Origin: Verrucomicrobiia bacterium
GTDB lineage: Bacteria; Verrucomicrobiota; Verrucomicrobiia; Opitutales; Cerasicoccaceae
Assembly: GCA_030432235.1 (NCBI GenBank)
Contig: JAUIHT010000005.1
Coordinates: 62,001 to 126,000 of the forward strand
Length of the DNA: 64,000 nt
Direction: 5' to 3'
Of the stretch, positions 1 to 64,000 are shown piece after piece; the stretch's first letter is position 1; each line of letters starts with the position of its first letter. The notes below the pieces were generated by a model, which was given only the letters and a program-made list of their open reading frames with translations, had not been told where the DNA came from and did not search any database. The position numbers were made by a program, and so were the translations under genes.

Positions 1-340
1 GAAGGGGAAATGCAGCCGCTTCTCGGCATGTTGCCGGATACGTCGGAAGAGCGGATCTGCTTGGGTTAAGGTCAAGATAGGTAAGGTGTTAAGCCGTGCT
101 GCAATTTGCAACCGGAATAGGGGCCAAACCCTCCTCTAAAGACGGTTAAATACTGCTTTGTCAAAGAACTATTGCCGGATACCCAGGGAACCTTGCGATA
201 AGCCGTACTCGTTTAAGGTCAAAAGACCCCGGCCGGGCGCTCATGGGCCGGGCCGGTTCCGCAGGAATTTCGCCGGGACCTGATGGTGTCCGGACAATGG
301 CTGTTTTCCGCTAGGGCGGTCGTGAAAAATGGCTGATCAT
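1..340 (-). other. Untranslated leader running off the left edge; candidate rRNA-operon leader
   Basis: No convincing coding frame is seen here. On the minus strand the region lies directly downstream of a consensus promoter at 347-374 and is transcribed toward position 1. It contains a GC-rich inverted repeat near 228-252 (CCCGGCC paired with GGCCGGG) and, around 150-170 on the minus strand, the string AGTTCTTTGACAAAGC, which resembles the boxA antitermination element of rRNA leaders. A strong promoter, a long untranslated leader and boxA together are typical of an rRNA operon, but the structural RNA itself would lie outside the window. A long mRNA leader or another non-coding RNA remains possible. 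Confidence 0.35.
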
Positions 341-346
341 GCGCTG

Positions 347-374
347 ATTATATCACGGAATACGAGGTTGTCAA
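347..374 (-). promoter_or_regulatory. Consensus sigma-70-type promoter firing leftward
   Basis: Read on the minus strand, a perfect TTGACA (369-374) is followed by a 16-nt spacer and a perfect TATAAT (347-352). Transcription would start near 340 and leave the window. Exact matches to both hexamers are rare and usually mark very strongly transcribed stable-RNA genes. Confidence 0.75.
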
Positions 375-468
375 TAGTTACGCTGGCTCGGTTGGATCGT
401 TTGAGTTGGTTGGGTGTGTTGGGCGCTTACAGATTGAAATCCGCATGGGCACAACCTAGGTTAGGTGC

Positions 469-1287
469 ATGCGTTGTCTCGTTTTCATAGTCCTGCTTTG
501 GCCTGCACTGGCCTTCACTGCCGGGGTCAATCGAGGAGACACTGAGGCGCAAGTAGAGCAGGCCCTGGGCAAGCCGGAGTCCGTGCTGGATGCCGGCGTG
601 AAGAAAATCCTCTTCTACGAGACGACGAAAATCACCCTGAAAAACGGCGTGGTCATCAAGGTCGAAGCTATTAAACCTTCGGGGCAAAAACCTGACTCGC
701 CTGCGTCAGACAAGACCGCCAGCGTCCGGTCTGATGCACCTTCGGCCAAAGCTAAAAGCCGCCCGGTCGCGCCTCTAAATGTTGGCCTGCCAACCCTGCA
801 CTCGGCTTATCTGGGTGGCGGCTACACCATAGAGCTTGAGGCCCCGAATAATTTTGGGCCTTTTAAGAAGACGATGGGTGGGCGCGATTTTCCCATTCAG
901 TACATGTCCAGGGGCTTTGACGACAAGCTCATGCTCACCGCCGCATCTATCGATCATGGGAACAACGCAGACCTTAGCGCCCACGATCTGGTCAAACTTG
1001 CGATGGTTTCCAGCCAGAAAGCCTACGAACCCTTCAAACTTGAGTTTCAGCAGACGCGAATGATTCAGGGGCAACCGGTAGCGTACTACGGCTACGAGGG
1101 CGTCCTGCGGGGCGAGCACGGCGACCAGGGCGGCATGCGGCGTCTGCTTGGCCTCGTGGTCAAGGTCAGAGGCGGCTTCCTCACCGTCAGCATTGAGGGG
1201 CCCGCGCCGGAAATGCGAAGTATTCAGCCAGCTCTCGAGGCTGCGATCCTGAGCCTGGAAATTGAGGACTCCGGTTCCGGAGGGTGA
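469..1287 (+). CDS. Secreted protein with SmpA/BamE-like N-terminal segment, function unknown
   Basis: A 272-residue protein. The N-terminus is a short signal peptide (MRCLVFIVLLWPALAFTAG). Residues about 19-66 (GDTEAQVEQALGKPESVL followed by a short beta-rich stretch) resemble the fold used by SmpA/OmlA/BamE-type envelope proteins, where a GxT..qV...lGkP motif is typical. A Ser/Pro/Lys-rich linker (about 67-105) leads into a C-terminal domain of about 165 residues that I do not recognise. No lipobox cysteine is present, so it is probably periplasmic or secreted rather than a lipoprotein. It stands alone between the leftward promoter and a repeat array. The start gives a complete signal peptide. 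Confidence 0.7.
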   Translation: MRCLVFIVLLWPALAFTAGVNRGDTEAQVEQALGKPESVLDAGVKKILFYETTKITLKNGVVIKVEAIKPSGQKPDSPASDKTASVRSDAPSAKAKSRPVAPLNVGLPTLHSAYLGGGYTIELEAPNNFGPFKKTMGGRDFPIQYMSRGFDDKLMLTAASIDHGNNADLSAHDLVKLAMVSSQKAYEPFKLEFQQTRMIQGQPVAYYGYEGVLRGEHGDQGGMRRLLGLVVKVRGGFLTVSIEGPAPEMRSIQPALEAAILSLEIEDSGSGG

Positions 1288-1340
1288 GGCGAGCCGAAAA
1301 CCGAAACACGGTATTCGCGCGCTTTTATAAAAGTATTTTG

Positions 1341-1528
1341 CAGGCCAACGGCCTGATCCAACGTAGCCTGGGGCAACGCCCTAGGATTGAGAGAGGTAAC
1401 AGACTCGCAGGCTGAAGGTCTGCCACAAACGTACCGCATAGTTGGAGCAGGCCTTCAGCCTGCTATAATTGTTCATCAGCCCACCAGGGGCGTTGCCCCT
1501 GGCTACGGTGGATAAGGCTTTCAGCCTT
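1341..1528. repeat. Array of six REP-like hairpins
   Basis: Six short inverted repeats follow each other: 1341-1355 (CAGGCC-AAC-GGCCTG), 1367-1385 (imperfect), 1407-1423 (imperfect), 1446-1464 (AGCAGGC-CTTCA-GCCTGCT), 1484-1502 (CCAGGGGC-GTT-GCCCCTGG) and 1514-1528 (AAGGCT-TTC-AGCCTT). Two motif themes alternate, a GGCTGAAGxCTGC type and a GGGGCAACGCCCC type. Tight palindromes with tiny loops in intergenic DNA are characteristic of bacterial REP/BIME-type elements. No REP-associated transposase gene is in the window. Confidence 0.7.
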
Positions 1529-1668
1529 GATGATGGTACACTGAACCAGCCAGATAACGGCTACGACTTTATGTAAACTGCTCTAGCCACTTCCCCTTTA
1601 TCTTCCTCTACAATCGATCAGTAGCGGAGTAAGAGTAAGAGTAAGAGAAAGAGGGGGAGGTCTTTGGA

Positions 1669-1717
1669 CGCTTTTTGCTTTTCGCTTTCCGCTTTTTGCT
1701 TTTGGCTCTCTCGTTTT
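1669..1717 (+). repeat. Heptamer array directly before the valS start codon
   Basis: Seven consecutive 7-nt units with consensus (C/T)GCTTTT fill this interval, then four bases (TCCC) and the valS ATG at 1722. A purine-rich hexamer array (AGTAAG units, 1628-1651) lies just upstream. No Shine-Dalgarno sequence is visible because the array occupies its position. Confidence 0.75.
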
Positions 1718-1721
1718 TCCC

Positions 1722-4700
1722 ATGTCCGAAATTTCAAAGTCCTACGAGCCCGCCGAGGTCGAGAACCAGTGGTACCAGCGCTGGCTGGAGGCCGGTTGCT
1801 TCCGTGGCGAGGCCGACCCATCCAAGGAGCCGTTCTGCATCACCATTCCGCCGCCCAATGTGACGGGCGTGCTGCACATGGGGCACCTCCTGAACAACAC
1901 CATTCAGGACCTCTACACCCGCCGCGCGCGCCAGCAGGGCAAGGCCGCCGTCTGGGTGCCCGGCACCGACCACGCCGGCATCGCTACCCAGAGCCGCGTC
2001 GAGCGCAAGCTCCGCGAGCAGGGCCAGACCCGTCATGACCTGGGCCGCGAGAAGTTCGTCGAAGTCGCCAGTGAATGGCGTGACGAGCACCGCAACATCA
2101 TCCTCGACCAATTAAAAAAGCTCGGAGCCTCCTGCGACTGGGACCGCACCGTCCACACCCTCGATCCGCAGTACAGCCGCGGCGTCCTGACCGCCTTCGT
2201 CGAGCTGTTCCACAAGGGTAATATCTATCGGGGCAAGCGTATGGTCAACTGGTGCCCGGTCAGCCTGACCGCCCTCAGCAACGAGGAGGTCATCATGAAG
2301 CCGCAGTCGGGCAAGCTCTACAAGATGCGCTACGAAATCGCGGAGCGCCCGGGCGAGTTCGTCGAGATTTCCACCACGCGCCCCGAGACCCTGATGGGTG
2401 ACACCGGCGTAGCCATCCACCCCGAGGATGATCGCTACAAGCACCTGCATGGCCTGCATGCCGTTCGCCCCTTCCCGCGGGCTGAAATTCCTTTCGTTCC
2501 CGACGAGCACGTCGACCGCGAGTTCGGCACGGGTGTCCTCAAGGTTACCCCGGCGCACGACATGGCGGACTTCGACATCGGCAACCGTCACAACCTCGAG
2601 GTCATCGACGTCCTCACGCCCGACGGAAAAATCAACTGCCCCGAGTGCCCCGAGCTCCACGGCAAGGATCGCTTCGTGGCTCGTAAGATTGCCGCCAAGA
2701 TGCTCGACGAGCTGGGCCTGCTGGTCAAGGAGGAGCCCTACGAGAACAATGTCGGCTTCTCCGAACGCGCCGATGTGCCTATCGAGCCGCGCCTGTCCGA
2801 CCAGTGGTGGCTACGCTACCCGAAGGTCGAGGAGGCCAAGGAGGTTGTCCGCAACGGCACCATTAAATTTTACCCGGAACGTTGGTCCAAGACTTACCTG
2901 CACTGGCTGGAAAATATCCAGGACTGGTGCATCAGCCGCCAGCTCTGGTGGGGCCACCGCATCCCCGTCTGGTACAAAAAGGGCATCGACCGTGCCAGCC
3001 TGACCGAAGAAGATTTAAATCCAGAAAATATACAGCTTTCCGCAGATGCGAAAATTCACGTATCTGTTGATGGTCCACCTGATCCAGAAAATTGGGAACA
3101 GGAAGAAGACGTTCTTGATACATGGGCGAGTTCCTGGCTGTGGCCGTTCGGCGTATTTGGTTGGCCTGGCTATTTGAAGCTGGACGATTTTAAGCTAAAT
3201 GATCGCGTAGTTTTCCTTGAAGAACCTACAAATCATGAAACGGATATTAAGAAGGGCGACGAAGGCATTGTTGTTGGCCACGCTGCACCGCATGTGATCG
3301 TAGAAGCTGGTAAGCAAGGTTGGTATCGTGTTCTTCCAAGAGAACTAAAAAATCTTAGCAGGATCCATCATGACTTAGTGGCAGAAACCCAAGCACATGA
3401 ACTGGCATTCTGGTATCCTACATCGCTGCTCGCGACCGGTTTTGACATCATCTTCTTCTGGGTGGCCCGTATGATTATGGCGGGGCTGGAGTTCATGGGG
3501 GACGTGCCCTTCAAGGCCGTTTACTTCAACGGACTCATCCGCGACTCGCAGGGCCGCAAGATGTCGAAGTCCCTCGGCAACTCGCCCGATCCGCTGGAGT
3601 TGATCGCGAAGTTCGGCGCCGACGGACTCCGCCTGGGCCTGCTCCTCATCGCCCCCAAGGGTCAGGACATCCTCTTCAGCGAAGATCGCATAAAAGAGGG
3701 TAGGAATTTCTGCAACAAGCTGTGGAACGCATCCAGATTCCGACAGATGTCGGAACCTGGAAGTCAAAAGTCAAAAGTCAAAAGTCAAGAGGGTCTTATT
3801 GAGAGCCTGGATGCTGGTCAGTTCGACGTCGATGATCATGCCATTCTGGGCAAGTTGTGTCAGACGCTCGATACGGTTCACAAGGGACTCGAAACCTACG
3901 AGCTGCACGCTGCCGTACAGGCGCTTTACTCCTTCTTCTGGTCGGACTTCTGCGACTGGTACGTGGAGGTCTCCAAGGCCAAGCTGGATTCCGAAAAGAC
4001 CCGTGCGAACTGCCTCGCGATTCAGGATATCTGCCTGCGTCAGCTTCTGTTGATGCTGCACCCGATCATGCCGTTCATCACGGAAGAGCTCTGGCATAGC
4101 CTCGGCTTTGCTGAGGAGCCGAAAGACGAAAGTCTAAAGTCTAAAGCAGGTTTGGATTCGATTCAGAATCATAATCCTGGGACGGGTGTTGAGTTGCGCG
4201 AGAAGCTCGCCGGGGCGGGCGTTACTTTGGATGACAAAGCAGTGGCCGCCACCAACGCCCTGCGGGACTTCGTCACCCAGGCACGTGCCCTCAAGGCCCA
4301 GTACAACCTCGCGGCCAAACGCGACGTGACCTTTAATCTGGAGGCGGATGCCGAGCAGAAAGCGCTCCTTGAGGGTAATCTTGATAAGCTTCTCAAGCTC
4401 GTTGGCGCGGAGGCTATCCAGCCCGATGGTGCCTTGGAGAATGCCCCGGCGGTCGTCACGCCGCTGGGCACGCTTTACCTGGACCTCGCCGGGTCCGTGG
4501 ACACCGAGGCGGAGAAGGCGCGTCTGACCAAGGAGCTGGAGCAGCTTGAAAAGGCGATCAAGGGTGCGCAGGCCAAACTCGGCAACGAGAGCTTTACCGG
4601 CAAGGCCCCGGCCAACGTCGTCGAAGGCGTCCGCCAAACTCTGGCGACGAACCTCGAAAAGCAGGCCGAGACGCAGAAGCTTTTAGCGAGTCTCGAATAG
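1722..4700 (+). CDS. valS: Valine--tRNA ligase with inserted small domain
   Basis: Class Ia synthetase that charges tRNA-Val with valine; 992 residues. HMGH (residues 52-55) is the HIGH motif and KMSKS lies at 613-617. The editing domain, anticodon-binding domain and C-terminal coiled coil (about 925-992) are all present. Three oddities are seen. First, between GWP (480-482) and the conserved FWYPTSLLATGFD block (from 563) there are about 80 residues where the family normally has about ten; the extra sequence (DRVVFLEEP... KKGDEGIVVGH... GWYRVLPREL) looks like a small SH3/DUF4926-type beta domain. Second, the DNA from about 3004 to 3420 is clearly AT-richer than the rest of the gene. Third, two heptamer arrays are translated in frame (3761-3788 and 4124-4151). 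No stop interrupts the frame, so the enzyme is probably functional. Confidence 0.97.
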   Translation: MSEISKSYEPAEVENQWYQRWLEAGCFRGEADPSKEPFCITIPPPNVTGVLHMGHLLNNTIQDLYTRRARQQGKAAVWVPGTDHAGIATQSRVERKLREQGQTRHDLGREKFVEVASEWRDEHRNIILDQLKKLGASCDWDRTVHTLDPQYSRGVLTAFVELFHKGNIYRGKRMVNWCPVSLTALSNEEVIMKPQSGKLYKMRYEIAERPGEFVEISTTRPETLMGDTGVAIHPEDDRYKHLHGLHAVRPFPRAEIPFVPDEHVDREFGTGVLKVTPAHDMADFDIGNRHNLEVIDVLTPDGKINCPECPELHGKDRFVARKIAAKMLDELGLLVKEEPYENNVGFSERADVPIEPRLSDQWWLRYPKVEEAKEVVRNGTIKFYPERWSKTYLHWLENIQDWCISRQLWWGHRIPVWYKKGIDRASLTEEDLNPENIQLSADAKIHVSVDGPPDPENWEQEEDVLDTWASSWLWPFGVFGWPGYLKLDDFKLNDRVVFLEEPTNHETDIKKGDEGIVVGHAAPHVIVEAGKQGWYRVLPRELKNLSRIHHDLVAETQAHELAFWYPTSLLATGFDIIFFWVARMIMAGLEFMGDVPFKAVYFNGLIRDSQGRKMSKSLGNSPDPLELIAKFGADGLRLGLLLIAPKGQDILFSEDRIKEGRNFCNKLWNASRFRQMSEPGSQKSKVKSQEGLIESLDAGQFDVDDHAILGKLCQTLDTVHKGLETYELHAAVQALYSFFWSDFCDWYVEVSKAKLDSEKTRANCLAIQDICLRQLLLMLHPIMPFITEELWHSLGFAEEPKDESLKSKAGLDSIQNHNPGTGVELREKLAGAGVTLDDKAVAATNALRDFVTQARALKAQYNLAAKRDVTFNLEADAEQKALLEGNLDKLLKLVGAEAIQPDGALENAPAVVTPLGTLYLDLAGSVDTEAEKARLTKELEQLEKAIKGAQAKLGNESFTGKAPANVVEGVRQTLATNLEKQAETQKLLASLE
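3761..3788 (+). repeat. Four AAGTCAA heptamers inside valS
   Basis: Four perfect copies of AAGTCAA, translated as KSQKSKVKSQ-like residues in the linker between the catalytic and anticodon-binding domains. A perfect 8-bp inverted repeat (TTCCGACA-GA-TGTCGGAA) lies just upstream at 3738-3755. The 28-nt length alone would shift the frame, so flanking bases must compensate. Confidence 0.85.
4124..4151 (+). repeat. AGTCTAA-type heptamers inside valS
   Basis: Units AGACGAA, AGTCTAA, AGTCTAA and AGCAGGT follow each other with a 7-nt period and are translated in frame in the anticodon-binding region of valS. The following bases (4152-4180) also contain a short GATTC/GAATC inverted pair. Confidence 0.65.
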
Positions 4701-4708
4701 TTCTTCGC

Positions 4709-4736
4709 TTGACCGCACTCGGGGGAGGTCTATGTT
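4709..4736 (+). promoter_or_regulatory. Probable promoter of tRNA-Gln
   Basis: TTGACC (4709-4714), a 16-nt spacer and TATGTT (4731-4736) lie 16 bases upstream of the mature tRNA 5' end. This gives a sensible start site for a short tRNA precursor and separates the tRNA from valS transcription. Confidence 0.5.
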
Positions 4737-4751
4737 CTCCCTCTTACGCAT

Positions 4752-4825
4752 AGGCTCGTGGTGTAATGGTAGCACAGCAGATTTTGGTTCTGCTTGTCGG
4801 GGTTCGAATCCCTGCGAGCCTGCCA
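4752..4825 (+). tRNA. tRNA-Gln (anticodon UUG)
   Basis: A 74-nt cloverleaf: acceptor AGGCTCG pairs with CGAGCCT, the anticodon stem GCAGA/TCTGC closes the loop TTTTGGT with anticodon TTG, and the T arm contains GGTTCGAATCC. The discriminator base is G and the 3' CCA is encoded. UUG reads glutamine codons CAA and CAG. Confidence 0.95.
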
Positions 4826-4830
4826 CTTGG

Positions 4831-4865
4831 GATTGAAGATTGTAGAGGGTAGATTTCAGATTGGA
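4831..4865. repeat. GATTGAA-type heptamer array after tRNA-Gln
   Basis: Five 7-nt units follow the tRNA 3' end by five bases: GATTGAA, GATTGTA, GAGGGTA, GATTTCA, GATTGGA. The same GATT-led unit family occurs at 15209-15243. Confidence 0.7.
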
Positions 4866-4942
4866 AAAACTATCGAACGCATATGTCGCGGTGAATCTTC
4901 AAAACACAATGCGTAGATTGAGGGTGCAGGACATGGCTCTGC

Positions 4943-5947
4943 CTATTGGGTAAACGCGTAGATGAAGACGTTGATGCCGAGGCGTGTATAAAATGTGTGG
5001 GCGTAGTCGGAGATTTCCTGCGTGTAGTAGTAGCGGAAGACGCGCCAGGAGTCGTCGGGCTCCTGAACCCAGGCGGGCATGGCCTTCTGCTGGGTGTAGA
5101 TGACGTCCTGCCGGCCGTCCTCGCGGGTCGTCTCGAAGCGCACGCCGGTGTAGGCGGCCTCGGCCAGACGTTCGGAGAGCCCTTCGGCGCCTTCGCGGAT
5201 GCGGAAGCCGATAAAGGTGGTCCACTGGTCGAGATCGTTTTTGCCCCAACCCATGGCGAGGATGGGCATGGCCAGCGCGGCCAGGCGGCCCTTGACCGTT
5301 ACGCCCATGGCGGCGTAGGTGCCCTGCGGCCATTTTTCGTTGACCACGTAGTCCCGCACGGCGTCGGGCAGGATGGTGGCGTCGGGTAAGCCACGATAAA
5401 AGGCGGTGAAGAGCGGGTGGTTGCGCGGCAGGGGCTGGAACTCCTTGTCCGGGTAAACCTGCTTGAACATATCGGCCAGCACCGGGCTGACCTGCCACTC
5501 GGCGAAGCTGTGGAACTGACCGTAGCTGCCGTTTTCCTCGCGCAGGAAGGCGGCGTTGATGCCGGCGTCGAAGAACATGAACCCGCCGCGGTCGAAGTAG
5601 TCGCGCAGGGCGTCGATTTCGGCTTCGGAGAGCGTCCAGTCCTCACGATCCGCGAAATTCACGTAGACAAAGGGATGCTGGAAAAGCACCGGGTCGTCGA
5701 AGGTCTCGATGTAAATCGGGTCGGGCGCGACACGCAGTGTAGTGGCCTCGTTGATCTCTTCGAGGAGGCTGGTCAGGGCGTCGGGGTAATTGCGCTGGAG
5801 GCGATTGCCCTGCACCAGTTGCACCACGTGGACGGCGTTGGCTTCTTCCCAGGCCTCGGCGGTGGCTGAGGCTTTGGGCTGGACGACATCCGCGCGCAGC
5901 AGGGAGGCGACGCACAGGACCGATACTATGAACCGTGCAGCTTTCAT
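4943..5947 (-). CDS. DUF4159-domain secreted protein
   Basis: A 334-residue protein with a signal peptide (residues 1-19, ending SLLRA). The body, with FVYVNFADREDWTLSEAEI and DYFDRGGFMFFDAG, matches the DUF4159 family, which has a ThuA/glutamine-amidotransferase-like fold and no established reaction. The start overlaps the stop of the upstream HEAT-repeat gene (ATGA), so the two are translationally coupled. In Planctomycetes and Verrucomicrobia such proteins commonly accompany VWA-domain membrane proteins, as here. It is the last gene of a three-gene minus-strand operon. Confidence 0.85.
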   Translation of the reverse strand: MKAARFIVSVLCVASLLRADVVQPKASATAEAWEEANAVHVVQLVQGNRLQRNYPDALTSLLEEINEATTLRVAPDPIYIETFDDPVLFQHPFVYVNFADREDWTLSEAEIDALRDYFDRGGFMFFDAGINAAFLREENGSYGQFHSFAEWQVSPVLADMFKQVYPDKEFQPLPRNHPLFTAFYRGLPDATILPDAVRDYVVNEKWPQGTYAAMGVTVKGRLAALAMPILAMGWGKNDLDQWTTFIGFRIREGAEGLSERLAEAAYTGVRFETTREDGRQDVIYTQQKAMPAWVQEPDDSWRVFRYYYTQEISDYAHTFYTRLGINVFIYAFTQ

Positions 5948-7584
5948 GTGTCCTTGTTGGATTCCTCCATTTTCCCGAGTTGGGCGCGGATAAGCTTGGA
6001 CAATGGGCTGTTCGGGTAGTCCTTCAGGAAGGAGATCATGTCCTCACGATTGCCTTCGTAGGGATACTTGAACATGAGCATGAGGGCCAGCTTTTGCAGC
6101 TCGAAATCCGGATCGCGTAGCGTGGCTCCGAGGGCCTTGGGCCAGCCGGGCAACTGCCGCTCGACGGCTTCACGCAGGGCATGCCCGCGGATTTGCAGGT
6201 TCTCATCGAGGAGGAGGTCCAGCAGGAGATCGCTGGCCTGCTGGGGAGGCATCTGCGCACTGAGACGGATGAGGCCGCGGCGGACGTCCAGATGCTCGCT
6301 GAAAAGCATATCCTCAATCAGGGCGTCATTGGCCAGGCCGGTGGCGGAGGACAGGTAATTGACGGCCTGCTGGCGCACTTCGGGTGAGGGATCCTCGAGA
6401 AAGCCCTTAACGGCTTCGGGCTTGTTGGCTGCCAAGCCGAAATCCAGATAGGCGGCCACGGCCTCGCGGCGCAACACGGCATCGTTCAAGGTTATCAGGC
6501 TGGGCAGGAAGGGGGCGGCCTCGTCGGGAGCGATACGGATGAGGCGGAAGAAACGCACGGCCTGCTCCTGGCCCATTTGTTTTTGCAGGATGCGGGCCAC
6601 GGCTTCCTTCATCAGAGCCCGGTTGGGCTGATAACGCAGGCGGCCCAGCAGGGCCTCGGCCGCGACTTCCTCGTCGGCATCGTCGGTGAGCAGACGCAGG
6701 AGCTCCTGGTTTTCCGGGTTCGCGCCGCGCAGGCTCAATTCGCGGGCGAGTTGGAGGCGTTCGGCGCGGTCTTCGCGTTGGGCGATTTCAGCGGCTTTTT
6801 GCAGGAAGGCCTGGTTGGGCGCATGCCTGGCGGCATAGGGCAGGGCGGACAGGCGCACTTGCCGATCGGGGTCGTCCAGCAATGCCAGCCAGAGCTGAGG
6901 CGGTAAATCGACCCCCAATGCGTAGGCGTTGTTGACCATGTTCCGGCGCACGACGGCATCCTCATCGGAAAAGGCGCGGATAAGGATGGCGCGGGTTTGC
7001 GCGGGCAGGGGTTGAGTGGTACTGCTGTTGGGCCGGATAAGCTCGTAGGTGCGACGGATGGTCATCATCGTCGGCACGGCGGCGCTGGCGTTCCGGCGGA
7101 TGTCGGCGTCCTCGTCCCCTATGAGGTTGAGCACGGGGATGACGGCCTCGCCGGGCGCTCCGCGGTTCCACTCCGTCACCGACACCAAGGCGGCACGGCG
7201 CACACGCGCGGACGGGTCCCCGAGAGCCTCGACAACGGGCTCACGCGCGCTGGGATGCTCGTACTTGCCCAGCAGCATGACTGCCCCGGCGCGGCGTTCA
7301 GGCAAATCGGACTTCAGGTCCTGACGGGCGCGCTCAATGGTCAGGCGCTCCTCCTCGGTCAGGCGAACCGGTGGCAGGACCTCAGGAGGAAAAAGGTCGC
7401 GTGGAATATTCCCACTCTGGAATTTGAAATGGGTTGGTGGCTCTTCATCGTCCGCGCGCAGAGCAGGCGACACGGCGGCAGCCAGTAGAGCCAGTGAGGC
7501 GATAAGGGTACGAAAAAGCACCGCGGGCTGTGCGAAACCCACTCCGTTACGGCATCGGCTTGTACTGGTGAGCGGTAAAAACAT
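5944..7584 (-). CDS. Secreted HEAT-repeat protein
   Basis: About 546 residues. After a signal sequence (hydrophobic stretch LIASLALLAAAVSPALRA) the protein is a chain of HEAT repeats through most of its length, seen in blocks such as DLPERRAGAVMLLGKYEHP, DPSARVRRAALVSVTEW and DEDADIRRNASAAVPT. Such solenoids act as protein-binding scaffolds. I place the start at 7584 because that ATG overlaps the TGA of the preceding VWA gene (TGATG), matching the coupling seen at the other end; a start at 7617 would add eleven residues before the same signal sequence. It probably holds together the VWA and DUF4159 products in the periplasm, which is inference from co-transcription. Confidence 0.85.
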   Translation of the reverse strand: MFLPLTSTSRCRNGVGFAQPAVLFRTLIASLALLAAAVSPALRADDEEPPTHFKFQSGNIPRDLFPPEVLPPVRLTEEERLTIERARQDLKSDLPERRAGAVMLLGKYEHPSAREPVVEALGDPSARVRRAALVSVTEWNRGAPGEAVIPVLNLIGDEDADIRRNASAAVPTMMTIRRTYELIRPNSSTTQPLPAQTRAILIRAFSDEDAVVRRNMVNNAYALGVDLPPQLWLALLDDPDRQVRLSALPYAARHAPNQAFLQKAAEIAQREDRAERLQLARELSLRGANPENQELLRLLTDDADEEVAAEALLGRLRYQPNRALMKEAVARILQKQMGQEQAVRFFRLIRIAPDEAAPFLPSLITLNDAVLRREAVAAYLDFGLAANKPEAVKGFLEDPSPEVRQQAVNYLSSATGLANDALIEDMLFSEHLDVRRGLIRLSAQMPPQQASDLLLDLLLDENLQIRGHALREAVERQLPGWPKALGATLRDPDFELQKLALMLMFKYPYEGNREDMISFLKDYPNSPLSKLIRAQLGKMEESNKDT

Positions 7585-9764
7585 CAACGAAGTCCCACGC
7601 GACGGCGCAGGAACCATTCCAGACCGGCGGCAATGAGTAAGAGGGCGAGAAAAAGGGCGTTATGGGTCCAGTAAATACGTTCTTCGATGGTGGGCAAGCC
7701 TGCGGCGAGTTTTAGGGGCAGCAGCGATGCGGCATCGGTGTAGGGTGCGTATCGACCACTGGTCACCCGTGCGAGGTCGCGCAGGGGTTGTTCTCGGAAA
7801 GCAATGTCCTCGTTTTCCCGGCCTTGGCGGGCGGCGGCGAAGTACTCCTGGCGGTTGAGGGATTCCCCGTCGGGCAGAGTGACGTGATAGGAAACGCGGT
7901 ACTCGCCGGGCTCCTTGGCGACGGACAACCCGGTGAAAAGTCCGGGCTCATAGGGGCTGGGGGTGAGGGTGACTTCGGGCAGGGGCTCCCCGCCGGGGCC
8001 GGTTATGCGTGCCTGGACGCGGGCCTCGGAGGCCGGAAGGAAATCGCGGCCTAGCACGCGCAGCTCCAGGGCAAGCGGCTCGCCGACGGGGCGGACGTTT
8101 TCGTGGCCGGGGATTTCGAGGCGTGGTTTGCCGCCCGCAGCCAGCCAACTGAGCAGGTAATGCCAGAAAATGCGGTACTGCTCGCCGCCGCGCTCGCTAT
8201 CCATCTGCCAGCGCCAGGAGGCATCCGTGCCCAGAAAGGCGACGCGCCCGGCGCCATAGGCCTGCAGGGCCAGCACGGGCAGGTTACCGTGTTCCGTGCG
8301 AGCGGCCACACGGGCGCCGCGAGACAGCTCGACGGCGGTCGCGGCGGGGGTATCGACGGGCAGATAGGGGCCGGGCGGCATGAAAAGCACGCCTCCGGTG
8401 GCTTCGCGGAAAACCGGATCGAGGGTTAGCTCGAGTGTTTCGCGGCGTGTTGCCTCGACCAGTTCCGCGCGGCGAACCGGCAGCAGGGCCTGCATGGACT
8501 CAGGGGCCAGCTCCGGTGGCCCGAGGAAAAGGATGCCGCCGGCACGGTCTTCCAGGAAGGAGCGCAAGGTTTCCCTCACCGGCTCGCTCAGCTCCGGCAG
8601 GACGCTGGTTTCGACCAGGAGGACTCGGTTTTGCAGGTAGGCCTCCGTTTCCTCCGGGAATTTGCCGGGCTCGAATTCCTCCTGCTCGTCAAAGCCCTGC
8701 TGGTAAAACTTGTCCTCGCCCAGGCGGATGAGCGAGCGCATGGCAAACTGCTCGTCCGGCTTGAGCATCTGCTGGAGGAAGCGGTAGTTGTTCCCGAGTC
8801 GATTGCTCAAATAAAGCACCTCAAGCTTGTCCGGCGGCGTGATTTCCACGGCGGCGTAGGCGCTGTTGTCGGCGGGGTTGAGGTCCTCCGGCGGGACATC
8901 CCGGAAGCGCGCCCGGTAAACATTGAAGCCGTGAATTTCCGGCAGGGCCTCAAAAGCGAGGGTGTTTTTAGCGCCGGGTTCGAGAGTGACTGCTCGACTT
9001 TCCAGAAGCTGCTCACCGGCGTAAAATTCCACCTCGGTCTCAAGGAGGCGGTTGCTTTCGTTCGCCGCGACGACATTGAGCGGCAGGGCCTCTCCGGCCG
9101 GAGCTTTGCGGGGAGGTTCCTTGAAATGCAGGCCGAGGTTGGCCGGAGGGCGCGTATTGCCGATGCCCACGGTGGACAACGGCACGCCCGCGGCGCGGAA
9201 GCGTTTGCCCGCCTCCAGGGGGCTTTCGCCGTCCAGAGAAATGCCGTCGCTCAGCAGTACGACCGCGGCCAGGGGCCGGTTTCCCTGGGCTTCGGTGGCA
9301 AGGATTTCATCGAGGGCCTGCCCGATGTCAGTGGTGCCCGGCTGCAAGTCCAACTGGGTGTTGCGGGGCAGCAGGGAGTCCACAAAGGGGTACACTTCGA
9401 CGGAAAAACTCTCCTCCAGGGGGCTCAGCAGCGAATTTTGACCTTGGTCTTCCGTGGAGAGCAGGCTTTTCAGGACCTCCAGGCGCGGGCGATCCCCGGT
9501 GTCGGCCGTGGCCATGCTCCCGGAGACGTCTGCCAGGACGGCCACGCGAACCCCATCCGGATCGGGTGTCCTCACGATATGGTAAGGGTTGGCCGCCAAG
9601 AGGATGGCCAGTGCGACGGCCACCAGGCGCAGACCGAGCAGAAGCGCCAGATAGCGGCGGGGCAGGGCGCCCCGTGCTCGCCAGGCCAGCCATACCGCCA
9701 GTGCCACCAGCGCCAGCGCGGCGACGGCGAGGAGCCAGAGCGGAATAGGGGTATCGAAGGCCAT
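7584..9764 (-). CDS. VWA-domain membrane protein
   Basis: About 726 residues from the MAFDTPIPLW start. Two N-terminal membrane helices (about 8-28 and 37-59) are followed by a von Willebrand A domain whose metal-ion site DVSGS is at 79-83. A long extracytoplasmic region contains a ThuA/amidotransferase-like segment (around GGILFLGPPEL) and beta-sandwich sequence. A single C-terminal helix (ALFLALLLIAAGLEW) ends in a basic cytoplasmic tail. This architecture is widespread next to MoxR and DUF58 genes in Planctomycetes and Verrucomicrobia; neither partner is present in this window. Upstream in-frame ATGs would add 38 residues lacking a plausible signal, so the shorter start is preferred. Confidence 0.85.
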   Translation of the reverse strand: MAFDTPIPLWLLAVAALALVALAVWLAWRARGALPRRYLALLLGLRLVAVALAILLAANPYHIVRTPDPDGVRVAVLADVSGSMATADTGDRPRLEVLKSLLSTEDQGQNSLLSPLEESFSVEVYPFVDSLLPRNTQLDLQPGTTDIGQALDEILATEAQGNRPLAAVVLLSDGISLDGESPLEAGKRFRAAGVPLSTVGIGNTRPPANLGLHFKEPPRKAPAGEALPLNVVAANESNRLLETEVEFYAGEQLLESRAVTLEPGAKNTLAFEALPEIHGFNVYRARFRDVPPEDLNPADNSAYAAVEITPPDKLEVLYLSNRLGNNYRFLQQMLKPDEQFAMRSLIRLGEDKFYQQGFDEQEEFEPGKFPEETEAYLQNRVLLVETSVLPELSEPVRETLRSFLEDRAGGILFLGPPELAPESMQALLPVRRAELVEATRRETLELTLDPVFREATGGVLFMPPGPYLPVDTPAATAVELSRGARVAARTEHGNLPVLALQAYGAGRVAFLGTDASWRWQMDSERGGEQYRIFWHYLLSWLAAGGKPRLEIPGHENVRPVGEPLALELRVLGRDFLPASEARVQARITGPGGEPLPEVTLTPSPYEPGLFTGLSVAKEPGEYRVSYHVTLPDGESLNRQEYFAAARQGRENEDIAFREQPLRDLARVTSGRYAPYTDAASLLPLKLAAGLPTIEERIYWTHNALFLALLLIAAGLEWFLRRRVGLR

Positions 9765-9952
9765 TGAAGAAATTACTAGCATATTTATCACCCTAATCAG
9801 AGCGAACAGTTTTTTTAGTGGAAACCGAATCAGGGCACCAGGTTCCCATCCATTCCTAAAAAGCTCTGCGCCTTCCATGGCTCCGTAGCAAAAACCCGTT
9901 CCCTTTTCGCCTTGGCATCAGGCAGGTGCTGGCCTACAAACCCGCCCTTTAC

Positions 9953-10963
9953 ATGCTTGGAACCAAACGCAAGAACGACGATGCCGGACTGGAGGCGCTG
10001 CGAACCGAAAACGCCGCCCTGCGCACACGCCTGGAGGCGCTGGAGGCCGCGCTCCCGCGTGCCTCGGCCATCAACATCGCGGCGGTCTGCAGCATTCGCC
10101 CCGGCAGGCCTCTGGTCGAGCCCATCGGGCAGGTGACCGCGCTGGAGCAGCAGGACACTACCATCGACCACTTCGCAGGCATTGAGGAGCCCGTCGACTG
10201 GCGTGCGGCCATGCAAAAGGACACCTGGCCGGTGCCCGCCCTGGAGGACCGTGAGCATTACTTTCCCGGGCAGGATTTGGACTACTGGCTCAGCGGCCTG
10301 CGTGACTACAAGCGCATGTGCCAGGAGCTTGAAAAAGTGGGCAGCCCGCTGAAAAAGGGCGACCGCATCTTTGATTTTGGCGCGGCCAGCGGGCGCGTCC
10401 TGCGACACTTTCTGGCTCAGCACCCCGAACCGCTCGAACTGGCCTGCGCGGACGTCAACGAGAACCATGTCGCGTGGGTGGCGCAGCACCTGCCGCAAAT
10501 CGAGGCCACGCAATGCCACAGCATCCCGAGCCTTCCCTACGAGGACAATCGCTTCGACCTGGTCAGCGCCTTTTCTGTCTTCACCCACATGGACGAGTGG
10601 GAAACCACCTGGCTGGCCGAGCTGCGCCGCATCCTCAAACCCGGCGGGTATGCCTGGCTGACCGTCCAGACCGAGCAGACCTGGGCCACGCTCAATCCCG
10701 ACCATTTCCTTTTTCAGCACCTCTACAACAATCGCCACATCCTGAAGGAGGGCACGGTGAACGCGGAGATGTTTGCCGCTCCGATGCCCAAGGACAAGGT
10801 GGTCTTCACTTTCAGCAACAACGTCGTCTACAACACCTGCACCTTCCAGAGCATCGAGTACTGTCGCCGCGTCTGGGGGCGTTACTTCGAGGTGGTAGAC
10901 TTCCTGCCGCGCGGCAGTGACTTCCAGGATGTCTTTTTGCTGCGCAAACGAGCCGAGGCTTAA
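9953..10963 (+). CDS. Class I SAM-dependent methyltransferase
   Basis: About 336 residues. A short N-terminal coiled coil (LEALRTENAALRTRLEALEAA) precedes a Rossmann methyltransferase domain: IFDFGAASGRVLRHF is the SAM-binding motif I, LELACADVNENHV motif II, and NRFDLVSAFSVFTHM with LKPGGYAWLTV are the later motifs. The gene opens a plus-strand glycan cluster and ends six bases before the triple glycosyltransferase. Its substrate is probably a sugar or lipid-linked glycan, inferred from context. An ATG at 9926 would add nine residues. The gap to the divergent VWA gene (188 nt) should hold both promoters. Confidence 0.8.
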   Translation: MLGTKRKNDDAGLEALRTENAALRTRLEALEAALPRASAINIAAVCSIRPGRPLVEPIGQVTALEQQDTTIDHFAGIEEPVDWRAAMQKDTWPVPALEDREHYFPGQDLDYWLSGLRDYKRMCQELEKVGSPLKKGDRIFDFGAASGRVLRHFLAQHPEPLELACADVNENHVAWVAQHLPQIEATQCHSIPSLPYEDNRFDLVSAFSVFTHMDEWETTWLAELRRILKPGGYAWLTVQTEQTWATLNPDHFLFQHLYNNRHILKEGTVNAEMFAAPMPKDKVVFTFSNNVVYNTCTFQSIEYCRRVWGRYFEVVDFLPRGSDFQDVFLLRKRAEA

Positions 10964-10969
10964 TCCGCC

Positions 10970-13822
10970 ATGATCCATCTTTACTGCTGCTACACCGAGG
11001 CCCACGCCGTACTCTTTCGCGAGTACTTCGTGCCGTCGTTGAGCAACAACGTGCTCGTCCATGCCCTGCGCCTCGATATCGCAGGGCCCGGTGACTTTCT
11101 CAGCAACGAATTCCTCGACTGCATCCGGCGCAAGATTGACCTCATCATCGACAGCGTCGACCGCCACGCGGGCGACATCATCGTCTGGAGCGATATCGAT
11201 ATCGTGCTCTTCGGCGACTTCGAGCCGGAGGTGCGCAAGCTTTTCGACAAGCGCCCGGACCTAGACATGGTTCTGCAGCGCGAGGGCAAACATACTTCGG
11301 ACGTCAACAGCGGCTTCTTCGCCATGCGTTGCGGTCCCCGCGCCCGCCGCTTCTTCGAGCGCGTCAAGGAGACCATGCTGGCCAACCCGGAGAAGAATGA
11401 GCAGCCCGTGGTCAACGAGCTTCTCTTCGGCGACGAGGACCTGGTGACCTGGGACTACCTGCCGCTGTGGTACGTCGCCCGCAGCCATAACTGGCCGCCG
11501 GAAACGCCCATGCGTCTGTACCATGCCAACTGCACCGCCGGCGCGGACGGTATCCGCCAGAAAAGGATTCAATTCGCCGATTTGAAGGAGTATCAGGATT
11601 ACGCCACCGTGAAAGTCTGCCTCGTCACCCCGGAGCTTGTCGGGCCGCGCCGCAACAGCGGCATCGGTACGCACGCCTTCTATTATTCGCGCCATCTCGC
11701 CCGCCAGCCCGGCCACGAGGTAACCGTCCTGTTGACCGCGGAGCAGACGGTGCCGTACCCGGAGGAGGGCGTGGGCTGGGAGAAGCATTTCAGGGAAGAG
11801 CACAACATCCGCCTGGTGCGCCTGCAGAACGAGCCACCGCTCTACGATCAGGTAGGCTGGTTCAACCAGTGGTTTTCCCTGCGCTCCCAGCAGGTCTACG
11901 CCTGGTTGCGCAACAAGAATTTCGACATCGTCCACTTCCAGGACCTCAACGCCGACGGGTTCTTCACCCTGCAGGCTCGCGAGACCGGTGTTGGATTCCA
12001 AAAGTGCGCCATGACCGTCACCGTCAACGGGCCCAACCTATGGGCGCGGCAGGGCATGAAGCAATTCGCTGATTCGCCGGTGGACGATGCCTTGATCAAC
12101 TTCTGCGAAAGCTACTGTTTGGCCAAGGCCGACATGGTGTTGGCTCCAAGTGAGTTTGCACTGCAATGGTGCCGCGACCAGGGCTGGCCTCTGGCCGAGC
12201 GCCAGCAGGTGGCCCCATACCTGATTGAGAAGCTTGAGCCTGTCAATCAACCCGGCCAGCCCTATGCGAAGCCGCGCGAAATCGTCTTTTTCGGCCGCTT
12301 GGAAACCCGTAAGGGTCTGCTGATTTTCCTTAAGGCCATCAAGCGGCTCCATAGCGAGGGCAAGCTAAACGATATCGAGCGACTGTGGCTGATCGGCGGC
12401 AACGCCTTCCATCTGGAGTTCGACTCGCGCGAGATTATCTACGAGTTCCTGACCAAGGAAACGCCGGGTCTGCCCTTTACGGTCGAGGCTTATCTGGACC
12501 ACCACGCCTGCCTCGACTTCCTGCGCAAGCATCACGAGGCGCTCGTCGTCACACCATCGCTGACCGAGACCCTGGGCTACACGGTCATTGAGTCGCTGGA
12601 GCTGAACCTCAATATCATCGCGACCAAGGGTGGAGCCATTCCGGAACTGTTCGAGGACGCCGCCCGCCTGTGCGAACCCGATGCGGCCTCCCTGGCCACG
12701 CTCATGGGGAAGGCTCTCGACGGCGAACTGCCAGCGCCACGTAAGGCCTACGCTCCGGAGAAGTCACTCGCGGCCTGGCAGCAGGTCGACGAGACTTGCC
12801 AAGCAGTCATCCAGGAGAAAATCGTCGCCATGGAGTCTCTGCCGGGCGAACCCCGGATCAGCGTTTGCATCCCGCATTTCAACTACGGCCCCTACCTGCG
12901 CGAGCAGCTTTCCAGCCTGGCCGCGCAGACCTATGCTTCCTTCGATGTGGTCGTACTCGACGACGGCTCGACCGAAACGGAGTCACAGGAGATTTTTGCC
13001 CAACTCGAAAAGGAGTACGCTGCGGACGAGCGTTTCCGTTTTATAAAGCAGGACAACGCCGGGCTGTGCGCCGCCCGTAACCGTTTAGCCAAGGAGGCCA
13101 AAGCCGACTACATCGTCTTCTGCGATGCCGACAATATCTCCGAGCCCGGCATGCTCAGTGCACTGGCGCGTGCCATCGTGGTCTCCGGGGCCGATTGTGT
13201 GACCTGCCACATGAGCAAGTTCCGCGACGACCCGGAGAGCGGCCGCCGCAAGAAGCTCGACGTTTACACGCCGCTGGGGCCCTGTCTCGAGGCCGGCCCA
13301 TACTGCGACCCCTTCGGCGATGCCAACTTCATCATCCGTAAAGCGGTTTTCGAAGATCTGGGTGGCTTCCGTCATGTGCCGCAGACTGCTTCGGAGGACT
13401 GGGAGTTCCTCGCCGAGCTTTGCCTGCGCGGCTACAAGCTCGAGGTCGTGCCGCTGCCGCTCTTTGCCTACCGCGAGCACGGTGAGTCCAACATGCGCCA
13501 AACGCCGTTCTTCGACACGCGTATGCGCACCCTCCAGCCGTACTTTGAACGCCTGGGTGAATCCTGGCAGCGGCGACTCCTTTACAATGCCGTCGGCACG
13601 CACGAGCGCCAGGAGGCGTTGCGCCGCTGCGGTATCGTGGACAAGTATTCGCAAGAGGAAATCATGACGCATCGCGCGCATATCAAATCGCTTCAGGCGG
13701 ATATCGAACAAGCCCACAGGGCTCGCCGGACCGACCGTGAAGCGCTGCGTAAGGCCAATCCGCTGCTCTTCGGCATTCTCAAATGGCTGGCCAAGCGCAA
13801 GCAGGGCAAAGGCGATTCCTGA
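10970..13822 (+). CDS. Three-domain glycosyltransferase
   Basis: A 950-residue protein in which three glycan-acting modules are fused. Residues 1-205 resemble nucleotide-diphospho-sugar transferase-type domains (IVWSDIDIVLFGDF has a DxD-like motif). Residues about 214-620 form a GT-B glycosyltransferase of family 4, with VFFGRLETRKGL and the ETLGYTVIE glutamate pair. Residues about 628-870 form a GT-A family 2 domain (RISVCIPHFNYGPYL, VVVLDDGST, FCDADN). The last 70 residues are a charged coiled coil (about 885-945). It is cytoplasmic with no membrane helices. Together with the adjacent methyltransferases and Wzt-like ATPase it points to assembly of a modified surface polysaccharide. Confidence 0.88.
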   Translation: MIHLYCCYTEAHAVLFREYFVPSLSNNVLVHALRLDIAGPGDFLSNEFLDCIRRKIDLIIDSVDRHAGDIIVWSDIDIVLFGDFEPEVRKLFDKRPDLDMVLQREGKHTSDVNSGFFAMRCGPRARRFFERVKETMLANPEKNEQPVVNELLFGDEDLVTWDYLPLWYVARSHNWPPETPMRLYHANCTAGADGIRQKRIQFADLKEYQDYATVKVCLVTPELVGPRRNSGIGTHAFYYSRHLARQPGHEVTVLLTAEQTVPYPEEGVGWEKHFREEHNIRLVRLQNEPPLYDQVGWFNQWFSLRSQQVYAWLRNKNFDIVHFQDLNADGFFTLQARETGVGFQKCAMTVTVNGPNLWARQGMKQFADSPVDDALINFCESYCLAKADMVLAPSEFALQWCRDQGWPLAERQQVAPYLIEKLEPVNQPGQPYAKPREIVFFGRLETRKGLLIFLKAIKRLHSEGKLNDIERLWLIGGNAFHLEFDSREIIYEFLTKETPGLPFTVEAYLDHHACLDFLRKHHEALVVTPSLTETLGYTVIESLELNLNIIATKGGAIPELFEDAARLCEPDAASLATLMGKALDGELPAPRKAYAPEKSLAAWQQVDETCQAVIQEKIVAMESLPGEPRISVCIPHFNYGPYLREQLSSLAAQTYASFDVVVLDDGSTETESQEIFAQLEKEYAADERFRFIKQDNAGLCAARNRLAKEAKADYIVFCDADNISEPGMLSALARAIVVSGADCVTCHMSKFRDDPESGRRKKLDVYTPLGPCLEAGPYCDPFGDANFIIRKAVFEDLGGFRHVPQTASEDWEFLAELCLRGYKLEVVPLPLFAYREHGESNMRQTPFFDTRMRTLQPYFERLGESWQRRLLYNAVGTHERQEALRRCGIVDKYSQEEIMTHRAHIKSLQADIEQAHRARRTDREALRKANPLLFGILKWLAKRKQGKGDS

Positions 13823-13832
13823 ACCATTTTCC

Positions 13833-15221
13833 ATGAGCCAACCCGTAGCAACCGACGCCGTGCTCGCCGCCTGGGGAGTGTCGAAGCGCTACCGGCTCTG
13901 GAAGACACCCGCCGCCCGCCTGTATGCGCCCGCCAGTCTGGCCTGGGGACGGCTGGTTGGACGGGAGCCCGAGCCGGGCCGTTATTACCGTGACTTCCAG
14001 GCCCTCGCGCCGCTGGACCTGGAGATCAGGCCGGGCGAGTGCCTCGGCATCATCGGCAAGAACGGCTCCGGCAAGAGTACCCTGTTGCAAATCCTCGCCG
14101 GGACGCTCCAGCCCACCAACGGGGAGGTCGTTCGCCGCGGCCAGATTGCGGCCTTGCTGGAGCTCGGCACGGGCTTCAACCCTGAGTTCACCGGCCGCGA
14201 AAACGTCTTTCTCTATGCCGCCATCAACGGCCTCTCCAGAGAGCAGACCGACGCTATCTTTGACAGTGTAGTGGAGTTCTCCGGTCTGGCGGATTTCATC
14301 GACCAGCCCCTGCGCACTTACTCGAGCGGGATGAAGGTGCGCCTGGCTTTTTCCGTCCTGACCCACCTCAAGCCGGACATCCTCATCATCGACGAGGCCC
14401 TGGCCGTGGGGGACGCCGCCTTCGTGCAGAAATGCATGCGGTGGCTGCGCGGCTTCATCGAGGAGCATACGGTGCTCTTCGTCTCGCACAGCATGAGCGC
14501 CATCACCGACCTGTGTTCGCGCGCGGTCTGGCTGCGCGACGGGCAAATCGCTTACCAGGGTCATCCCAAGCGCACCACCGAGCTCTACCTGGAATCCATT
14601 TACGAGGACCAGGGCAAACTCAGCGACGAGCAAACCTCCCGCAAGACCGAGACCGCCGATGCCGACCCCGCCGGGCACAAGGACGTCCGTTCGGAGGTCC
14701 TGCAGGCGGAGCCGCAACGCAACGAGCTGGCCTTTACCGCCTTCGACCCTGGTGCGCAGGCCTTCGGTCAACGTCAGGCCAGCATCGCACATGTGGAGAT
14801 GCAGGATGAGCTTGGCAACCCCATCCACCTGACCGCCGGCGGCGAGGTCGTGCGATTGCTGGTCTTCGTCAAGGCGGAGACAGACATCGTTTCGCCCATC
14901 GTGGGCTTTGGCGTGAAGGACCGCATGGGCCGCGAACTTTTTCACGACAACACATTTATCACGAGTCATCGTACCGACGCCGCGCCGCTGACTGTTCCGG
15001 CGGGCAGGAAATTCGTGGCCACGTTTGTCTTCCGGATGCCGTACTTTCCTCACGGGCAGTACTTCGTCTTCGCCGCCGTCGCCACCGGCGTGCATGACGA
15101 TCACGTGCAGCAGCACTGGGTCCACGAGGCCTTGCGCTTTTCCGCCAACCCTAACCGCATCTGCCTCGGCCTCCTCGGGCTGCCCATGATGGATGTGCGA
15201 CTCGATAAGATTGAAGATTGA
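13833..15221 (+). CDS. Wzt-like polysaccharide ABC transporter ATPase
   Basis: About 462 residues from the MSQPVATDAV start. The N-terminal nucleotide-binding domain carries Walker A GKNGSGKST (75-83), signature YSSGMKVRLAFS and Walker B DILIIDEALAVGD. After about residue 280 a second, beta-rich domain follows; in Wzt-type exporters this domain recognises the chain terminus of the glycan before export. The usual partner, an ABC-2 permease such as Wzm, is absent from the window, so it either lies elsewhere or the ATPase serves a remote permease. The last five codons (DKIED) coincide with the first units of a heptamer array. A start at 13737 would overlap the upstream gene and lacks family support. 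Confidence 0.9.
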   Translation: MSQPVATDAVLAAWGVSKRYRLWKTPAARLYAPASLAWGRLVGREPEPGRYYRDFQALAPLDLEIRPGECLGIIGKNGSGKSTLLQILAGTLQPTNGEVVRRGQIAALLELGTGFNPEFTGRENVFLYAAINGLSREQTDAIFDSVVEFSGLADFIDQPLRTYSSGMKVRLAFSVLTHLKPDILIIDEALAVGDAAFVQKCMRWLRGFIEEHTVLFVSHSMSAITDLCSRAVWLRDGQIAYQGHPKRTTELYLESIYEDQGKLSDEQTSRKTETADADPAGHKDVRSEVLQAEPQRNELAFTAFDPGAQAFGQRQASIAHVEMQDELGNPIHLTAGGEVVRLLVFVKAETDIVSPIVGFGVKDRMGRELFHDNTFITSHRTDAAPLTVPAGRKFVATFVFRMPYFPHGQYFVFAAVATGVHDDHVQQHWVHEALRFSANPNRICLGLLGLPMMDVRLDKIED

Positions 15222-15313
15222 TGAGCCTGAATTTCGGATGTTTAAATCTTACCAGTCGTTCTGCCGTTGCCCGAAGGGCGAGTCCGCAAATCTGAAATCA
15301 CTAATCAAATAGC
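15209..15313. repeat. Inverted pair of heptamer arrays between two glycan genes
   Basis: The left array (15209-15243) has 7-nt units beginning GATTGAA, GATTGAT, GAGCCTG. The right array (15286-15313), read on the opposite strand, has GCTATTT, GATTAGT, GATTTCA, GATTTGC. The two GATT-led arrays are inverted around a core of about 42 nt that includes a CCGTTGCCCGAAGGGCG-type palindrome. The right array ends four bases before the ATG of the next gene, while the left array encodes the C-terminus of the ATPase. Confidence 0.6.
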
Positions 15314-15317
15314 TAAC

Positions 15318-16238
15318 ATGGCCGCTCCCGACCAACTCCTCAAAGTCCTTTACGCCGAATCGCCCTACGAGGGCTTTCCGCTTGAGCAGCATCCCGAGCG
15401 CAGCGGCGGCTGGCACAGCGACAACACCGTCATCGACCGCATCGTGGGCGAGACCAAGCCGGGCCTCATCATCGAGGTGGGGTCGTGGCTCGGTGGCTCG
15501 GCCATCCACATGGGCAAGCTCCTGCAAGCGCAAGGGCAGGGCGGGCGCGTGCTGTGCATCGACACCTGGCTGGGCGCGGCGGAGTTCTGGGATTCCAAGC
15601 AGGACGAGCAGCGCTACCAGGCTCTCGCGCTCAAGAACGGCTACCCGACGGTCTTTTACCAGTTTCTCGCCAACGTCATCCACGCTGGTTTGCAGGATAC
15701 CATCGTACCTTTTCCACAGACGGCCAACAATGCCTCCGTCTGGCTGGCCAAGCGTAAGGTCAAGGCGGGTCTGATTTACATTGACGGCAGCCACGAGGAG
15801 GAGGATGTCGCCGCCGACCTGGCCCATTACTGGGAGCTGCTCGAGGACGGCGGCATCATCTTTGGCGACGACTACGATGCCTACTGGCCCGGAGTCATCA
15901 TCGCGGTGAACAAGTTCGCCACCGACCGCGGCCTGGAGGTCGTGCAGGAGGGTGGGTTCTGGAGCATCCGCAAAACCCACGCCGCGCCCGCTCCGTCCAA
16001 ATGGGGTCCGCAGGACGAGCTTGCCGCCCTGCGTGCCGAGAACGCCATCCTCCGCGCCCAGCAAACCGCTTCCCTGGCACGCACCGAGGAGATGGTCAGC
16101 CTGCAGGTTCACATCGAGAATTACATCAAGATGATCAAGACCGAGACCGCCCGCGCCGGCTTCTTCTACGGCAAGCTGGCCAAGGCCAACGCCGCCCTCG
16201 AAGCCGCCGGCCTCCCTGCCATCGAGATGGAACCGTAG
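15318..16238 (+). CDS. CmcI-like class I methyltransferase with C-terminal coiled coil
   Basis: About 306 residues from the MAAPDQLLK start. The SAM-binding motif is LIIEVGSWLGGSAIHMGK and later motifs include GGRVLCIDTW and GLIYIDGSHEEEDVAADL, typical of the Methyltransf_24/CmcI group that modifies sugars or antibiotics. The last 60 residues form a coiled coil (DELAALRAENAILRAQQ), like that at the N-terminus of the first methyltransferase of the cluster, which suggests that the two share a docking partner. A start at 15267 would translate repeat DNA and is rejected. The ATG directly follows a heptamer array. Confidence 0.82.
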   Translation: MAAPDQLLKVLYAESPYEGFPLEQHPERSGGWHSDNTVIDRIVGETKPGLIIEVGSWLGGSAIHMGKLLQAQGQGGRVLCIDTWLGAAEFWDSKQDEQRYQALALKNGYPTVFYQFLANVIHAGLQDTIVPFPQTANNASVWLAKRKVKAGLIYIDGSHEEEDVAADLAHYWELLEDGGIIFGDDYDAYWPGVIIAVNKFATDRGLEVVQEGGFWSIRKTHAAPAPSKWGPQDELAALRAENAILRAQQTASLARTEEMVSLQVHIENYIKMIKTETARAGFFYGKLAKANAALEAAGLPAIEMEP

Positions 16239-16255
16239 CAGGGCACCTCTAATCA

Positions 16256-16297
16256 CTACGGCACGCCGCAAGCGGCGGCCCTACGAGGCTGCGGCTG
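16256..16297. repeat. REP-like palindrome
   Basis: Just after the methyltransferase stop a perfect 6-bp hairpin CGCCGC-AA-GCGGCG (16264-16277) is embedded in CTACGG...CCCTACGAGGCTGCGG. It resembles in style, but not in sequence, the hairpin array at 1341-1528. Confidence 0.5.
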
Positions 16298-16398
16298 AAT
16301 TTAATCTGCTCCCAAAGGAGTCCTTTACTCAATCCACGAGACAGGTTTCGCTAAATCAACTAGCGACTCTTCCAGAGATTTTCTTTGGGGCATCCGCC

Positions 16399-16986
16399 TC
16401 AAACATATCGACGGTACTGCTTGCCGACTAAAATGGCGATGCATGTAAATATCCCAAAGTATACAGCGGCCGCTGAGGGCTCGGGCACTACAGTAAGCGA
16501 ATGTTCATTGATTTCATCGAAAGCCAGTGGACTGGAACTGCCTGTTGCAAGCCAGTGTGTGGCCAGAAGGACCGTACTGATATCAAAAGTGTACGCACCC
16601 AATGGAGTACCGGCGTCAGCGACTATAGTCTGAGTCAGTGCTAATGTCGGAGATGCAGGAAAAGGTGTCAAATCGCTTAACCCGACATCAGAAACAAGGC
16701 GATCTGCATCCAGGGTGCCTGTTTCAGATAGCGCGGATGTAAAAAATGTTTCATTAAGCTCATTGGTATATCCAGTAATGCTAAAATGGACACCATCCCC
16801 AATGGCCAGATTTGTAGCCAGAAAGCCATTTACTGTTTCAGCATCATAGCTAATAGTGTACGTGAGATCAAAGGTCTCCCCCGGAATGATTGTATCTGGG
16901 CCTGCAACGCTTAAGACAACGAGGGCCTGCATACTGCCAATATAGGCAAAAAAAGCAATGAATGTGGCTAAGATGTTACGATTCAT
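16399..16986 (-). CDS. PEP-CTERM sorting-domain protein
   Basis: A 195-residue secreted protein. It has an N-terminal signal peptide (to about MQALV), a beta-rich body, and a C-terminal PEP-CTERM tripartite signal: VPEPS at 167-171, a hydrophobic helix (about 172-187) and the basic tail GKQYRRYV. PEP-CTERM proteins are processed by an exosortase (EpsH/XrtA-type) and are linked to exopolysaccharide; no exosortase gene is in the window. The body function is unknown. Base composition is lower in GC than the flanking genes. It lies next to the glycan cluster. Confidence 0.85.
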   Translation of the reverse strand: MNRNILATFIAFFAYIGSMQALVVLSVAGPDTIIPGETFDLTYTISYDAETVNGFLATNLAIGDGVHFSITGYTNELNETFFTSALSETGTLDADRLVSDVGLSDLTPFPASPTLALTQTIVADAGTPLGAYTFDISTVLLATHWLATGSSSPLAFDEINEHSLTVVPEPSAAAVYFGIFTCIAILVGKQYRRYV

Positions 16987-17191
16987 TAGGTTAGGTGATT
17001 TCGGTTACTATTACAGGAGTCAAGTGATATTCATCATCATTTATGATCATGATATATATTTGTTAATTCTAAATGCAATAAAATAATGATATAAGATTGA
17101 TATGATTTATAAAACATTACTCAATAATTACTTAGGCGGCAGTCACCCCTATGAGTACTTAAATTATGGTATGGAGGGATAACTCCATTCC
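16987..17191. other. AT-rich intergenic region
   Basis: No gene is seen. The DNA is strongly AT-rich (for example 17041-17110), consistent with the promoter region of the PEP-CTERM gene transcribed leftward. Confidence 0.4.
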
Positions 17192-17223
17192 AAAGAAAAA
17201 GCCGGCCCCGCGATGGGACCGGC
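17192..17223 (-). terminator. Rho-independent terminator of the large phosphatase gene
   Basis: On the minus strand, GCCGGTCCC-ATCGC-GGGGCCGGC forms a stable stem (17201-17223) followed by TTTTTCTTT (17192-17200). It lies 30 bases past the stop of the 1911-residue phosphatase gene. Confidence 0.9.
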
Positions 17224-17252
17224 TTCGTTCAAGTATCCTTCCAGGGTTTTCG

Positions 17253-20200
17253 TTAGGGGAGGAGAGTCCAGGAGTCGTCTTCGTTGCTGAAGAGGTAGGA
17301 CTCACCATTGAGGCGGAGCAGGTAGAGCCAGTTGGCGATGTCGTTACTGTAGACGAACGGGTCGACATCATCGCTGGTGTAGAGCCAGCCGAGGTCTTCG
17401 GCGAAGAACCAGATGGAGTCCGGATCGGGCTGCGTTTCGGGCAGCCAGGCGAAGCCCCAGTCGTCGTGTACGGTCCAACCCTGATTGCCGATGACGAAGA
17501 AGCGTCCGAAGTAAGGCACTTCGAAGGAGCCATCTTCATTCTCAGTCACGACACCCGAGGGGAGGCGGTCGGGCTGAGGCAGGTTCGGCTCCGCAGCGGC
17601 CTGGTTGATGGTCAGCGTCTCTCCGGCGATGGTCACGGTGCCGGTACGGGCGCCGCCTGTGTTACGGCCCACACTGAGGATGACGATACCGTCGCCAACA
17701 CCGCTTCCGCCGGCGATGGCGGTCACCCAGGTGACGTTCGAAGCGACGCTCCAGTCCGCCCCTTCGGTAGCGCTGACGCGGATGACGAGCTGACTGCCAA
17801 GACCGCGGACTTCCGCCGTATTCGGATCGATGGAGAAGAGCTCCTCGGAGGCATCGGCCCCGGCCTGGGAGACGGTGATGATGCGTCCGGCCACTTCGAT
17901 GAATCCGCCGCGGGCAGAGACGTTGTTGTTGAGGTCGATGATGACCTCGAGCACGCCGTCGCCTTCACCGGCAGTGAAGTCGCCGAAGCTCAGCCAGGGC
18001 AGTTCCTCGGAGGCGTCCCACTGGGCGAAGTCCAACGTGTCGACAGTGACCTCGAAGGTGCCTCCGACAGCGGTGGCGATGATGGTATTGGTGTCCACAT
18101 CGAAGCCGGGCGCGAGGCTGCTGGAGCGCTCGTTGAGGTTCTGGATGCGCATGTCGAGCGAGGCGCGGGTTTCCACCACGTTGTAAGCTTCGTCGAGGAA
18201 ACGCAGTCCAAGGAACTCGGCAAGGGCGTCCTGCTCGGTGCCAGGGTCGGCGAAGGTGAATAGGCCGTCGTCGGTCAGCACGTCCACGAGGTCCACGCGG
18301 TCTTCACCGTAGAGGTCGAACGGATAACCGTCACCGCCATCGGCCATGAAGTTGAGCGTGACCAGGCGGATTTCCGTGTCGGCTTCGGCGACGAATTCAC
18401 CGTTCTGCACGATTTGCATGAGCGGCTCACCTTCCGCGTCCATAATGACGAGGTCGAGGATGCGGGTGCCGGGCGTGGTGACCGCGCCGGTCTCGTCGAA
18501 CTCGATGGCGTCGCCGTCCGGGTCGAAGGCGAAGGCGATGCCGCCGACCTGCGGGAACTGGCCGGGGGTGGCGCCTTCTTCGGAGGCAGACACGGCGTAC
18601 TCCATAATCCAGTACAGCTCCTGGGCCGTGACGGTCAGCAGGCTGAGCTGGTTGTTGAAGCGCAGGGAGTTCTCCAGGTCGAGCTGGGAGATGTCGCCGG
18701 ATTCCTTGCCGGAGACCGGGTTGGCCTGCGGCGGCAGCAGGAGGCCGCGGTTGCCGCTGACTTCGCCGATAGGTGCACGAATGCCGCCACCGTTCTTGAT
18801 CGAGACCCAGACGGTGTCGTCGTAAACGCGAGCCTGCCAGAGGTTGGCGTCGGCAGTGAGATTACCGAGAGTGGTTTCCTGCGTGCGGACTTTTTCGCGG
18901 CGGCCTTCGATGAAGACGTCGGTGTAACCCACGATGTTGCCGTCCTTTTCGGTGACGAGGTCGCCCACGGCATCGGTCAGGGCCATGACGAAGGCACCGT
19001 TGGTACCGTCGGCAAAGGCGGCGTCGAGGTCACCCCAGAGCAGTTCCACAGCATCGTTGTCGGTCGGGATGGGTCCGATGATTTCCTCGTCGAGCGTGTC
19101 GGGGAGGATGACGCCGGCGAGGTCGAAACCGACCACCAGGCGGCCCACGTAGCTGTACTCACCGTCGGTGCTGACAATCAGGACCGGCTCGTCGTCGGCG
19201 TTGACCGTTTCGTAGGGATAGGCCTCGGCGGCAACGTCTCCGGAGTGGAGGCGATTGATTTCGTTGGCCTGCAGGGTGTCCGAACCACCGGCGATGATGA
19301 CGTCCACGCCGTTGAGCAAACCGGCCAGTTGCTTCTCCAGGGCAATTTGCTGGAGGTGGGAAACCAGGACGATCTTGTTCGACATGGTGAGGAGCTCGTC
19401 GATCTGCGGCTGGATGACAGCGGCGAGGGCGGCCATGTTGTTGGCATTGCCGGTCGTTTCGCTGACGTCGCCCGGGGACGAGATGGACTCGATGAGCTGC
19501 GTGGTGGCGCCCACCACACCGACGTATTCGCCGCCGATATTGACGAGCGTGGCCGGAGCGATCTTGGGTGCGGCTGCGGCTGCTTCGAGGTCGCCCGGGA
19601 GCGACATGAAGTCGGTATTGGGCAGGATTTCATCGGTGAAGACACCGGCCAGGTCCGAAGCGCTGAAGTCCAGGTTGGAGCTCAGGTAAGGGAACTGTGT
19701 GCCGAGCCAGCGGACGTCACCGAGGGTGTCTCCGCGGATGTCCGTCAAGAGGATGCCTTCGAGGCCGGAGAGGCCAGCGTCAAACTCGTGGTTGCCCAGC
19801 GCGGAAGCGTCAAAACCCATGACGTTCATGATGGCGATGTCGATGCGGCCGCTGGTTTCGCGAAGGTTCGTCAGGTCCACGCCGTAGAACTCACTGAGCA
19901 CTTCCTGCAGGGCCGGGCGAATGGCACTGTCGGAAGCGGCGCTGAAGAACGGTCCGGGGATGTAGTTGTCACCGGCGGAGAGCAGGAGGCTCGGCACACC
20001 AGCTTCGGCGGCGTCGTCTTCCAGAGCTTCCACGATGGCGGCGAAATTGGCCGCACGCCCGATGGCGTCCACACCACCTTCGAGGTCGGAGGCGTGAAGA
20101 ATCTGCAGCAGGGTGCTGCCTGCGAGTGTGTAGACCGAGGTGCTGCCGGTAATTTCATTGCCGACGAGGATCAGCGGAACGCCGTTGGGGCTGTCACTGG

Positions 20201-22988
20201 CCGGGATGAAGCGAATGCATTCCGGGCCGAGGTCGCCGACATCCAGGATGCCGGGCTCGTCCTCGACGTTCTCGATGGAGAAGTCGCGGTTGTTGGTGTA
20301 GTCGAGGAAGAGCGGCGTCCACGGCACAGAGATGTCGAAGGTGAGGAATCCGCCCATGCGCTCGAGACCGACGAAGGCGAAGGTACGGCCACCGATGCTG
20401 GCGACTTCCACGGCTTCGGGCTCGGGGCCCTTGTTGTCGGAGCGGCTTTCCAGGGAGTCGTTCTCGTCGTTGTTGGCGTTGAAGTCGTCCGGGAAGAGTT
20501 CGGCGGTGATTTCTTCAATGAGGGAGCCACTGTCGTAGACCAGGTTGCCCTGCTCGTCCCAGATGGAGAAGGAGCGGCCACCGAAGACGAAGAGGGCTTC
20601 ATATTCGCCGTCGTTGTCCCAGTCACCCATCGTGCTGGTGGCGTTGAGACGGCCAATTTCCTCGTTTTCCTGAAGGTCGCCGGCGTCCGCGAAGTAGGCC
20701 GGGTTGAGGTCGAGGTCCTTGATGCGCTCCTCTTCCACGAGGGTGTCGTACTCGCGGGCATCACCTTCATTGGCGGTGATGAGGAAGGTGCGGCCACCCA
20801 GCTCGAAAGCATCGATGGTGTCGGGCATGAACATGCCGTAGACGGGCCAGTTGGCGATGTTGATTTCGTCATCCCTGTCGCTGGCGTCGAGGCCGTTCTC
20901 GCCTTCGGGGAAGGTAATGATGCCGAGGACGGGATTGACGTCACCGGCGATGCCGAAGTCGTTGTCGTTGACGACCGCGAGGGTGCCGTCGGGCAGCATG
21001 GTGAGGCCTTCAGGCTTGTCTCCGGCGAGGTAGCCGAGGGAAGGCAGATTGGCCACCTTGATCTTGACGACCGGAGCGATGTCGAGGCCTTCGAGGCTGT
21101 CGGCGGTCTGCTGTTCGAGGGTTTCGGCGCCGAAGTCGAAGTCGAGGATGTCGGTGGCGAAGTTCAGATCGATTTTGAAGATGAACTTCTTGCCGGTCGG
21201 GCCGACGGAGGAGTCGCGCTCGATGACGTAGAGCTGGCCGTCGCCGACGTAAACGGCGTCACCGATCTTGTCGATGCGGCTCTCGGCGATACCGGGATTG
21301 GCATTACGCTCGAAGAGGTAAACATACTCGGCCACGGGCGTGCCGTCCGAACCGTCGATGGCGAGGATACGGATGGTGTCGGAGTGGCGGATGGACGTGT
21401 CTGGATTGTCGAGCGGCGTCTGGATGAAGGCGTAGACAATGTCGTTGTCGGTATCCAGAGCGATGGCCTCGAAGCCACGATTGGCGCGGCGGAGGTTGTA
21501 GACTTCCGGCAGGGTCTCATCGCCGTAGGTACCGTCGGCAACCGGGGTGTCACCGAGCAGGTGAGCGCCTTCGGGCACGAAGCGGTTGATGAGGGTGCCG
21601 TCGGTGTCGAAGTGGTAGATGGCCGGGCGGTACTCGTCGCACATCCAGAAGGTGCCGTCGCTGTCTTGAATAATGCCTTCGAGGTCGGCGCCAAACTCGT
21701 CGTAGCTGAGCGCGCCACCGACACCGTCGACGGGTACTTCGTCGTAGCCGGGGATGTTCGGCAGACCGGTGATGGGTGTCGTGCCGTCGGTGCGAGTGAG
21801 AGGAATGGTTTCCTCAAGGCTCAACACACCGCTGGCCAGATCGAGCTCGTAGCGATAAATCTTCGCCTGATAGTCGGGCAGCAGAAAGGGGCGCTCGCCG
21901 TCGACCGGGTCACCGTTCGGGCCGCGGTCACCCACGGTGTAGAAGGACCAGGTGACGTCCTCGACGGAGTTGTCCGCGTCGTAGCACAGGCCGGAGAAGC
22001 CGCCGGTGAGGATTTCCGTGACGCCGTCCTCGGTGGAGGTACCCAGGACCGGGCGGGCATCCGGGGTGAACTCGTACTGGGTCAGTTCCGGCAGGCCACG
22101 GCTGTGGTCCTTGAAGCCGAGCGGCACGATGTCGACGATTTCCTCAGCCTCAAGGTCGACGATGGCCAGGGCGTTGTTTTCCTGTAAGGTGACGTAGGCC
22201 TTTTCACCGTTGGGCGCGATGGCGACGAACTCGGGCTCGATGTCCTGCGAGGCGGTCGGGTCACCGTCACCAAAGATGCGCACGCCGGCGTTGCGGAGCT
22301 CAGCCTCGCGGCCGTCCCAGGCGTTGAAGTCGAGCTGGCTCACGGTGAAGTTTTCCGAGGTGAATTCCAGTTCGAACTCGGCAGCGGTCAGCATGCCCAC
22401 CGGATTGGTGAGCTTGACCAGCGTGATGGTACCCTCGGGGTCGACCGTGTAGTCGCCGCTGGGCTCGCCTTCGTTGGCGCTCATGATGACCTGTCCACCG
22501 GGGCCGAAGACGACGCAGTCGGGTAGGGCGCCGGCCGGGATGTTGGCGAGGATGGTGTAATCGTCGCAGGCAAAGACCACGATTTGGCCGTCGTCCTGGG
22601 CGGTGGCTCCTTCGACCGCGGCGGCGCCGATGCCGTTGTGGACGGCGACGCTGTTGACGTTCCCGCCGACATCGATCTGCTGGATGCGGGTGGGGGTGGT
22701 CGGGTCGCTCATGTCGAGGACGTCGATCATGCCGGCGTCGGAATTGATGACGAAGGCGCGCTGGGTGCCGGCGTCGTAGGAGACGATTTCAGAGGCTCCT
22801 TCGTCGAAGATGCCCGTCTGGTAGGAGCCGATGAGGGAAGGCGTAAGGGTGATTTCGCTTTCGGCGAGGTCCGATAGTTGTGCGTTTAGTAAGCACGGGG
22901 CCGCCAGAGAGGCCGCGAAAAAAGGCTTGGCCACACTCTTGAAAGAGCGCAGCCAGACCTCGAAGGGTGAATGAGGATTCGATGGCAT
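17253..22988 (-). CDS. Giant secreted phytase-like/5'-nucleotidase chimera
   Basis: A 1911-residue exported protein with a signal peptide (about 1-36). Residues about 45-300 and 643-960 form a choice-of-anchor-I-type beta-propeller, interrupted by an inserted phytase-like esterase domain (about 301-640, with DRGPNGDP). A calcineurin-type 5'-nucleotidase metallophosphatase follows (HASDLEGG near 966, GDN, GNHEFD near 1063), then its C-terminal substrate domain (TTLGNLTADANL near 1371, NGGGIRAPIG). Two BACON/Ig-like modules lie at about 1620-1780. The last 80 residues are Trp-rich (WGFAWLP, SIWFFAEDLGWLYTSD), a tail I associate with verrucomicrobial surface proteins. The likely role is release of phosphate from extracellular nucleotides or phosphate esters. 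Confidence 0.85.
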   Translation of the reverse strand: MPSNPHSPFEVWLRSFKSVAKPFFAASLAAPCLLNAQLSDLAESEITLTPSLIGSYQTGIFDEGASEIVSYDAGTQRAFVINSDAGMIDVLDMSDPTTPTRIQQIDVGGNVNSVAVHNGIGAAAVEGATAQDDGQIVVFACDDYTILANIPAGALPDCVVFGPGGQVIMSANEGEPSGDYTVDPEGTITLVKLTNPVGMLTAAEFELEFTSENFTVSQLDFNAWDGREAELRNAGVRIFGDGDPTASQDIEPEFVAIAPNGEKAYVTLQENNALAIVDLEAEEIVDIVPLGFKDHSRGLPELTQYEFTPDARPVLGTSTEDGVTEILTGGFSGLCYDADNSVEDVTWSFYTVGDRGPNGDPVDGERPFLLPDYQAKIYRYELDLASGVLSLEETIPLTRTDGTTPITGLPNIPGYDEVPVDGVGGALSYDEFGADLEGIIQDSDGTFWMCDEYRPAIYHFDTDGTLINRFVPEGAHLLGDTPVADGTYGDETLPEVYNLRRANRGFEAIALDTDNDIVYAFIQTPLDNPDTSIRHSDTIRILAIDGSDGTPVAEYVYLFERNANPGIAESRIDKIGDAVYVGDGQLYVIERDSSVGPTGKKFIFKIDLNFATDILDFDFGAETLEQQTADSLEGLDIAPVVKIKVANLPSLGYLAGDKPEGLTMLPDGTLAVVNDNDFGIAGDVNPVLGIITFPEGENGLDASDRDDEINIANWPVYGMFMPDTIDAFELGGRTFLITANEGDAREYDTLVEEERIKDLDLNPAYFADAGDLQENEEIGRLNATSTMGDWDNDGEYEALFVFGGRSFSIWDEQGNLVYDSGSLIEEITAELFPDDFNANNDENDSLESRSDNKGPEPEAVEVASIGGRTFAFVGLERMGGFLTFDISVPWTPLFLDYTNNRDFSIENVEDEPGILDVGDLGPECIRFIPASDSPNGVPLILVGNEITGSTSVYTLAGSTLLQILHASDLEGGVDAIGRAANFAAIVEALEDDAAEAGVPSLLLSAGDNYIPGPFFSAASDSAIRPALQEVLSEFYGVDLTNLRETSGRIDIAIMNVMGFDASALGNHEFDAGLSGLEGILLTDIRGDTLGDVRWLGTQFPYLSSNLDFSASDLAGVFTDEILPNTDFMSLPGDLEAAAAAPKIAPATLVNIGGEYVGVVGATTQLIESISSPGDVSETTGNANNMAALAAVIQPQIDELLTMSNKIVLVSHLQQIALEKQLAGLLNGVDVIIAGGSDTLQANEINRLHSGDVAAEAYPYETVNADDEPVLIVSTDGEYSYVGRLVVGFDLAGVILPDTLDEEIIGPIPTDNDAVELLWGDLDAAFADGTNGAFVMALTDAVGDLVTEKDGNIVGYTDVFIEGRREKVRTQETTLGNLTADANLWQARVYDDTVWVSIKNGGGIRAPIGEVSGNRGLLLPPQANPVSGKESGDISQLDLENSLRFNNQLSLLTVTAQELYWIMEYAVSASEEGATPGQFPQVGGIAFAFDPDGDAIEFDETGAVTTPGTRILDLVIMDAEGEPLMQIVQNGEFVAEADTEIRLVTLNFMADGGDGYPFDLYGEDRVDLVDVLTDDGLFTFADPGTEQDALAEFLGLRFLDEAYNVVETRASLDMRIQNLNERSSSLAPGFDVDTNTIIATAVGGTFEVTVDTLDFAQWDASEELPWLSFGDFTAGEGDGVLEVIIDLNNNVSARGGFIEVAGRIITVSQAGADASEELFSIDPNTAEVRGLGSQLVIRVSATEGADWSVASNVTWVTAIAGGSGVGDGIVILSVGRNTGGARTGTVTIAGETLTINQAAAEPNLPQPDRLPSGVVTENEDGSFEVPYFGRFFVIGNQGWTVHDDWGFAWLPETQPDPDSIWFFAEDLGWLYTSDDVDPFVYSNDIANWLYLLRLNGESYLFSNEDDSWTLLP

Positions 22989-23286
22989 AAGTTGAGGCTT
23001 CGGGTTGATAGCAGTCCGTTGCTAAACGGATTGAAGCGTCTTTCAGAATCCTACCTGAGCTGTCTGTCAAAGAGGTTAACCTCGCTGTAAAAATCATTCA
23101 CCGCACCGCCATTTAGTGGCATTTCAGAGGCCGTTATGACGGTCTCGATACAAACGTAAAGCGGCCGGAGTTTAATGTCGTTTTCGTCATACTGTGCCGA
23201 AATTGTTCCATGATTGCGGCCAGATTGAATTGCCAAAGCTTGCCGTTGACGCCATGGCGGCTTTCCTCTGTGTTTATCTTTTAGGC
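22989..23286. other. Divergent intergenic region before ffh
   Basis: This 298-nt gap separates the leftward phosphatase gene from ffh and should contain both promoters. A small hairpin TCCGTT-GCTA-AACGGA lies near 23023-23038. No SRP RNA or other gene is recognised. Confidence 0.4.
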
Positions 23287-24675
23287 ATGTTAGAATCTTT
23301 GACCGATCGCATGGGGCAGGCCCTCCGCAATTTACGCGGCGTGGGGAAGCTGACCGAGGACAATATGGCCGAGGCGCTCAAGGAAGTGCGCACGGCGCTG
23401 CTTTCGGCGGATGTGCACTTCAAGGTCGCACGGCAGTTCGTGGAGGACGTGCGCCAGGCCGCCATGGGCCAGGAGGTGCTGAAGTCCGTCACGCCCGGCC
23501 AGCAGATCATCAAGATCATCAACGACGAGCTGGCCAAGCTGCTCGGGGAGGGCACCACCGGCCTGGCTGACAAGAAGCCGCTGCGTATCATGATGGTCGG
23601 TCTGCACGGCTCCGGTAAGACCACTACCTCCGCCAAGCTGGCCAAGCGCCTGATGAAGGACGGCTACAAGCCCGCCCTCATCGCCTGCGACGTCTACCGC
23701 CCCGCCGCCATCGACCAGCTCGAGACGCTGGCAAAGCAAATCGAGGTGCCTTGTTATACCGACCGCACCTCGCAGGACGTGCCCAAGATCGGGCGCACCG
23801 GGTGGGACTGGGCCAAGGAGCAGGAGCGCAATCTCATCATTTTCGACACCGCAGGACGCCTCCAGATCGACGAGGACCTCATCGGGGAAATCAAGAAGCT
23901 GAAGGACAAGATCGTCCCGGACGAAGTCCTGCTCGTGGCGGACTCCGCCCTGGGCCAGGAGGCGGTTAACGTGGCCAAGCACTTCCACGAGGCCGTCAAC
24001 CTCACCGGTATCGTCCTGACGAAGCTCGACGGGGATGCACGCGGGGGCGCCGCGCTGTCCATGAAGGCTATCACCGGCGTGCCCATCAAGTTCATGGGTA
24101 CGGGCGAGAAGACGGACGATTTCGACATCTTCCACCCCGACCGCATGGCTCAGCGCATCCTGGGCATGGGTGACGTCGTCTCTCTGGTCGAAAAGGCACA
24201 GGAGACCATCGACGAGGAGGAAGCCGAGCGCCTGGCCAAGAAGATGCAGAGCAACGAGTTCAACCTTGAGGACATGCTCGCGCAGATGCGCCAGGTCAAA
24301 AAGATGGGCAACCTCGGCGGCCTCATGAAAATGATGCCCGGCATGAACGGCATCGAAATCGGCGACCGCGAGGAGACTCAAATGAGGCGTACGGAAGCTA
24401 TTATTCTCTCCATGACTCCCACCGAGCGCCAGACGCCGCGCCTACTTAATGCCAGCCGCCGCAAGCGCATCGCCGATGGCTCCGGCGTGGAGGTCAAGGA
24501 CGTCAACCAGCTAATCAAGCAATTCCAGCAGATGCAGAAGATGATGAAGATGATGCGCGGCTCGAAGGGCAAAAAGATGATGAAGAAAATGCAGTCCATG
24601 GGCGGTATGCCCGGCATGGGTGGCGGCTGTGGAGGACTTCCCGGCATGGGCGGCGGAGGCCTGCCCCGATTTTAG
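23287..24675 (+). CDS. ffh: Signal recognition particle GTPase Ffh
   Basis: About 462 residues. Ffh binds 4.5S RNA and signal sequences and delivers ribosomes to FtsY at the membrane. The N domain (1-95) starts [21 protein letters not shown], as in other Ffh proteins, which fixes the start at 23287 rather than further upstream. The G domain shows P-loop GLHGSGKTT (105-113), DTAGRLQ and [10 protein letters not shown]. The M domain (about 300-462) is Met-rich and ends in a Gly/Met tail ([16 protein letters not shown]). It is complete and ordinary. Confidence 0.98.
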
Positions 24676-24706
24676 TAATATTAAAATGATTTTCAGTCAC
24701 AGACTA

Positions 24707-24768
24707 ACGCAGATGAAACGCAGATTTTTAATGAATTATCTGCGGAAATCGGCGTTTCATCTGCGGCT
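24707..24768. repeat. Inverted repeat around the start of the TPR-like gene
   Basis: AACGCAGATGAAACGCAGAT (left, 24706-24725) recurs in inverted, slightly diverged form at 24738-24768. The ATG at 24731 lies between the two arms, and the right arm encodes part of the N-terminus of the gene (YLRKSAFHLRL). Confidence 0.6.
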
Positions 24769-25468
24769 AAACCTTGGCATCATTCTCTTGTTATTCGTGG
24801 CTCCGATTTATGCCCGAGCGGACTCCCCCGAAGCTGCCAGAATCGCGCGGCTGGAGGCGGAGGTGGCGCAGAACCCCGACGACCTCGATTTGCGTTACAA
24901 TCTTGGCCAGGCCTATAATTCCTTGGCCATGCTGGACGAAGAGGATGAAAACGAAGCGGCCATGGAAAAGGCGCTGGACACTTTCGAATATATATATGAG
25001 CGGGATCCCCGTCGGATTGACGCCCGCGCCATGGTTGGCAGTACAACCGTACTCAAGGCCCGCTTTGCCTTTGTTATCACCAAGATACACTGGGCCAAGA
25101 AGGGCTTTGCCATCCTCGACGAAACGGTTGAAGCAGAGCCGGATAACGCCCATCTGCGCCTTATTCGTGCTGCCAATTCCTCCAAGGTGCCTGGATTCCT
25201 CGGGCGCGGTGACGAGGCCCGGGAGGACTTCGCCTGGCTCCTGGCCGAAATGGCGCGTTCTCCGGAAAAATACGAAGATGCTTTCCGTCGCTCGGTTTAT
25301 TTTTACGCTGGCGAATATGCTTTGGAAAATGATGACGAATCGGCCGTGGATTTGCTACGCAAGGCCCAAGCCACTGCTGGCGCGAAGTCACTCGATCACC
25401 GCATTGCCAAAGCCCTGACTCAGGCCGAGAAGGAATTTCCGGAATCTTTTAGCCCAAATACAGAATAA
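24731..25468 (+). CDS. Periplasmic TPR-like protein
   Basis: About 245 residues. A basic N-region (MNYLRKSAFHLRLN) precedes a hydrophobic stretch (LGIILLLFVAPIYARA), giving an export signal. The mature protein is helical with TPR-like units (ARLEAEVAQNPDDLDLRYNLGQAYNSLA, ALDTFEYIYERDPRRIDARAMVGS). The function is unknown; TPR proteins usually mediate protein-protein contacts. Its stop overlaps the hpt start (TAATG). An ATG at 24713 is a possible alternative start, adding MKRRFL. The N-terminus lies inside a repeat element. Confidence 0.7.
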   Translation: MNYLRKSAFHLRLNLGIILLLFVAPIYARADSPEAARIARLEAEVAQNPDDLDLRYNLGQAYNSLAMLDEEDENEAAMEKALDTFEYIYERDPRRIDARAMVGSTTVLKARFAFVITKIHWAKKGFAILDETVEAEPDNAHLRLIRAANSSKVPGFLGRGDEAREDFAWLLAEMARSPEKYEDAFRRSVYFYAGEYALENDDESAVDLLRKAQATAGAKSLDHRIAKALTQAEKEFPESFSPNTE

Positions 25469-26040
25469 TGATCACCTCCTTAGACAGCGACCTCGACCAT
25501 ATCCTGGTAACCCAGGAAGAAATTCAAAAGCGCATTGCGCAACTCGGTGAAGACATCACCGAGCACTACCGCGGGCTGGGCGCGGAAGAGGTGACGCTGA
25601 TTTGTATTACCAACGGCGCCATCGTCTTCGGAGCGGATATCCTGCGCGCCATCGACATGTACGTCCGTCTGGACTGCGTGCGCGTTTCCTCCTACCAGAA
25701 GGAAGACCACCCGGTGACCGAACCGCAGATCATCGACCAGATACGGCTCGACATCGAAAGCCGCCACGTGCTGCTGATCGACGACATCCTGGACACGGGC
25801 AAAACCCTCCAGAAGATCGTCAACATCCTCGGCGAATTCAACCCGTTGAGCCTGCACACCTGTGTTTTGCTGCAAAAGAAAGGTCGCATTCAGACGAACT
25901 ACCAAGCGGACTACACCGGGTTCCACATTCCAAACGAGTTCGTCGTCGGGTATGGGTTGGATTTCGCGGAGCGCTACCGCAATCTGCCGCACATCGGTGT
26001 CCTGCGGCCCGAGCTACAGAACCCGCCCGAATGGCAGTAG
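25468..26040 (+). CDS. hpt: Hypoxanthine phosphoribosyltransferase
   Basis: A 190-residue purine-salvage enzyme that converts hypoxanthine or guanine plus PRPP to IMP or GMP. The PRPP-binding loop is LLIDDILDTGKTL (DDILDTGKT at 105-113). The flexible loop contains SSYQ, and the C-terminal VVGYGLDFAERYRNLPHIGVL is the characteristic purine-binding and closing segment. The length is normal. The start codon overlaps the stop of the upstream TPR-like gene (TAATG), so the two are probably coupled. Confidence 0.96.
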   Translation: MITSLDSDLDHILVTQEEIQKRIAQLGEDITEHYRGLGAEEVTLICITNGAIVFGADILRAIDMYVRLDCVRVSSYQKEDHPVTEPQIIDQIRLDIESRHVLLIDDILDTGKTLQKIVNILGEFNPLSLHTCVLLQKKGRIQTNYQADYTGFHIPNEFVVGYGLDFAERYRNLPHIGVLRPELQNPPEWQ

Positions 26041-26045
26041 GGAGA

Positions 26046-26243
26046 GATGTGGGATGAGTGATATGTGATGTGAGATAGGAGGTATGAGGTGGTGCTGCAA
26101 TTTGCAGTCCTCAAACCATATGCTCACAGAGACGCATCGTTGCATCTTACGGTGCCTAGCAGTTCGAAATCCTTATGGGTAACTGTTGACCAATTATCAT
26201 CCCATATCTCCCTTCTCACATCCCACTTCACATATCTCCTTTG
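26046..26243. repeat. Inverted heptamer arrays flanking a 100-nt core
   Basis: The left arm (26046-26094) has seven 7-nt units: GATGTGG, GATGAGT, GATATGT, GATGTGA, GATAGGA, GGTATGA, GGTGGTG. The right arm (26195-26243), read on the other strand, has GATATGT, GAAGTGG, GATGTGA, GAAGGGA, GATATGG, GATGATA. The arms belong to one family and are inverted around a core of about 100 nt. The core begins with GTGCTGCAATTTGCA, a 15-mer that also occurs at 96-110. The unit lies between hpt and sufE. Confidence 0.75.
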
Positions 26244-26278
26244 CATTCGGCTCGATTGTTGCTAGTTTGAGGTGTTTT

Positions 26279-26716
26279 ATGACTTTAGCAGAAAAGAAGG
26301 CCGAACTGGTCGAGGAGTTGTCTTTTATTGAAGACCCGCAAGAGCGTTTTGCCTACATTATTGACGAGGCGCGCGGGCAGCCGAGCCTGCCGGAAGACCT
26401 CCGTATCGACTCCTTTCGCATCGAGGGATGCCAGTCCCAGCTCTGGCTCGTGCCACGCTTCGAGAACGGTCTGTGCTATTTCGAGACCGACTCCGATGCG
26501 GTCATCACCAAAGGCGTGGCTGGTTTGCTCACGCGGCTGTACAGCGGCTCCAAGCCCGGCGAAATTTTGGAAAACGAGCCCGATTTCCTCGCCACCGTGG
26601 GCATTACCCAGCACCTGACGCCCAACCGCCGCAATGGCTTATCCAACGTCTGGAAGAAAATCCGTAGCTTTGCCGAATCCTGCCTCCAGGAGCAGGCCGG
26701 CGCCTCGGCCAATTAG
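26279..26716 (+). CDS. sufE: SufE-family cysteine desulfurase sulfur acceptor
   Basis: About 145 residues. SufE accepts persulfide sulfur from SufS and stimulates it for Fe-S cluster assembly. The acceptor cysteine lies in FRIEGCQSQLWL at residue 51, the same position as in the characterised enterobacterial protein. SKPGEIL and FLATVGITQHLTPNRRNGL are family motifs. A good ribosome-binding site (TTGAGG) precedes the ATG at 26279. No other suf or isc genes are nearby. A longer upstream reading would translate the heptamer repeat and is rejected. Confidence 0.93.
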   Translation: MTLAEKKAELVEELSFIEDPQERFAYIIDEARGQPSLPEDLRIDSFRIEGCQSQLWLVPRFENGLCYFETDSDAVITKGVAGLLTRLYSGSKPGEILENEPDFLATVGITQHLTPNRRNGLSNVWKKIRSFAESCLQEQAGASAN

Positions 26717-26812
26717 GCAAAATAGCGTCGGTTTATTGCTAAAAGTAGAGGGTCCGTAAATTTGTAAGCGGAATCCGTTCGACGGTTAACTATTTTGTAA
26801 AACAGTCGATAA

Positions 26813-26841
26813 AAGGACTTTCGGACAGAGGCCTAGTCCTT
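26813..26841. other. Hairpin in the sufE-regulator gap
   Basis: AAGGACT (26813-26819) and AGTCCTT (26835-26841) form a 7-bp stem with a 15-nt loop. There is no U-tract, so it is not a standard terminator. The 245-nt gap is otherwise AT-rich and presumably carries the regulator's promoter. Confidence 0.4.
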
Positions 26842-26961
26842 GTGGCGTGTATTGGGCATTGCTCAAAAACATTATTTGCCTATGTTAGATTAATATTTCT
26901 GACGAAAATCCGTTGGGAATAAGAACCTTACGTCAGCTTTCCTACCTAAGGCCATCGATAT

Positions 26962-27552
26962 ATGAATGTGCTTATCGCAGAGGACGATTTTATCTCCCAA
27001 CGTTTGTTGCAGACAAACTTAGAGCAAATGGGCTATGCCGTGACCGTGGCCAACGACGGCGAGGAGGCCTGGCGGATCCAGGAAGCCCAACCGCACCGCA
27101 TTGTCGTCAGTGACTGGCTGATGCCGAACATGGACGGACTGGAGCTCTGTCAGCGGGTCCGCAGCCAGCCCAACACCGATTACACCTATTTCATCATGCT
27201 CACGGCCAATGTCGGCCAGGAAGACAACTACTACAAGGCCATGGATGCCGGCGTGGACGACTTCCTGAGCAAGCCGCTTGACCGCACCCAGCTACAAATC
27301 CGCCTGCACGTGGCCGAGCGCATCCTCAAAAGCACGTCCCGCATTCAGTCCTTGGAGAACGTGCTGACCATCTGCGCCTACACCAAGCGCATTAATTTCC
27401 CCGACGAGGGTTGGCAGACCATCGAAGAGTTTATGGAGCGCCACCTGGGCATCCGGCTTTCTCACGGCATCGACCCCGATCACTATCAAAAGGTCATCAA
27501 GCCCGAGCTCGATAAGCTCAAGGAGCAGGCCGACCTGCCCAAGTCTCCCTAG
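26962..27552 (+). CDS. Response regulator with degenerate C-terminal Cys motif
   Basis: A 196-residue protein. The receiver domain (1-122) has the acidic pair D8/D9, phospho-acceptor D51, the T of MLTAN, and SKPLD lysine. There is no DNA-binding or enzymatic domain. Residues about 130-180 (VLTICAYTKRINFPDEGWQTIEEFM ... SHGIDPDHY) match a short module often found at the end of two-component proteins, normally LPICsyCKkI...WqqiE.yi....a.fSHGICPdCy. Three of its four conserved cysteines are replaced here (T, D and H). No sensor kinase gene is adjacent. It is probably a phosphorylation-controlled adaptor. Confidence 0.88.
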   Translation: MNVLIAEDDFISQRLLQTNLEQMGYAVTVANDGEEAWRIQEAQPHRIVVSDWLMPNMDGLELCQRVRSQPNTDYTYFIMLTANVGQEDNYYKAMDAGVDDFLSKPLDRTQLQIRLHVAERILKSTSRIQSLENVLTICAYTKRINFPDEGWQTIEEFMERHLGIRLSHGIDPDHYQKVIKPELDKLKEQADLPKSP

Positions 27553-27574
27553 GTGCGTGTCCGCACAGGACAAT
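27552..27574. repeat. Dispersed 23-nt repeat, copy 1
   Basis: The sequence GGTGCGTGTCCGCACAGGAC and the three bases after it lie immediately after the regulator's stop codon. They match 54439-54461, after thiE, with one mismatch. The centre TGCG-TGTC-CGCA can form a small hairpin. Confidence 0.65.
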
Positions 27575-27663
27575 GAGGGCAAGCCCCTTAGCTCACGTTG
27601 TTCGCTACCCCTGATACAGCGGTTGCGCTTGCCAAGGGAATGCAATCGGCAAGAGTGGCAGGG

Positions 27664-29133
27664 ATGAGTGAAAAGAAACGTGGTGCAGCCATTGCCGCCC
27701 TCAAACGTGCCCTGGGCAAAGCGGTCCTGACAGGCGACTCCCTGCCGCCACGCGCGGGCATCGATAACGCCCGGCTGGTGTTTCATCCGTCCGCCTACAT
27801 TCGGGTGGAAAACGAAGAGCAGGTAGCCAAGGTGCTGCTGCTGGCGAACAAGCATGGCGTGCCGCTCACCCTGCGCGGAGCCGGGAGCGCCACCACCGGG
27901 TCGGCTTCCCCCAGTGAAAACGGTTGGGTGCTCGACCTGACCGCGCTGGATTCCATCCGTATCGACGCCACTGCCGGCATGGCGCATGTCGGTGCCGGGG
28001 CCACCACGGAAAACATCAACATCGCGGCGGAAAAAGAGGGCTGGTTCTACCCGCCGGACCCGTCTTCGAAGAAGCACTCGACCATCGGCGGTAACCTAGC
28101 CACCAACGCCGGGGGATTGCGCGGCGCCAAGTACGGTGTCACCCGTGACTACGTCTTTGCGCTGGAGGGCTTCCTGCCCACCGGCGAACGCGTGCGCTGG
28201 GGGGCGCCCTTGCGTAAGTTCGCCTCCGGCTTCAATGTGCGCGACCTCTGGATTGGCTCGGAAGGGGCCTTGGGCGTCATTACCTCGGCCACACTGAAGC
28301 TCTTGCCCAAGCCCGAAGCGCGGCAAACCTTCCTCTTCGGCTTTACCAGCGATGCGCAGGCCCTCCGCGCCGCCATCTCCGTGATGAAGGCCCGTCTCGT
28401 GCCGGCTATCATGGAGTTCATGGATCGCCAGACGGTCGATTGCGCCCTGCGCCGCCGCCGCGAAAAGGGCCCCGAGACCAACCGCCTTCTCAAAAAGGTC
28501 ACGGGCGCGTTCAAAAAAGCGCCCGCACTGCTGCTCATCGAGCTGGACGGCCGCGCCGCCGTTGTGCGCGAGGACAGGAAGCACCTGCTGGAGCTGTTCG
28601 CCAAGTTCCATGGCGTCAGCGCCAGGGACGAAGCCGAAGCGGAGTCCCTTTGGGAAATCCGCCGCACCTGCTCACAGGCGATGTTTCAGATGGGCGACAC
28701 CAAGCTCAACGAGGACATCGTCGTGCCCATCAGCAGCTACCTGGAACTTTTACGCTACACGCTGGAATTGAAAAAGGAGACCGGCCTGGCCACGCCGACA
28801 TTTGGCCATGCCGCCGACGGCAACTTCCACGTCCACCTGATGTACAATCATGGCGATCCCGCCCAGTGTCGGGCGGCTGAGCGCGGTGTAAAGCTGCTGA
28901 TGGAGAAGGTCGTTGACCTAGGTGGAGCCATCACCGGCGAGCACGGCATCGGCCTGGCCAAGAGCCCATTCCTGAAGCTACAGCATAACAAGGCCGAAAT
29001 CGAGGCCATGCTGGCGATCAAGCGGGCGCTCGATCCGAAGGACATCCTGAATCCCGGCAAGATGTTCACGCCCTTCGCCATGTGGAAGCACCCACGCGAC
29101 TACGCCACGGTGATGCCCTGGGATAAACACTAG
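27664..29133 (+). CDS. FAD-binding oxidoreductase, GlcD/D-lactate dehydrogenase family
   Basis: About 489 residues. The N-terminal FAD_binding_4 domain shows PLTLRGAGSATTGSA and GGNLATNAGGLRGAKYGVTRDYV, which hold the FAD pyrophosphate. The C-terminal FAD-oxidase domain ends with GHAADGNFHVHLMYN and ITGEHGIGLAKSPFL, including the histidines typical of glycolate, D-lactate and other 2-hydroxyacid dehydrogenases. The exact substrate cannot be told from sequence. No GlcE, GlcF or Fe-S subunit is adjacent, so it may act alone. The start is uncertain: in-frame TTG at 27598 and ATG at 27640 would lengthen the protein. Confidence 0.9.
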   Translation: MSEKKRGAAIAALKRALGKAVLTGDSLPPRAGIDNARLVFHPSAYIRVENEEQVAKVLLLANKHGVPLTLRGAGSATTGSASPSENGWVLDLTALDSIRIDATAGMAHVGAGATTENINIAAEKEGWFYPPDPSSKKHSTIGGNLATNAGGLRGAKYGVTRDYVFALEGFLPTGERVRWGAPLRKFASGFNVRDLWIGSEGALGVITSATLKLLPKPEARQTFLFGFTSDAQALRAAISVMKARLVPAIMEFMDRQTVDCALRRRREKGPETNRLLKKVTGAFKKAPALLLIELDGRAAVVREDRKHLLELFAKFHGVSARDEAEAESLWEIRRTCSQAMFQMGDTKLNEDIVVPISSYLELLRYTLELKKETGLATPTFGHAADGNFHVHLMYNHGDPAQCRAAERGVKLLMEKVVDLGGAITGEHGIGLAKSPFLKLQHNKAEIEAMLAIKRALDPKDILNPGKMFTPFAMWKHPRDYATVMPWDKH

Positions 29134-29146
29134 GCAGTGCCTGGAA

Positions 29147-29368
29147 TTAGTCCGCTGGCATTTCCCAGGCTGGCGGAGCACCTGCGCCTCCAGCCTGATA
29201 GCCCTCGTCGATGGAGTCGTCCACCTCCTGCTGCTCATTCATGTTCTCGTTGTTGAGAACCGTTCTGTTGAATTCGGCTTTTTCCTTCTCCGTGGCGGAG
29301 CTTTGACAGCCCGTCAGTGCCAGCGCCAAGGGCGCAAAAAGGCAAATGGTGTACAAGGTGATTTTCAT
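29147..29368 (-). CDS. Small lipoprotein
   Basis: A 73-residue protein with a lipoprotein signal peptide: the lipobox LTGC ends at Cys21. The mature part of about 50 residues is acidic and low in complexity (NNENMNEQQEVDDSIDEGYQAGGAGAPP). The function is unknown. It is the last of three small lipoprotein genes that follow ccsA, two bases after the preceding gene. The charged tail suggests a short tether rather than an enzyme. Confidence 0.7.
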   Translation of the reverse strand: MKITLYTICLFAPLALALTGCQSSATEKEKAEFNRTVLNNENMNEQQEVDDSIDEGYQAGGAGAPPAWEMPAD

Positions 29369-29370
29369 AT

Positions 29371-29751
29371 TTAGGTTCCCTGGCTGTTCTTTTGTTGTTC
29401 CAATAATAACTTCTGCTGCTCCAACTGCAACTTTTGTTGTTCCAGTTGCAGTCTCTGCATTTCAAGTTGGTTCTGCTGCGTCTCGAGTTCGCGTTGGCGA
29501 CGTTTCTCGGCGTAGTAGTCGCTCATGTCGTCGCGCCGGTCGCTGCCAGTGGCATGACCGATGGCCGCGCCACCCAGGCCGCCGACCAGAGCGCCAATGG
29601 CAGCACCACCGCCACCGCCGGCTGCGTAGCCTATGCCCGCCCCGGCGCCCGCGCCCAAGGCACCACCGCCTAGCGCACTGGTGGTTTTATCGCATCCGCT
29701 CAGACTAAATAGCAAAGCTGCGGCCAAGAGTACAGTGATTGGCGTCTTCAT
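29371..29751 (-). CDS. Glycine-zipper lipoprotein with heptad coiled coil
   Basis: A 126-residue lipoprotein (lipobox LSGC, Cys20). Residues about 27-68 are a glycine-zipper region (GGGALGAGAGAGIGYAAGGG) of the type that packs into membranes in outer-membrane lipoproteins. Residues about 88-122 form an almost perfect coiled coil made of the 7-residue repeat LEQQKLQ (LEMQRLQ, LEQQKLQ, LEQQKLL). The DNA is correspondingly a 21-nt tandem repeat. It probably oligomerises through the coil while anchored by the lipid. It follows the 49-residue lipoprotein by one base. Confidence 0.8.
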   Translation of the reverse strand: MKTPITVLLAAALLFSLSGCDKTTSALGGGALGAGAGAGIGYAAGGGGGAAIGALVGGLGGAAIGHATGSDRRDDMSDYYAEKRRQRELETQQNQLEMQRLQLEQQKLQLEQQKLLLEQQKNSQGT

Positions 29752-29752
29752 T

Positions 29753-29902
29753 CTAATTTCCGGGAGCCTGCGGAGCGTCCTGCTCGCGCACCTCTTCTTG
29801 TTTCAGTATATTGACCGTGGAATCGTCCCCCGGTTCCTGGGTGGAGCCGCATCCGGCTAGAAGCAGTGTTGATACAAGAATCAACAGACCTGTCGTTTTC
29901 AT
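29753..29902 (-). CDS. 49-residue lipoprotein overlapping ccsA
   Basis: A short gene easily missed because of its size. It encodes MKTTGLLILVSTLLLAGC as a textbook lipoprotein signal peptide, then about 31 polar residues (GSTQEPGDDSTVNILKQ...). The ATG overlaps the ccsA stop codon (ATGA), and the stop lies one base before the next lipoprotein gene, so it is part of the cytochrome operon. Its function is unknown. The overlap, the lipobox and the conserved operon spacing are the evidence that it is real. Confidence 0.75.
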   Translation of the reverse strand: MKTTGLLILVSTLLLAGCGSTQEPGDDSTVNILKQEEVREQDAPQAPGN

Positions 29903-31746
29903 GAATTAGCGGTAGAGATTAGCTGGCTGCGCCAGTGCTTTTGCGGAATCAGCCCCAATATGATAAGAAACGCCTGCGTGAACCAGAAAAAAAGCAACCA
30001 GTAGAAGCCCGAGTCTGTAAACCCATAGGCGTGAAGGCCGACGCCGAGCAGGTTGGTGCCGAACCACGACCACGCCGTGATGATGTTACCGCCGATGGCC
30101 AGCACCATGAATCCGCGTTCGCGGACCACGCCGCCCCAACGTGCGTGCAGCATAAGCGCGCACCACAACACGATGAGCAACGCGCCATTCTCCTTCGGGT
30201 CCCAGCCCCAGAAACGGCCCCAGCTTTGGTCGGCCCAGACACCGCCGAGCATGGTTCCGACAAAGGAAAACAGCAGCGAAAAGCAGGTGATGCCGTAAAC
30301 CATACGGTAAAGCGCGGCGCCTGCCTCTTTGCTGAGGCCGTTCGTTAGCGTACCGCGTAGCAGGTAGTAGGCCGCCAGTGTGCCGCCAAGGAATACGGCC
30401 GAATAGCCGAAGGTGATGATGACCACATGCGTGGCCAGCCAGAAATTCGAGTCCAGCACGGCACGCATCATTTCAAGCGTATCGCCGGTCTTGGCCAGGT
30501 TGTGGGCAATGACCAGCGTGATGAAACCGATGATGCTGGCGACGAATGACCCGACGCCTCCCTTGAAGATATACTCGAGTACGATTGCCAGCAGCACCGC
30601 CCCCCAACCGACAAAGATGGCCGAGGAATACAGGTTGGTTATGGGGGGACGGCCTTGAATCCACATGCGCGCAAGCAAAGCGAAAGTGTGGATGACGAAG
30701 GCCAGCAAGAGCAGCCAGAATGCAGAACGCTGAAGCTCATCCGGCCATTTGAGCCAGCTAACGGCCACGACGAGAAAGATGATCACATACAGGATGCTAG
30801 CCTGGTAGAAGGGGGCAAAGTTGTTAAAGAATTCCTCGAAGGCAACGCGGCCCATGGGCGCACCGGCGTCCAGCTCCACATGCATGTGGGCCAGCTCCTT
30901 GTTGAAGGCAGCCGCGTCGTTTGCGCGATATGCTTCGGCGAGCTGGGCGTAGCCGGCGACGACGGGGTTGATTTCGCCCGTGGTGATGGTGTCGAGAAGC
31001 GCTTCGCCGACGTTGGACCAGTCGTTCTCCGCCTTGGCCTCCGGCGTTGTGGGCGGGACGATGCCGAGGTCGGCCACTTGAGACAAATGCAGGAACTCGT
31101 TGGTGAAAGCCGCGAACATCTGGAAGGCCGCTTCGTCGAAAGGTTCGTCGCGTTCGTGCTGCGCGAAAGCCTGACGGCCGGGGCCCACCACTTCCTCCCA
31201 GCGCTGGTAGAGCAGGGGAAGCTGCGCAACATCGCCGCCAGGATGCAGGCTCCAGGTCAGGCGCTCGTACTGGTTCATGGCGGTGGCGAGCTTGATGATC
31301 TGACGCTCGTAGACACTGCGCAGAGCAGATTCGGTGTTGGTCGCCTGGTTGGCCTGTTCGCCGATGGCCTGACGGTGGGGTAACAAATCGTCGTAGCTAA
31401 AGTATTTCCGATCCTCCTGCTTGAGCCCGAGCAGTCCCAGCACCTCGGCGTTGTCGATCCGGAAGACAGGCAGTCCCGCGGCCTCTTCCGGCTCGAAGGC
31501 AAGTCGCATGAGCCACTCAATGGCCGGCAGCTTGCCGTCATCCGTGCGTACGGCGGAACGCTGCGAGATGACGCGCAGGGAGTTCATCGCCACGGAGTCC
31601 AGTGGCAGGACGCGCCCACCGGTTTGCACGGGCAGCTCGGCAAAGCTGGCCACGTCGAAATCGCCCGAGTAGCGCGGAGGCATCAGGCCCTTGATTACGA
31701 CCAGGAGCCCGAAGATAAAAATCACGATGGGGATGAACCGTTTCAT
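29899..31746 (-). CDS. ccsA: Cytochrome c biogenesis protein CcsA/ResC family
   Basis: About 615 residues. With ResB it forms the system II heme export and cytochrome c synthase complex. One N-terminal helix (IPIVIFIFGLLVVIKG) anchors a large periplasmic region of about 300 residues. A multi-helix CcsA domain follows, with the heme-handling WGRFWGWDPKEN motif (the tryptophan-rich WWD region) and downstream HARWGG and W-rich helices. The start at 31746 overlaps the resB stop (ATGA); an upstream in-frame start would lie inside resB. The long periplasmic insertion exceeds the minimal family size. It is co-transcribed with resB and three lipoprotein genes. Confidence 0.92.
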   Translation of the reverse strand: MKRFIPIVIFIFGLLVVIKGLMPPRYSGDFDVASFAELPVQTGGRVLPLDSVAMNSLRVISQRSAVRTDDGKLPAIEWLMRLAFEPEEAAGLPVFRIDNAEVLGLLGLKQEDRKYFSYDDLLPHRQAIGEQANQATNTESALRSVYERQIIKLATAMNQYERLTWSLHPGGDVAQLPLLYQRWEEVVGPGRQAFAQHERDEPFDEAAFQMFAAFTNEFLHLSQVADLGIVPPTTPEAKAENDWSNVGEALLDTITTGEINPVVAGYAQLAEAYRANDAAAFNKELAHMHVELDAGAPMGRVAFEEFFNNFAPFYQASILYVIIFLVVAVSWLKWPDELQRSAFWLLLLAFVIHTFALLARMWIQGRPPITNLYSSAIFVGWGAVLLAIVLEYIFKGGVGSFVASIIGFITLVIAHNLAKTGDTLEMMRAVLDSNFWLATHVVIITFGYSAVFLGGTLAAYYLLRGTLTNGLSKEAGAALYRMVYGITCFSLLFSFVGTMLGGVWADQSWGRFWGWDPKENGALLIVLWCALMLHARWGGVVRERGFMVLAIGGNIITAWSWFGTNLLGVGLHAYGFTDSGFYWLLFFWFTQAFLIILGLIPQKHWRSQLISTANS

Positions 31747-33083
31747 GCGGGGCGGCCTTTCTGTTCGCGGCGAATGAAGCGACTCAGGCTGATGCAGAAC
31801 TGAATGCACATGCCGAGGCCAACCAGCAACACGGCGATGTAGGGCCAGGTCCAGACCGGGTTGCGCACGACCATGAGGATGGATGTCGTGTCGTTGTTCG
31901 CAAAAGACTGCTGGAAGAAGGTCAGCCCGGCATAGCGCAGCGGGTGGTTCATGTAAATTTTGACGGGACGTTCAACGCCCTTGCCGGGATCGTTCAGAAT
32001 AATGTCGCTGGAGTAGTTCCGCGGGATTTCCGTGCCAGGGTATTTGTCGTGACTGAAGTCCTTGAGCTGAATCCAGAAGGGGTAGTAGTCGCGCTTGAAG
32101 CGCAGTGCTATCTGGTAGGTTTGGCCGCCATAATCAAAAGTCTGGGGCGGGATGTTGCCGCCGAACCCCGCGCTGACCATCCAGGCGCCGATGGTCTCGC
32201 CGTTTTCATCCAGGATGCTGACGACGACGGCGGGGATGTTCGATTCGTTGTCCTGGAAACTTTCGGGCTGCTCCTGGATGACGCCGCCCATGCGCTCGGC
32301 AAATCCTTTAAGCGGCAAAGTACCTTTGCTCAGCAAAGTGCGACCTTCCGTGCCGAGCACCAGAGCCTCGCCGGATTTCAAGCCATCTACGGCTTCGGTG
32401 AGTTCGCGCTTCTGGGCGGGCGGCACCTGCGGATTTTGCAGCATCTGTTCGTAGTGGCGCAGTAGGTTGGCCCCGATGGCGGCGCCGGCGTTGGGTGTGT
32501 AGGCCTCCACGCGCACTTTTACGGGTAACTCCGGAAGCTCAATCACGCTGCCCGGCTTCAACAGACTCCGAGGAATACTGGTGACGCGATCGACATCCTC
32601 GCCCGAGGTATCGATGAGGACCAGCTCGGCGTCGCGAAAGTCGGTGGAGAAGTTAACCGGAACGCCGCCCTCGTCGACGTACATCTGGCTCTCCTCCTGC
32701 AGGAAGGCGATGAGGAAGCCGCTGACCAGCAACAGGACGACCCCTGCGTGGGTCAGGGCGATACCTGTCTTTTTCCAACTGGCCTTGAAATAGCGGAAGT
32801 GCGCGCAAACGAGGTTGACCAATAGCAGCCCGCCCAGAAGGAAGCCACCGGGCAGCGGTATTTTGAACCAGGCCAGATTGAGGTCGAAGCTGCCTCCGGC
32901 CACCATCTTGAGCAGCGACAGGGCCGGCGTAAGCACGTAAAAGCTCTCGAAGTAGAGCCGCTGCGTCTCGTGGATGCCCCAGCGCGACTGGTCCAGCGTG
33001 CCGAAAAACACCAGCACCATGGAAAAAGCCAGCAGCACGACGGTCAGCCCCAGGGAGCTGAAAATGCGAAAAACGGGATTCAT
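31743..33083 (-). CDS. resB: Cytochrome c biogenesis protein ResB
   Basis: A 446-residue membrane protein and partner of CcsA in system II cytochrome c maturation. Three N-terminal hydrophobic segments (LGLTVVLLAFSMVLVFFG, FLLGGLLLVNLVCAHF, LTHAGVVLLLVSGFLIAF), a large periplasmic domain (about 135-400, with NHPLRYAGLTFFQQSF) and a final helix (WPYIAVLLVGLGMCIQF) match the ResB/Ccs1 pattern. It starts four bases after the stop of the upstream lipoprotein gene and overlaps ccsA by four bases, so stoichiometric translation is likely. Confidence 0.92.
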   Translation of the reverse strand: MNPVFRIFSSLGLTVVLLAFSMVLVFFGTLDQSRWGIHETQRLYFESFYVLTPALSLLKMVAGGSFDLNLAWFKIPLPGGFLLGGLLLVNLVCAHFRYFKASWKKTGIALTHAGVVLLLVSGFLIAFLQEESQMYVDEGGVPVNFSTDFRDAELVLIDTSGEDVDRVTSIPRSLLKPGSVIELPELPVKVRVEAYTPNAGAAIGANLLRHYEQMLQNPQVPPAQKRELTEAVDGLKSGEALVLGTEGRTLLSKGTLPLKGFAERMGGVIQEQPESFQDNESNIPAVVVSILDENGETIGAWMVSAGFGGNIPPQTFDYGGQTYQIALRFKRDYYPFWIQLKDFSHDKYPGTEIPRNYSSDIILNDPGKGVERPVKIYMNHPLRYAGLTFFQQSFANNDTTSILMVVRNPVWTWPYIAVLLVGLGMCIQFCISLSRFIRREQKGRPA

Positions 33084-33087
33084 CTAA

Positions 33088-33792
33088 TCAATGTTCAGGG
33101 AAGCGCACGGTACTCATGAACCGGCCAAAGTTGACCGCCTCCGCGTTAACCAGTTCCGTGTCGCCCTGCATTTTGAAAAACCAGGTCGCTCCGTGATAGG
33201 GGAGAATCACCCCCGCAATGCTCTGCCCGGACGGGCCCGTCAGCTCAACCAGGAAGCCGGGGTGCTTGTCGACCTCAATGGCATTTCCTTCCTGCATGGA
33301 GATTAGCTCCTGCGGTGTCAGCGGGGCCATATCGACCTGATCGGCCCAGCGGTTTACGTTCGCCAGGTCCCCGCCGACATCGCCGGGGAAGACCAGTACG
33401 GAGACCTCGGCACGCTGGCCGTCTTTTTCGATGAGCCAGGAGCCCTTGCGCATGGAGCCCAGCGGCTGGGCTTGCCAACCCTCGGGAGCCGTCCAGGTGG
33501 GTGAGTCAAACTGCGCGCTCTGCTCGGCCATGCCGGGTAGCGCCTGCATCGGGGCGTTGCCGGAGGCTTGCATCATCGGCCCGGCCATGGGAGCGCTGGA
33601 CTGAGGGGCCGTACCCGCCAAGGCATCGCCAGCAGGAGCCTCCGTGCCCGCGTTGACCGTCATGCGGACAGGAGCCACCGCGTCCTGCGGTGGCGACTCC
33701 TTCGGGATTTCATAGGTGCGCACTTCCTCCTTCTGGCAACCCGCCAGGAGAATCAGGCCGAGAACGGCAACGCTGATGCGTAAGCATGTCAT
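33088..33792 (-). CDS. Lipoprotein upstream of resB
   Basis: About 234 residues. The signal peptide ends in the lipobox LLAGC (Cys19). An Ala/Pro-rich linker leads to a C-terminal domain of about 140 residues (from PTWTAPEGWQAQPLGSMRKGSW to FGRFMSTVRFP) that I recognise only as a conserved domain of unknown function in verrucomicrobial proteins. Gene order suggests a role in cytochrome c assembly or its quality control. The start at 33792 gives an intact lipoprotein signal; longer readings would run into the porin's 3' end. Confidence 0.75.
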   Translation of the reverse strand: MTCLRISVAVLGLILLAGCQKEEVRTYEIPKESPPQDAVAPVRMTVNAGTEAPAGDALAGTAPQSSAPMAGPMMQASGNAPMQALPGMAEQSAQFDSPTWTAPEGWQAQPLGSMRKGSWLIEKDGQRAEVSVLVFPGDVGGDLANVNRWADQVDMAPLTPQELISMQEGNAIEVDKHPGFLVELTGPSGQSIAGVILPYHGATWFFKMQGDTELVNAEAVNFGRFMSTVRFPEH

Positions 33793-33854
33793 AAACGGAC
33801 GACATTCACGCAATCCCGCCACCGCGTCAAGCGAACCCGGTCTTAAGGTTTCGG

Positions 33855-35279
33855 TTAGAATTCGAGCGCCACGGATGTCTGGATGCGGTGGCTGTCGACG
33901 TTCTGGGTCCGGTAATAGTCCGTCTTGAGGAAACTGTACTCCAGGGCGAGCGTCAGGTAAGACGTCACCTGATAAAAGAGAGAGGTGGAAGCGTCCATAT
34001 TGAAGCTGCGCATGCCGGGGCTCAGGTCGGAGTCCACCGGGTCGTCGAGGCCGAACGCGACGTTCCAGTTCCACTTGTCGGCGGGAAAGGTCTGGAGTTG
34101 CACCCAGCCGCCACGGGAAGCGATGGGCGTCATGAGGGCGAGATTGACCGACTGCCCGATGCCGCCACCGAATCCGGCGACGTTTTTGCCCGCCCAGACG
34201 GAGCCCAGCAGCTTGGCCTTGTTCTTCCAGTCGAGAATACCGGTAAACATGCCCACGGCGGTGTCGTAGTTTTTCTCCGCGCCTCCGCCGATGTGGAAGG
34301 CCTCCCGGCCCCAGGCGCCGCCCAGCGCGACCGTCGCCTTCAAATCGTCCTGCACGGGGAATTCGTAGGCAACCGTGCCCTCGAAATTCGGCACGCCGGA
34401 GTCATCCCCGTCCGGCTGGCCGCCGCCGTCGATGTCGCCGCTCTCGGCGCCGGCCACCGCGCCACGAAGCTTCAGCGTGCCATCGCCCACGGGATGAGTC
34501 CATTCGGCTTTGATCTGCGGACGCCGCGACCAGAGCGCGCCCTGATTATAATAGACGGCAAAGTTGACGGTCTTGGGCAGTGCGACGACGAGGGCGTCCC
34601 AATCCTGGCCGACGGTCAGGTGCCAGTTGTCGTTTTGCAGATCGGCGTAGGCCAGCCGCAGACGCAGGGTGGGGGTGTTGCTGCTGTAATCGCCGTAGAA
34701 GTCGGTCTCGATGCGTGCGCCCGGCTTCCAGTCGTCGAAGGCCGGTCCGCGCACGTTGAAGCCCAGCCGCGTCTGGCGCGCGGTAAAGCTAAGCTGATCG
34801 TCGGGGCTGCTGCTTTGCGGCAGGACGTAGCGCGCGAAATCGCCATTGAAGGTCTGCTGGGTGTCGTAAGCGGCGTCGAGCATGACGTAGCCATAAACCT
34901 CGAAGGACCAGTCGTTGTGCTTGAAACTCAGCCAGGACTCCTGCTCGGGTTTCAAGGGCGCTTCCTCTAGTGGCAGATGCTCGTCGAGGGGAGACTCGTT
35001 TGCGGCCAGAGAAGGTTCTCCCTCCTGCGGCGGGGTGATGCGCAGTGTGGGCCCGGCGGCCGTATGGGCCTGTTCCTGCGAGAGCTGTTGTTTCAGGGAG
35101 GCCACCTCTTCGCTCAGGCTTCGGATGGTCTGCTGTTGCTCCAGCATCATCTGCCGCAAGGCCTCCATTTCTTCCCGCAAGTCGCTCTCCGCCGCTCTGG
35201 CTTTCATCGCCAACGCTATAGAGGCGATAAACAGTATCATCGCCAGCACACGCTTGACCGGTGTCAGTGTTGAATGCAC
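33855..35279 (-). CDS. DcaP-like outer-membrane porin
   Basis: A 474-residue protein. After a signal peptide (to about AMKARA) comes a trimerising coiled coil (about 31-70, EEMEALRQMMLEQQQTIRSL), then a beta-barrel from about residue 115 (VYGYVMLDAAYDTQ). The chain ends in VALEF, with the terminal phenylalanine used by the Bam machinery. An N-terminal periplasmic coiled coil followed by a barrel is the DcaP trimeric porin design, associated with uptake of anionic or dicarboxylic solutes. The gene precedes the cytochrome operon by 62 nt on the same strand and may share its transcript. Confidence 0.88.
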   Translation of the reverse strand: MHSTLTPVKRVLAMILFIASIALAMKARAAESDLREEMEALRQMMLEQQQTIRSLSEEVASLKQQLSQEQAHTAAGPTLRITPPQEGEPSLAANESPLDEHLPLEEAPLKPEQESWLSFKHNDWSFEVYGYVMLDAAYDTQQTFNGDFARYVLPQSSSPDDQLSFTARQTRLGFNVRGPAFDDWKPGARIETDFYGDYSSNTPTLRLRLAYADLQNDNWHLTVGQDWDALVVALPKTVNFAVYYNQGALWSRRPQIKAEWTHPVGDGTLKLRGAVAGAESGDIDGGGQPDGDDSGVPNFEGTVAYEFPVQDDLKATVALGGAWGREAFHIGGGAEKNYDTAVGMFTGILDWKNKAKLLGSVWAGKNVAGFGGGIGQSVNLALMTPIASRGGWVQLQTFPADKWNWNVAFGLDDPVDSDLSPGMRSFNMDASTSLFYQVTSYLTLALEYSFLKTDYYRTQNVDSHRIQTSVALEF

Positions 35280-35451
35280 CGCGTGAAGCTAAGTTTATGT
35301 TGCGATATATGAAGATTAAAATTTCTTATCAATAGACTATCAACTGGGCTAATGTGCTTATGAAGCAATTTTCCTGAATCATTTATTTATTTTCCCTACG
35401 TGACAACACGGCGCGCAGTGTTCATGATGTGGAAAACCCAAGACCCCGCGC

Positions 35452-37956
35452 ATGAAAGACTTTATCCCCGCTGATGAAGCAAAAGCCATGTCGAAGGACG
35501 CGCTTTTCGCCGCACTAGAATCCGGCCCCGAGGGCCTTTCCCAGACCGAGGCGAAAAAGCGCCTCGAGGCCGTCGGGCCCAACGAGTTGACCACCAAACG
35601 GGAAAGCGCCCTGCTGCAGTTTCTGCGCTACTTCTGGGGCCCGATCCCCTGGATGATCGAAATCGCCGCCGTGCTCTCACTGGTCAACAAGGACTTTGGT
35701 GATTTCGTCATCATCGCGGTGCTGCTGGTCATCAACGCCTGCATCGGCTTCTTCCAGGAGCACCGGGCAGCCAACGCCCTCGACGCCCTGAAGGCCCAAC
35801 TGGCGCTCAAGGCGCACGCACGCCGAGACGGCGCCTGGGCCGAGGTCGAGGCCCGCGAACTGGTTCCCGGTGATCTCATCCGCATCCGCCTGGGGGAAAT
35901 CGTTCCGGCGGACCTCAAACTGGTCGACGGCGACTACGTTTCCATTGATCAGGCGGCGTTGACCGGCGAATCCCTCCCCGTGACGATGAAGACCGGCGAC
36001 ATCGCCTATTCCGGGTCGGTGGTCAAGCAGGGCGACATGACGGCGCTGGTCACCGGTACGGCGGGGAACACCTTTTTCGCGCGCACGGCCAAGCTGGTCG
36101 AGACCGCCGGGGCCGGTAGCCATTTCCAGAAGGCCGTCCTGCACATCGGCAATTTCCTCATCATCGTGGCGCTGGTGCTCTGCGTCCTGCTGACCATCGT
36201 GCTGCTGGGTCGTGGTGACAACTTTTGGGAAATCCTGCAGTTCGTACTTATCCTGGCGGTGGCTTCCATTCCTGTGGCCATGCCCGCGGTGCTGTCCGTC
36301 ACCATGGCCTTGGGTGCGCTGGCCTTGTCGAAGCAGAAGGCCATCGTCTCGCGCTTGCAGTCCATCGAGGAGCTGGCCGGCATCGACATCCTTTGCTCGG
36401 ACAAGACCGGCACGCTGACCAAAAACCAAATCACCTTGGGTGAGAGTGTGCTGCTGGGTGCATCGGATGAAGCCGCCCTTATCCAGGCTGCCGCCCTGGC
36501 ATCGCAAGGAGACAATCCCGACGCCATCGACGGCGCCGTCCTGGCGGGTTTGAAAGACAAAAACGCGCTCCAGGGCTACACCCTGAGCAAGTTTACGCCC
36601 TTCGATCCCGTCTCCAAGCGTACCGAGGGCGCCTGGACCGATGCCCAGGGTCAGACCGTGTGCACCAGCAAGGGCGCGCCGCAGGTCATCTTTAACCTTT
36701 GCGGCTTGCAGGGTGATGCACGTACGCAGGCCGACGCGACCGTGAATCAATTCGCCGCCAAGGGACTGCGCACTCTCGGGGTAGCCCGCAAAAACGCACA
36801 GGGCTGGGAGTGTCTCGGCATTCTCTCGCTCTTCGATCCGCCCCGGGACGACTCCAAGGCGACCATCGAACAGGCCATCGAGCATGGCATCGCCGTCAAG
36901 ATGGTCACCGGGGACAACACTGCCATCGCGGCGGAGATATCCGGCCAGCTCGGCCTGGGACGCCACATCCAGCCTGCCGGTCAATTCTTCACCAAGGAGG
37001 ACGATCCGGCCCACCTGCCTGAAGGCAAAGCTCACGCCATCGAGGCGGCGGACGGCTTCGCGGAGGTTTTCCCGGAACACAAGTACGGCATCGTCAAGGC
37101 CCTGCAGGGGCAAGGGCACATCGTCGGCATGACCGGTGACGGGGTCAACGACGCCCCCGCGCTCAAGCAGGCCGATGTGGGCATCGCGGTCTCCGGCGCC
37201 ACCGATGCGGCCCGGGGCGCAGCCGCGCTCATCCTGACGCAGCCGGGGCTCTCCGTCATCGTCAAGGCGGTAGAGCTGGCGCGGCAGATTTTCGAGCGCA
37301 TGCTCAGCTATACCATCTACCGTATCGCCATGACGGTGGACATCATGATCTTCGTAGTGCTGGCCATGTTGCTCTATCCCGTGGTCGGCGGGCAGCACTT
37401 TTACCCGCTCACGCCCATCATGATTATCCTGCTGGCGCTGCTGGACGACATCCCGATCATGTGCATCGCCTACGACCACACGCGGACCGATCCCAAGCCC
37501 GTGCGTTGGAACATGGGGCGGGTTATTACGGTGGCGACGACCCTCGGTGTGCTCTCCGTCGTGCAGACCTTTGGTGTGCTTTGGCTGGGCATCAACACGC
37601 TTGGGCTAGCCAGTGACCCGCAGCATCTGCAGTCGATGCTGTTCCTGCAGCTCGTCGTCGCGGGCCACCTGCTGCTCTTTCTCACCCGCACGCCGAAGTT
37701 TTTCTTCCTGCCGCCGTGGCCCTCGTGGCAATTGCTCGGGGCCATCGTCGTTACACAAATCTTCGCCGTCTGCCTGTGTGGCTTTGGTTGGCTGGTGCCG
37801 CAACTGCCCTGGAAATGGATCGGCTGGGTCTGGGTCTACAACCTCATTTGGATGGTCGGTCTGGACATCGCCAAGGTCGTTCTCTATCGCCAGTTGGACC
37901 ATAAGGCGCACCATCAGCGTCACATCCACGCCATGAGCAAGCATCTGGGCAGTTAG
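35452..37956 (+). CDS. P-type plasma-membrane H+-ATPase
   Basis: An 834-residue P3A-type ATPase. It contains the actuator motif ALTGESLPV, the phosphorylation site DKTGTLT with Asp317, the hinge GDGVNDAPALKQADVGIAV and ten or so membrane helices. The N-terminus (FIPADEAKAMSKDALF ... GLSQTEAKKRLEAVGPNEL) is the cation-transporting ATPase N domain. The closest known families pump protons outward in plants, fungi, archaea and some bacteria, using one ATP per cycle. It stands alone with its own AT-rich upstream region. Ion specificity is inferred from family membership. Confidence 0.93.
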   Translation: MKDFIPADEAKAMSKDALFAALESGPEGLSQTEAKKRLEAVGPNELTTKRESALLQFLRYFWGPIPWMIEIAAVLSLVNKDFGDFVIIAVLLVINACIGFFQEHRAANALDALKAQLALKAHARRDGAWAEVEARELVPGDLIRIRLGEIVPADLKLVDGDYVSIDQAALTGESLPVTMKTGDIAYSGSVVKQGDMTALVTGTAGNTFFARTAKLVETAGAGSHFQKAVLHIGNFLIIVALVLCVLLTIVLLGRGDNFWEILQFVLILAVASIPVAMPAVLSVTMALGALALSKQKAIVSRLQSIEELAGIDILCSDKTGTLTKNQITLGESVLLGASDEAALIQAAALASQGDNPDAIDGAVLAGLKDKNALQGYTLSKFTPFDPVSKRTEGAWTDAQGQTVCTSKGAPQVIFNLCGLQGDARTQADATVNQFAAKGLRTLGVARKNAQGWECLGILSLFDPPRDDSKATIEQAIEHGIAVKMVTGDNTAIAAEISGQLGLGRHIQPAGQFFTKEDDPAHLPEGKAHAIEAADGFAEVFPEHKYGIVKALQGQGHIVGMTGDGVNDAPALKQADVGIAVSGATDAARGAAALILTQPGLSVIVKAVELARQIFERMLSYTIYRIAMTVDIMIFVVLAMLLYPVVGGQHFYPLTPIMIILLALLDDIPIMCIAYDHTRTDPKPVRWNMGRVITVATTLGVLSVVQTFGVLWLGINTLGLASDPQHLQSMLFLQLVVAGHLLLFLTRTPKFFFLPPWPSWQLLGAIVVTQIFAVCLCGFGWLVPQLPWKWIGWVWVYNLIWMVGLDIAKVVLYRQLDHKAHHQRHIHAMSKHLGS

Positions 37957-37983
37957 CCGTTTTATTGGAGCTACACGCCTCAT

Positions 37984-38000
37984 GAGATGCGAAACATCTC
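37984..38000. other. Hairpin between convergent genes
   Basis: GAGATG-CGAAA-CATCTC (37984-38000) forms a 6-bp stem in the 54-nt gap between the ATPase and regulator genes, which converge here. There is no clear U-tract on either strand, so a terminator role is only possible. Confidence 0.35.
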
Positions 38001-38010
38001 GGTTCCAAGG

Positions 38011-38742
38011 TTACGCTTTGGGCGGATCGTAGAGGTAGCCGACGCCGTGAATGGTGCGGAAGTGATCGAGATTGCAGCCTTCCTTGGCAAAGGTGTTGCG
38101 AATTTTCACGATGTACTGGTCCAGTGAGCGGCTGCGGATATCCGCATGGACGCCCCAGACGGCATGAATGAGCGACTTGCGGCTCTGGATATTATGCGGG
38201 TTGGCCGCCAAGTATGCCAGGATGCCGAGCTCCTTGCGGCCCAGCTTCTCGGACTTGCCCGAGGGAAAATCTACCTCCATGCGCGTCGGGTTGACCGTTG
38301 CCCCGCAGAAGTCGAAAGGCTCCTCGGTCAGGCTGGCATTGTGAGTGACGCGGGTGTCACTGGCGGTTTCGGTACGACGCAGAACCGCGTGAATGCGAGC
38401 GACAAGCTCGGAGGTGCTGAAGGGCTTGGTCACATAGTCGTCAGCTCCGCGTTCGAGCGCCTTGACCTTGTCGACCTCGGAATCGTTGGCGGTGAGAAAG
38501 ATGACCGGCGCGGTGATGCCGCCTTTGCGGATTTCCTCAAGCAGGGCCATGCCCGTGGTGTCCGGTAGGCCGAAATCAAGCAACACGAGATTGACGAAAT
38601 TGCGCTCAAGGAAGTGTACGACGTTGGCGCCTTTGTTATAGACCTGCACTTGGATATCGTTGGTTTCCAGCGCGTCGGTGACCAGTTCGGCGAGGCCCTT
38701 GTCGTCTTCGACTAAAAGTATAAATGGCTTGGGTGCAGACAT
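38011..38742 (-). CDS. OmpR/PhoB-family response regulator
   Basis: A 243-residue two-component regulator. The receiver domain (1-125) has E12, D13 and D14, phospho-acceptor D56, T in FLTAND, and K in YVTKPF. The winged-helix DNA-binding domain (about 145-240) ends DHFRTIHGVGYLYDPP, typical of OmpR/PhoB proteins. No histidine kinase gene is adjacent. The first bases of the gene are duplicated about 80 nt upstream. PhoB is a tempting identity because a Pho-box-like repeat lies at 43089-43117, but nothing in the protein proves it. Confidence 0.92.
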   Translation of the reverse strand: MSAPKPFILLVEDDKGLAELVTDALETNDIQVQVYNKGANVVHFLERNFVNLVLLDFGLPDTTGMALLEEIRKGGITAPVIFLTANDSEVDKVKALERGADDYVTKPFSTSELVARIHAVLRRTETASDTRVTHNASLTEEPFDFCGATVNPTRMEVDFPSGKSEKLGRKELGILAYLAANPHNIQSRKSLIHAVWGVHADIRSRSLDQYIVKIRNTFAKEGCNLDHFRTIHGVGYLYDPPKA

Positions 38743-38823
38743 AACAGACTAAATGGAGGAGAGTAAAACAGCATTCACGCGTAAGCTCGGCTGGCAGAAT
38801 AATAAAGGCTTGGGTGCGGACAT
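38722..38823. repeat. Short direct repeat of the regulator's 5' end
   Basis: The regulator's first seven codons and flank (38722-38742) recur with two differences at 38804-38823. On the minus strand the second copy reads MSAPKPL and continues for 23 codons to a stop, just upstream of the true gene. It may be a partial tandem duplication or a small leader peptide. Confidence 0.55.
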
Positions 38824-38828
38824 GTTCT

Positions 38829-39308
38829 TTAAGTTAGCTCTTGGGCATCGGCCAGGACCTCGGCGGCGTGCTCTTCCGGTTTTACCTTCGGGTATGTCTT
38901 GGCGACCTTGCCGTCGGGGCCGATGAGGAACGACATCCGGTGGATACCGTCGTAGACCTTGCCCATGAATTTCTTTTGGCCCCAGACACCGAAGCCATCG
39001 ATGACTTTTCGGTCCGGGTCCGAAGCCAGGGCGAAAGGCAGCTGGTACTTTTCGCGGAACTTCGCGTGGGAGGCTTCGCTGTCGGCACTGATACCGATGA
39101 CGGCAATGCCGGCCTTCTGGAAATCGGCAAAGCCGTCACGGAAGGCACAGGCCTCCTTGGTGCAGCCTGGAGTGTCGTCCTTCGGGTAAAAATAGACCAG
39201 ATAGGGGCAGCCCTTCAAATCGGCCGTGCTGTGTTCAGTGCCGTCGGCGTCGTGGAAGGTGAATGTGGGCGCGTCGGCGCCGGGCTGCAGAGGATCGGGC
39301 TGGCTCAT
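38829..39308 (-). CDS. bcp: Thioredoxin-dependent peroxiredoxin Bcp
   Basis: A 159-residue PrxQ/Bcp peroxidase that reduces hydrogen peroxide and organic peroxides. The active site DDTPGCTKEAC has peroxidatic Cys49 and resolving Cys54, five residues apart, the usual Bcp arrangement. YFYPKDDTPGCT and GISADSEASHAKF are family motifs. It lies on the same strand upstream of the OmpR-type regulator, with an intergenic duplication between them. The length and motifs are normal. Confidence 0.96.
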   Translation of the reverse strand: MSQPDPLQPGADAPTFTFHDADGTEHSTADLKGCPYLVYFYPKDDTPGCTKEACAFRDGFADFQKAGIAVIGISADSEASHAKFREKYQLPFALASDPDRKVIDGFGVWGQKKFMGKVYDGIHRMSFLIGPDGKVAKTYPKVKPEEHAAEVLADAQELT

Positions 39309-39455
39309 GAGTCAGGAGAGCGGCTGTCAGTGCCTTATTTAAACTGATGAATAGATTATTTTTACAATTATGCAAACCGGATTTTTTACAATTAGCGCCT
39401 AGACCTTGCATTCGGGCTTGTCGGAAGCGCCAGGCTTGCTTTGGCTGGTGGGCTT

Positions 39456-40346
39456 ATGTCCAAAGATTCCACACCGCTTCTCATGCTGGGCCTGCCCAAG
39501 GGCAGCCTGGAAGAGGCAACCTTGAAGCTCTTCGCCAAGGCGGGCTTCAAAATCAGTCAGAGCTCCCGCTCCTATCGTCCTTCCATTGACGACCCGGAGC
39601 TGGACGGGCGCTTCGTACGCGCCCAGGAAATCAGCCGCTACGTCGAGCATGGATACTTCGACTGCGGCCTGACCGGCCATGACTGGGTGGTGGAAAACAA
39701 CGCCGATGTCGTCGAGGTCTGTGATCTCATCTATAGCCGCGCCTCCAACGTCAAGAGCCGCTGGGTGTTGGTCGTCCCGCAGGACTCGCCGGTGCAGTCG
39801 GTCAAGGACCTCGAGGGCAAGCGCATCGCCACGGAGGTCGTCAACATCGTTGGGCAGTACCTGAAGAAGAACAACGTCAGTGCCTCGGTGGAATTCTCCT
39901 GGGGCGCGACCGAGGTCAAGGTGCCCGACCTGGTGGACGCCATCGTGGACCTGACCGAGACCGGTAATTCCATCCGCGCGAACAAGCTCCGTATCGTCGA
40001 CACGCTCCTGGAAACCAACACCAAGCTCATCGCCAATAAGGAAAGCTGGGCCAATCCGGAAAAGCGCAAGAAGATCGAAAACATCGCCTTGCTGCTGCGC
40101 TCGGCCCTGATGGCAGACAAGATGGTCGGCCTCAAGCTCAACATCGAGCGTGACAAGGTGGACAGCATCATCGCAAGCCTCCCGGCCCTGCGCAACCCGA
40201 CCATTTCACCGCTGAGCTGCGACAAGTTCGTCGCGCTGGAGGTCATCCTCGACGAGAAGGTCGTGCGTGAAATCATCCCTTCGCTCAAGGCCCATGGCGC
40301 CGAGGGCATCATTGAGTACCCGCTGAACAAAGTCGTCCCGGACTGA
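39456..40346 (+). CDS. hisG: ATP phosphoribosyltransferase (long form)
   Basis: About 296 residues. It catalyses the first step of histidine biosynthesis from ATP and PRPP. The N-terminal catalytic domain shows [24 protein letters not shown] and [14 protein letters not shown], with the PRPP-binding segment [30 protein letters not shown]. The last 75 residues form the PII-like regulatory domain of long-form HisG, which binds histidine and allows hexamer feedback without HisZ. The ATG at 39456 is preferred over an upstream TTG. No other his gene is adjacent; aguB follows ten bases later. Confidence 0.95.
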
Positions 40347-40355
40347 TGACCGCCT

Positions 40356-41228
40356 ATGGCCGCCCCACGTACAGTCACCCTGGGCCTCGTGCAGATGAGC
40401 ATGGTGGCCGACCCGGCCAAGAACCTTGAGGCCGCCGGGGCTGCTATCGTCGAGGCGGCGGGGAAGGGCGCGCAGGTTATCGTCCTGCCGGAGCTGTTCC
40501 GCACGCTATACTTTTGCCTGACGCAGGACACGGCGCAGTTCGACCTCGCGGAAAAAATCCCCGGCCCCGTCACGGAGGCACTCTGCCCGTTGGCCAAGGA
40601 GCTGGGGGTGGTCATCATCGCGCCGGTCTTCGAGCGGGCCGCGCCGGGCGTATACTTCAATACCGCGGCGGTCATCGACGCCGACGGGAGCTACCTGGGG
40701 AAGTACCGCAAGATGCATATCCCGCAGGACCCGGGCTTTGAAGAGAAGTTCTATTTCACGCCCGGCGATCTGGGTTTTCCGGTTTTCGAAACGAAGTTCG
40801 GCAAACTCGGTGTGCTCATCTGCTGGGATCAGTGGTACCCCGAAGCCGCCCGGCTCATGGCGCTTGGCGGGGCGGAGATTCTCATCTATCCGACGGCCAT
40901 CGGCTGGCTCCCCGAGGAAAAGGCCGAACTCGGCGCGGCTCAGCACAATGCGTGGCAGACTGTCCAACGCGGGCATGCCGTGGCCAACGGCTGCTACGTC
41001 GTGGCGGTCAACCGCGGCGGCACCGAGGGCGAGACGGAGTTCTGGGGCCGGAGCTTTGTCAGTGATTTCTACGGGCAAGTCGTTGCCGAGGCCGGTGAGG
41101 CTGCCGGTGAAATAGTCACTTACACCTGCGACCTCAAAGCGCTGGAGGACTTCCGCCGCATCTGGCCCTTCTTCCGCGACCGTCGCATCGACGCCTTCGA
41201 CGATCTCAAAAAGCGCATCCGCGACTGA
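40356..41228 (+). CDS. aguB: N-carbamoylputrescine amidohydrolase
   Basis: A 290-residue nitrilase-superfamily amidase that hydrolyses N-carbamoylputrescine to putrescine, CO2 and ammonia. The catalytic triad is visible: E46 (VLPELF), K119 (YRKMHIP) and C156 (LICWDQWYPE). KYRKMHIPQDPGFEEKFYFTPGD and GWLPEEKAELGAAQHNAWQT are characteristic of AguB rather than of other nitrilase groups. The gene that makes its substrate, aguA, lies two genes downstream in the same operon, supporting the assignment. Confidence 0.94.
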   Translation: MAAPRTVTLGLVQMSMVADPAKNLEAAGAAIVEAAGKGAQVIVLPELFRTLYFCLTQDTAQFDLAEKIPGPVTEALCPLAKELGVVIIAPVFERAAPGVYFNTAAVIDADGSYLGKYRKMHIPQDPGFEEKFYFTPGDLGFPVFETKFGKLGVLICWDQWYPEAARLMALGGAEILIYPTAIGWLPEEKAELGAAQHNAWQTVQRGHAVANGCYVVAVNRGGTEGETEFWGRSFVSDFYGQVVAEAGEAAGEIVTYTCDLKALEDFRRIWPFFRDRRIDAFDDLKKRIRD

Positions 41229-41234
41229 TTTGCC

Positions 41235-41915
41235 ATGGCCGAGACCTCGCAGGAAGGCTTTTACGACGAGGCTTACTACCGTTCGCACTACGGGCGCGTG
41301 CACGACGATCCGGCCTACCACCGTCTGCGCGGGCTCTACTGGAAGCACGCTTTGTTCGACCAGGCCGGATTGCAGCCCAAGGGGCCAGTGCTGGACTTCG
41401 GCTGCGGCCTGGGGCCGGTCAGTGCGGCTTTGGATGAGGTCGAGGCTTACGACTTCTCCGCCTATGCGCGGAACTTCGTGCGCAAGCTCGGCCGTACCGT
41501 CTACGATGACCCGGCGGAGATTCCCGATGGCCGCTTCGACGTTATCCTGTCGTCGCATTGCCTGGAGCACTCGCTGACGCCACATGAGGACTTGAAGCAG
41601 TTCGCGCGCTGGGCTCGCCCTGGCGGACGCCTCGTCCTGGTGCTCCCGGTGGAAATCAACCTCGCGCCCGCGACTGCCTACGACAACGACCGCCATATGC
41701 AGGCCTGGACCTTTCAGACCATCACCAACCTCCTGCTGGCCAGTGGTTGGCAGCCGCGGCAGCAGTGCTACGTGTACGATTCACTCGGGCTCGGCAAGCT
41801 GGCGCAGCTTTTCGGCGAGGAGCGCGCCGTGGCACTTTCCTGGAAGCTCGGGCGTCTGGCCCGCAACTTCAAATCCCTCTACACCATCGCCGAGAAGACG
41901 GAGGCAAGCACATGA
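41235..41915 (+). CDS. SAM-dependent methyltransferase in the agmatine operon
   Basis: A 226-residue class I methyltransferase: VLDFGCGLGPVSAAL is motif I, FDVILSSHCLEHSLTPHEDL the acceptor-loop region, and WARPGGRLVLVLP the late motif. It lies six bases after aguB and overlaps aguA by four bases (ATGA), so it is co-translated with the putrescine pathway. The substrate is unknown; modification of a polyamine would fit the context but many UbiE-like proteins have unrelated targets. Confidence 0.82.
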   Translation: MAETSQEGFYDEAYYRSHYGRVHDDPAYHRLRGLYWKHALFDQAGLQPKGPVLDFGCGLGPVSAALDEVEAYDFSAYARNFVRKLGRTVYDDPAEIPDGRFDVILSSHCLEHSLTPHEDLKQFARWARPGGRLVLVLPVEINLAPATAYDNDRHMQAWTFQTITNLLLASGWQPRQQCYVYDSLGLGKLAQLFGEERAVALSWKLGRLARNFKSLYTIAEKTEAST

Positions 41916-42910
41916 TGAGCGAACCCGCCCCCAAAGGCTTTCGTATGCCCGCCGAATGGAAACCGCAGGCTGCCGTCTGGCTGTCCTGGCCGGTATCCAC
42001 CCATATCTGGCCGGGGCGGAAAAACGACACCTGGGAAACCTTTGCCCGGCTGGCTGCCCGCTGTAGTTATCATCAGCCGGTTGCAATCAACGCTGCCGGA
42101 GCGGCCCATGCGGAGATCACCTCGCTCCTCAATCGCGCCAAGTGCGACCTGACCGTCACCACGCTCTACGATCATGCCACGGATGACGTCTGGTGCCGCG
42201 ACCACGGGCCCATCTGGCTCAAAAACGACGCTACCGGTGAGGTCGCTCTGACGGACTGGCGCTTCAACGCCTGGGGCGGCAAGTTCGAGCCTTTCGATCA
42301 GGACGATGCCACCCCTAAGCGCATTGCGGATTCACTGGGCCTGCGCCGATTCGCGCAGGACGAAATCCTGGAGGGTGGGGCGGTCGAATGTGACGGGGAT
42401 GTTACAATACTCACGACCGAGGCCGTTCTTTGTAACAATAACCGCGATGGTCTGGATCGTACCACCTGGGAGAAGCGACTGCGCGAAGCGCTCGCCATCG
42501 AGGAGGTCGTCTGGTTGCCGGACGGTCTGCCCAACGACGACACCGACGGTCACATTGACAACATCGTGCGCTTTACCAAAACCGGGGCCGTCCTCGCGGT
42601 TGAGCCCGATGGGGTGCCGGTGCTGGAGGAGAACCTGGCGATCCTGCGGCGGCGCTTCAAGGAGGTCCTAACGATCCCGCGTCCGGCGTACTTTCACAAA
42701 GAAGAGCGCACGCCCGCAAGTTACGCCAACTTCTTGGTGTTGAACGACTACGTTATTGTCCCGGCTTACGGAGAAACAAAAAAGGACGAGGCCGCATTGG
42801 GCCTCGTCCGTGAATCAAGTGGGGTAATGAAAGGTGAGTTGTTCGATTGCCGTCTCCTCATTGAGGAGGGTGGCGCGTTACACTGCCTTACGTCAAATCA
42901 ACCACTCTAG
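41912..42910 (+). CDS. aguA: Agmatine deiminase
   Basis: About 332 residues of the guanidino-modifying superfamily. It converts agmatine to N-carbamoylputrescine and ammonia. Motifs include FRMPAEWKPQAAVWLSWP, DVWCRDHGPIWL, LEGGAVECDGDVTILTTEAVL and DDTDGHIDNIVRF, with the nucleophilic cysteine near the end in GGALHCLTSNQPL (about Cys325). The start overlaps the methyltransferase stop. The product feeds AguB in the same operon. Arginine decarboxylase, needed to make agmatine, is not in the window. The 3' end overlaps the stop of a small gene on the other strand. Confidence 0.95.
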   Translation: MMSEPAPKGFRMPAEWKPQAAVWLSWPVSTHIWPGRKNDTWETFARLAARCSYHQPVAINAAGAAHAEITSLLNRAKCDLTVTTLYDHATDDVWCRDHGPIWLKNDATGEVALTDWRFNAWGGKFEPFDQDDATPKRIADSLGLRRFAQDEILEGGAVECDGDVTILTTEAVLCNNNRDGLDRTTWEKRLREALAIEEVVWLPDGLPNDDTDGHIDNIVRFTKTGAVLAVEPDGVPVLEENLAILRRRFKEVLTIPRPAYFHKEERTPASYANFLVLNDYVIVPAYGETKKDEAALGLVRESSGVMKGELFDCRLLIEEGGALHCLTSNQPL

Positions 42911-43053
42911 CGCGTGGGCTTGTGCGCCTGCATCTTGTGATATTCTTCGCGGATCTTTTCGCTCTTGCGGCTCCACATGAAGTCGAGCAGGAAGACGGAT
43001 CCCAGCAAAGCGAGGATTGCGACGTATAGGATGATGATGATTTCTGCTGCCAT
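42907..43053 (-). CDS. 48-residue single-span membrane protein
   Basis: A small gene convergent with aguA, sharing the CTAG at both stops. The product begins MAAEIIIILYVAILALLGSV, a single membrane helix, then a basic and charged cytoplasmic tail (FMWSRKSEKIREEYHKMQAH). The helix-plus-coil shape resembles small regulatory or assembly factors of respiratory complexes and transporters, but no family is recognised. Phased 11-bp repeats lie upstream at 43089-43117, and a CATAAT hexamer precedes the gene. Another frame over the same DNA is a shadow. Confidence 0.65.
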   Translation of the reverse strand: MAAEIIIILYVAILALLGSVFLLDFMWSRKSEKIREEYHKMQAHKPTR

Positions 43054-43077
43054 TTATGTCTTCTTTCTAATTCAATT

Positions 43078-43117
43078 ATGTTACGAATGTAACAGAGCCG
43101 TAACATTCATGCAACAG
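43078..43117 (-). promoter_or_regulatory. Pho-box-like phased direct repeats
   Basis: On the minus strand three 7-nt units, CTGTTGC (43111-43117), ATGTTAC (43100-43106) and CTGTTAC (43089-43095), are separated by 4-nt spacers, giving an 11-nt period. A fourth unit (43078-43084) is inverted. PhoB-type regulators bind 7-nt direct repeats with 4-nt spacers, and CTGTTAC differs from the enterobacterial unit CTGTCAC at one base. A CATAAT hexamer follows eight bases later, then the 48-residue gene. Confidence 0.45.
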
Positions 43118-43203
43118 AAATCGTAATAATTACAAAAATCTTAAGCGCTAAAGAGCCGTGCTAATATTGCCCATTAACTCCGGGGCGGGGATTTCGGGTC
43201 CAC

Positions 43204-45235
<2,032 letters not shown>

Positions 45236-45255
45236 CAAAATGCAGTCAGGGAAAT

Positions 45256-45678
45256 TTATCCCGCCGAGGCTTTGGAGTTTGTCGGCCGGATTTTCCACTC
45301 CAGCACTTTGCGGTAGCGCGGCCAGTGGTTGTACACGATGGTGGCGACCAGTGCGCCCAGGGTGTCGGCCGTCCAGTCGTAGAGATCGAGGGTGCGTCCG
45401 GGGGTAAAGCTCTGGTGGATCTCGTCGCTCATGCCGAAGAGGGAGGTCACCACCAGGGCGATAAGCATCCGGTAGAAATCCGGCATACGCTCCGGCAGCG
45501 CGCGCAGGATACTCGTGGCGATAAGCCCGAAGACGAGGAAGTGAATCAGCTTATCGGTCCCCAGGATTGGCTGAGGTGGAAAGATGGCGGTGGCGCCACC
45601 GGACACGAGCGTGACGGAGCCCATCAGCCCGACCGCGCCGAGCCATCTGTAGATTGGCAGCTTCAAAAAGTTCGCCAT
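45256..45678 (-). CDS. VanZ-like membrane protein
   Basis: A 140-residue protein with about four hydrophobic segments and the VanZ-family motifs TDKLIHFLVFGLIAT and GMSDEIHQSFTPGRTLDLYDWTADTLGALVAT. VanZ proteins are small membrane proteins; some modulate resistance to glycopeptides, most are uncharacterised. It follows a glycosyltransferase gene by six bases on the same strand. The shared operon suggests an envelope role, which is inference. Confidence 0.85.
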   Translation of the reverse strand: MANFLKLPIYRWLGAVGLMGSVTLVSGGATAIFPPQPILGTDKLIHFLVFGLIATSILRALPERMPDFYRMLIALVVTSLFGMSDEIHQSFTPGRTLDLYDWTADTLGALVATIVYNHWPRYRKVLEWKIRPTNSKASAG

Positions 45679-45684
45679 CGACGG

Positions 45685-46935
45685 TTAAGCATGAACCAGG
45701 GCTTCCAGCGCGGCGACCGCCTCGGCGGGGCCGTTCTCCTGGGCGAGGATAGCGGCGCACTCGCGGGCGCGCTGTGCAAAGACGGGCTCGGTGGTGAGCC
45801 TGTGGATGAGTCGCGGCGCCTGCTTTGGCCATCCCTTGGGGCTGGCGCGCAGGCCCACGCCGAGCCGCTGGACCTGCGAGGCCCAGAAGTTCTGGTCGGC
45901 AATCTGGGGCGCGACCAGTTGCGGCACTCCGGCGTGGAGCGCGCTGGCGGTGGTCCCGGCGCCGCCGTGATGCATCACGACCGAGGCATGGCGGAAGAGC
46001 TGGTCGTGGCTGCATTTTTTAACGATCAGCACCCAATCCGACTCATCAGCCACTTTGAAATTTGCCCAGCCAGCCTGCAGGATGATTTTCCTGTCGCGAG
46101 GCCAGTTTTCCAGGAAGGAATCCATTGCCTCCTGCGCCTTGTCCCAGGTAACGCTGCCAAAGGTGACGACAGGCACGCGTTCGCCGCCGGTGAAGTGTTG
46201 CAGCGTCTTTTCGAATTCCGCATCGTCGGGTGCCTGGTGGCGTAAATAGCCGGTGAACTTGAACACGGACGGCAACTCGGCATTGGCGGGCTTCATGAGG
46301 GCGGGGGAGACCGCCACCAATGCGAGGGGCGCGGGATTCCAGCAAAACCCCTTCTGCATGGGCAGTCCGGCCCGGCGCAGGCCGTCGCCAAGCTCTTTCT
46401 CCATCACACCGTCGAGAACACCCTGGCTGACGTTCCACCAGAGCCGGTTCCAAGCCCGGCGGAGGCCGGTGGGGAGGAAATTCAGCGCCGGAAAGGGGTC
46501 GGGCGGATAGTCCTGCGAGGCGACCATATTATGACAGAAGCTGACCACGGCGAACTTCGCCCCGTGCTTGTCTGCCAGACCGCGAAAGCTGGGGAACAGG
46601 TAGGAGCCGACGAGGAGATCGGCATTAGCCAGATACTCATCGAGGATGCGCAGGTTGTCATCGATGTGCGGGCGGGCGTTACCGTAGATAAAGTGCAGTT
46701 GCCGCAACGGCGTCCCGGCGCGATGAAGCGTCCGCATGGCGTTGGCAAACTCTTCCGCGCCCCAGTCGTAGGGTGGCAGCGGCAAGAAGTTTATCCCGGC
46801 GGCCTCGATGTCTTCCTTGAAAAAAGGCGTGGTGGCAAAAGTAAGCTCGTGCCCGGCATCGCGCAAGGCACGGCCCAGAGCAATCATCGGAACGATGTCC
46901 CCGGTCGAGCCATGACTGGTCAGCAGCACGTGCAT
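45685..46935 (-). CDS. Family 1 glycosyltransferase (UDP-glucosyltransferase-like)
   Basis: A 416-residue GT-B enzyme. The N-terminus (MHVLLTSHGSTGDIVPMIALG) and the C-terminal nucleotide-sugar motif (HHGGAGTTASALHAGVPQLVAPQIADQNFWA) place it with GT1 enzymes that glucosylate sterols, macrolides or other lipids. The acceptor here is unknown. It heads a minus-strand unit with vanZ-like and ligA genes. Its leader contains four ACGCTGA-type heptamers, and the divergent nnr gene has related units before its own start. Confidence 0.88.
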   Translation of the reverse strand: MHVLLTSHGSTGDIVPMIALGRALRDAGHELTFATTPFFKEDIEAAGINFLPLPPYDWGAEEFANAMRTLHRAGTPLRQLHFIYGNARPHIDDNLRILDEYLANADLLVGSYLFPSFRGLADKHGAKFAVVSFCHNMVASQDYPPDPFPALNFLPTGLRRAWNRLWWNVSQGVLDGVMEKELGDGLRRAGLPMQKGFCWNPAPLALVAVSPALMKPANAELPSVFKFTGYLRHQAPDDAEFEKTLQHFTGGERVPVVTFGSVTWDKAQEAMDSFLENWPRDRKIILQAGWANFKVADESDWVLIVKKCSHDQLFRHASVVMHHGGAGTTASALHAGVPQLVAPQIADQNFWASQVQRLGVGLRASPKGWPKQAPRLIHRLTTEPVFAQRARECAAILAQENGPAEAVAALEALVHA

Positions 46936-46942
46936 ATTTTGA

Positions 46943-47082
46943 GCGCTGAACGCTGAACGCTGAACGCTGAGTACTCAAAGCCAAAAGCTTTTTTTGTTTA
47001 CGAGGGTCCAACAATAAGAATAATAGTAATTTGTAATATAAACTGTTTTATCTTTCAGCGTTTAGCACTTAGCGTTAAGCGT
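46943..47082. repeat. Inverted heptamer arrays between divergent genes
   Basis: Four units GCGCTGA, ACGCTGA, ACGCTGA, ACGCTGA (46943-46970) face four units TCAGCGT, TTAGCAC, TTAGCGT, TAAGCGT (47055-47082), inverted around an AT-rich core of about 84 nt. Each arm ends six or seven bases before a start codon: the glycosyltransferase ATG on the left (46935, minus) and the nnr ATG on the right (47089, plus). Confidence 0.8.
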
Positions 47083-47088
47083 TTTCTT

Positions 47089-48621
47089 ATGACCTTCAGC
47101 CATCCCATCCTGACCTGTGACGAGGCGCAGGCTTTCGAAAAGGAACTCCTGCGTGGTGATAGTGCGGCATGGACGGCCATGAGCCGGGCCGGGCGCTCTC
47201 TGGGTCGGGCCGTACTGGCCGATTACGCCGAAATTGGCCGATTCCCGTCGCAGGCGAGCATCCTCGTGCTGCTGGGCAAGGGTCACAATGGCGGGGACGC
47301 GCTCATCGCTGCCGGGGAGATACTCAAGCATTACCCCAAGACCGAGGTGTCCATCCTGCCCGCGCAGCCGGTGGAGGAGTGTCGCACACTGACTCGCAGG
47401 GCCCTGGACGAGCTGCAAAGAACCGGACGCGCTCAGATCGTTACCATGATCAAAGCACTGAATAACCCTTTCACGGTCTGCCTGGATGGAGTGCTGGGGA
47501 TGAATTTCAAGCCGCCCATGAGGGAGCCCTACGGGCAGTTTATCAAATCGATCAACGGGCATGAATACATCGTCCTGCGCGCGGCCGTCGACCTGCCCAG
47601 TGGCATCGGCGACGGCGGTTTTTGCGCGGACTTCACCTACGCGACCGGTATTGCCAAAGCGCCTATTTTTGACTTCGCCCACGCCGCCGAGGTGGGGCGC
47701 GTGCGTTATCTGGACATCGGGTTCTTCGATAGCGGCTATGCTGGGCCGGACTCGGTGGGCGAGAGTGTCCTGCTGCCGGCGGTGCTCGACCCACTGCGGG
47801 GGTTGCGCCCGGCGAACGCGGACAAGCGCACCTTCGGGCATCTGTTCGTCCTGAGCGGCTCGCGCGACATGCCCGGCGCTCTCCTCATGAGCGTGAAGGC
47901 TGCACTGATATCCGGCGTGGGGCTCATCACCGTATTCGTGCCGGAGTCCATTGCGCCTCACTTCGCCGCCGCCGTGCCCGAGGCCATGTGGGTGCCTTTC
48001 CCGGAAACGCCCTCGGGCGGCCTGGCCCTGGAGGGGCGGCACCTCTTGCAAAAGCATGCAGGCAAGGCCACCGCACTGCTGACCGGTTCCGGGCTGGGTC
48101 GCGAGCCGGAGACCCTGCAGCTGGTCAAGGAATGCCTCGGCGGGCTGAATCTGCCCACCGTGGTCGACGCCGATGCGCTCATGCCGGACGTACTACCAGT
48201 CCTGTCACAACGCACGCCGGAGGCCGGACCGGTCATCTTGACACCGCACGCGGGCGAATTCAAGCGCCTGAGCGAACGGGACACGGCAGATTACGACGGC
48301 GCCGCGCTGAAGGCTTTCTGCCGGGCGCACGGGGTGACGACGCTTTTCAAAAGTGCCATCAACCGCATCAGTGACGGCGAGCTAACCGCCAACGCTACCT
48401 TTGGCGGTCCGGTGCTGTCGCGTGGCGGCAGCGGAGACATCCTTGCGGGGCTCTGTGGCGGTCTGCTGGCTCAGCGGCCTGACGACGGCTACACGGTGGG
48501 CTGCATGGCAGCGGCCTGGCATGGGCTGGCGGCCACACGCCTGGCCCGCCAATGCGGCCCGCAGGCGGTCACGACGACCGACCTGTTCGATCACCTTGGC
48601 CCGGTCCTGCGCGATGAGTAA
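47089..48621 (+). CDS. nnr: Bifunctional NAD(P)HX epimerase/dehydratase
   Basis: A 510-residue metabolite-repair enzyme. The N-terminal YjeF domain (about 1-215, LLGKGHNGGDALIAAGEI) epimerises damaged NAD(P)HX, and the C-terminal ribokinase-like domain (about 240-505, with ILTPHAGEFKRLSE and SRGGSGDILAGLCGGLLA) dehydrates the S form using ADP. Fusion of the two activities is the usual bacterial form. The final codons overlap the dprA start by eight bases. The ATG directly follows a heptamer array and no Shine-Dalgarno sequence is visible. Confidence 0.95.
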   Translation: MTFSHPILTCDEAQAFEKELLRGDSAAWTAMSRAGRSLGRAVLADYAEIGRFPSQASILVLLGKGHNGGDALIAAGEILKHYPKTEVSILPAQPVEECRTLTRRALDELQRTGRAQIVTMIKALNNPFTVCLDGVLGMNFKPPMREPYGQFIKSINGHEYIVLRAAVDLPSGIGDGGFCADFTYATGIAKAPIFDFAHAAEVGRVRYLDIGFFDSGYAGPDSVGESVLLPAVLDPLRGLRPANADKRTFGHLFVLSGSRDMPGALLMSVKAALISGVGLITVFVPESIAPHFAAAVPEAMWVPFPETPSGGLALEGRHLLQKHAGKATALLTGSGLGREPETLQLVKECLGGLNLPTVVDADALMPDVLPVLSQRTPEAGPVILTPHAGEFKRLSERDTADYDGAALKAFCRAHGVTTLFKSAINRISDGELTANATFGGPVLSRGGSGDILAGLCGGLLAQRPDDGYTVGCMAAAWHGLAATRLARQCGPQAVTTTDLFDHLGPVLRDE

Positions 48622-49759
48622 GACCGCTGCCGAGTCGCTGACGCCTGCGCAAGCCCTACTGGTGCTCAACGCGCACCCCGGGCTCGGGCCGGTTTCGCGG
48701 CGACGCCTGCTGGAGGCTTTTAATCAGGATGCTATTCAGGTTTTATCCGCATCACGCAGGGACCTGGAGCGCGTGCAGGGCATCGGCGCGAAGGTCTCGC
48801 AGGCAGTTGTGGAATGGCCCAAGGCGGTCAATCTGGAACGCGAAGAGCAACGCTTGGCCAAGCACGGCGCGGTCTTTATCGGGACGAAGGACGACGGCTA
48901 CCCGCCGTTGTTGAAGGAAATCTACGATCCGCCTGTCGGTCTCTATATGAAGGGGCCTGTGCGGCCCAAACTGAAGACTGTTGCGATCGTCGGCACGCGC
49001 CATGCCACCCTTTACGGACAGGGTGTGGCCAAGCGCCTAGGGGCGGACCTGGCGCGGCTTGGCTTTTGCGTGGTCAGTGGGCTGGCTCGTGGCATCGATA
49101 CCGCCGCGCACAAAGGAGCCCTCGAAGCCGACGGCGAAACCGCGGCGGTACTCGGCTGCGGCCTCGATATCGTTTATCCTCCCGACAATCTGGAGCTTTA
49201 CCGTGAGGTTTCCGAGCGAGGCGCACTCATCAGCGAGCTGCCCTTTGGCACGCCGCCGACACGTAACACCTTTCCCATGCGCAATCGACTCATCTCCGGC
49301 ATCTCCCAAGCAGTGGTCGTGGTGGAGTCGGCCGAGAGCGGCGGCAGCATGATTACCGCGCGTTTCGCCGGGGAGCACGGGCGCCACCTGCTGGCCGTCC
49401 CCGGGCGCATCGACCAGGAGACCGCGCGTGGCTGTCACCAACTCATCCGGGACGGTGCGACGTTACTCAGCTCCGTCGACGACCTGTTGCAGGAGCTGAC
49501 CTACGGAGGGCGTCAGGCCGATTTGGATTTGGGAGAAGGCTCCGCCGGCAGGGAACCGCCTGCCAACTGGGACGAGGGCCTTTCGCCGGAGGAACGCGCT
49601 ATTTTGGCGTCGCTCATAGAGGGGGACCGGCTGATGCCGGACAAGATTGCCGAGGTCAGCGGCCTGCCTGTTTCCGCCGTGGCTGCGACACTGCTCATGC
49701 TGGAGCTGAAAAAACGCGTGGCCAAGCACGCCAGCGGCGCCTTCGAGGCGCGGTTTTAG
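48614..49759 (+). CDS. dprA: DNA-processing protein DprA
   Basis: About 381 residues. DprA loads RecA onto incoming single-stranded DNA during natural transformation. The N-terminal SAM-like region has LLVLNAHPGLGPVSRRRLLEAF, the Rossmann core has VAIVGTRHATLYGQGVAKRL, GLARGIDTAAHKGAL and NRLISGISQAVVVVESAESGG, and a C-terminal winged helix (about 320-375) completes the typical arrangement. It starts within the end of nnr, a gene pair common in bacteria, and converges on a HAD phosphatase gene with overlapping stops. Confidence 0.95.
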   Translation: MSKTAAESLTPAQALLVLNAHPGLGPVSRRRLLEAFNQDAIQVLSASRRDLERVQGIGAKVSQAVVEWPKAVNLEREEQRLAKHGAVFIGTKDDGYPPLLKEIYDPPVGLYMKGPVRPKLKTVAIVGTRHATLYGQGVAKRLGADLARLGFCVVSGLARGIDTAAHKGALEADGETAAVLGCGLDIVYPPDNLELYREVSERGALISELPFGTPPTRNTFPMRNRLISGISQAVVVVESAESGGSMITARFAGEHGRHLLAVPGRIDQETARGCHQLIRDGATLLSSVDDLLQELTYGGRQADLDLGEGSAGREPPANWDEGLSPEERAILASLIEGDRLMPDKIAEVSGLPVSAVAATLLMLELKKRVAKHASGAFEARF

Positions 49760-50400
49760 CCGAGAAACTCCCGTACTTCAGCCAGATTGGCCACGAGGGG
49801 GCAGCCGGCTCCCTGTAAACGCTCCGTGGACTGATGGCCGCCGCTGACGAGTAGGCAATCCGCCCCGATGGCCTCGGCGACCTCGGCATCGTGCAGGGTG
49901 TCGCCGATGAGCAGGACCTCGTGCGGCTGATGGGGCAGGGTGGTGGCATGGTTGACGCCGTTGACCACCTTGCTGGCGGCGTAGATGTTATCCAGGCCGA
50001 TGAGTTTGTCGAAGTAGGCGCGCAGGCCGTAGGCGTCCACGACGGCCTCCAAGGACTGCTGGTGATGAGCCGAGAGGATCACCTGCTCGACCTTGGCGGC
50101 GTGGAGATCGTGTAAAAGCTCCGGCACGCCGTTGTGCAGTTTGCCTTCCATGGCACGCTCGGTGATGCCTGCAATGAACTCGTGGCTGACGCTTTCAAAG
50201 GTGTCGTCCGCTCCGAATCCGAGGAACTCATAATAGCGCCGGACGGGGAAATCGAAGTGCTCACGGTAGGTCTCGACGGAGATTTCCTCCATGCGGCGAT
50301 GCCGCAGGATGCCGTTCATGATGTCCACACACAGCCAGGCGTCGTCCAGCAGCGTGCCGTTCCAATCCCAGATAATATGCTTGTAGCGCGGGGAGGCCAT
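49756..50400 (-). CDS. HAD-family hydrolase
   Basis: About 214 residues of the Gph/PGP-like subfamily. Motif I is DWNGTLLDD with nucleophile D12; the residue two positions later is Asn14 rather than the usual Asp, as in a recognised DWNGT subgroup. Motif II (ILSAHHQQS), the lysine region (ASKVVNG) and motif III (VLLIGDTLHDAEVA) are intact. The substrate may be phosphoglycolate or another small phosphate ester. The start at 50400 places motif I at the family's usual position. Its stop overlaps the dprA stop. Confidence 0.85.
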   Translation of the reverse strand: MASPRYKHIIWDWNGTLLDDAWLCVDIMNGILRHRRMEEISVETYREHFDFPVRRYYEFLGFGADDTFESVSHEFIAGITERAMEGKLHNGVPELLHDLHAAKVEQVILSAHHQQSLEAVVDAYGLRAYFDKLIGLDNIYAASKVVNGVNHATTLPHQPHEVLLIGDTLHDAEVAEAIGADCLLVSGGHQSTERLQGAGCPLVANLAEVREFLG

Positions 50401-50574
50401 AAAGATGCAAACTGGACCAATGCAGGATTCCTGCAAGACTTCAGCAGGAAAATTAATCCGTGCTTTGATAGTGAATAAGTCATTGCACTGGAGAGGACAA
50501 CCGTCCTAAAGTTTTCGTTTAATTGCATGGCGTGTGGCCACCCTGGCCCGGCCCCTAACCGAAACTGCACGTTT

Positions 50575-51036
50575 ATGGACCTCAAGGAAATCAAGCAGAT
50601 TGTCGATTTGATGAAGCGCTCCGGCCTGACGGAGTTTTCTATTGAAGAAAAAGATTTAAAACTGCGCCTCTGCCGCGAGGCGGATAAAGCTGCCGCCCCG
50701 GCGGTGCACATGACCCCGGCGCCTCTGCCGATGGCTCCGGCTCCCGCGGCTGCCCCCTCGGCCGCTCCGGCGGCGGAGAAGAAAGCGCCCGAGGCCACCG
50801 GCCCGGTTATTAAATCGCCCATGGTCGGCACCTTCTATCGCGCACCGTCTCCGGACAGCAAGCCGTTCGCGGATGTCGGAACCAAGGTGCAGCCCGACAT
50901 GGTGGTGTGCATCATCGAAGCCATGAAGGTGATGAACGAAATCCAGTCCGAGATCGGTGGTACCGTAGTGGAAATCCTCGTCGAAAACGGCGAGGCCGTG
51001 GAATATGGTCAACCGCTCTTCCGCCTGAAGGCCTGA
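50575..51036 (+). CDS. accB: Biotin carboxyl carrier protein of acetyl-CoA carboxylase
   Basis: About 153 residues. An N-terminal helical segment ([27 protein letters not shown]) precedes an Ala/Pro-rich linker (about 38-75) and the biotinyl domain, with the modified lysine K118 in the EAMKVMNEI motif. It carries CO2 between AccC and the carboxyltransferase in fatty-acid synthesis. accC follows 52 nt downstream. The in-frame ATG at 50527 is rejected because it adds residues not seen in the family. Confidence 0.96.
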
Positions 51037-51088
51037 GCTTTAATCCAGAGCATCTTTTGCCACGGGCAACCTGTGGCCATACCTTGAC

Positions 51089-52462
<1,374 letters not shown>

Positions 52463-52545
52463 CACGGCCATTTTCCTCTTTTCATTGAGTGCCATGACGG
52501 TACACTCTGTTTTCGAACTAATCCGTAACTTCTTCATCACGTACC

Positions 52546-53007
52546 ATGCCTTCCAAAAAATCCACCAGCGACGACACTCCTGACGCGCACACCATTCCCA
52601 CGCCCACCGAGGACGGTGATTCCGTGGACAGCATCCGTATTGCCGATTCCGTCGTGGCCAGCATTGTCAAGATGGCCTGCCTCGAAGTGGATGGCGTCTA
52701 CTCCGTTGGCGGTTCCGGCGACGGCTTTTGGGAAAACATGACCGGCAAAAAGCCCGGCCGTGGCGTCGTGGTCGAGCTCGACGAAGCGGAAAACTACGTC
52801 ATCGAAGTTCACCTGGAGATGCGCTTTGGCGTGGAGTTGGCCAAGACCGCCATGCAGGTTCAGCAGAACGTGCGCGACCAGGTTTCCCGTATGACCATGA
52901 AGGGCGTAGCCAAGGTGGAAGTCATCATCGATGGCGTCCGTCTGGAGGCTGAAAAAAAGCCCGACGATGAAAGTGCACCCGCTTGGGAACATCCCCACAC
53001 TGATTAA
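52546..53007 (+). CDS. Asp23/Gls24 (YqhY-like) protein
   Basis: A 153-residue cytoplasmic protein of the Asp23 family. The core (SIRIADSVVASIVKMACLEVDGVYSVGG ... VVELDEAENYVIEVHLEMRFGVELAKTAMQVQQNVRDQV) is characteristic. In Bacillus the family member YqhY lies beside accB-accC and its loss perturbs acetyl-CoA carboxylase, so the neighbourhood here is meaningful. Its stop overlaps the start of a membrane-anchored relative (TAATG), a Gls24-AmaP type pair. Confidence 0.88.
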   Translation: MPSKKSTSDDTPDAHTIPTPTEDGDSVDSIRIADSVVASIVKMACLEVDGVYSVGGSGDGFWENMTGKKPGRGVVVELDEAENYVIEVHLEMRFGVELAKTAMQVQQNVRDQVSRMTMKGVAKVEVIIDGVRLEAEKKPDDESAPAWEHPHTD

Positions 53008-53786
53008 TGGTTCTCGCTAGCCTGCAGTCCTTCTACGATCAGTTCACCACGGAAGTAGTGAACCAGTCGTGGTTTTATCCTCTGCTTATCGCAGTCGGTA
53101 TTCTTCTGGCCGTTTTTTTTATCGCGCGCCTGCGCAAGCCCAAGAGCCTGCGTGTCTACCGTGACGAAAGCGGCAACGCCTCCGTCACGCGCAAGGCCCT
53201 GAACGACCTCGTGCATCTGGCCTGCGCGAAAATCGACACGGCATCCAAGCCGAAAATCGAGATTAAGCCCAACCGGGGCCGTCTCGACATGACCATCAAG
53301 ATAAAGCTCTACGAAGGCCAGCGCCTCAACGAGCTGCGTGACAAGCTGCGGCGCAGTGTGATCAAGACCTTTGAGGAAAATCATGGCATCCGCCTCGGCG
53401 ACATTAACGTCATGGTCATCGGTTTCAAAAAAGGCGGGAGCGATAACGAGCCCGTGGAGGACTCAAAGCCTATTTTTAAAGACGCTGAGGAGGATGAGCC
53501 CAAGCCGGACCGCGAGTCGGATAAGCCCGACATTACCACAGTGGCAGCCCTCGGTGGCGGCATAGGCACGGATAATCTTTCCCCCACCAACGCTCCGGCA
53601 GTGGCACCGGTTGAGGAAGACGAGCTTGCTCCGGCTCCCGAGGAGGAGCCCACGAAGAAATCCTTTTTCTCCTGGGGCAAAAAGAAAAACGAGCCGGGAG
53701 AACCGCCCGACGACGAGTTTCTCGAAGAAGAGGATGACGAAGGCAAGCCCGGTGAAGAGGGTTTCTTCGATAGCGACAAAAAGTAG
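53007..53786 (+). CDS. AmaP-like membrane anchor of the Asp23 protein
   Basis: A 259-residue protein. One membrane helix (FYPLLIAVGILLAVFFIARL, about 23-42) precedes an alkaline-shock-like domain (about 50-140, with NASVTRKALNDLVHLA and NELRDKLRRSVIKTFEENHGIRL) and a long acidic, proline-rich tail (about 150-259). In staphylococci AmaP tethers Asp23 to the membrane; the overlapping gene order supports the same job here. The tail of clustered Glu and Lys is unlike the Gram-positive protein. Confidence 0.75.
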   Translation: MVLASLQSFYDQFTTEVVNQSWFYPLLIAVGILLAVFFIARLRKPKSLRVYRDESGNASVTRKALNDLVHLACAKIDTASKPKIEIKPNRGRLDMTIKIKLYEGQRLNELRDKLRRSVIKTFEENHGIRLGDINVMVIGFKKGGSDNEPVEDSKPIFKDAEEDEPKPDRESDKPDITTVAALGGGIGTDNLSPTNAPAVAPVEEDELAPAPEEEPTKKSFFSWGKKKNEPGEPPDDEFLEEEDDEGKPGEEGFFDSDKK

Positions 53787-53791
53787 GCGCC

Positions 53792-54412
53792 ATGTTTGCC
53801 CAGTGTCGCGTCTACGGCATTCTCGATACCGGTTACGTACCGCCTGAACGCCTAAAAGAGAAGTGCCGCGCTTTATTGGCCGGTGGTGCGGGCATCGTGC
53901 AGCTACGCGCCAAAAAGGAATCGCCCGCTCAGCGTCGCGATATTCTCTCGCAGATTTTTCCGCTCTTTGAGGACAGTTCCGTACCGCTCATTCTCAACGA
54001 CGATTTGGAAACCGCGCTTGCCTTTCCGCGCGTCGGATTGCATGTCGGCCAGGATGACCTCCCGGTGGCCCAAGCCCGTGCGGCTCTCGGACCTGAGCGC
54101 ATCCTCGGCCTCTCCACGCACTCACCCGCTCAGGCGCAGGGCGCTATCGCGCAGGCGGACCTGCTGGATTATTTCGCCGTTGGACCGGTCTTCGCCACGC
54201 CAACCAAGCCTGACTACACGCCGGTCGGCCTCGAGCTGGTCAAATACGTTGCGGGCCTAAATCCGCCGCTGCCGTGGTTTTGCATCGGTGGCGTCAAACG
54301 TGAGAATGCCACCGAGGTTATCGCCGCCGGAGCGCAGGGCCTCGTTGCCGTTTCCGACATCCTTCTGGCCGACGACACCGCCGAGGCAGTACGCCGGTTG
54401 GCTGACGCATGA
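53792..54412 (+). CDS. thiE: Thiamine phosphate synthase
   Basis: A 206-residue TIM barrel that joins HMP-pyrophosphate and thiazole phosphate to give thiamine phosphate. Motifs seen are IVQLRAKKES, VPLILNDD, RVGLHVGQDDLPVAQAR, GLSTHSP and FAVGPVFATPTKPDY. The catalytic and phosphate-binding segments are intact. It begins five bases after the AmaP-like gene, so it probably shares its transcript. yjbQ, which can have the same activity, follows about 100 nt downstream. Confidence 0.95.
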   Translation: MFAQCRVYGILDTGYVPPERLKEKCRALLAGGAGIVQLRAKKESPAQRRDILSQIFPLFEDSSVPLILNDDLETALAFPRVGLHVGQDDLPVAQARAALGPERILGLSTHSPAQAQGAIAQADLLDYFAVGPVFATPTKPDYTPVGLELVKYVAGLNPPLPWFCIGGVKRENATEVIAAGAQGLVAVSDILLADDTAEAVRRLADA

Positions 54413-54438
54413 CCTGGGGCTACGCGCCCCAGACCCGC

Positions 54439-54461
54439 GGTGCGTGACCGCACAGGACAAT
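54439..54461. repeat. Dispersed 23-nt repeat, copy 2
   Basis: This copy differs at one base from the one at 27552-27574. It follows a perfect hairpin CTGGGGC-TACGC-GCCCCAG (54413-54431) just after the thiE stop. A T-rich stretch at 54462-54470 makes a terminator role for the region possible. Confidence 0.6.
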
Positions 54462-54475
54462 ATTTTTGTTAAAAA

Positions 54476-54505
54476 TTCCGTGTCTTTCCGTGTCTTCCGT
54501 GGTTT
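54476..54505. repeat. Ten-nt tandem repeat before yjbQ
   Basis: Three units of the type TCCGTGTCTT follow each other with a 10-nt period, ending about ten bases before the yjbQ start codon at 54516. A GGTTTCAATGAAACC palindrome (54501-54515) directly abuts the ATG. Confidence 0.6.
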
Positions 54506-54515
54506 CAATGAAACC

Positions 54516-54935
54516 ATGGCCGTCTTTACCAAAACCATCAGCATCCACACACGGGGGCAGGGCACCTACGAGTTCACAGATCACGTCGCGCAAGCCCTGA
54601 ACGAAAGCGGGCTGGGAGAGGGCACCGTGACCGCCTTCTGCCGTCACACCAGTTGCAGTCTGGTCATTATGGAGAACGCCGATCCCTCCGCGCGGGATGA
54701 TTTGCACTATTTCATGGATAAACTAGTGCCCGACGACGACCCCAACTACACGCACACGCTCGAAGGCCCCGACGACATGACCAGCCACATCAAGATGGCG
54801 CTAACCCGTACCAGCGAGGTCGTGCCGTTCGCCCAGGGGCGGCTGCTACTCGGCACTTGGCAGGGCCTCTTCCTCTGGGAGCATCGCGACGCCCCGCACA
54901 CCCGCCAAATCGTGCTCAGCTTCCTGGGCGAATGA
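54516..54935 (+). CDS. yjbQ: YjbQ-type secondary thiamine-phosphate synthase (UPF0047)
   Basis: About 139 residues of the UPF0047/YjbQ family. Conserved segments are TVTAFCRHTSCSLVIMENADPSA, FMDKLVPDD, SHIKMALTR and VVPFAQGRLLLGTWQGLFLWEHRD. The family has been reported to show thiamine-phosphate-synthase activity in enteric bacteria, so its place right after thiE is suggestive. It is cytoplasmic. The start is set by the family N-terminus (MAVFTKTISIHT); longer readings would translate the upstream repeat. Confidence 0.9.
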   Translation: MAVFTKTISIHTRGQGTYEFTDHVAQALNESGLGEGTVTAFCRHTSCSLVIMENADPSARDDLHYFMDKLVPDDDPNYTHTLEGPDDMTSHIKMALTRTSEVVPFAQGRLLLGTWQGLFLWEHRDAPHTRQIVLSFLGE

Positions 54936-55016
54936 TATTTTCCCATCGGGACGCATGTATGCCCGTCGCAGACTTGACTCTGGCTCGCGTGTGCCGATCT
55001 TGTTACGCACCGAATC

Positions 55017-55910
55017 ATGCGCTTCAAGGTCACGCATACCACTCATTACCGCTACCGGCAGCCGGCCTCCGAGTCGTTTGCGGAGCTGCGCGTGTGGCCG
55101 CAGGACACCCCGACGCAGAAGGTGCTGAGCCGCCAGCTCGAGGTTGAGCCCGAGGTGCCGGTGGACAGCTACACGGATTACTTCGGTAATCTGGTCGAGT
55201 TTTTCTCCGTGCCCTTCCGTCACAACGCGCTGTCCATCCACGCCACGGCGGAGGTAAAAACCTTTCCGGGGCCGGACCTCAGTGCGGTGTTGGCCACCCC
55301 CTTGGGCGAGGCACGCCAGATTTTCAACAGCCATGTCTACAAGATATTCGATTTCCTGCAGGCCACGGAAAAGGTACCGCTGCGCGACCTGGAACTGCCT
55401 GACGGCAAGCGCTTCTTCCGCGAGGCCGACGGCATTGGCGAGTGCCTGCTGCGGCTGAATGGCTGGATTTACAAGACCTACAAGTATGTCCCCGGCGCGA
55501 CGGACATCTCCACGCCTCTGCCCCAGGTATTGCAAATGAAGAAGGGCGTCTGCCAGGACTTCGCTCACCTGATGCTGGCTATCCTGCGCTATAGCGGCCT
55601 GCCTGCCCGTTACGTGAGCGGCTATATCGAGGCCTATGACCCGGAGAAGTCCGACGACAAGCTCGTCGGCGCGGCGGCCAGCCACGCCTGGGTGGAGGCG
55701 CTTCTGCCCGGAGGCTACTGGTGGGGGCTCGACCCGACCAACAACCAGGTCGTAGGCGAGCGCCACGTGAAGGTGGCCGCCGGTCGTGACTACGACGACG
55801 TTGCGCCGATGCGCGGCACCTACAAGGGCGCACAGGACCAGCGCCTGCAGGTTCTGGTCAGCCTCAAGCGCCGCAAGCAAACGACGAAGCAGCCCAAAGT
55901 GACCGCCTGA
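55017..55910 (+). CDS. Transglutaminase-like protein 1
   Basis: A 297-residue cytoplasmic protein. The N-terminal bacterial transglutaminase-like domain starts MRFKVTHTTHYRYRQPASESF. The core has the Cys-His-Asp triad: C179 (GVCQDFAHL), H223 (ASHAWVEALLPGG) and D239 (GLDPTNN). Such proteins may be cysteine proteases, amidases or transglutaminases; no reaction is established for this subgroup. It converges with the nuclease fusion gene. A second transglutaminase lies 1.6 kb downstream. Confidence 0.9.
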   Translation: MRFKVTHTTHYRYRQPASESFAELRVWPQDTPTQKVLSRQLEVEPEVPVDSYTDYFGNLVEFFSVPFRHNALSIHATAEVKTFPGPDLSAVLATPLGEARQIFNSHVYKIFDFLQATEKVPLRDLELPDGKRFFREADGIGECLLRLNGWIYKTYKYVPGATDISTPLPQVLQMKKGVCQDFAHLMLAILRYSGLPARYVSGYIEAYDPEKSDDKLVGAAASHAWVEALLPGGYWWGLDPTNNQVVGERHVKVAAGRDYDDVAPMRGTYKGAQDQRLQVLVSLKRRKQTTKQPKVTA

Positions 55911-55911
55911 C

Positions 55912-57360
55912 TCAGCGTCGTGGCGTTCCCAGCCACGAACCGTAGACCGGGTTGGGCAGGAGAAAGTATTTTCGGCCGAACTCGCTAAAGAATGATGCGT
56001 CTTCGGCGGCAGGCGGGTCCTGGCTCATGCCGGGGAAGTCGTAGATATTATCGCCGACAAACATGACCAGGCGTAGCGGCGGCAGACCGGTTTCTCCCTT
56101 TTCCAGGATGTCCCAGCGCGGTGTTTTGTCGCTGGTGTCACTTTTGAGCAGCACGACGTCCACATACATGCCAAGGCTCCTTAGATTGGCCTCCGTTGCT
56201 GCCTGGACCTTTACGCTGCGGTTGGATACCACCGCGACCACGCCACCGAGGGCTTTGACGCGCTGGACGAACTCCGTGGCACCGGGGACGGCAGGGGCTT
56301 CCGCGCGACGGCACCAGGCGTGCCAATCCTCAACGTTGAATTTTTTGCCCGCTCGCTCCTTGGCTTCCAGGGAATTGTCCAGCAGGGTTTCATCGGCATC
56401 GATAGCCACGGTCCAGTTCCCGCTCAGCTCGCCTGCGGCCTTCATGTCGTCGAGTCTGCGCGTGGCATCGGCGTAGACCTGGTGGCAGAGGGCCGTATAC
56501 TCGGCTGAATTGCGTACCCAGTGCAGGCCGTTGGGCATATTGGACCAGACTTCTGTGTCGCCCAGCGCGTAGTTGAGTGTCAAGGCGAGACGCAGGCCGG
56601 CCTGCAAGAGCCGTTGCTCGACCAGAGAGGTGTTGTCAAAAATGTAACGGTAGGTGCCCGAAGCGCCGTCCCCGGGCGGTGTGTAGGCTTGCACGGCGCA
56701 AGCCCGTGATTCCTCCAGCCAGAGCATGGGCTCGGGTTCTGGCCCTGATTCGATTTCCACCGTGACCATGCGCTGGATGGCGTCTGACAGCTCGGTGTAG
56801 GAAAGCTTGGTGGCATCGATGATTTCACTGTCCCAGATGCGGTGCAGGTTGGTTTCTTCACCGAACCAAGTACACTTGATGGAGTTGCCCCCGCGGTCCT
56901 CCGCCCGGCCTGCATGTAGTGGCTGGTGAATATCGCCCACCAGATGGACAATCCACTTCAGGGCGACTGCTTTATCCTCGATTGAAGTACCCGGATCGCG
57001 CAGCACCGCGATGAAGTCGTTGATCTTCGCATAGACATCGCCGGCGGGGTTTGCCGTACTCTCGTCGTAGGCCATGCCGTCGGGAACATTGACGTAGTGC
57101 CAGGGCGCAGAAAAACCCCAGGCCGGGTCGGAGCGGATCCAATCGGGCCAGTTGGCAACGTCCACCAGTGTCTCGGGGCCGATGATGGCCTGCACGGCCG
57201 CTTCGGCTTGCGGAGTCAGGTTTTCCTCCGCAATGAGCGCGATGACGCGATGGCCGGTCGCTCCCCAGCCAAATGCATGGACGGGCAACAGCAGGGCAAG
57301 GCAAAGCGCCCAGCGGAGGCGACAGTTTCGGAAGGATACGGTTATGGGTTGCGGATTCAT
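55912..57360 (-). CDS. Secreted P1-type nuclease fused to HAD acid phosphatase
   Basis: About 482 residues. The signal peptide ends HAFG|W, so mature residue 1 would be Trp32, which in P1/S1 nucleases ligates zinc through its N-terminus. The nine ligand positions are all present: W32, H37, D73, H88, H139, D143, H149, H173 and D177, with spacing identical to P1. From about residue 283 a class B/P4-type HAD phosphatase follows, with motif I DADET at 321-325, VVSNRS, and VMFVGDNIYDFPG. One protein could thus cut single-stranded nucleic acid to 5'-nucleotides and then dephosphorylate them. Start at 57360 is set by the signal peptide. Confidence 0.92.
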   Translation of the reverse strand: MNPQPITVSFRNCRLRWALCLALLLPVHAFGWGATGHRVIALIAEENLTPQAEAAVQAIIGPETLVDVANWPDWIRSDPAWGFSAPWHYVNVPDGMAYDESTANPAGDVYAKINDFIAVLRDPGTSIEDKAVALKWIVHLVGDIHQPLHAGRAEDRGGNSIKCTWFGEETNLHRIWDSEIIDATKLSYTELSDAIQRMVTVEIESGPEPEPMLWLEESRACAVQAYTPPGDGASGTYRYIFDNTSLVEQRLLQAGLRLALTLNYALGDTEVWSNMPNGLHWVRNSAEYTALCHQVYADATRRLDDMKAAGELSGNWTVAIDADETLLDNSLEAKERAGKKFNVEDWHAWCRRAEAPAVPGATEFVQRVKALGGVVAVVSNRSVKVQAATEANLRSLGMYVDVVLLKSDTSDKTPRWDILEKGETGLPPLRLVMFVGDNIYDFPGMSQDPPAAEDASFFSEFGRKYFLLPNPVYGSWLGTPRR

Positions 57361-57514
57361 GCGATGACTGAGGCGAGCAGACTGGGCTAGGCTGCTTTCC
57401 ATGCCGGGTCAAGCCGAGTAGAGCAGTCTCGGTGCCTATTGGGGGAGTTTTGGCTTGGAATTTGCACAATAGACAGAGACATAAAGGGTTGTCATAAGAC
57501 AGGCTTTCACCGCC

Positions 57515-58405
57515 ATGAAGCTCTCCATCGATCACAAAACACACTACCGCTACGACGCACCAGTCAGCTATGGCGACCACGCGCTCTACCTACGTCCGCG
57601 TGAGGGCCTGGGGCTGCGGGTGGAAAGCTTCTCCCTCGAAACCTCGCTTGCCTCCAAGGTTCGCTGGGTGCGTGACTGCTTTAACAACGTGGTGGCGGTG
57701 GCGAACTTCGGCTTGGTCGAAAGCGCGGAGCTGGACTTCCATTGCTGCATGACCATCGAGGTGGACGAGGAAAATCCTTTCGATTTCATCCTCGATTCCC
57801 GGGCCACGGCTTTCCCATTTGCCTACAACGAACGCGAGCGCAGCGCCCTGCAGCCCTACCTGGAGTCCGTCGTTTCACCCGGAGCCGGTAAGGCGCTGGA
57901 CTGGTTTTTCCACGCTGTAGAGAACCCCAACGGCTCGCCGGATTGCATCGGCTTCCTCCTCGATATCAACTCCGCCGTGTGTCGGGACATCAACTATGAG
58001 CGACGCGACGACGAGGGTACGCAGACGCCTGACGAAACCCTGGAGCTCAAAAAGGGCTCATGTCGTGACATGGCGCAGCTTTTCATCTCGGTCTGCCGCC
58101 AGCTCGGCCTGGCTGCGCGCTTTGTCAGCGGTTACCTCTACGTGCCACCCGAGGCCGACGGCTCGGAGGCAATCGACAACCGTGCGGCAGGCTCCATGCA
58201 TGCCTGGGCCGAGATTTACCTGCCCGGCGCCGGCTGGAAGGGGTTTGATCCGACCAACGGTGTGCTGGCCAACCACCTGTATCTTCCCACGGCGGTGGCC
58301 AACCAGCCGGAGTGGGTCAATCCCATTCAGGGAAAATACTTTCAAAAGAGCCGCGTGGCATCACACTTGCAGGTAGACCTTAACATCAAAGAGATAAACG
58401 CGTGA
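57515..58405 (+). CDS. Transglutaminase-like protein 2
   Basis: A 296-residue protein with the same layout as the first transglutaminase: an N-terminal domain beginning MKLSIDHKTHYRYDAPVSYG and a core triad C183 (GSCRDMAQL), H229 (SMHAWAEIYLPGAG) and D245 (GFDPTNG). Its stop overlaps the GTG start of the DUF2126 gene (GTGA), so the two are translationally coupled. In many bacteria this pair is a single fused protein, which indicates that they act together. Confidence 0.9.
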   Translation: MKLSIDHKTHYRYDAPVSYGDHALYLRPREGLGLRVESFSLETSLASKVRWVRDCFNNVVAVANFGLVESAELDFHCCMTIEVDEENPFDFILDSRATAFPFAYNERERSALQPYLESVVSPGAGKALDWFFHAVENPNGSPDCIGFLLDINSAVCRDINYERRDDEGTQTPDETLELKKGSCRDMAQLFISVCRQLGLAARFVSGYLYVPPEADGSEAIDNRAAGSMHAWAEIYLPGAGWKGFDPTNGVLANHLYLPTAVANQPEWVNPIQGKYFQKSRVASHLQVDLNIKEINA

Positions 58406-60501
58406 TACCCGAAGTAGCCAAAGCCGCCGAGGCCGTCGAGGCCATCATCAACAAAGAGGGCATGTGCCTGACCATGGGTGGCGAGCCTACCTTCATCCCG
58501 GAGCGTCCTCAGGGAGCGGAGTGGAATAACGCCGCCATGGGCCCGCAAAAGCTCGGCTACGCGCGCCGCCTGGCCGGACGTTTCCTGCAGATGCTGTATC
58601 CCGGCGGACTGGTCATGCAGATATTTGGCAAGCAGTATCCCAACGAGCCTCTGCCGCGCTGGGTCATGCTTAGCCTCGCTCGCAAGGACGGCGAAGTCCT
58701 TTGGTCCGAGCCTAAACGTCTGCTGCTCGACGACGCCGAGGGCCGCAACAAGCCTGCCCGGGCGAAAGCCGTCATGGCCGCGATTGCCGAGGAGCTGGGT
58801 TTTCCCGAACACGTGTTGCCCTGCCGCGAAAAGGGATTCAAAGGCGCGCGCGGCTATGTGTTGCCGTTGGACTTCGAGGACGGCGAATGGATTAGCGAGG
58901 CCTGGCCGTGGACTGCGCGCAAGGCCGTACCGCTCTTCGCCGGGGACAGCCCGGTAGGCCTGCGACTGCCTCTTGGCGACCTGCCGGAAAAAGCCATGCG
59001 CCGCGCCTTGACGGTCGAGGTGACCAAGGGAGTGCTCAAGATATTTATCCCACCGCTCACCTGGGAGGGTTTTAATCTACTGATCGCGGTGTGTCGGAAT
59101 GTGGCCAAGCGTTTGCGCCTGCGCGACATCGTTTTCTGCGGTTATCGGCCCTACGAGACCGGCGGGCAAATGGCCGACATCGGTTGTGCTGCCGACCCCG
59201 GCGTGCTGGAGATCAATTTGCCGCCCACAGCCAATTGGGACGACTACAAGAAACTCATCGAGCAGGTTTCCGCCGCGGCGGGTGCCGAGGGGTTGCAGAC
59301 GCTCAAGCTGCACCTCAACGGCGCCGTGCACGGCAGCGGTGGTGGCAGTCACATGATTTTTGGCGGCCCCAGCCTGGAGGAAAATCCGTTCCTGAAACGA
59401 CCGGTCATCATCGCGCGCATGATTCGCTACTGGCAGCATCATCCGGCGCTGGCGTACTTTTTCACCGGACAATATGTCGGTCCCGGTTCGCAGGCTCCGC
59501 GCGCCGACGAGACCCTGACCGCCAAGCTCTACGAACTGGAAACGGCCTGCATCGGCGTCGAGGCCGTCGAGGGCTGGACGGACAAGGCTTACCTGGATCG
59601 TCTTTTCCGCAACCTCATGACGGACAGCGCAGGCAATACCCACCGTGCCGAAATCTGCCTCGACAAGTTCCAGAACCTGGGCGCGCCCAACGGCGAGCTG
59701 GGGCTGGTCGAGCTGCGCGCCTTCGAAACCGTGCCCGAGGCAAGTCAGCAGGCCTTGGTTGTGCTCTTCATCCGCGCCATCATTGCACGTCTGATGCAGG
59801 AATCTTTCACCGAGCCGCTGGTGCGTTTTGGAGCGAAACGGAACGACACCTACATGCTGCCGCACGGCCTCTGGCACGATCTGGAAAACATCTGCGCCGA
59901 TCTCAACGCCCATGGCATTCCGTTTCAACTCGACTGGCTGCGGCCCATCTTCGAGTTCCGTTTTCCGGTGCTGGGCACGATTGAGCTACCTAGTGGGACG
60001 GTCGTGCTACGGCAGGCCCTTGAGCCCTGGCCGCTCATGGCCGAGGTCGCTGACGCGGGCTTCACCTCGCGCGTGGTGGACAACTCCACCGACCGCGTCG
60101 AGTTGTCCGTCAGCGATCCCAAACTCCTCGACGACTTCGCTGTGACGGTGAACGGCTACGCGCTGGCTTTCCGTGAGCATGGCGATACATTCGCCGCCGG
60201 CATTCGCTACAAATGCGCCAACGGCTGGCCCGCGCTGCACCCGCACATCCCGAACCAGTCACCCATCCGCCTCGAATGCGTGGAAAAGACCACCGGGAAA
60301 TGTGTCGGCGGCGCCGATTATTACTACTGGAATCCCGAGGCAGCCGTCTACGACGGTGCGCCCGCCAATGTGGAGGAAGCGCTCAAGCGACGCAAAGCCC
60401 GCTGGAAGCCTTACACCCCGAGCGAGGAGAAGCGCACCCTTAAGAAACCCACGTACAGCGAGGAGAATTTCGATACCCTCGACCTGCGTCGCCATTTCTG
60501 A
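58402..60501 (+). CDS. DUF2126 protein, partner of the transglutaminase
   Basis: A 699-residue cytoplasmic protein belonging to DUF2126, usually the C-terminal two-thirds of proteins of about 1,100 residues that start with a transglutaminase domain. Conserved segments include LTMGGEPTFIPERPQGAEWN, YPGGLVMQIFGKQYPNEPLPRW, GAVHGSGGGSHMIFGGPS and RPVIIARMIRYWQHHPALAYFFTGQYVGPGSQAPR. The first part resembles glutamate-cysteine-ligase-like or ATP-grasp-type peptide-bond-forming folds, but its reaction is not established. GTG is used as the start codon; ATG starts further in would lose conserved residues. Confidence 0.85.
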   Translation: MIPEVAKAAEAVEAIINKEGMCLTMGGEPTFIPERPQGAEWNNAAMGPQKLGYARRLAGRFLQMLYPGGLVMQIFGKQYPNEPLPRWVMLSLARKDGEVLWSEPKRLLLDDAEGRNKPARAKAVMAAIAEELGFPEHVLPCREKGFKGARGYVLPLDFEDGEWISEAWPWTARKAVPLFAGDSPVGLRLPLGDLPEKAMRRALTVEVTKGVLKIFIPPLTWEGFNLLIAVCRNVAKRLRLRDIVFCGYRPYETGGQMADIGCAADPGVLEINLPPTANWDDYKKLIEQVSAAAGAEGLQTLKLHLNGAVHGSGGGSHMIFGGPSLEENPFLKRPVIIARMIRYWQHHPALAYFFTGQYVGPGSQAPRADETLTAKLYELETACIGVEAVEGWTDKAYLDRLFRNLMTDSAGNTHRAEICLDKFQNLGAPNGELGLVELRAFETVPEASQQALVVLFIRAIIARLMQESFTEPLVRFGAKRNDTYMLPHGLWHDLENICADLNAHGIPFQLDWLRPIFEFRFPVLGTIELPSGTVVLRQALEPWPLMAEVADAGFTSRVVDNSTDRVELSVSDPKLLDDFAVTVNGYALAFREHGDTFAAGIRYKCANGWPALHPHIPNQSPIRLECVEKTTGKCVGGADYYYWNPEAAVYDGAPANVEEALKRRKARWKPYTPSEEKRTLKKPTYSEENFDTLDLRRHF

Positions 60502-60509
60502 TTTTTTAT

Positions 60510-60572
60510 TCTCACTCAAAGGCGCTAAGCATTTCATAAATAGTCTTTGCGCTTTTGCGTCTTGGCGTGAGA
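60510..60572. repeat. Inverted short-period repeat before the binding-protein gene
   Basis: TCTCACTCAAAGGCGCTAAGC (60510-60530) is inverted and diverged at 60544-60572, which reads TCTTTGCGCTTTTGCGTCTT then GGCGTGAGA, a 7-8 nt periodic sequence. The right arm ends 11 bases before the ATG at 60584. Confidence 0.55.
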
Positions 60573-60583
60573 TACTTTTCATT

Positions 60584-62209
60584 ATGCGCACACTCATTGT
60601 TCGTTCAGGGATTCTTGCGTGGTGTGTTGTGCTTATTTTGACCGGCTGCGGTGAGCGTGTGACGCCGGTGGAAATCGCCAACGAGGAGCAAATCCTTCTC
60701 AAAGGCAATGGAGCGGAGGTCGCCACGCTCGACATGCACCTGGCCACGGGCGTGACCGAGTACAAGGTGCTGACCGCGCTCTTCGAAGGGCTCATGCGGC
60801 CCAACCCGAAGACTGTTGCTCCGGTGGAGCCCGCCGTGGCCGAACGCTACGAGATGAGCGAGGGCGGCACCCGCTACACGTTTTATCTGCGCGAAAACGC
60901 CCGGTGGTCCAACGGAGACCCCGTCACCGCTCACGACTTCGTCTTCGCGTATCAGCGTATCCTCTCACCCAAGCTGGCCGGCGAGTACGCTTACATGTTG
61001 TATCCCATGGTAAATGCCGAGGCTTACAACAAAGGCGAGATCACGGACTTTTCGAAAGTCGGAGTGAAGGCCCTCGATGACCGCACGCTGCAAATCGACC
61101 TGCAGTCGCCCACGCCGTACTTTCTCTCGCTACTCATCCACTACACCTGGTGGCCGGTGCATCCACCGACAATCCTTGCGCATGGGGACATCGACACGCG
61201 TGATTCCAAGTGGACGCGCCCCGGCAATATGGTCTCCAACGGACCCTTCACGCTTGAACGCTGGAGCATGAACGACGTCCTCGTGACCAGGAAAAACCCA
61301 CTCTACTGGGATGCCGACAACGTGAAGCTCAATGGCGTAAACTTCCTGCCCATCGACAACCTCAACACCGAGGAACGTGCCTTTCGCGCGGGGCAAATCC
61401 ACATCACCGAATCCATCCCGCTCTCGAAAATCGACAGCTACAAGGCCCGCAACGATCCCGCACTGAAAATCAATCCGTACCTCGGTATCTACTACTACCT
61501 GCTCAACACCAGTCACGCACCGTTGGACAAACCCAAGGTGCGCAAAGCGCTTTCACTGGCACTGGACCGCCAGATGATTTGCGATCAAATCCTGCGTGGT
61601 GGGCAGTCTCCGGCCTTCCACTTCACGCCGCCTGACACCGCTGGCTATACCACGGAGTTCAAGCTGACCGAGAACGTGGCCGAGGCTCGCAAGCTCCTGG
61701 CCGAGGCGGGATACCCGAACGGTAAAGGGTTTCCCACGCTGGAGATTCTCTACAACACCTCCGAGAGCCACAAGCTCATCGCCGAAGCCATCCAGCAGAT
61801 GTGGCGCAAAAATCTCGGCATCGACGTCGCACTCATCAATCAGGACTGGAAAGTTTACCTGCAGTCACGTCGCGAGGGCACTTTCGACATCGCCCGTGCC
61901 GCCTGGATTGGTGACTTCAACGACCCGGTCACTTTTCTCGAATTGATGCAGACGGACTCCGGCAACAACCATTCGCGTTGGGGCTCGGAGAAGTTCGACG
62001 CTTTGTTAGCCAAAGCTTCCAAAACGCAGGACCAGAAGGAGCGCTATGCCATCCTGCAACAGGCAGAGGCCCTCATGCTTGAAGAGCAGCCGGTCATCCC
62101 CATCTACTTCTACATGAGCGCCTACCTCGTCAATCCGGCGGTCAAGGGCTGGTATCCCAACATCATGGACGAGCATCCCTACTGGGCCGTCTGGCTGGAG
62201 GAGGATTAA
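60584..62209 (+). CDS. oppA: Oligopeptide ABC transporter substrate-binding lipoprotein
   Basis: About 541 residues. The lipobox LTGC ends at Cys22 of the signal peptide. The mature protein is an SBP_bac_5 family binding protein: LDMHLATGVTEYKVLTALFEGL, YTFYLRENARWSNGDPVTAHDFVF, VRKALSLALDRQMICDQIL and the closing WAV. It captures peptides or similar solutes in the periplasm. The OppBCDF permease and ATPase genes are not in the window. The stop overlaps that of the convergent deacetylase-like gene. Earlier in-frame starts would lie inside the DUF2126 gene. Confidence 0.92.
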   Translation: MRTLIVRSGILAWCVVLILTGCGERVTPVEIANEEQILLKGNGAEVATLDMHLATGVTEYKVLTALFEGLMRPNPKTVAPVEPAVAERYEMSEGGTRYTFYLRENARWSNGDPVTAHDFVFAYQRILSPKLAGEYAYMLYPMVNAEAYNKGEITDFSKVGVKALDDRTLQIDLQSPTPYFLSLLIHYTWWPVHPPTILAHGDIDTRDSKWTRPGNMVSNGPFTLERWSMNDVLVTRKNPLYWDADNVKLNGVNFLPIDNLNTEERAFRAGQIHITESIPLSKIDSYKARNDPALKINPYLGIYYYLLNTSHAPLDKPKVRKALSLALDRQMICDQILRGGQSPAFHFTPPDTAGYTTEFKLTENVAEARKLLAEAGYPNGKGFPTLEILYNTSESHKLIAEAIQQMWRKNLGIDVALINQDWKVYLQSRREGTFDIARAAWIGDFNDPVTFLELMQTDSGNNHSRWGSEKFDALLAKASKTQDQKERYAILQQAEALMLEEQPVIPIYFYMSAYLVNPAVKGWYPNIMDEHPYWAVWLEED

Positions 62210-63054
62210 TTGACGGCGCTTTTCGCTGGCAGGCGTTCGGTCAGCTCCGTGATGGTGATGAACTCAGCCTTCTGCGCCTGTAGGAAATCGACGACCTTCA
62301 CAAACTCTTCCCACTGATGGTCGTTCCAATTATGAGGATGGCCCTGCAGCACATAATAGGGACGTCCACGATTGGTGGCATAGTTTTTCACGAACGCTTC
62401 GTAGTTGGGCTTCAGGACCGGCGTTTCCAGGTTGGGCTTACGCGGGTCAGACAGGACGGTCAGGCCTTCCACTTCGTGCCCGGGACCGTAAACCCAGATG
62501 TTGATGTCGGGGTCTTCCTGCAAGGCCTTTGCCGTGTCCGCATCGAATGCGTTAAAGGGGGCGCCAAAAGCGGTGAAGACAAAGCCCAGGTTTTCCCTGG
62601 CCAGTTGCTGTCCCCGCGTAATGTGATCTTGCTGGTGCTCGTAACCTGAGTTCTTGAACTCAAAGACGGGCTCACCGTCTTCCTCCCAGCGTTTGTGATC
62701 CAGGCCGTGGTGCCAAAACTCCACCGTGCCTTCGTCGTGCTCTTTGCGAATCCATTCGCGGTAGGCCTCGGCCTCGGGCGTATCCTTGTCGAGCCCTGTG
62801 GTAATGATACCGAAGGTGACCTTGATGCCGCGCTCGCGGGCGAAATCCGCTACTTTTTGCCAGGCTTGCGGCTTGTTCCAGGCAACGCAGAGGTCGTCGA
62901 GCTTGAGTACGACCAGTGGAGGCTCTTTGCCGTTGTAGGGGTCGGCCTCGATGATGGCGAGGGATTCCTCGAGAGTCTTGGGCTCTGCACTGGCGAAATT
63001 CATCATAAAAATAGCAAGGGCAATCGCGAACAGGAAGGTGAGGGGGCTTTTCAT
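62206..63054 (-). CDS. Secreted polysaccharide deacetylase-like protein
   Basis: About 282 residues from the MKSPLTFLFAI start, with a signal peptide ending FASAEP. The NodB-like TIM barrel is recognisable: LKLDDLCVAW carries the catalytic Asp pair, EFWHHGLDHKRW the metal-binding histidines, and GAPFNAFDADT and VLQGHPHNWNDHQW the later motifs. It may deacetylate or deglycosylate a surface glycan. It is exported and converges with oppA, sharing TTAA at both stops. Longer starts would add residues before an already complete signal peptide. Confidence 0.8.
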   Translation of the reverse strand: MKSPLTFLFAIALAIFMMNFASAEPKTLEESLAIIEADPYNGKEPPLVVLKLDDLCVAWNKPQAWQKVADFARERGIKVTFGIITTGLDKDTPEAEAYREWIRKEHDEGTVEFWHHGLDHKRWEEDGEPVFEFKNSGYEHQQDHITRGQQLARENLGFVFTAFGAPFNAFDADTAKALQEDPDINIWVYGPGHEVEGLTVLSDPRKPNLETPVLKPNYEAFVKNYATNRGRPYYVLQGHPHNWNDHQWEEFVKVVDFLQAQKAEFITITELTERLPAKSAVN

Positions 63055-63341
63055 CAGTACGGGATTAAGTTGCCGACACTCAATAGCGTTGGCAGCCAGC
63101 ACATGGCGAACGCTTTGTGCTCCCTGACAGGAGATAACAAAAGGCGGTCGGCAAAAAGAATCACGGTATCATGGATTAATGTCCCTATGGGCCTTTATAT
63201 TCAAAAGGAAACAGGCAATATGCCTCAGGCCGTAAGACCGTCTCATAAGATTATGATATCTAATTTGTTACGTGAATTAAATTCAGTTAATCAGGCTATT
63301 GGAAGTTGACCTCAATTAGGTAACTTTCTTTAGTATCGAAT

Positions 63342-64000
63342 ATGACTGCTACTTCTTACAGAGATCGTATTGCTTCACGCAAGTCACGCCTGCGCGGTGG
63401 CTCTATGACCGGTGCCGCTGTCGCGATAGGAGCCATTGCCAGCACGGCGCAGGCTGCCATCACCTACCATGAGACTCCCGGCGTCAGCTCATCCGATGCC
63501 GTTGGGGTCAATCCATTGACCGGGCAGGCGGCGGTCCTTCCTTTTAATCCTCCCTTTGTCTCCTCGACTTACCCGATTGCCTTCTGGTCCTCCGGTGGAT
63601 TCAGTGACTCGGGCTTCAGCAACGGGGATGACTCATCCAGCATTCATGCCTCAGCACTACCGGTAGGGAGCATGGTGGATGGTAATCTCTCATATGTGAC
63701 GGGGAATTATTTATCACTCGGAAGCGCACCCTCGCAGTTTTATGTCGCGTTTCGCTATCAGAACCAGGGTGTCGGCAACGACGAGACCTACTACGGCTAC
63801 GTCGAACTGGAGAAATCCGGGGCGACCTACACGATGATCGGTTATGCCATCAGTGATACCGATGGTGAGTCCCTGACGACGCAATCCGTCGTGCCCGAGC
63901 CATCGACCTATGCACTTGGTTTCGGGGCGCTAGTACTTGCTGGATTTGTTTGCTACAAACGGTACAAAGGGCGTATCGCGTCGCTGCTGTCAGGCGCCTA
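63342..64000 (+). CDS. PEP-CTERM sorting-domain protein, 3' end at the window edge
   Basis: At least 219 residues; the stop codon would fall just past position 64000. The signal peptide has an unusually long basic N-region (YRDRIASRKSRLRGGS) before the hydrophobic segment (AAVAIGAIASTAQA). The body is Ser/Gly-rich with aromatic beta strands. The C-terminal sorting signal is complete: VPEPS begins at residue 184, then a hydrophobic helix (LGFGALVLAGFVCY) and the basic stretch KRYKGR, followed by a short extra tail (IASLLSGA). Exosortase processing is expected by analogy. Confidence 0.8.
   Translation, partial: MTATSYRDRIASRKSRLRGGSMTGAAVAIGAIASTAQAAITYHETPGVSSSDAVGVNPLTGQAAVLPFNPPFVSSTYPIAFWSSGGFSDSGFSNGDDSSSIHASALPVGSMVDGNLSYVTGNYLSLGSAPSQFYVAFRYQNQGVGNDETYYGYVELEKSGATYTMIGYAISDTDGESLTTQSVVPEPSTYALGFGALVLAGFVCYKRYKGRIASLLSGA

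Follow-up and report, generated by a model that had tools for sequence, protein, structure and literature searches.

The valS gene and its AT-rich tract

The 64,000-nucleotide stretch analyzed here (the window), from a member of the Cerasicoccaceae, carries near its start a valS gene that is, by family models, an ordinary full-length one. Its product, a valyl-tRNA synthetase (ValRS), passes the curated cut-offs of the model given in Table 1 and of TIGR00422 (905.8 bits, cut-off 612.1), and both the HMGH and KMSKS motifs can be read in its translation. It is the single full-length valS match in its 5.72-Mb genome, which is 95.9% complete, and the six partial matches are ORFs of other class I synthetases. 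In what follows, G001 to G009 denote the genomes of nine relatives within the Cerasicoccaceae, and "this genome" is the one that contains the window.

Table 1 Features of the valS gene, in window coordinates
Feature	Position	Strand	Basis or remark
valS, valyl-tRNA synthetase, 992 aa	1722..4700	+	NF004349, 1045.3 bits (cut-off 704)
AT-rich tract of probable foreign origin, spanning codons about 429-567	3006..3422	+	Codon-by-codon GC3
Upstream part of tract, conserved ValRS core to DVLDTWASSWLWPFGVFGWPG, mostly A/T-ending codons	3006..3170	+	Equivalent tract in G003
Extra residues NIQLSAD, aa 436-442, inside upstream part of tract	3027-3047	+	Family alignment
Hypervariable insert of 73 aa (aa 484-556) with coding-like codons	3171..3389	+	No confident relative found
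Downstream end of tract, aa 557-567 (QAHELAFWYPT)	3390..3422	+	Composition
Intact KMSKS motif (aa 613-617), on the downstream side of the insert	3558..3572	+	Translation
AAAAGTC heptamer repeated in frame, in a different valS loop of variable length, outside tract	3766..3787	+	Sequence

An earlier note made from the sequence had described an AT-rich segment at 3004-3420 within valS, and this is borne out by the codon-by-codon GC3, which places it at about 3006-3422. In the four bins that cover aa 1-428 GC3 is 0.89, 0.84, 0.82, and 0.82, after which it drops to 0.16 at aa 429-460 (31 codons) and 0.42 at aa 461-483 (19 codons), stands at 0.34 in the insert (74 codons), and recovers through 0.60 at aa 559-580 (20 codons) to 0.89 at aa 581-640 (56 codons), so that most of the tract lies at 0.16-0.42 compared with 0.82-0.89 upstream. 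The insert is located between the GWP and FWYPT(S) blocks of the catalytic part of ValRS, where about 70-80 extra residues had been counted and where we find 73, compared with 4-14 in the short-loop members of the family. The AT-rich composition also extends, as had been remarked, into the conserved sequence on both sides, with the tract covering aa 429-483 and aa 557-567. Two lesser dips in GC3 elsewhere in the gene, 0.38 near codon 673 and 0.44 near codon 793, adjoin loops with AAAAGTC-type repeats.

A sliding window of GC3 confirms the dip and gives a measure of how unusual it is. The lowest 100-codon value among the 46 ORFs of the window is that of valS (0.32, for a gene mean of 0.72), and the next lowest (0.35) falls in an ORF whose mean is just 0.40. 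We also ranked internal GC3 dips over 909 non-overlapping ORFs of at least 250 aa, taken from the window and 1.75 Mb of three relatives and treated as ORFs rather than verified genes. Ranks 1-4 are held by valS of G007 (0.49), G009 (0.46), this genome (0.44), and G005 (0.43), which are all four valS genes sampled in that set, and the mean over all ORFs is 0.11 (SD 0.06). In this genome, the lowest 40-codon GC3 is 0.18 in ValRS as against 0.59 in isoleucyl-tRNA synthetase (IleRS). Low 40-codon values are also encountered without an insert where the gene mean is lower, for example in the IleRS of G003 (0.38, mean 0.61) and in the ValRS of G001, which has no long insert (0.34, mean 0.56). In an ortholog screen of ORF pairs with at least 70% identity, which comprised small sets of 16, 15, and 61 pairs, each of the three comparisons flagged valS (identity over 30 columns 0.00-0.07), and three other pairs were flagged one time each (0.17-0.23).

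The insert site across the Cerasicoccaceae

valS is present in all 10 of the Cerasicoccaceae genomes sampled, no two of which are named as one species, and the content of the insert site differs among them. Five carry an AT-rich coding insert at one shared site, namely this genome (73 aa) and all four sampled species of a sister genus (G003, 76 aa; G005, 62 aa; G007, 87 aa; G009, 35 aa), four have a short loop (G001, 10 aa; G002, 4 aa; G006, 14 aa; G008, 4 aa), and one, G004, has a GC-rich insert of 41 aa in which the coding pattern is absent. The G004 insert consists of dispersed repeats; a search of its genome gives 22 matches, counting the insert itself, one of which lies in another valS loop. 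The codons of the five AT-rich inserts are coding-like, with pooled GC1, GC2, and GC3 of 0.63, 0.33, and 0.36 over 362 codons. None of their ten pairs aligns better than shuffled sequences at P<0.05, in either local or global alignment, and when G004 is included as a sixth sequence, one of 30 tests falls below 0.05 (G007 with G004, global, p 0.028). An insert common to all Opitutae valS genes, which the earlier note had raised as the case against its reading, is not what is observed.

The ValRS proteins of G005, G007, and G009 are 94.5-94.8% identical outside the insert, with 78-80% identity at four-fold sites, and their genes show few codon differences upstream, as far as the insert. Because the gene is otherwise so close while the inserts are dissimilar, slow drift does not explain the difference, which indicates that the insert was replaced. 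In the IleRS of the same 10 genomes, used as a control, variation exceeds 3 aa at two sites and 6 aa at none, and there is nothing like the hypervariable site of ValRS. Other loops of valS also vary in length within the family, at aa 33, 678, and 798 of the protein encoded here.

Searches for relatives, family, and fold of the insert

The insert of this genome has no match in the plasmid, phage, or viral-contig collections searched, and its best matches elsewhere are weak: two in 286 genomes of the class (E 0.006 and 0.010), one to a PHROG of unknown function (E 0.018), and one in the PDB to a gp41 construct (E 0.059). There is likewise no match for the G005 insert in plasmids or phages or for the G003 and G007 inserts in phages, and the G009 insert was scanned against PHROGs and Pfam only. 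The DNA of the G007 insert occurs once, as itself, in the 10 Cerasicoccaceae genomes. No second copy of the tract was found in this genome (95.9% complete), where the next best match has an E of 0.32 over 26 bases, so that it is not a dispersed in-frame repeat, in contrast to the G004 insert. Nor was a near-identical template repeat, of the kind expected for the target of a diversity-generating retroelement, found in the same assembly.

The proposed resemblance of the insert to a small SH3/DUF4926-like fold could not be established. No Pfam family matches it above its cut-off; it has no match to DUF4926 (PF16277, gathering score 29.1) at E up to 10, and its best match, SH3_12, reaches an E of 0.075 and 13.5 bits (cut-off 26.2). 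The G005 insert matches DUF4926 with an E of 0.02 and 14.7 bits (cut-off 29.1), and those of G003 and G007 match neither a Pfam family nor the DUF4926 profile. Compared by hhalign with five DUF4926 proteins from related genomes, the insert of this genome gives a P of 0.0044 over 31 columns and a probability of 7.9%, and those of G005, G007, and G003 score worse. Taken together, these matches give a weak hint of an SH3/DUF4926 affinity. Among transposase, nuclease, and intein families in Pfam and NCBIfam, none matches the insert; the whole ValRS has no Hint or splicing family at E up to 1 in the same two collections, and neither the protein nor its insert matches Y1_Tnp or REP_Tyr_transpos.

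Structure prediction was informative for the core of the protein and not for the insert. The AlphaFold2 model of the whole ValRS has a mean pLDDT of 86.4 and a well-folded core, with aa 489-530 under 50, and in a separate model of 93 residues that include the insert the mean pLDDT is 35.6; no ordered module is predicted, there being no related sequences on which to build. In a structure search, the core matches 1gax_A (Z 36.9, rmsd 3.7, 780 aligned), which is uninformative on the insert. Alignment to Thermus thermophilus ValRS (1gax) puts the insert between that enzyme's residues 471 and 474 and thus, counted on the same alignment, between Trp456 and Ile491, two residues that we take to line the valine pocket. 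The Trp456 that appears in PMC7955072 is a residue of yeast IleRS, and it was not taken as evidence for ValRS.

Origin of the tract

A second AT-rich tract is found in G003, where it starts near codon 420 of the gene described here, about nine codons before the start of the tract in this genome, and ends with the insert. Over aa 421-480, the identity of G003 to each of its three congeners is 0.70-0.72, compared with 0.94-0.95 over aa 40-414 and 567-669, whereas among the congeners, G005-G007 and G005-G009 have an identity of 0.98 in that segment and of 0.98 and 0.99 over the other two regions. As the congeners are nearly identical exactly where G003 has diverged, the alignment shows clearly that the upstream segment of G003 has been replaced. 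A point on the other side is third-position identity between G003 and its congeners, which lies at 0.40-0.52 in the segment's two bins and reaches 0.48-0.58 in other bins as well.

In the case of this genome, aa 421-480 are 0.72-0.79 identical to the ValRS of G003, G004, G005, G007, and G009, with 0.84-0.85 in the rest that was compared, and 0.83 identical to that of G001, with 0.86 in the rest. The same deficit is seen in pairs with no sign of replacement (G005-G006, 0.75 compared with 0.84; G001-G008, 0.74 compared with 0.84), and this segment therefore evolves faster in any case; the protein divergence was accordingly dropped as a sign of foreign origin. What remains is composition, which makes the tract of this genome a probable foreign segment. 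The suggestion of the earlier note that a foreign allele had brought the insert with it draws strong support from a parallel, the replaced segment of G003, and for this genome it depends on base composition. Flank and module are both AT-rich in these two of the five genomes. In G005, G007, and G009, the flanks have a normal composition, suggesting either that exchange there was confined to the insert or that its traces in the flanks were erased. Neither a donor allele, for this genome or for G003, nor a relative of any of the modules came to light in the collections searched, which differed from insert to insert.

ValRS outside the Cerasicoccaceae

In 96 distinct ValRS of other families, DTWxSS and FYPT lie 15-43 residues apart; this set leaves out L322 (a G004 locus) and L028 and favors short loops since its loci are mostly best matches. 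The six family members with a long insert have 53-105 residues there. Among the 80 loci listed in a contig scan with the family alignment, which were used as the outgroups, there is no ValRS that resembles the long-insert ones of the family. Scans of the class and of the order matched 360 of 384 and 363 of 372 genomes, respectively, and the listed non-family matches that reach across the site span, as judged by eye, at most 609 bases for a 558-base query. A repeat search of 30 genomes, most of them with split, weak, or missing matches, gave a match in 23 and none in seven, and in 14 there were two pieces on one contig with a break at query residues of about 28-61 or 123-130, which is outside the insert loop (query residues of about 84-95).

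Inserts with a recognizable affinity do occur inside other ValRS. Those of G068 and G284, of the same class, contain an in-frame stretch like a REP-associated tyrosine transposase (E 3.8e-17 and 1.2e-17; 62.5 and 64.1 bits, under the curated cut-off of 80), which also matches Y1_Tnp with 26.6 and 31.3 bits, above the cut-off of 23, and the L224 ValRS has an inserted DUF559 domain (E 2.7e-35). All three inserts are at other positions than the Cerasicoccaceae site. Inserts at other loops are present in further ValRS of the class.

Discussion

We propose, with moderate confidence, that this loop of ValRS is a hypervariable site at which modules are horizontally exchanged in an essential synthetase. 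The proposal builds on the shared site, its composition, the dissimilarity of its modules, the replaced segment of G003, and the absence of such a site from IleRS. The catalytic-domain loop at aa 483-559 (residues 471-474 of the T. thermophilus enzyme) would act as an exchange site for short AT-rich coding modules, each carried in on a foreign fragment of valS, and homologous recombination in the conserved blocks, on the left near WGHRIPVWY and on the right at FWYPT, would swap out the resident segment. A swap of this kind would preserve the reading frame and remove the previous module, and a turnover that outpaces species divergence would leave sister species with unrelated modules. As the presumed means of exchange, recombination in the conserved blocks is the simplest one and agrees with what is seen in G003, and we infer that the tract of this genome arrived in the same manner.

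The main rival to this reading is passive tolerance, in which the loop, being at the surface, just tolerates foreign DNA, and the captured pieces are neutral, functionless, and come and go. This is a serious possibility, though we lean against it. The length-variable loops at aa 33, 678, and 798 are what tolerance would predict, as are the GC3 dips of the repeat-bearing loops in this genome, the occurrence of the dispersed repeat at two such sites in G004, and the ValRS of the class with inserts at other loops; however, tolerance does not readily account for a single site at which all four species of one genus and this genome share a long, in-frame, AT-rich coding insert with no two alike, or for an IleRS that has no comparable loop. 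It is improbable that the inserts are remnants or cargo of selfish elements inserted in frame into ValRS. In favor of such elements are the G004 insert, built as it is from repeats with 22 genome matches, the transposase-like stretch in G068 and G284, and the DUF559 domain of L224, but the latter three sit elsewhere in the protein, and for the AT-rich inserts the tract of this genome has no second copy found, the G007 insert matches only itself in 10 genomes, and no transposase, nuclease, or intein family is matched by the insert described here.

We give little credence to the view that all of the inserts descend from one anciently inherited SH3-like domain that diverged past recognition. The weak matches described above (SH3_12 for this genome, DUF4926 for G005, and the hhalign P value) point in that direction, but G005, G007, and G009 differ so little elsewhere that complete divergence of a resident domain is hardly possible in them, the lengths range from 35 to 87 aa, and the inserts of G003 and G007 match neither Pfam nor the DUF4926 profile. 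An assembly or binning artefact is very improbable; the public assemblies used are mostly in tens of contigs, but the inserts come from separate genomes, and five of five AT-rich ones are in frame in one open valS frame.

If modules are exchanged at the site as proposed, selection might drive their turnover, with the module altering how ValRS is recognized by a hostile factor of a phage or competitor. We offer this tentatively and as a doubtful point. A ValRS-directed antagonist acting as the selective agent would account for the rapid turnover, the unshared modules, and the absence of such a site from IleRS, and the T4 phage, which has a ValRS-modifying protein, provides a precedent for phage action on ValRS. 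In its fullest and more speculative form, which we consider unlikely, ValRS would be an arms-race protein whose recognition module, set in the catalytic domain, is swapped between species through recombination of gene segments, with novelty selected by the putative ValRS-directed factor. Were selection at work, it would point to an unrecognized agent that targets valyl-tRNA synthetase.

Several known systems share part of this pattern. In-frame repeats of bacterial protein genes, rickettsial palindromic elements among them, place extra DNA within conserved genes and have many genomic copies; the G004 insert, with its repeated copies, fits this kind, whereas the tract of this genome, likewise in frame in a conserved gene, is single-copy as found. 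The leucine-specific domain of LeuRS and the GNAT domain of IleRS are extra synthetase modules that are conserved within lineages, and although the valS module is likewise an addition to a class I synthetase, it differs between sister species. Restriction HsdS subunits, in which unrelated specificity domains are swapped between conserved flanks, are similar in having unrelated modules between such flanks, but HsdS is an accessory defense gene and ValRS a housekeeping one with one full-length copy. The transposase-like insert of G068 and G284 is also in frame in ValRS and in the same bacterial class, but it occupies another loop (WWGHRIP to DTWFSS), is recognizable as a mobile-element protein, and has repeat copies around it. 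A literature search on hypervariability in ValRS or other synthetases and on synthetase insertions in Verrucomicrobiota returned nothing apparently relevant.

The cores of aminoacyl-tRNA synthetases are highly conserved, and one would not expect a site within such a core to have its content replaced from one sister species to the next; the inserts provide a natural insertion series in a synthetase core that can be used for folding and activity tests.

Among G005, G007, and G009, four-fold identity is greater in valS (0.78-0.80) than in ileS (0.54-0.73), which may reflect gene flow at valS.

Insertions and split matches at other positions of ValRS

Besides the hypervariable insert of the valyl-tRNA synthetase (ValRS) of the genome under study, inserts occur at other protein positions in homologs, among them a stretch resembling a REP-associated tyrosine transposase, which lies between WWGHRIP and DTWFSS in ValRS of G068 and G284, genomes from two families of the class, and which keeps the reading frame of the synthetase in both. 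The Y1_Tnp matches of the two loci are above the cut-off of that model, and in L194 the stretch is flanked on each side by one copy of a direct repeat (64 nt, the two copies 83% alike). In a third ValRS, from an IMG/VR contig, aa 252-358, which lie within the core, form a DUF559 domain (E 2.7e-35), and the gene of this ValRS is adjoined by an integrase-family gene.

ValRS features in compared loci (NF047646 cut-off, 80 bits; both matches fall below it)
Feature	Locus	Position	Match
REP-associated tyrosine transposase-like stretch inside ValRS	L194 (G068)	~754-1486	NF047646, E 3.8e-17; Y1_Tnp
REP-associated tyrosine transposase-like stretch inside ValRS	L198 (G284)	~780-1490	NF047646, E 1.2e-17; Y1_Tnp
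ValRS on contig IMGVR_UViG_2894185313_000007	L224	1-3177	

ValRS matches are broken near VPFK in three f14 genomes, at L188 (G216), L187 (G293) and L189 (G348), where the L188 sequence reads GSSELRAKSSEQGSGTSGSQPSALSSQLDAAELRRR.

Divergence and composition

Among G005, G007 and G009, species of the sister genus, identity at four-fold sites is higher in valS (0.78-0.80) than in the control gene ileS (0.54-0.73), and gene flow at valS among them is possible.

Within the window, the ORF at 60173-62206 has an internal GC3 dip of 0.34 (0.40 versus 0.74), which may be in part a frame artefact, because the start of this ORF overlaps the preceding one.

In-frame heptamer-like repeats (AAAAGTC/TAAAGTC) occupy two variable-length loops of the window's valS (3766-3787 and 4128-4142), and low-complexity runs lie shortly 5' of its start (~1628-1715). 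The LeuRS of the same genome (L003/L007) contains the stretch KTPSSKESSNEELCVSASLREN, which gives a repeat-like impression.
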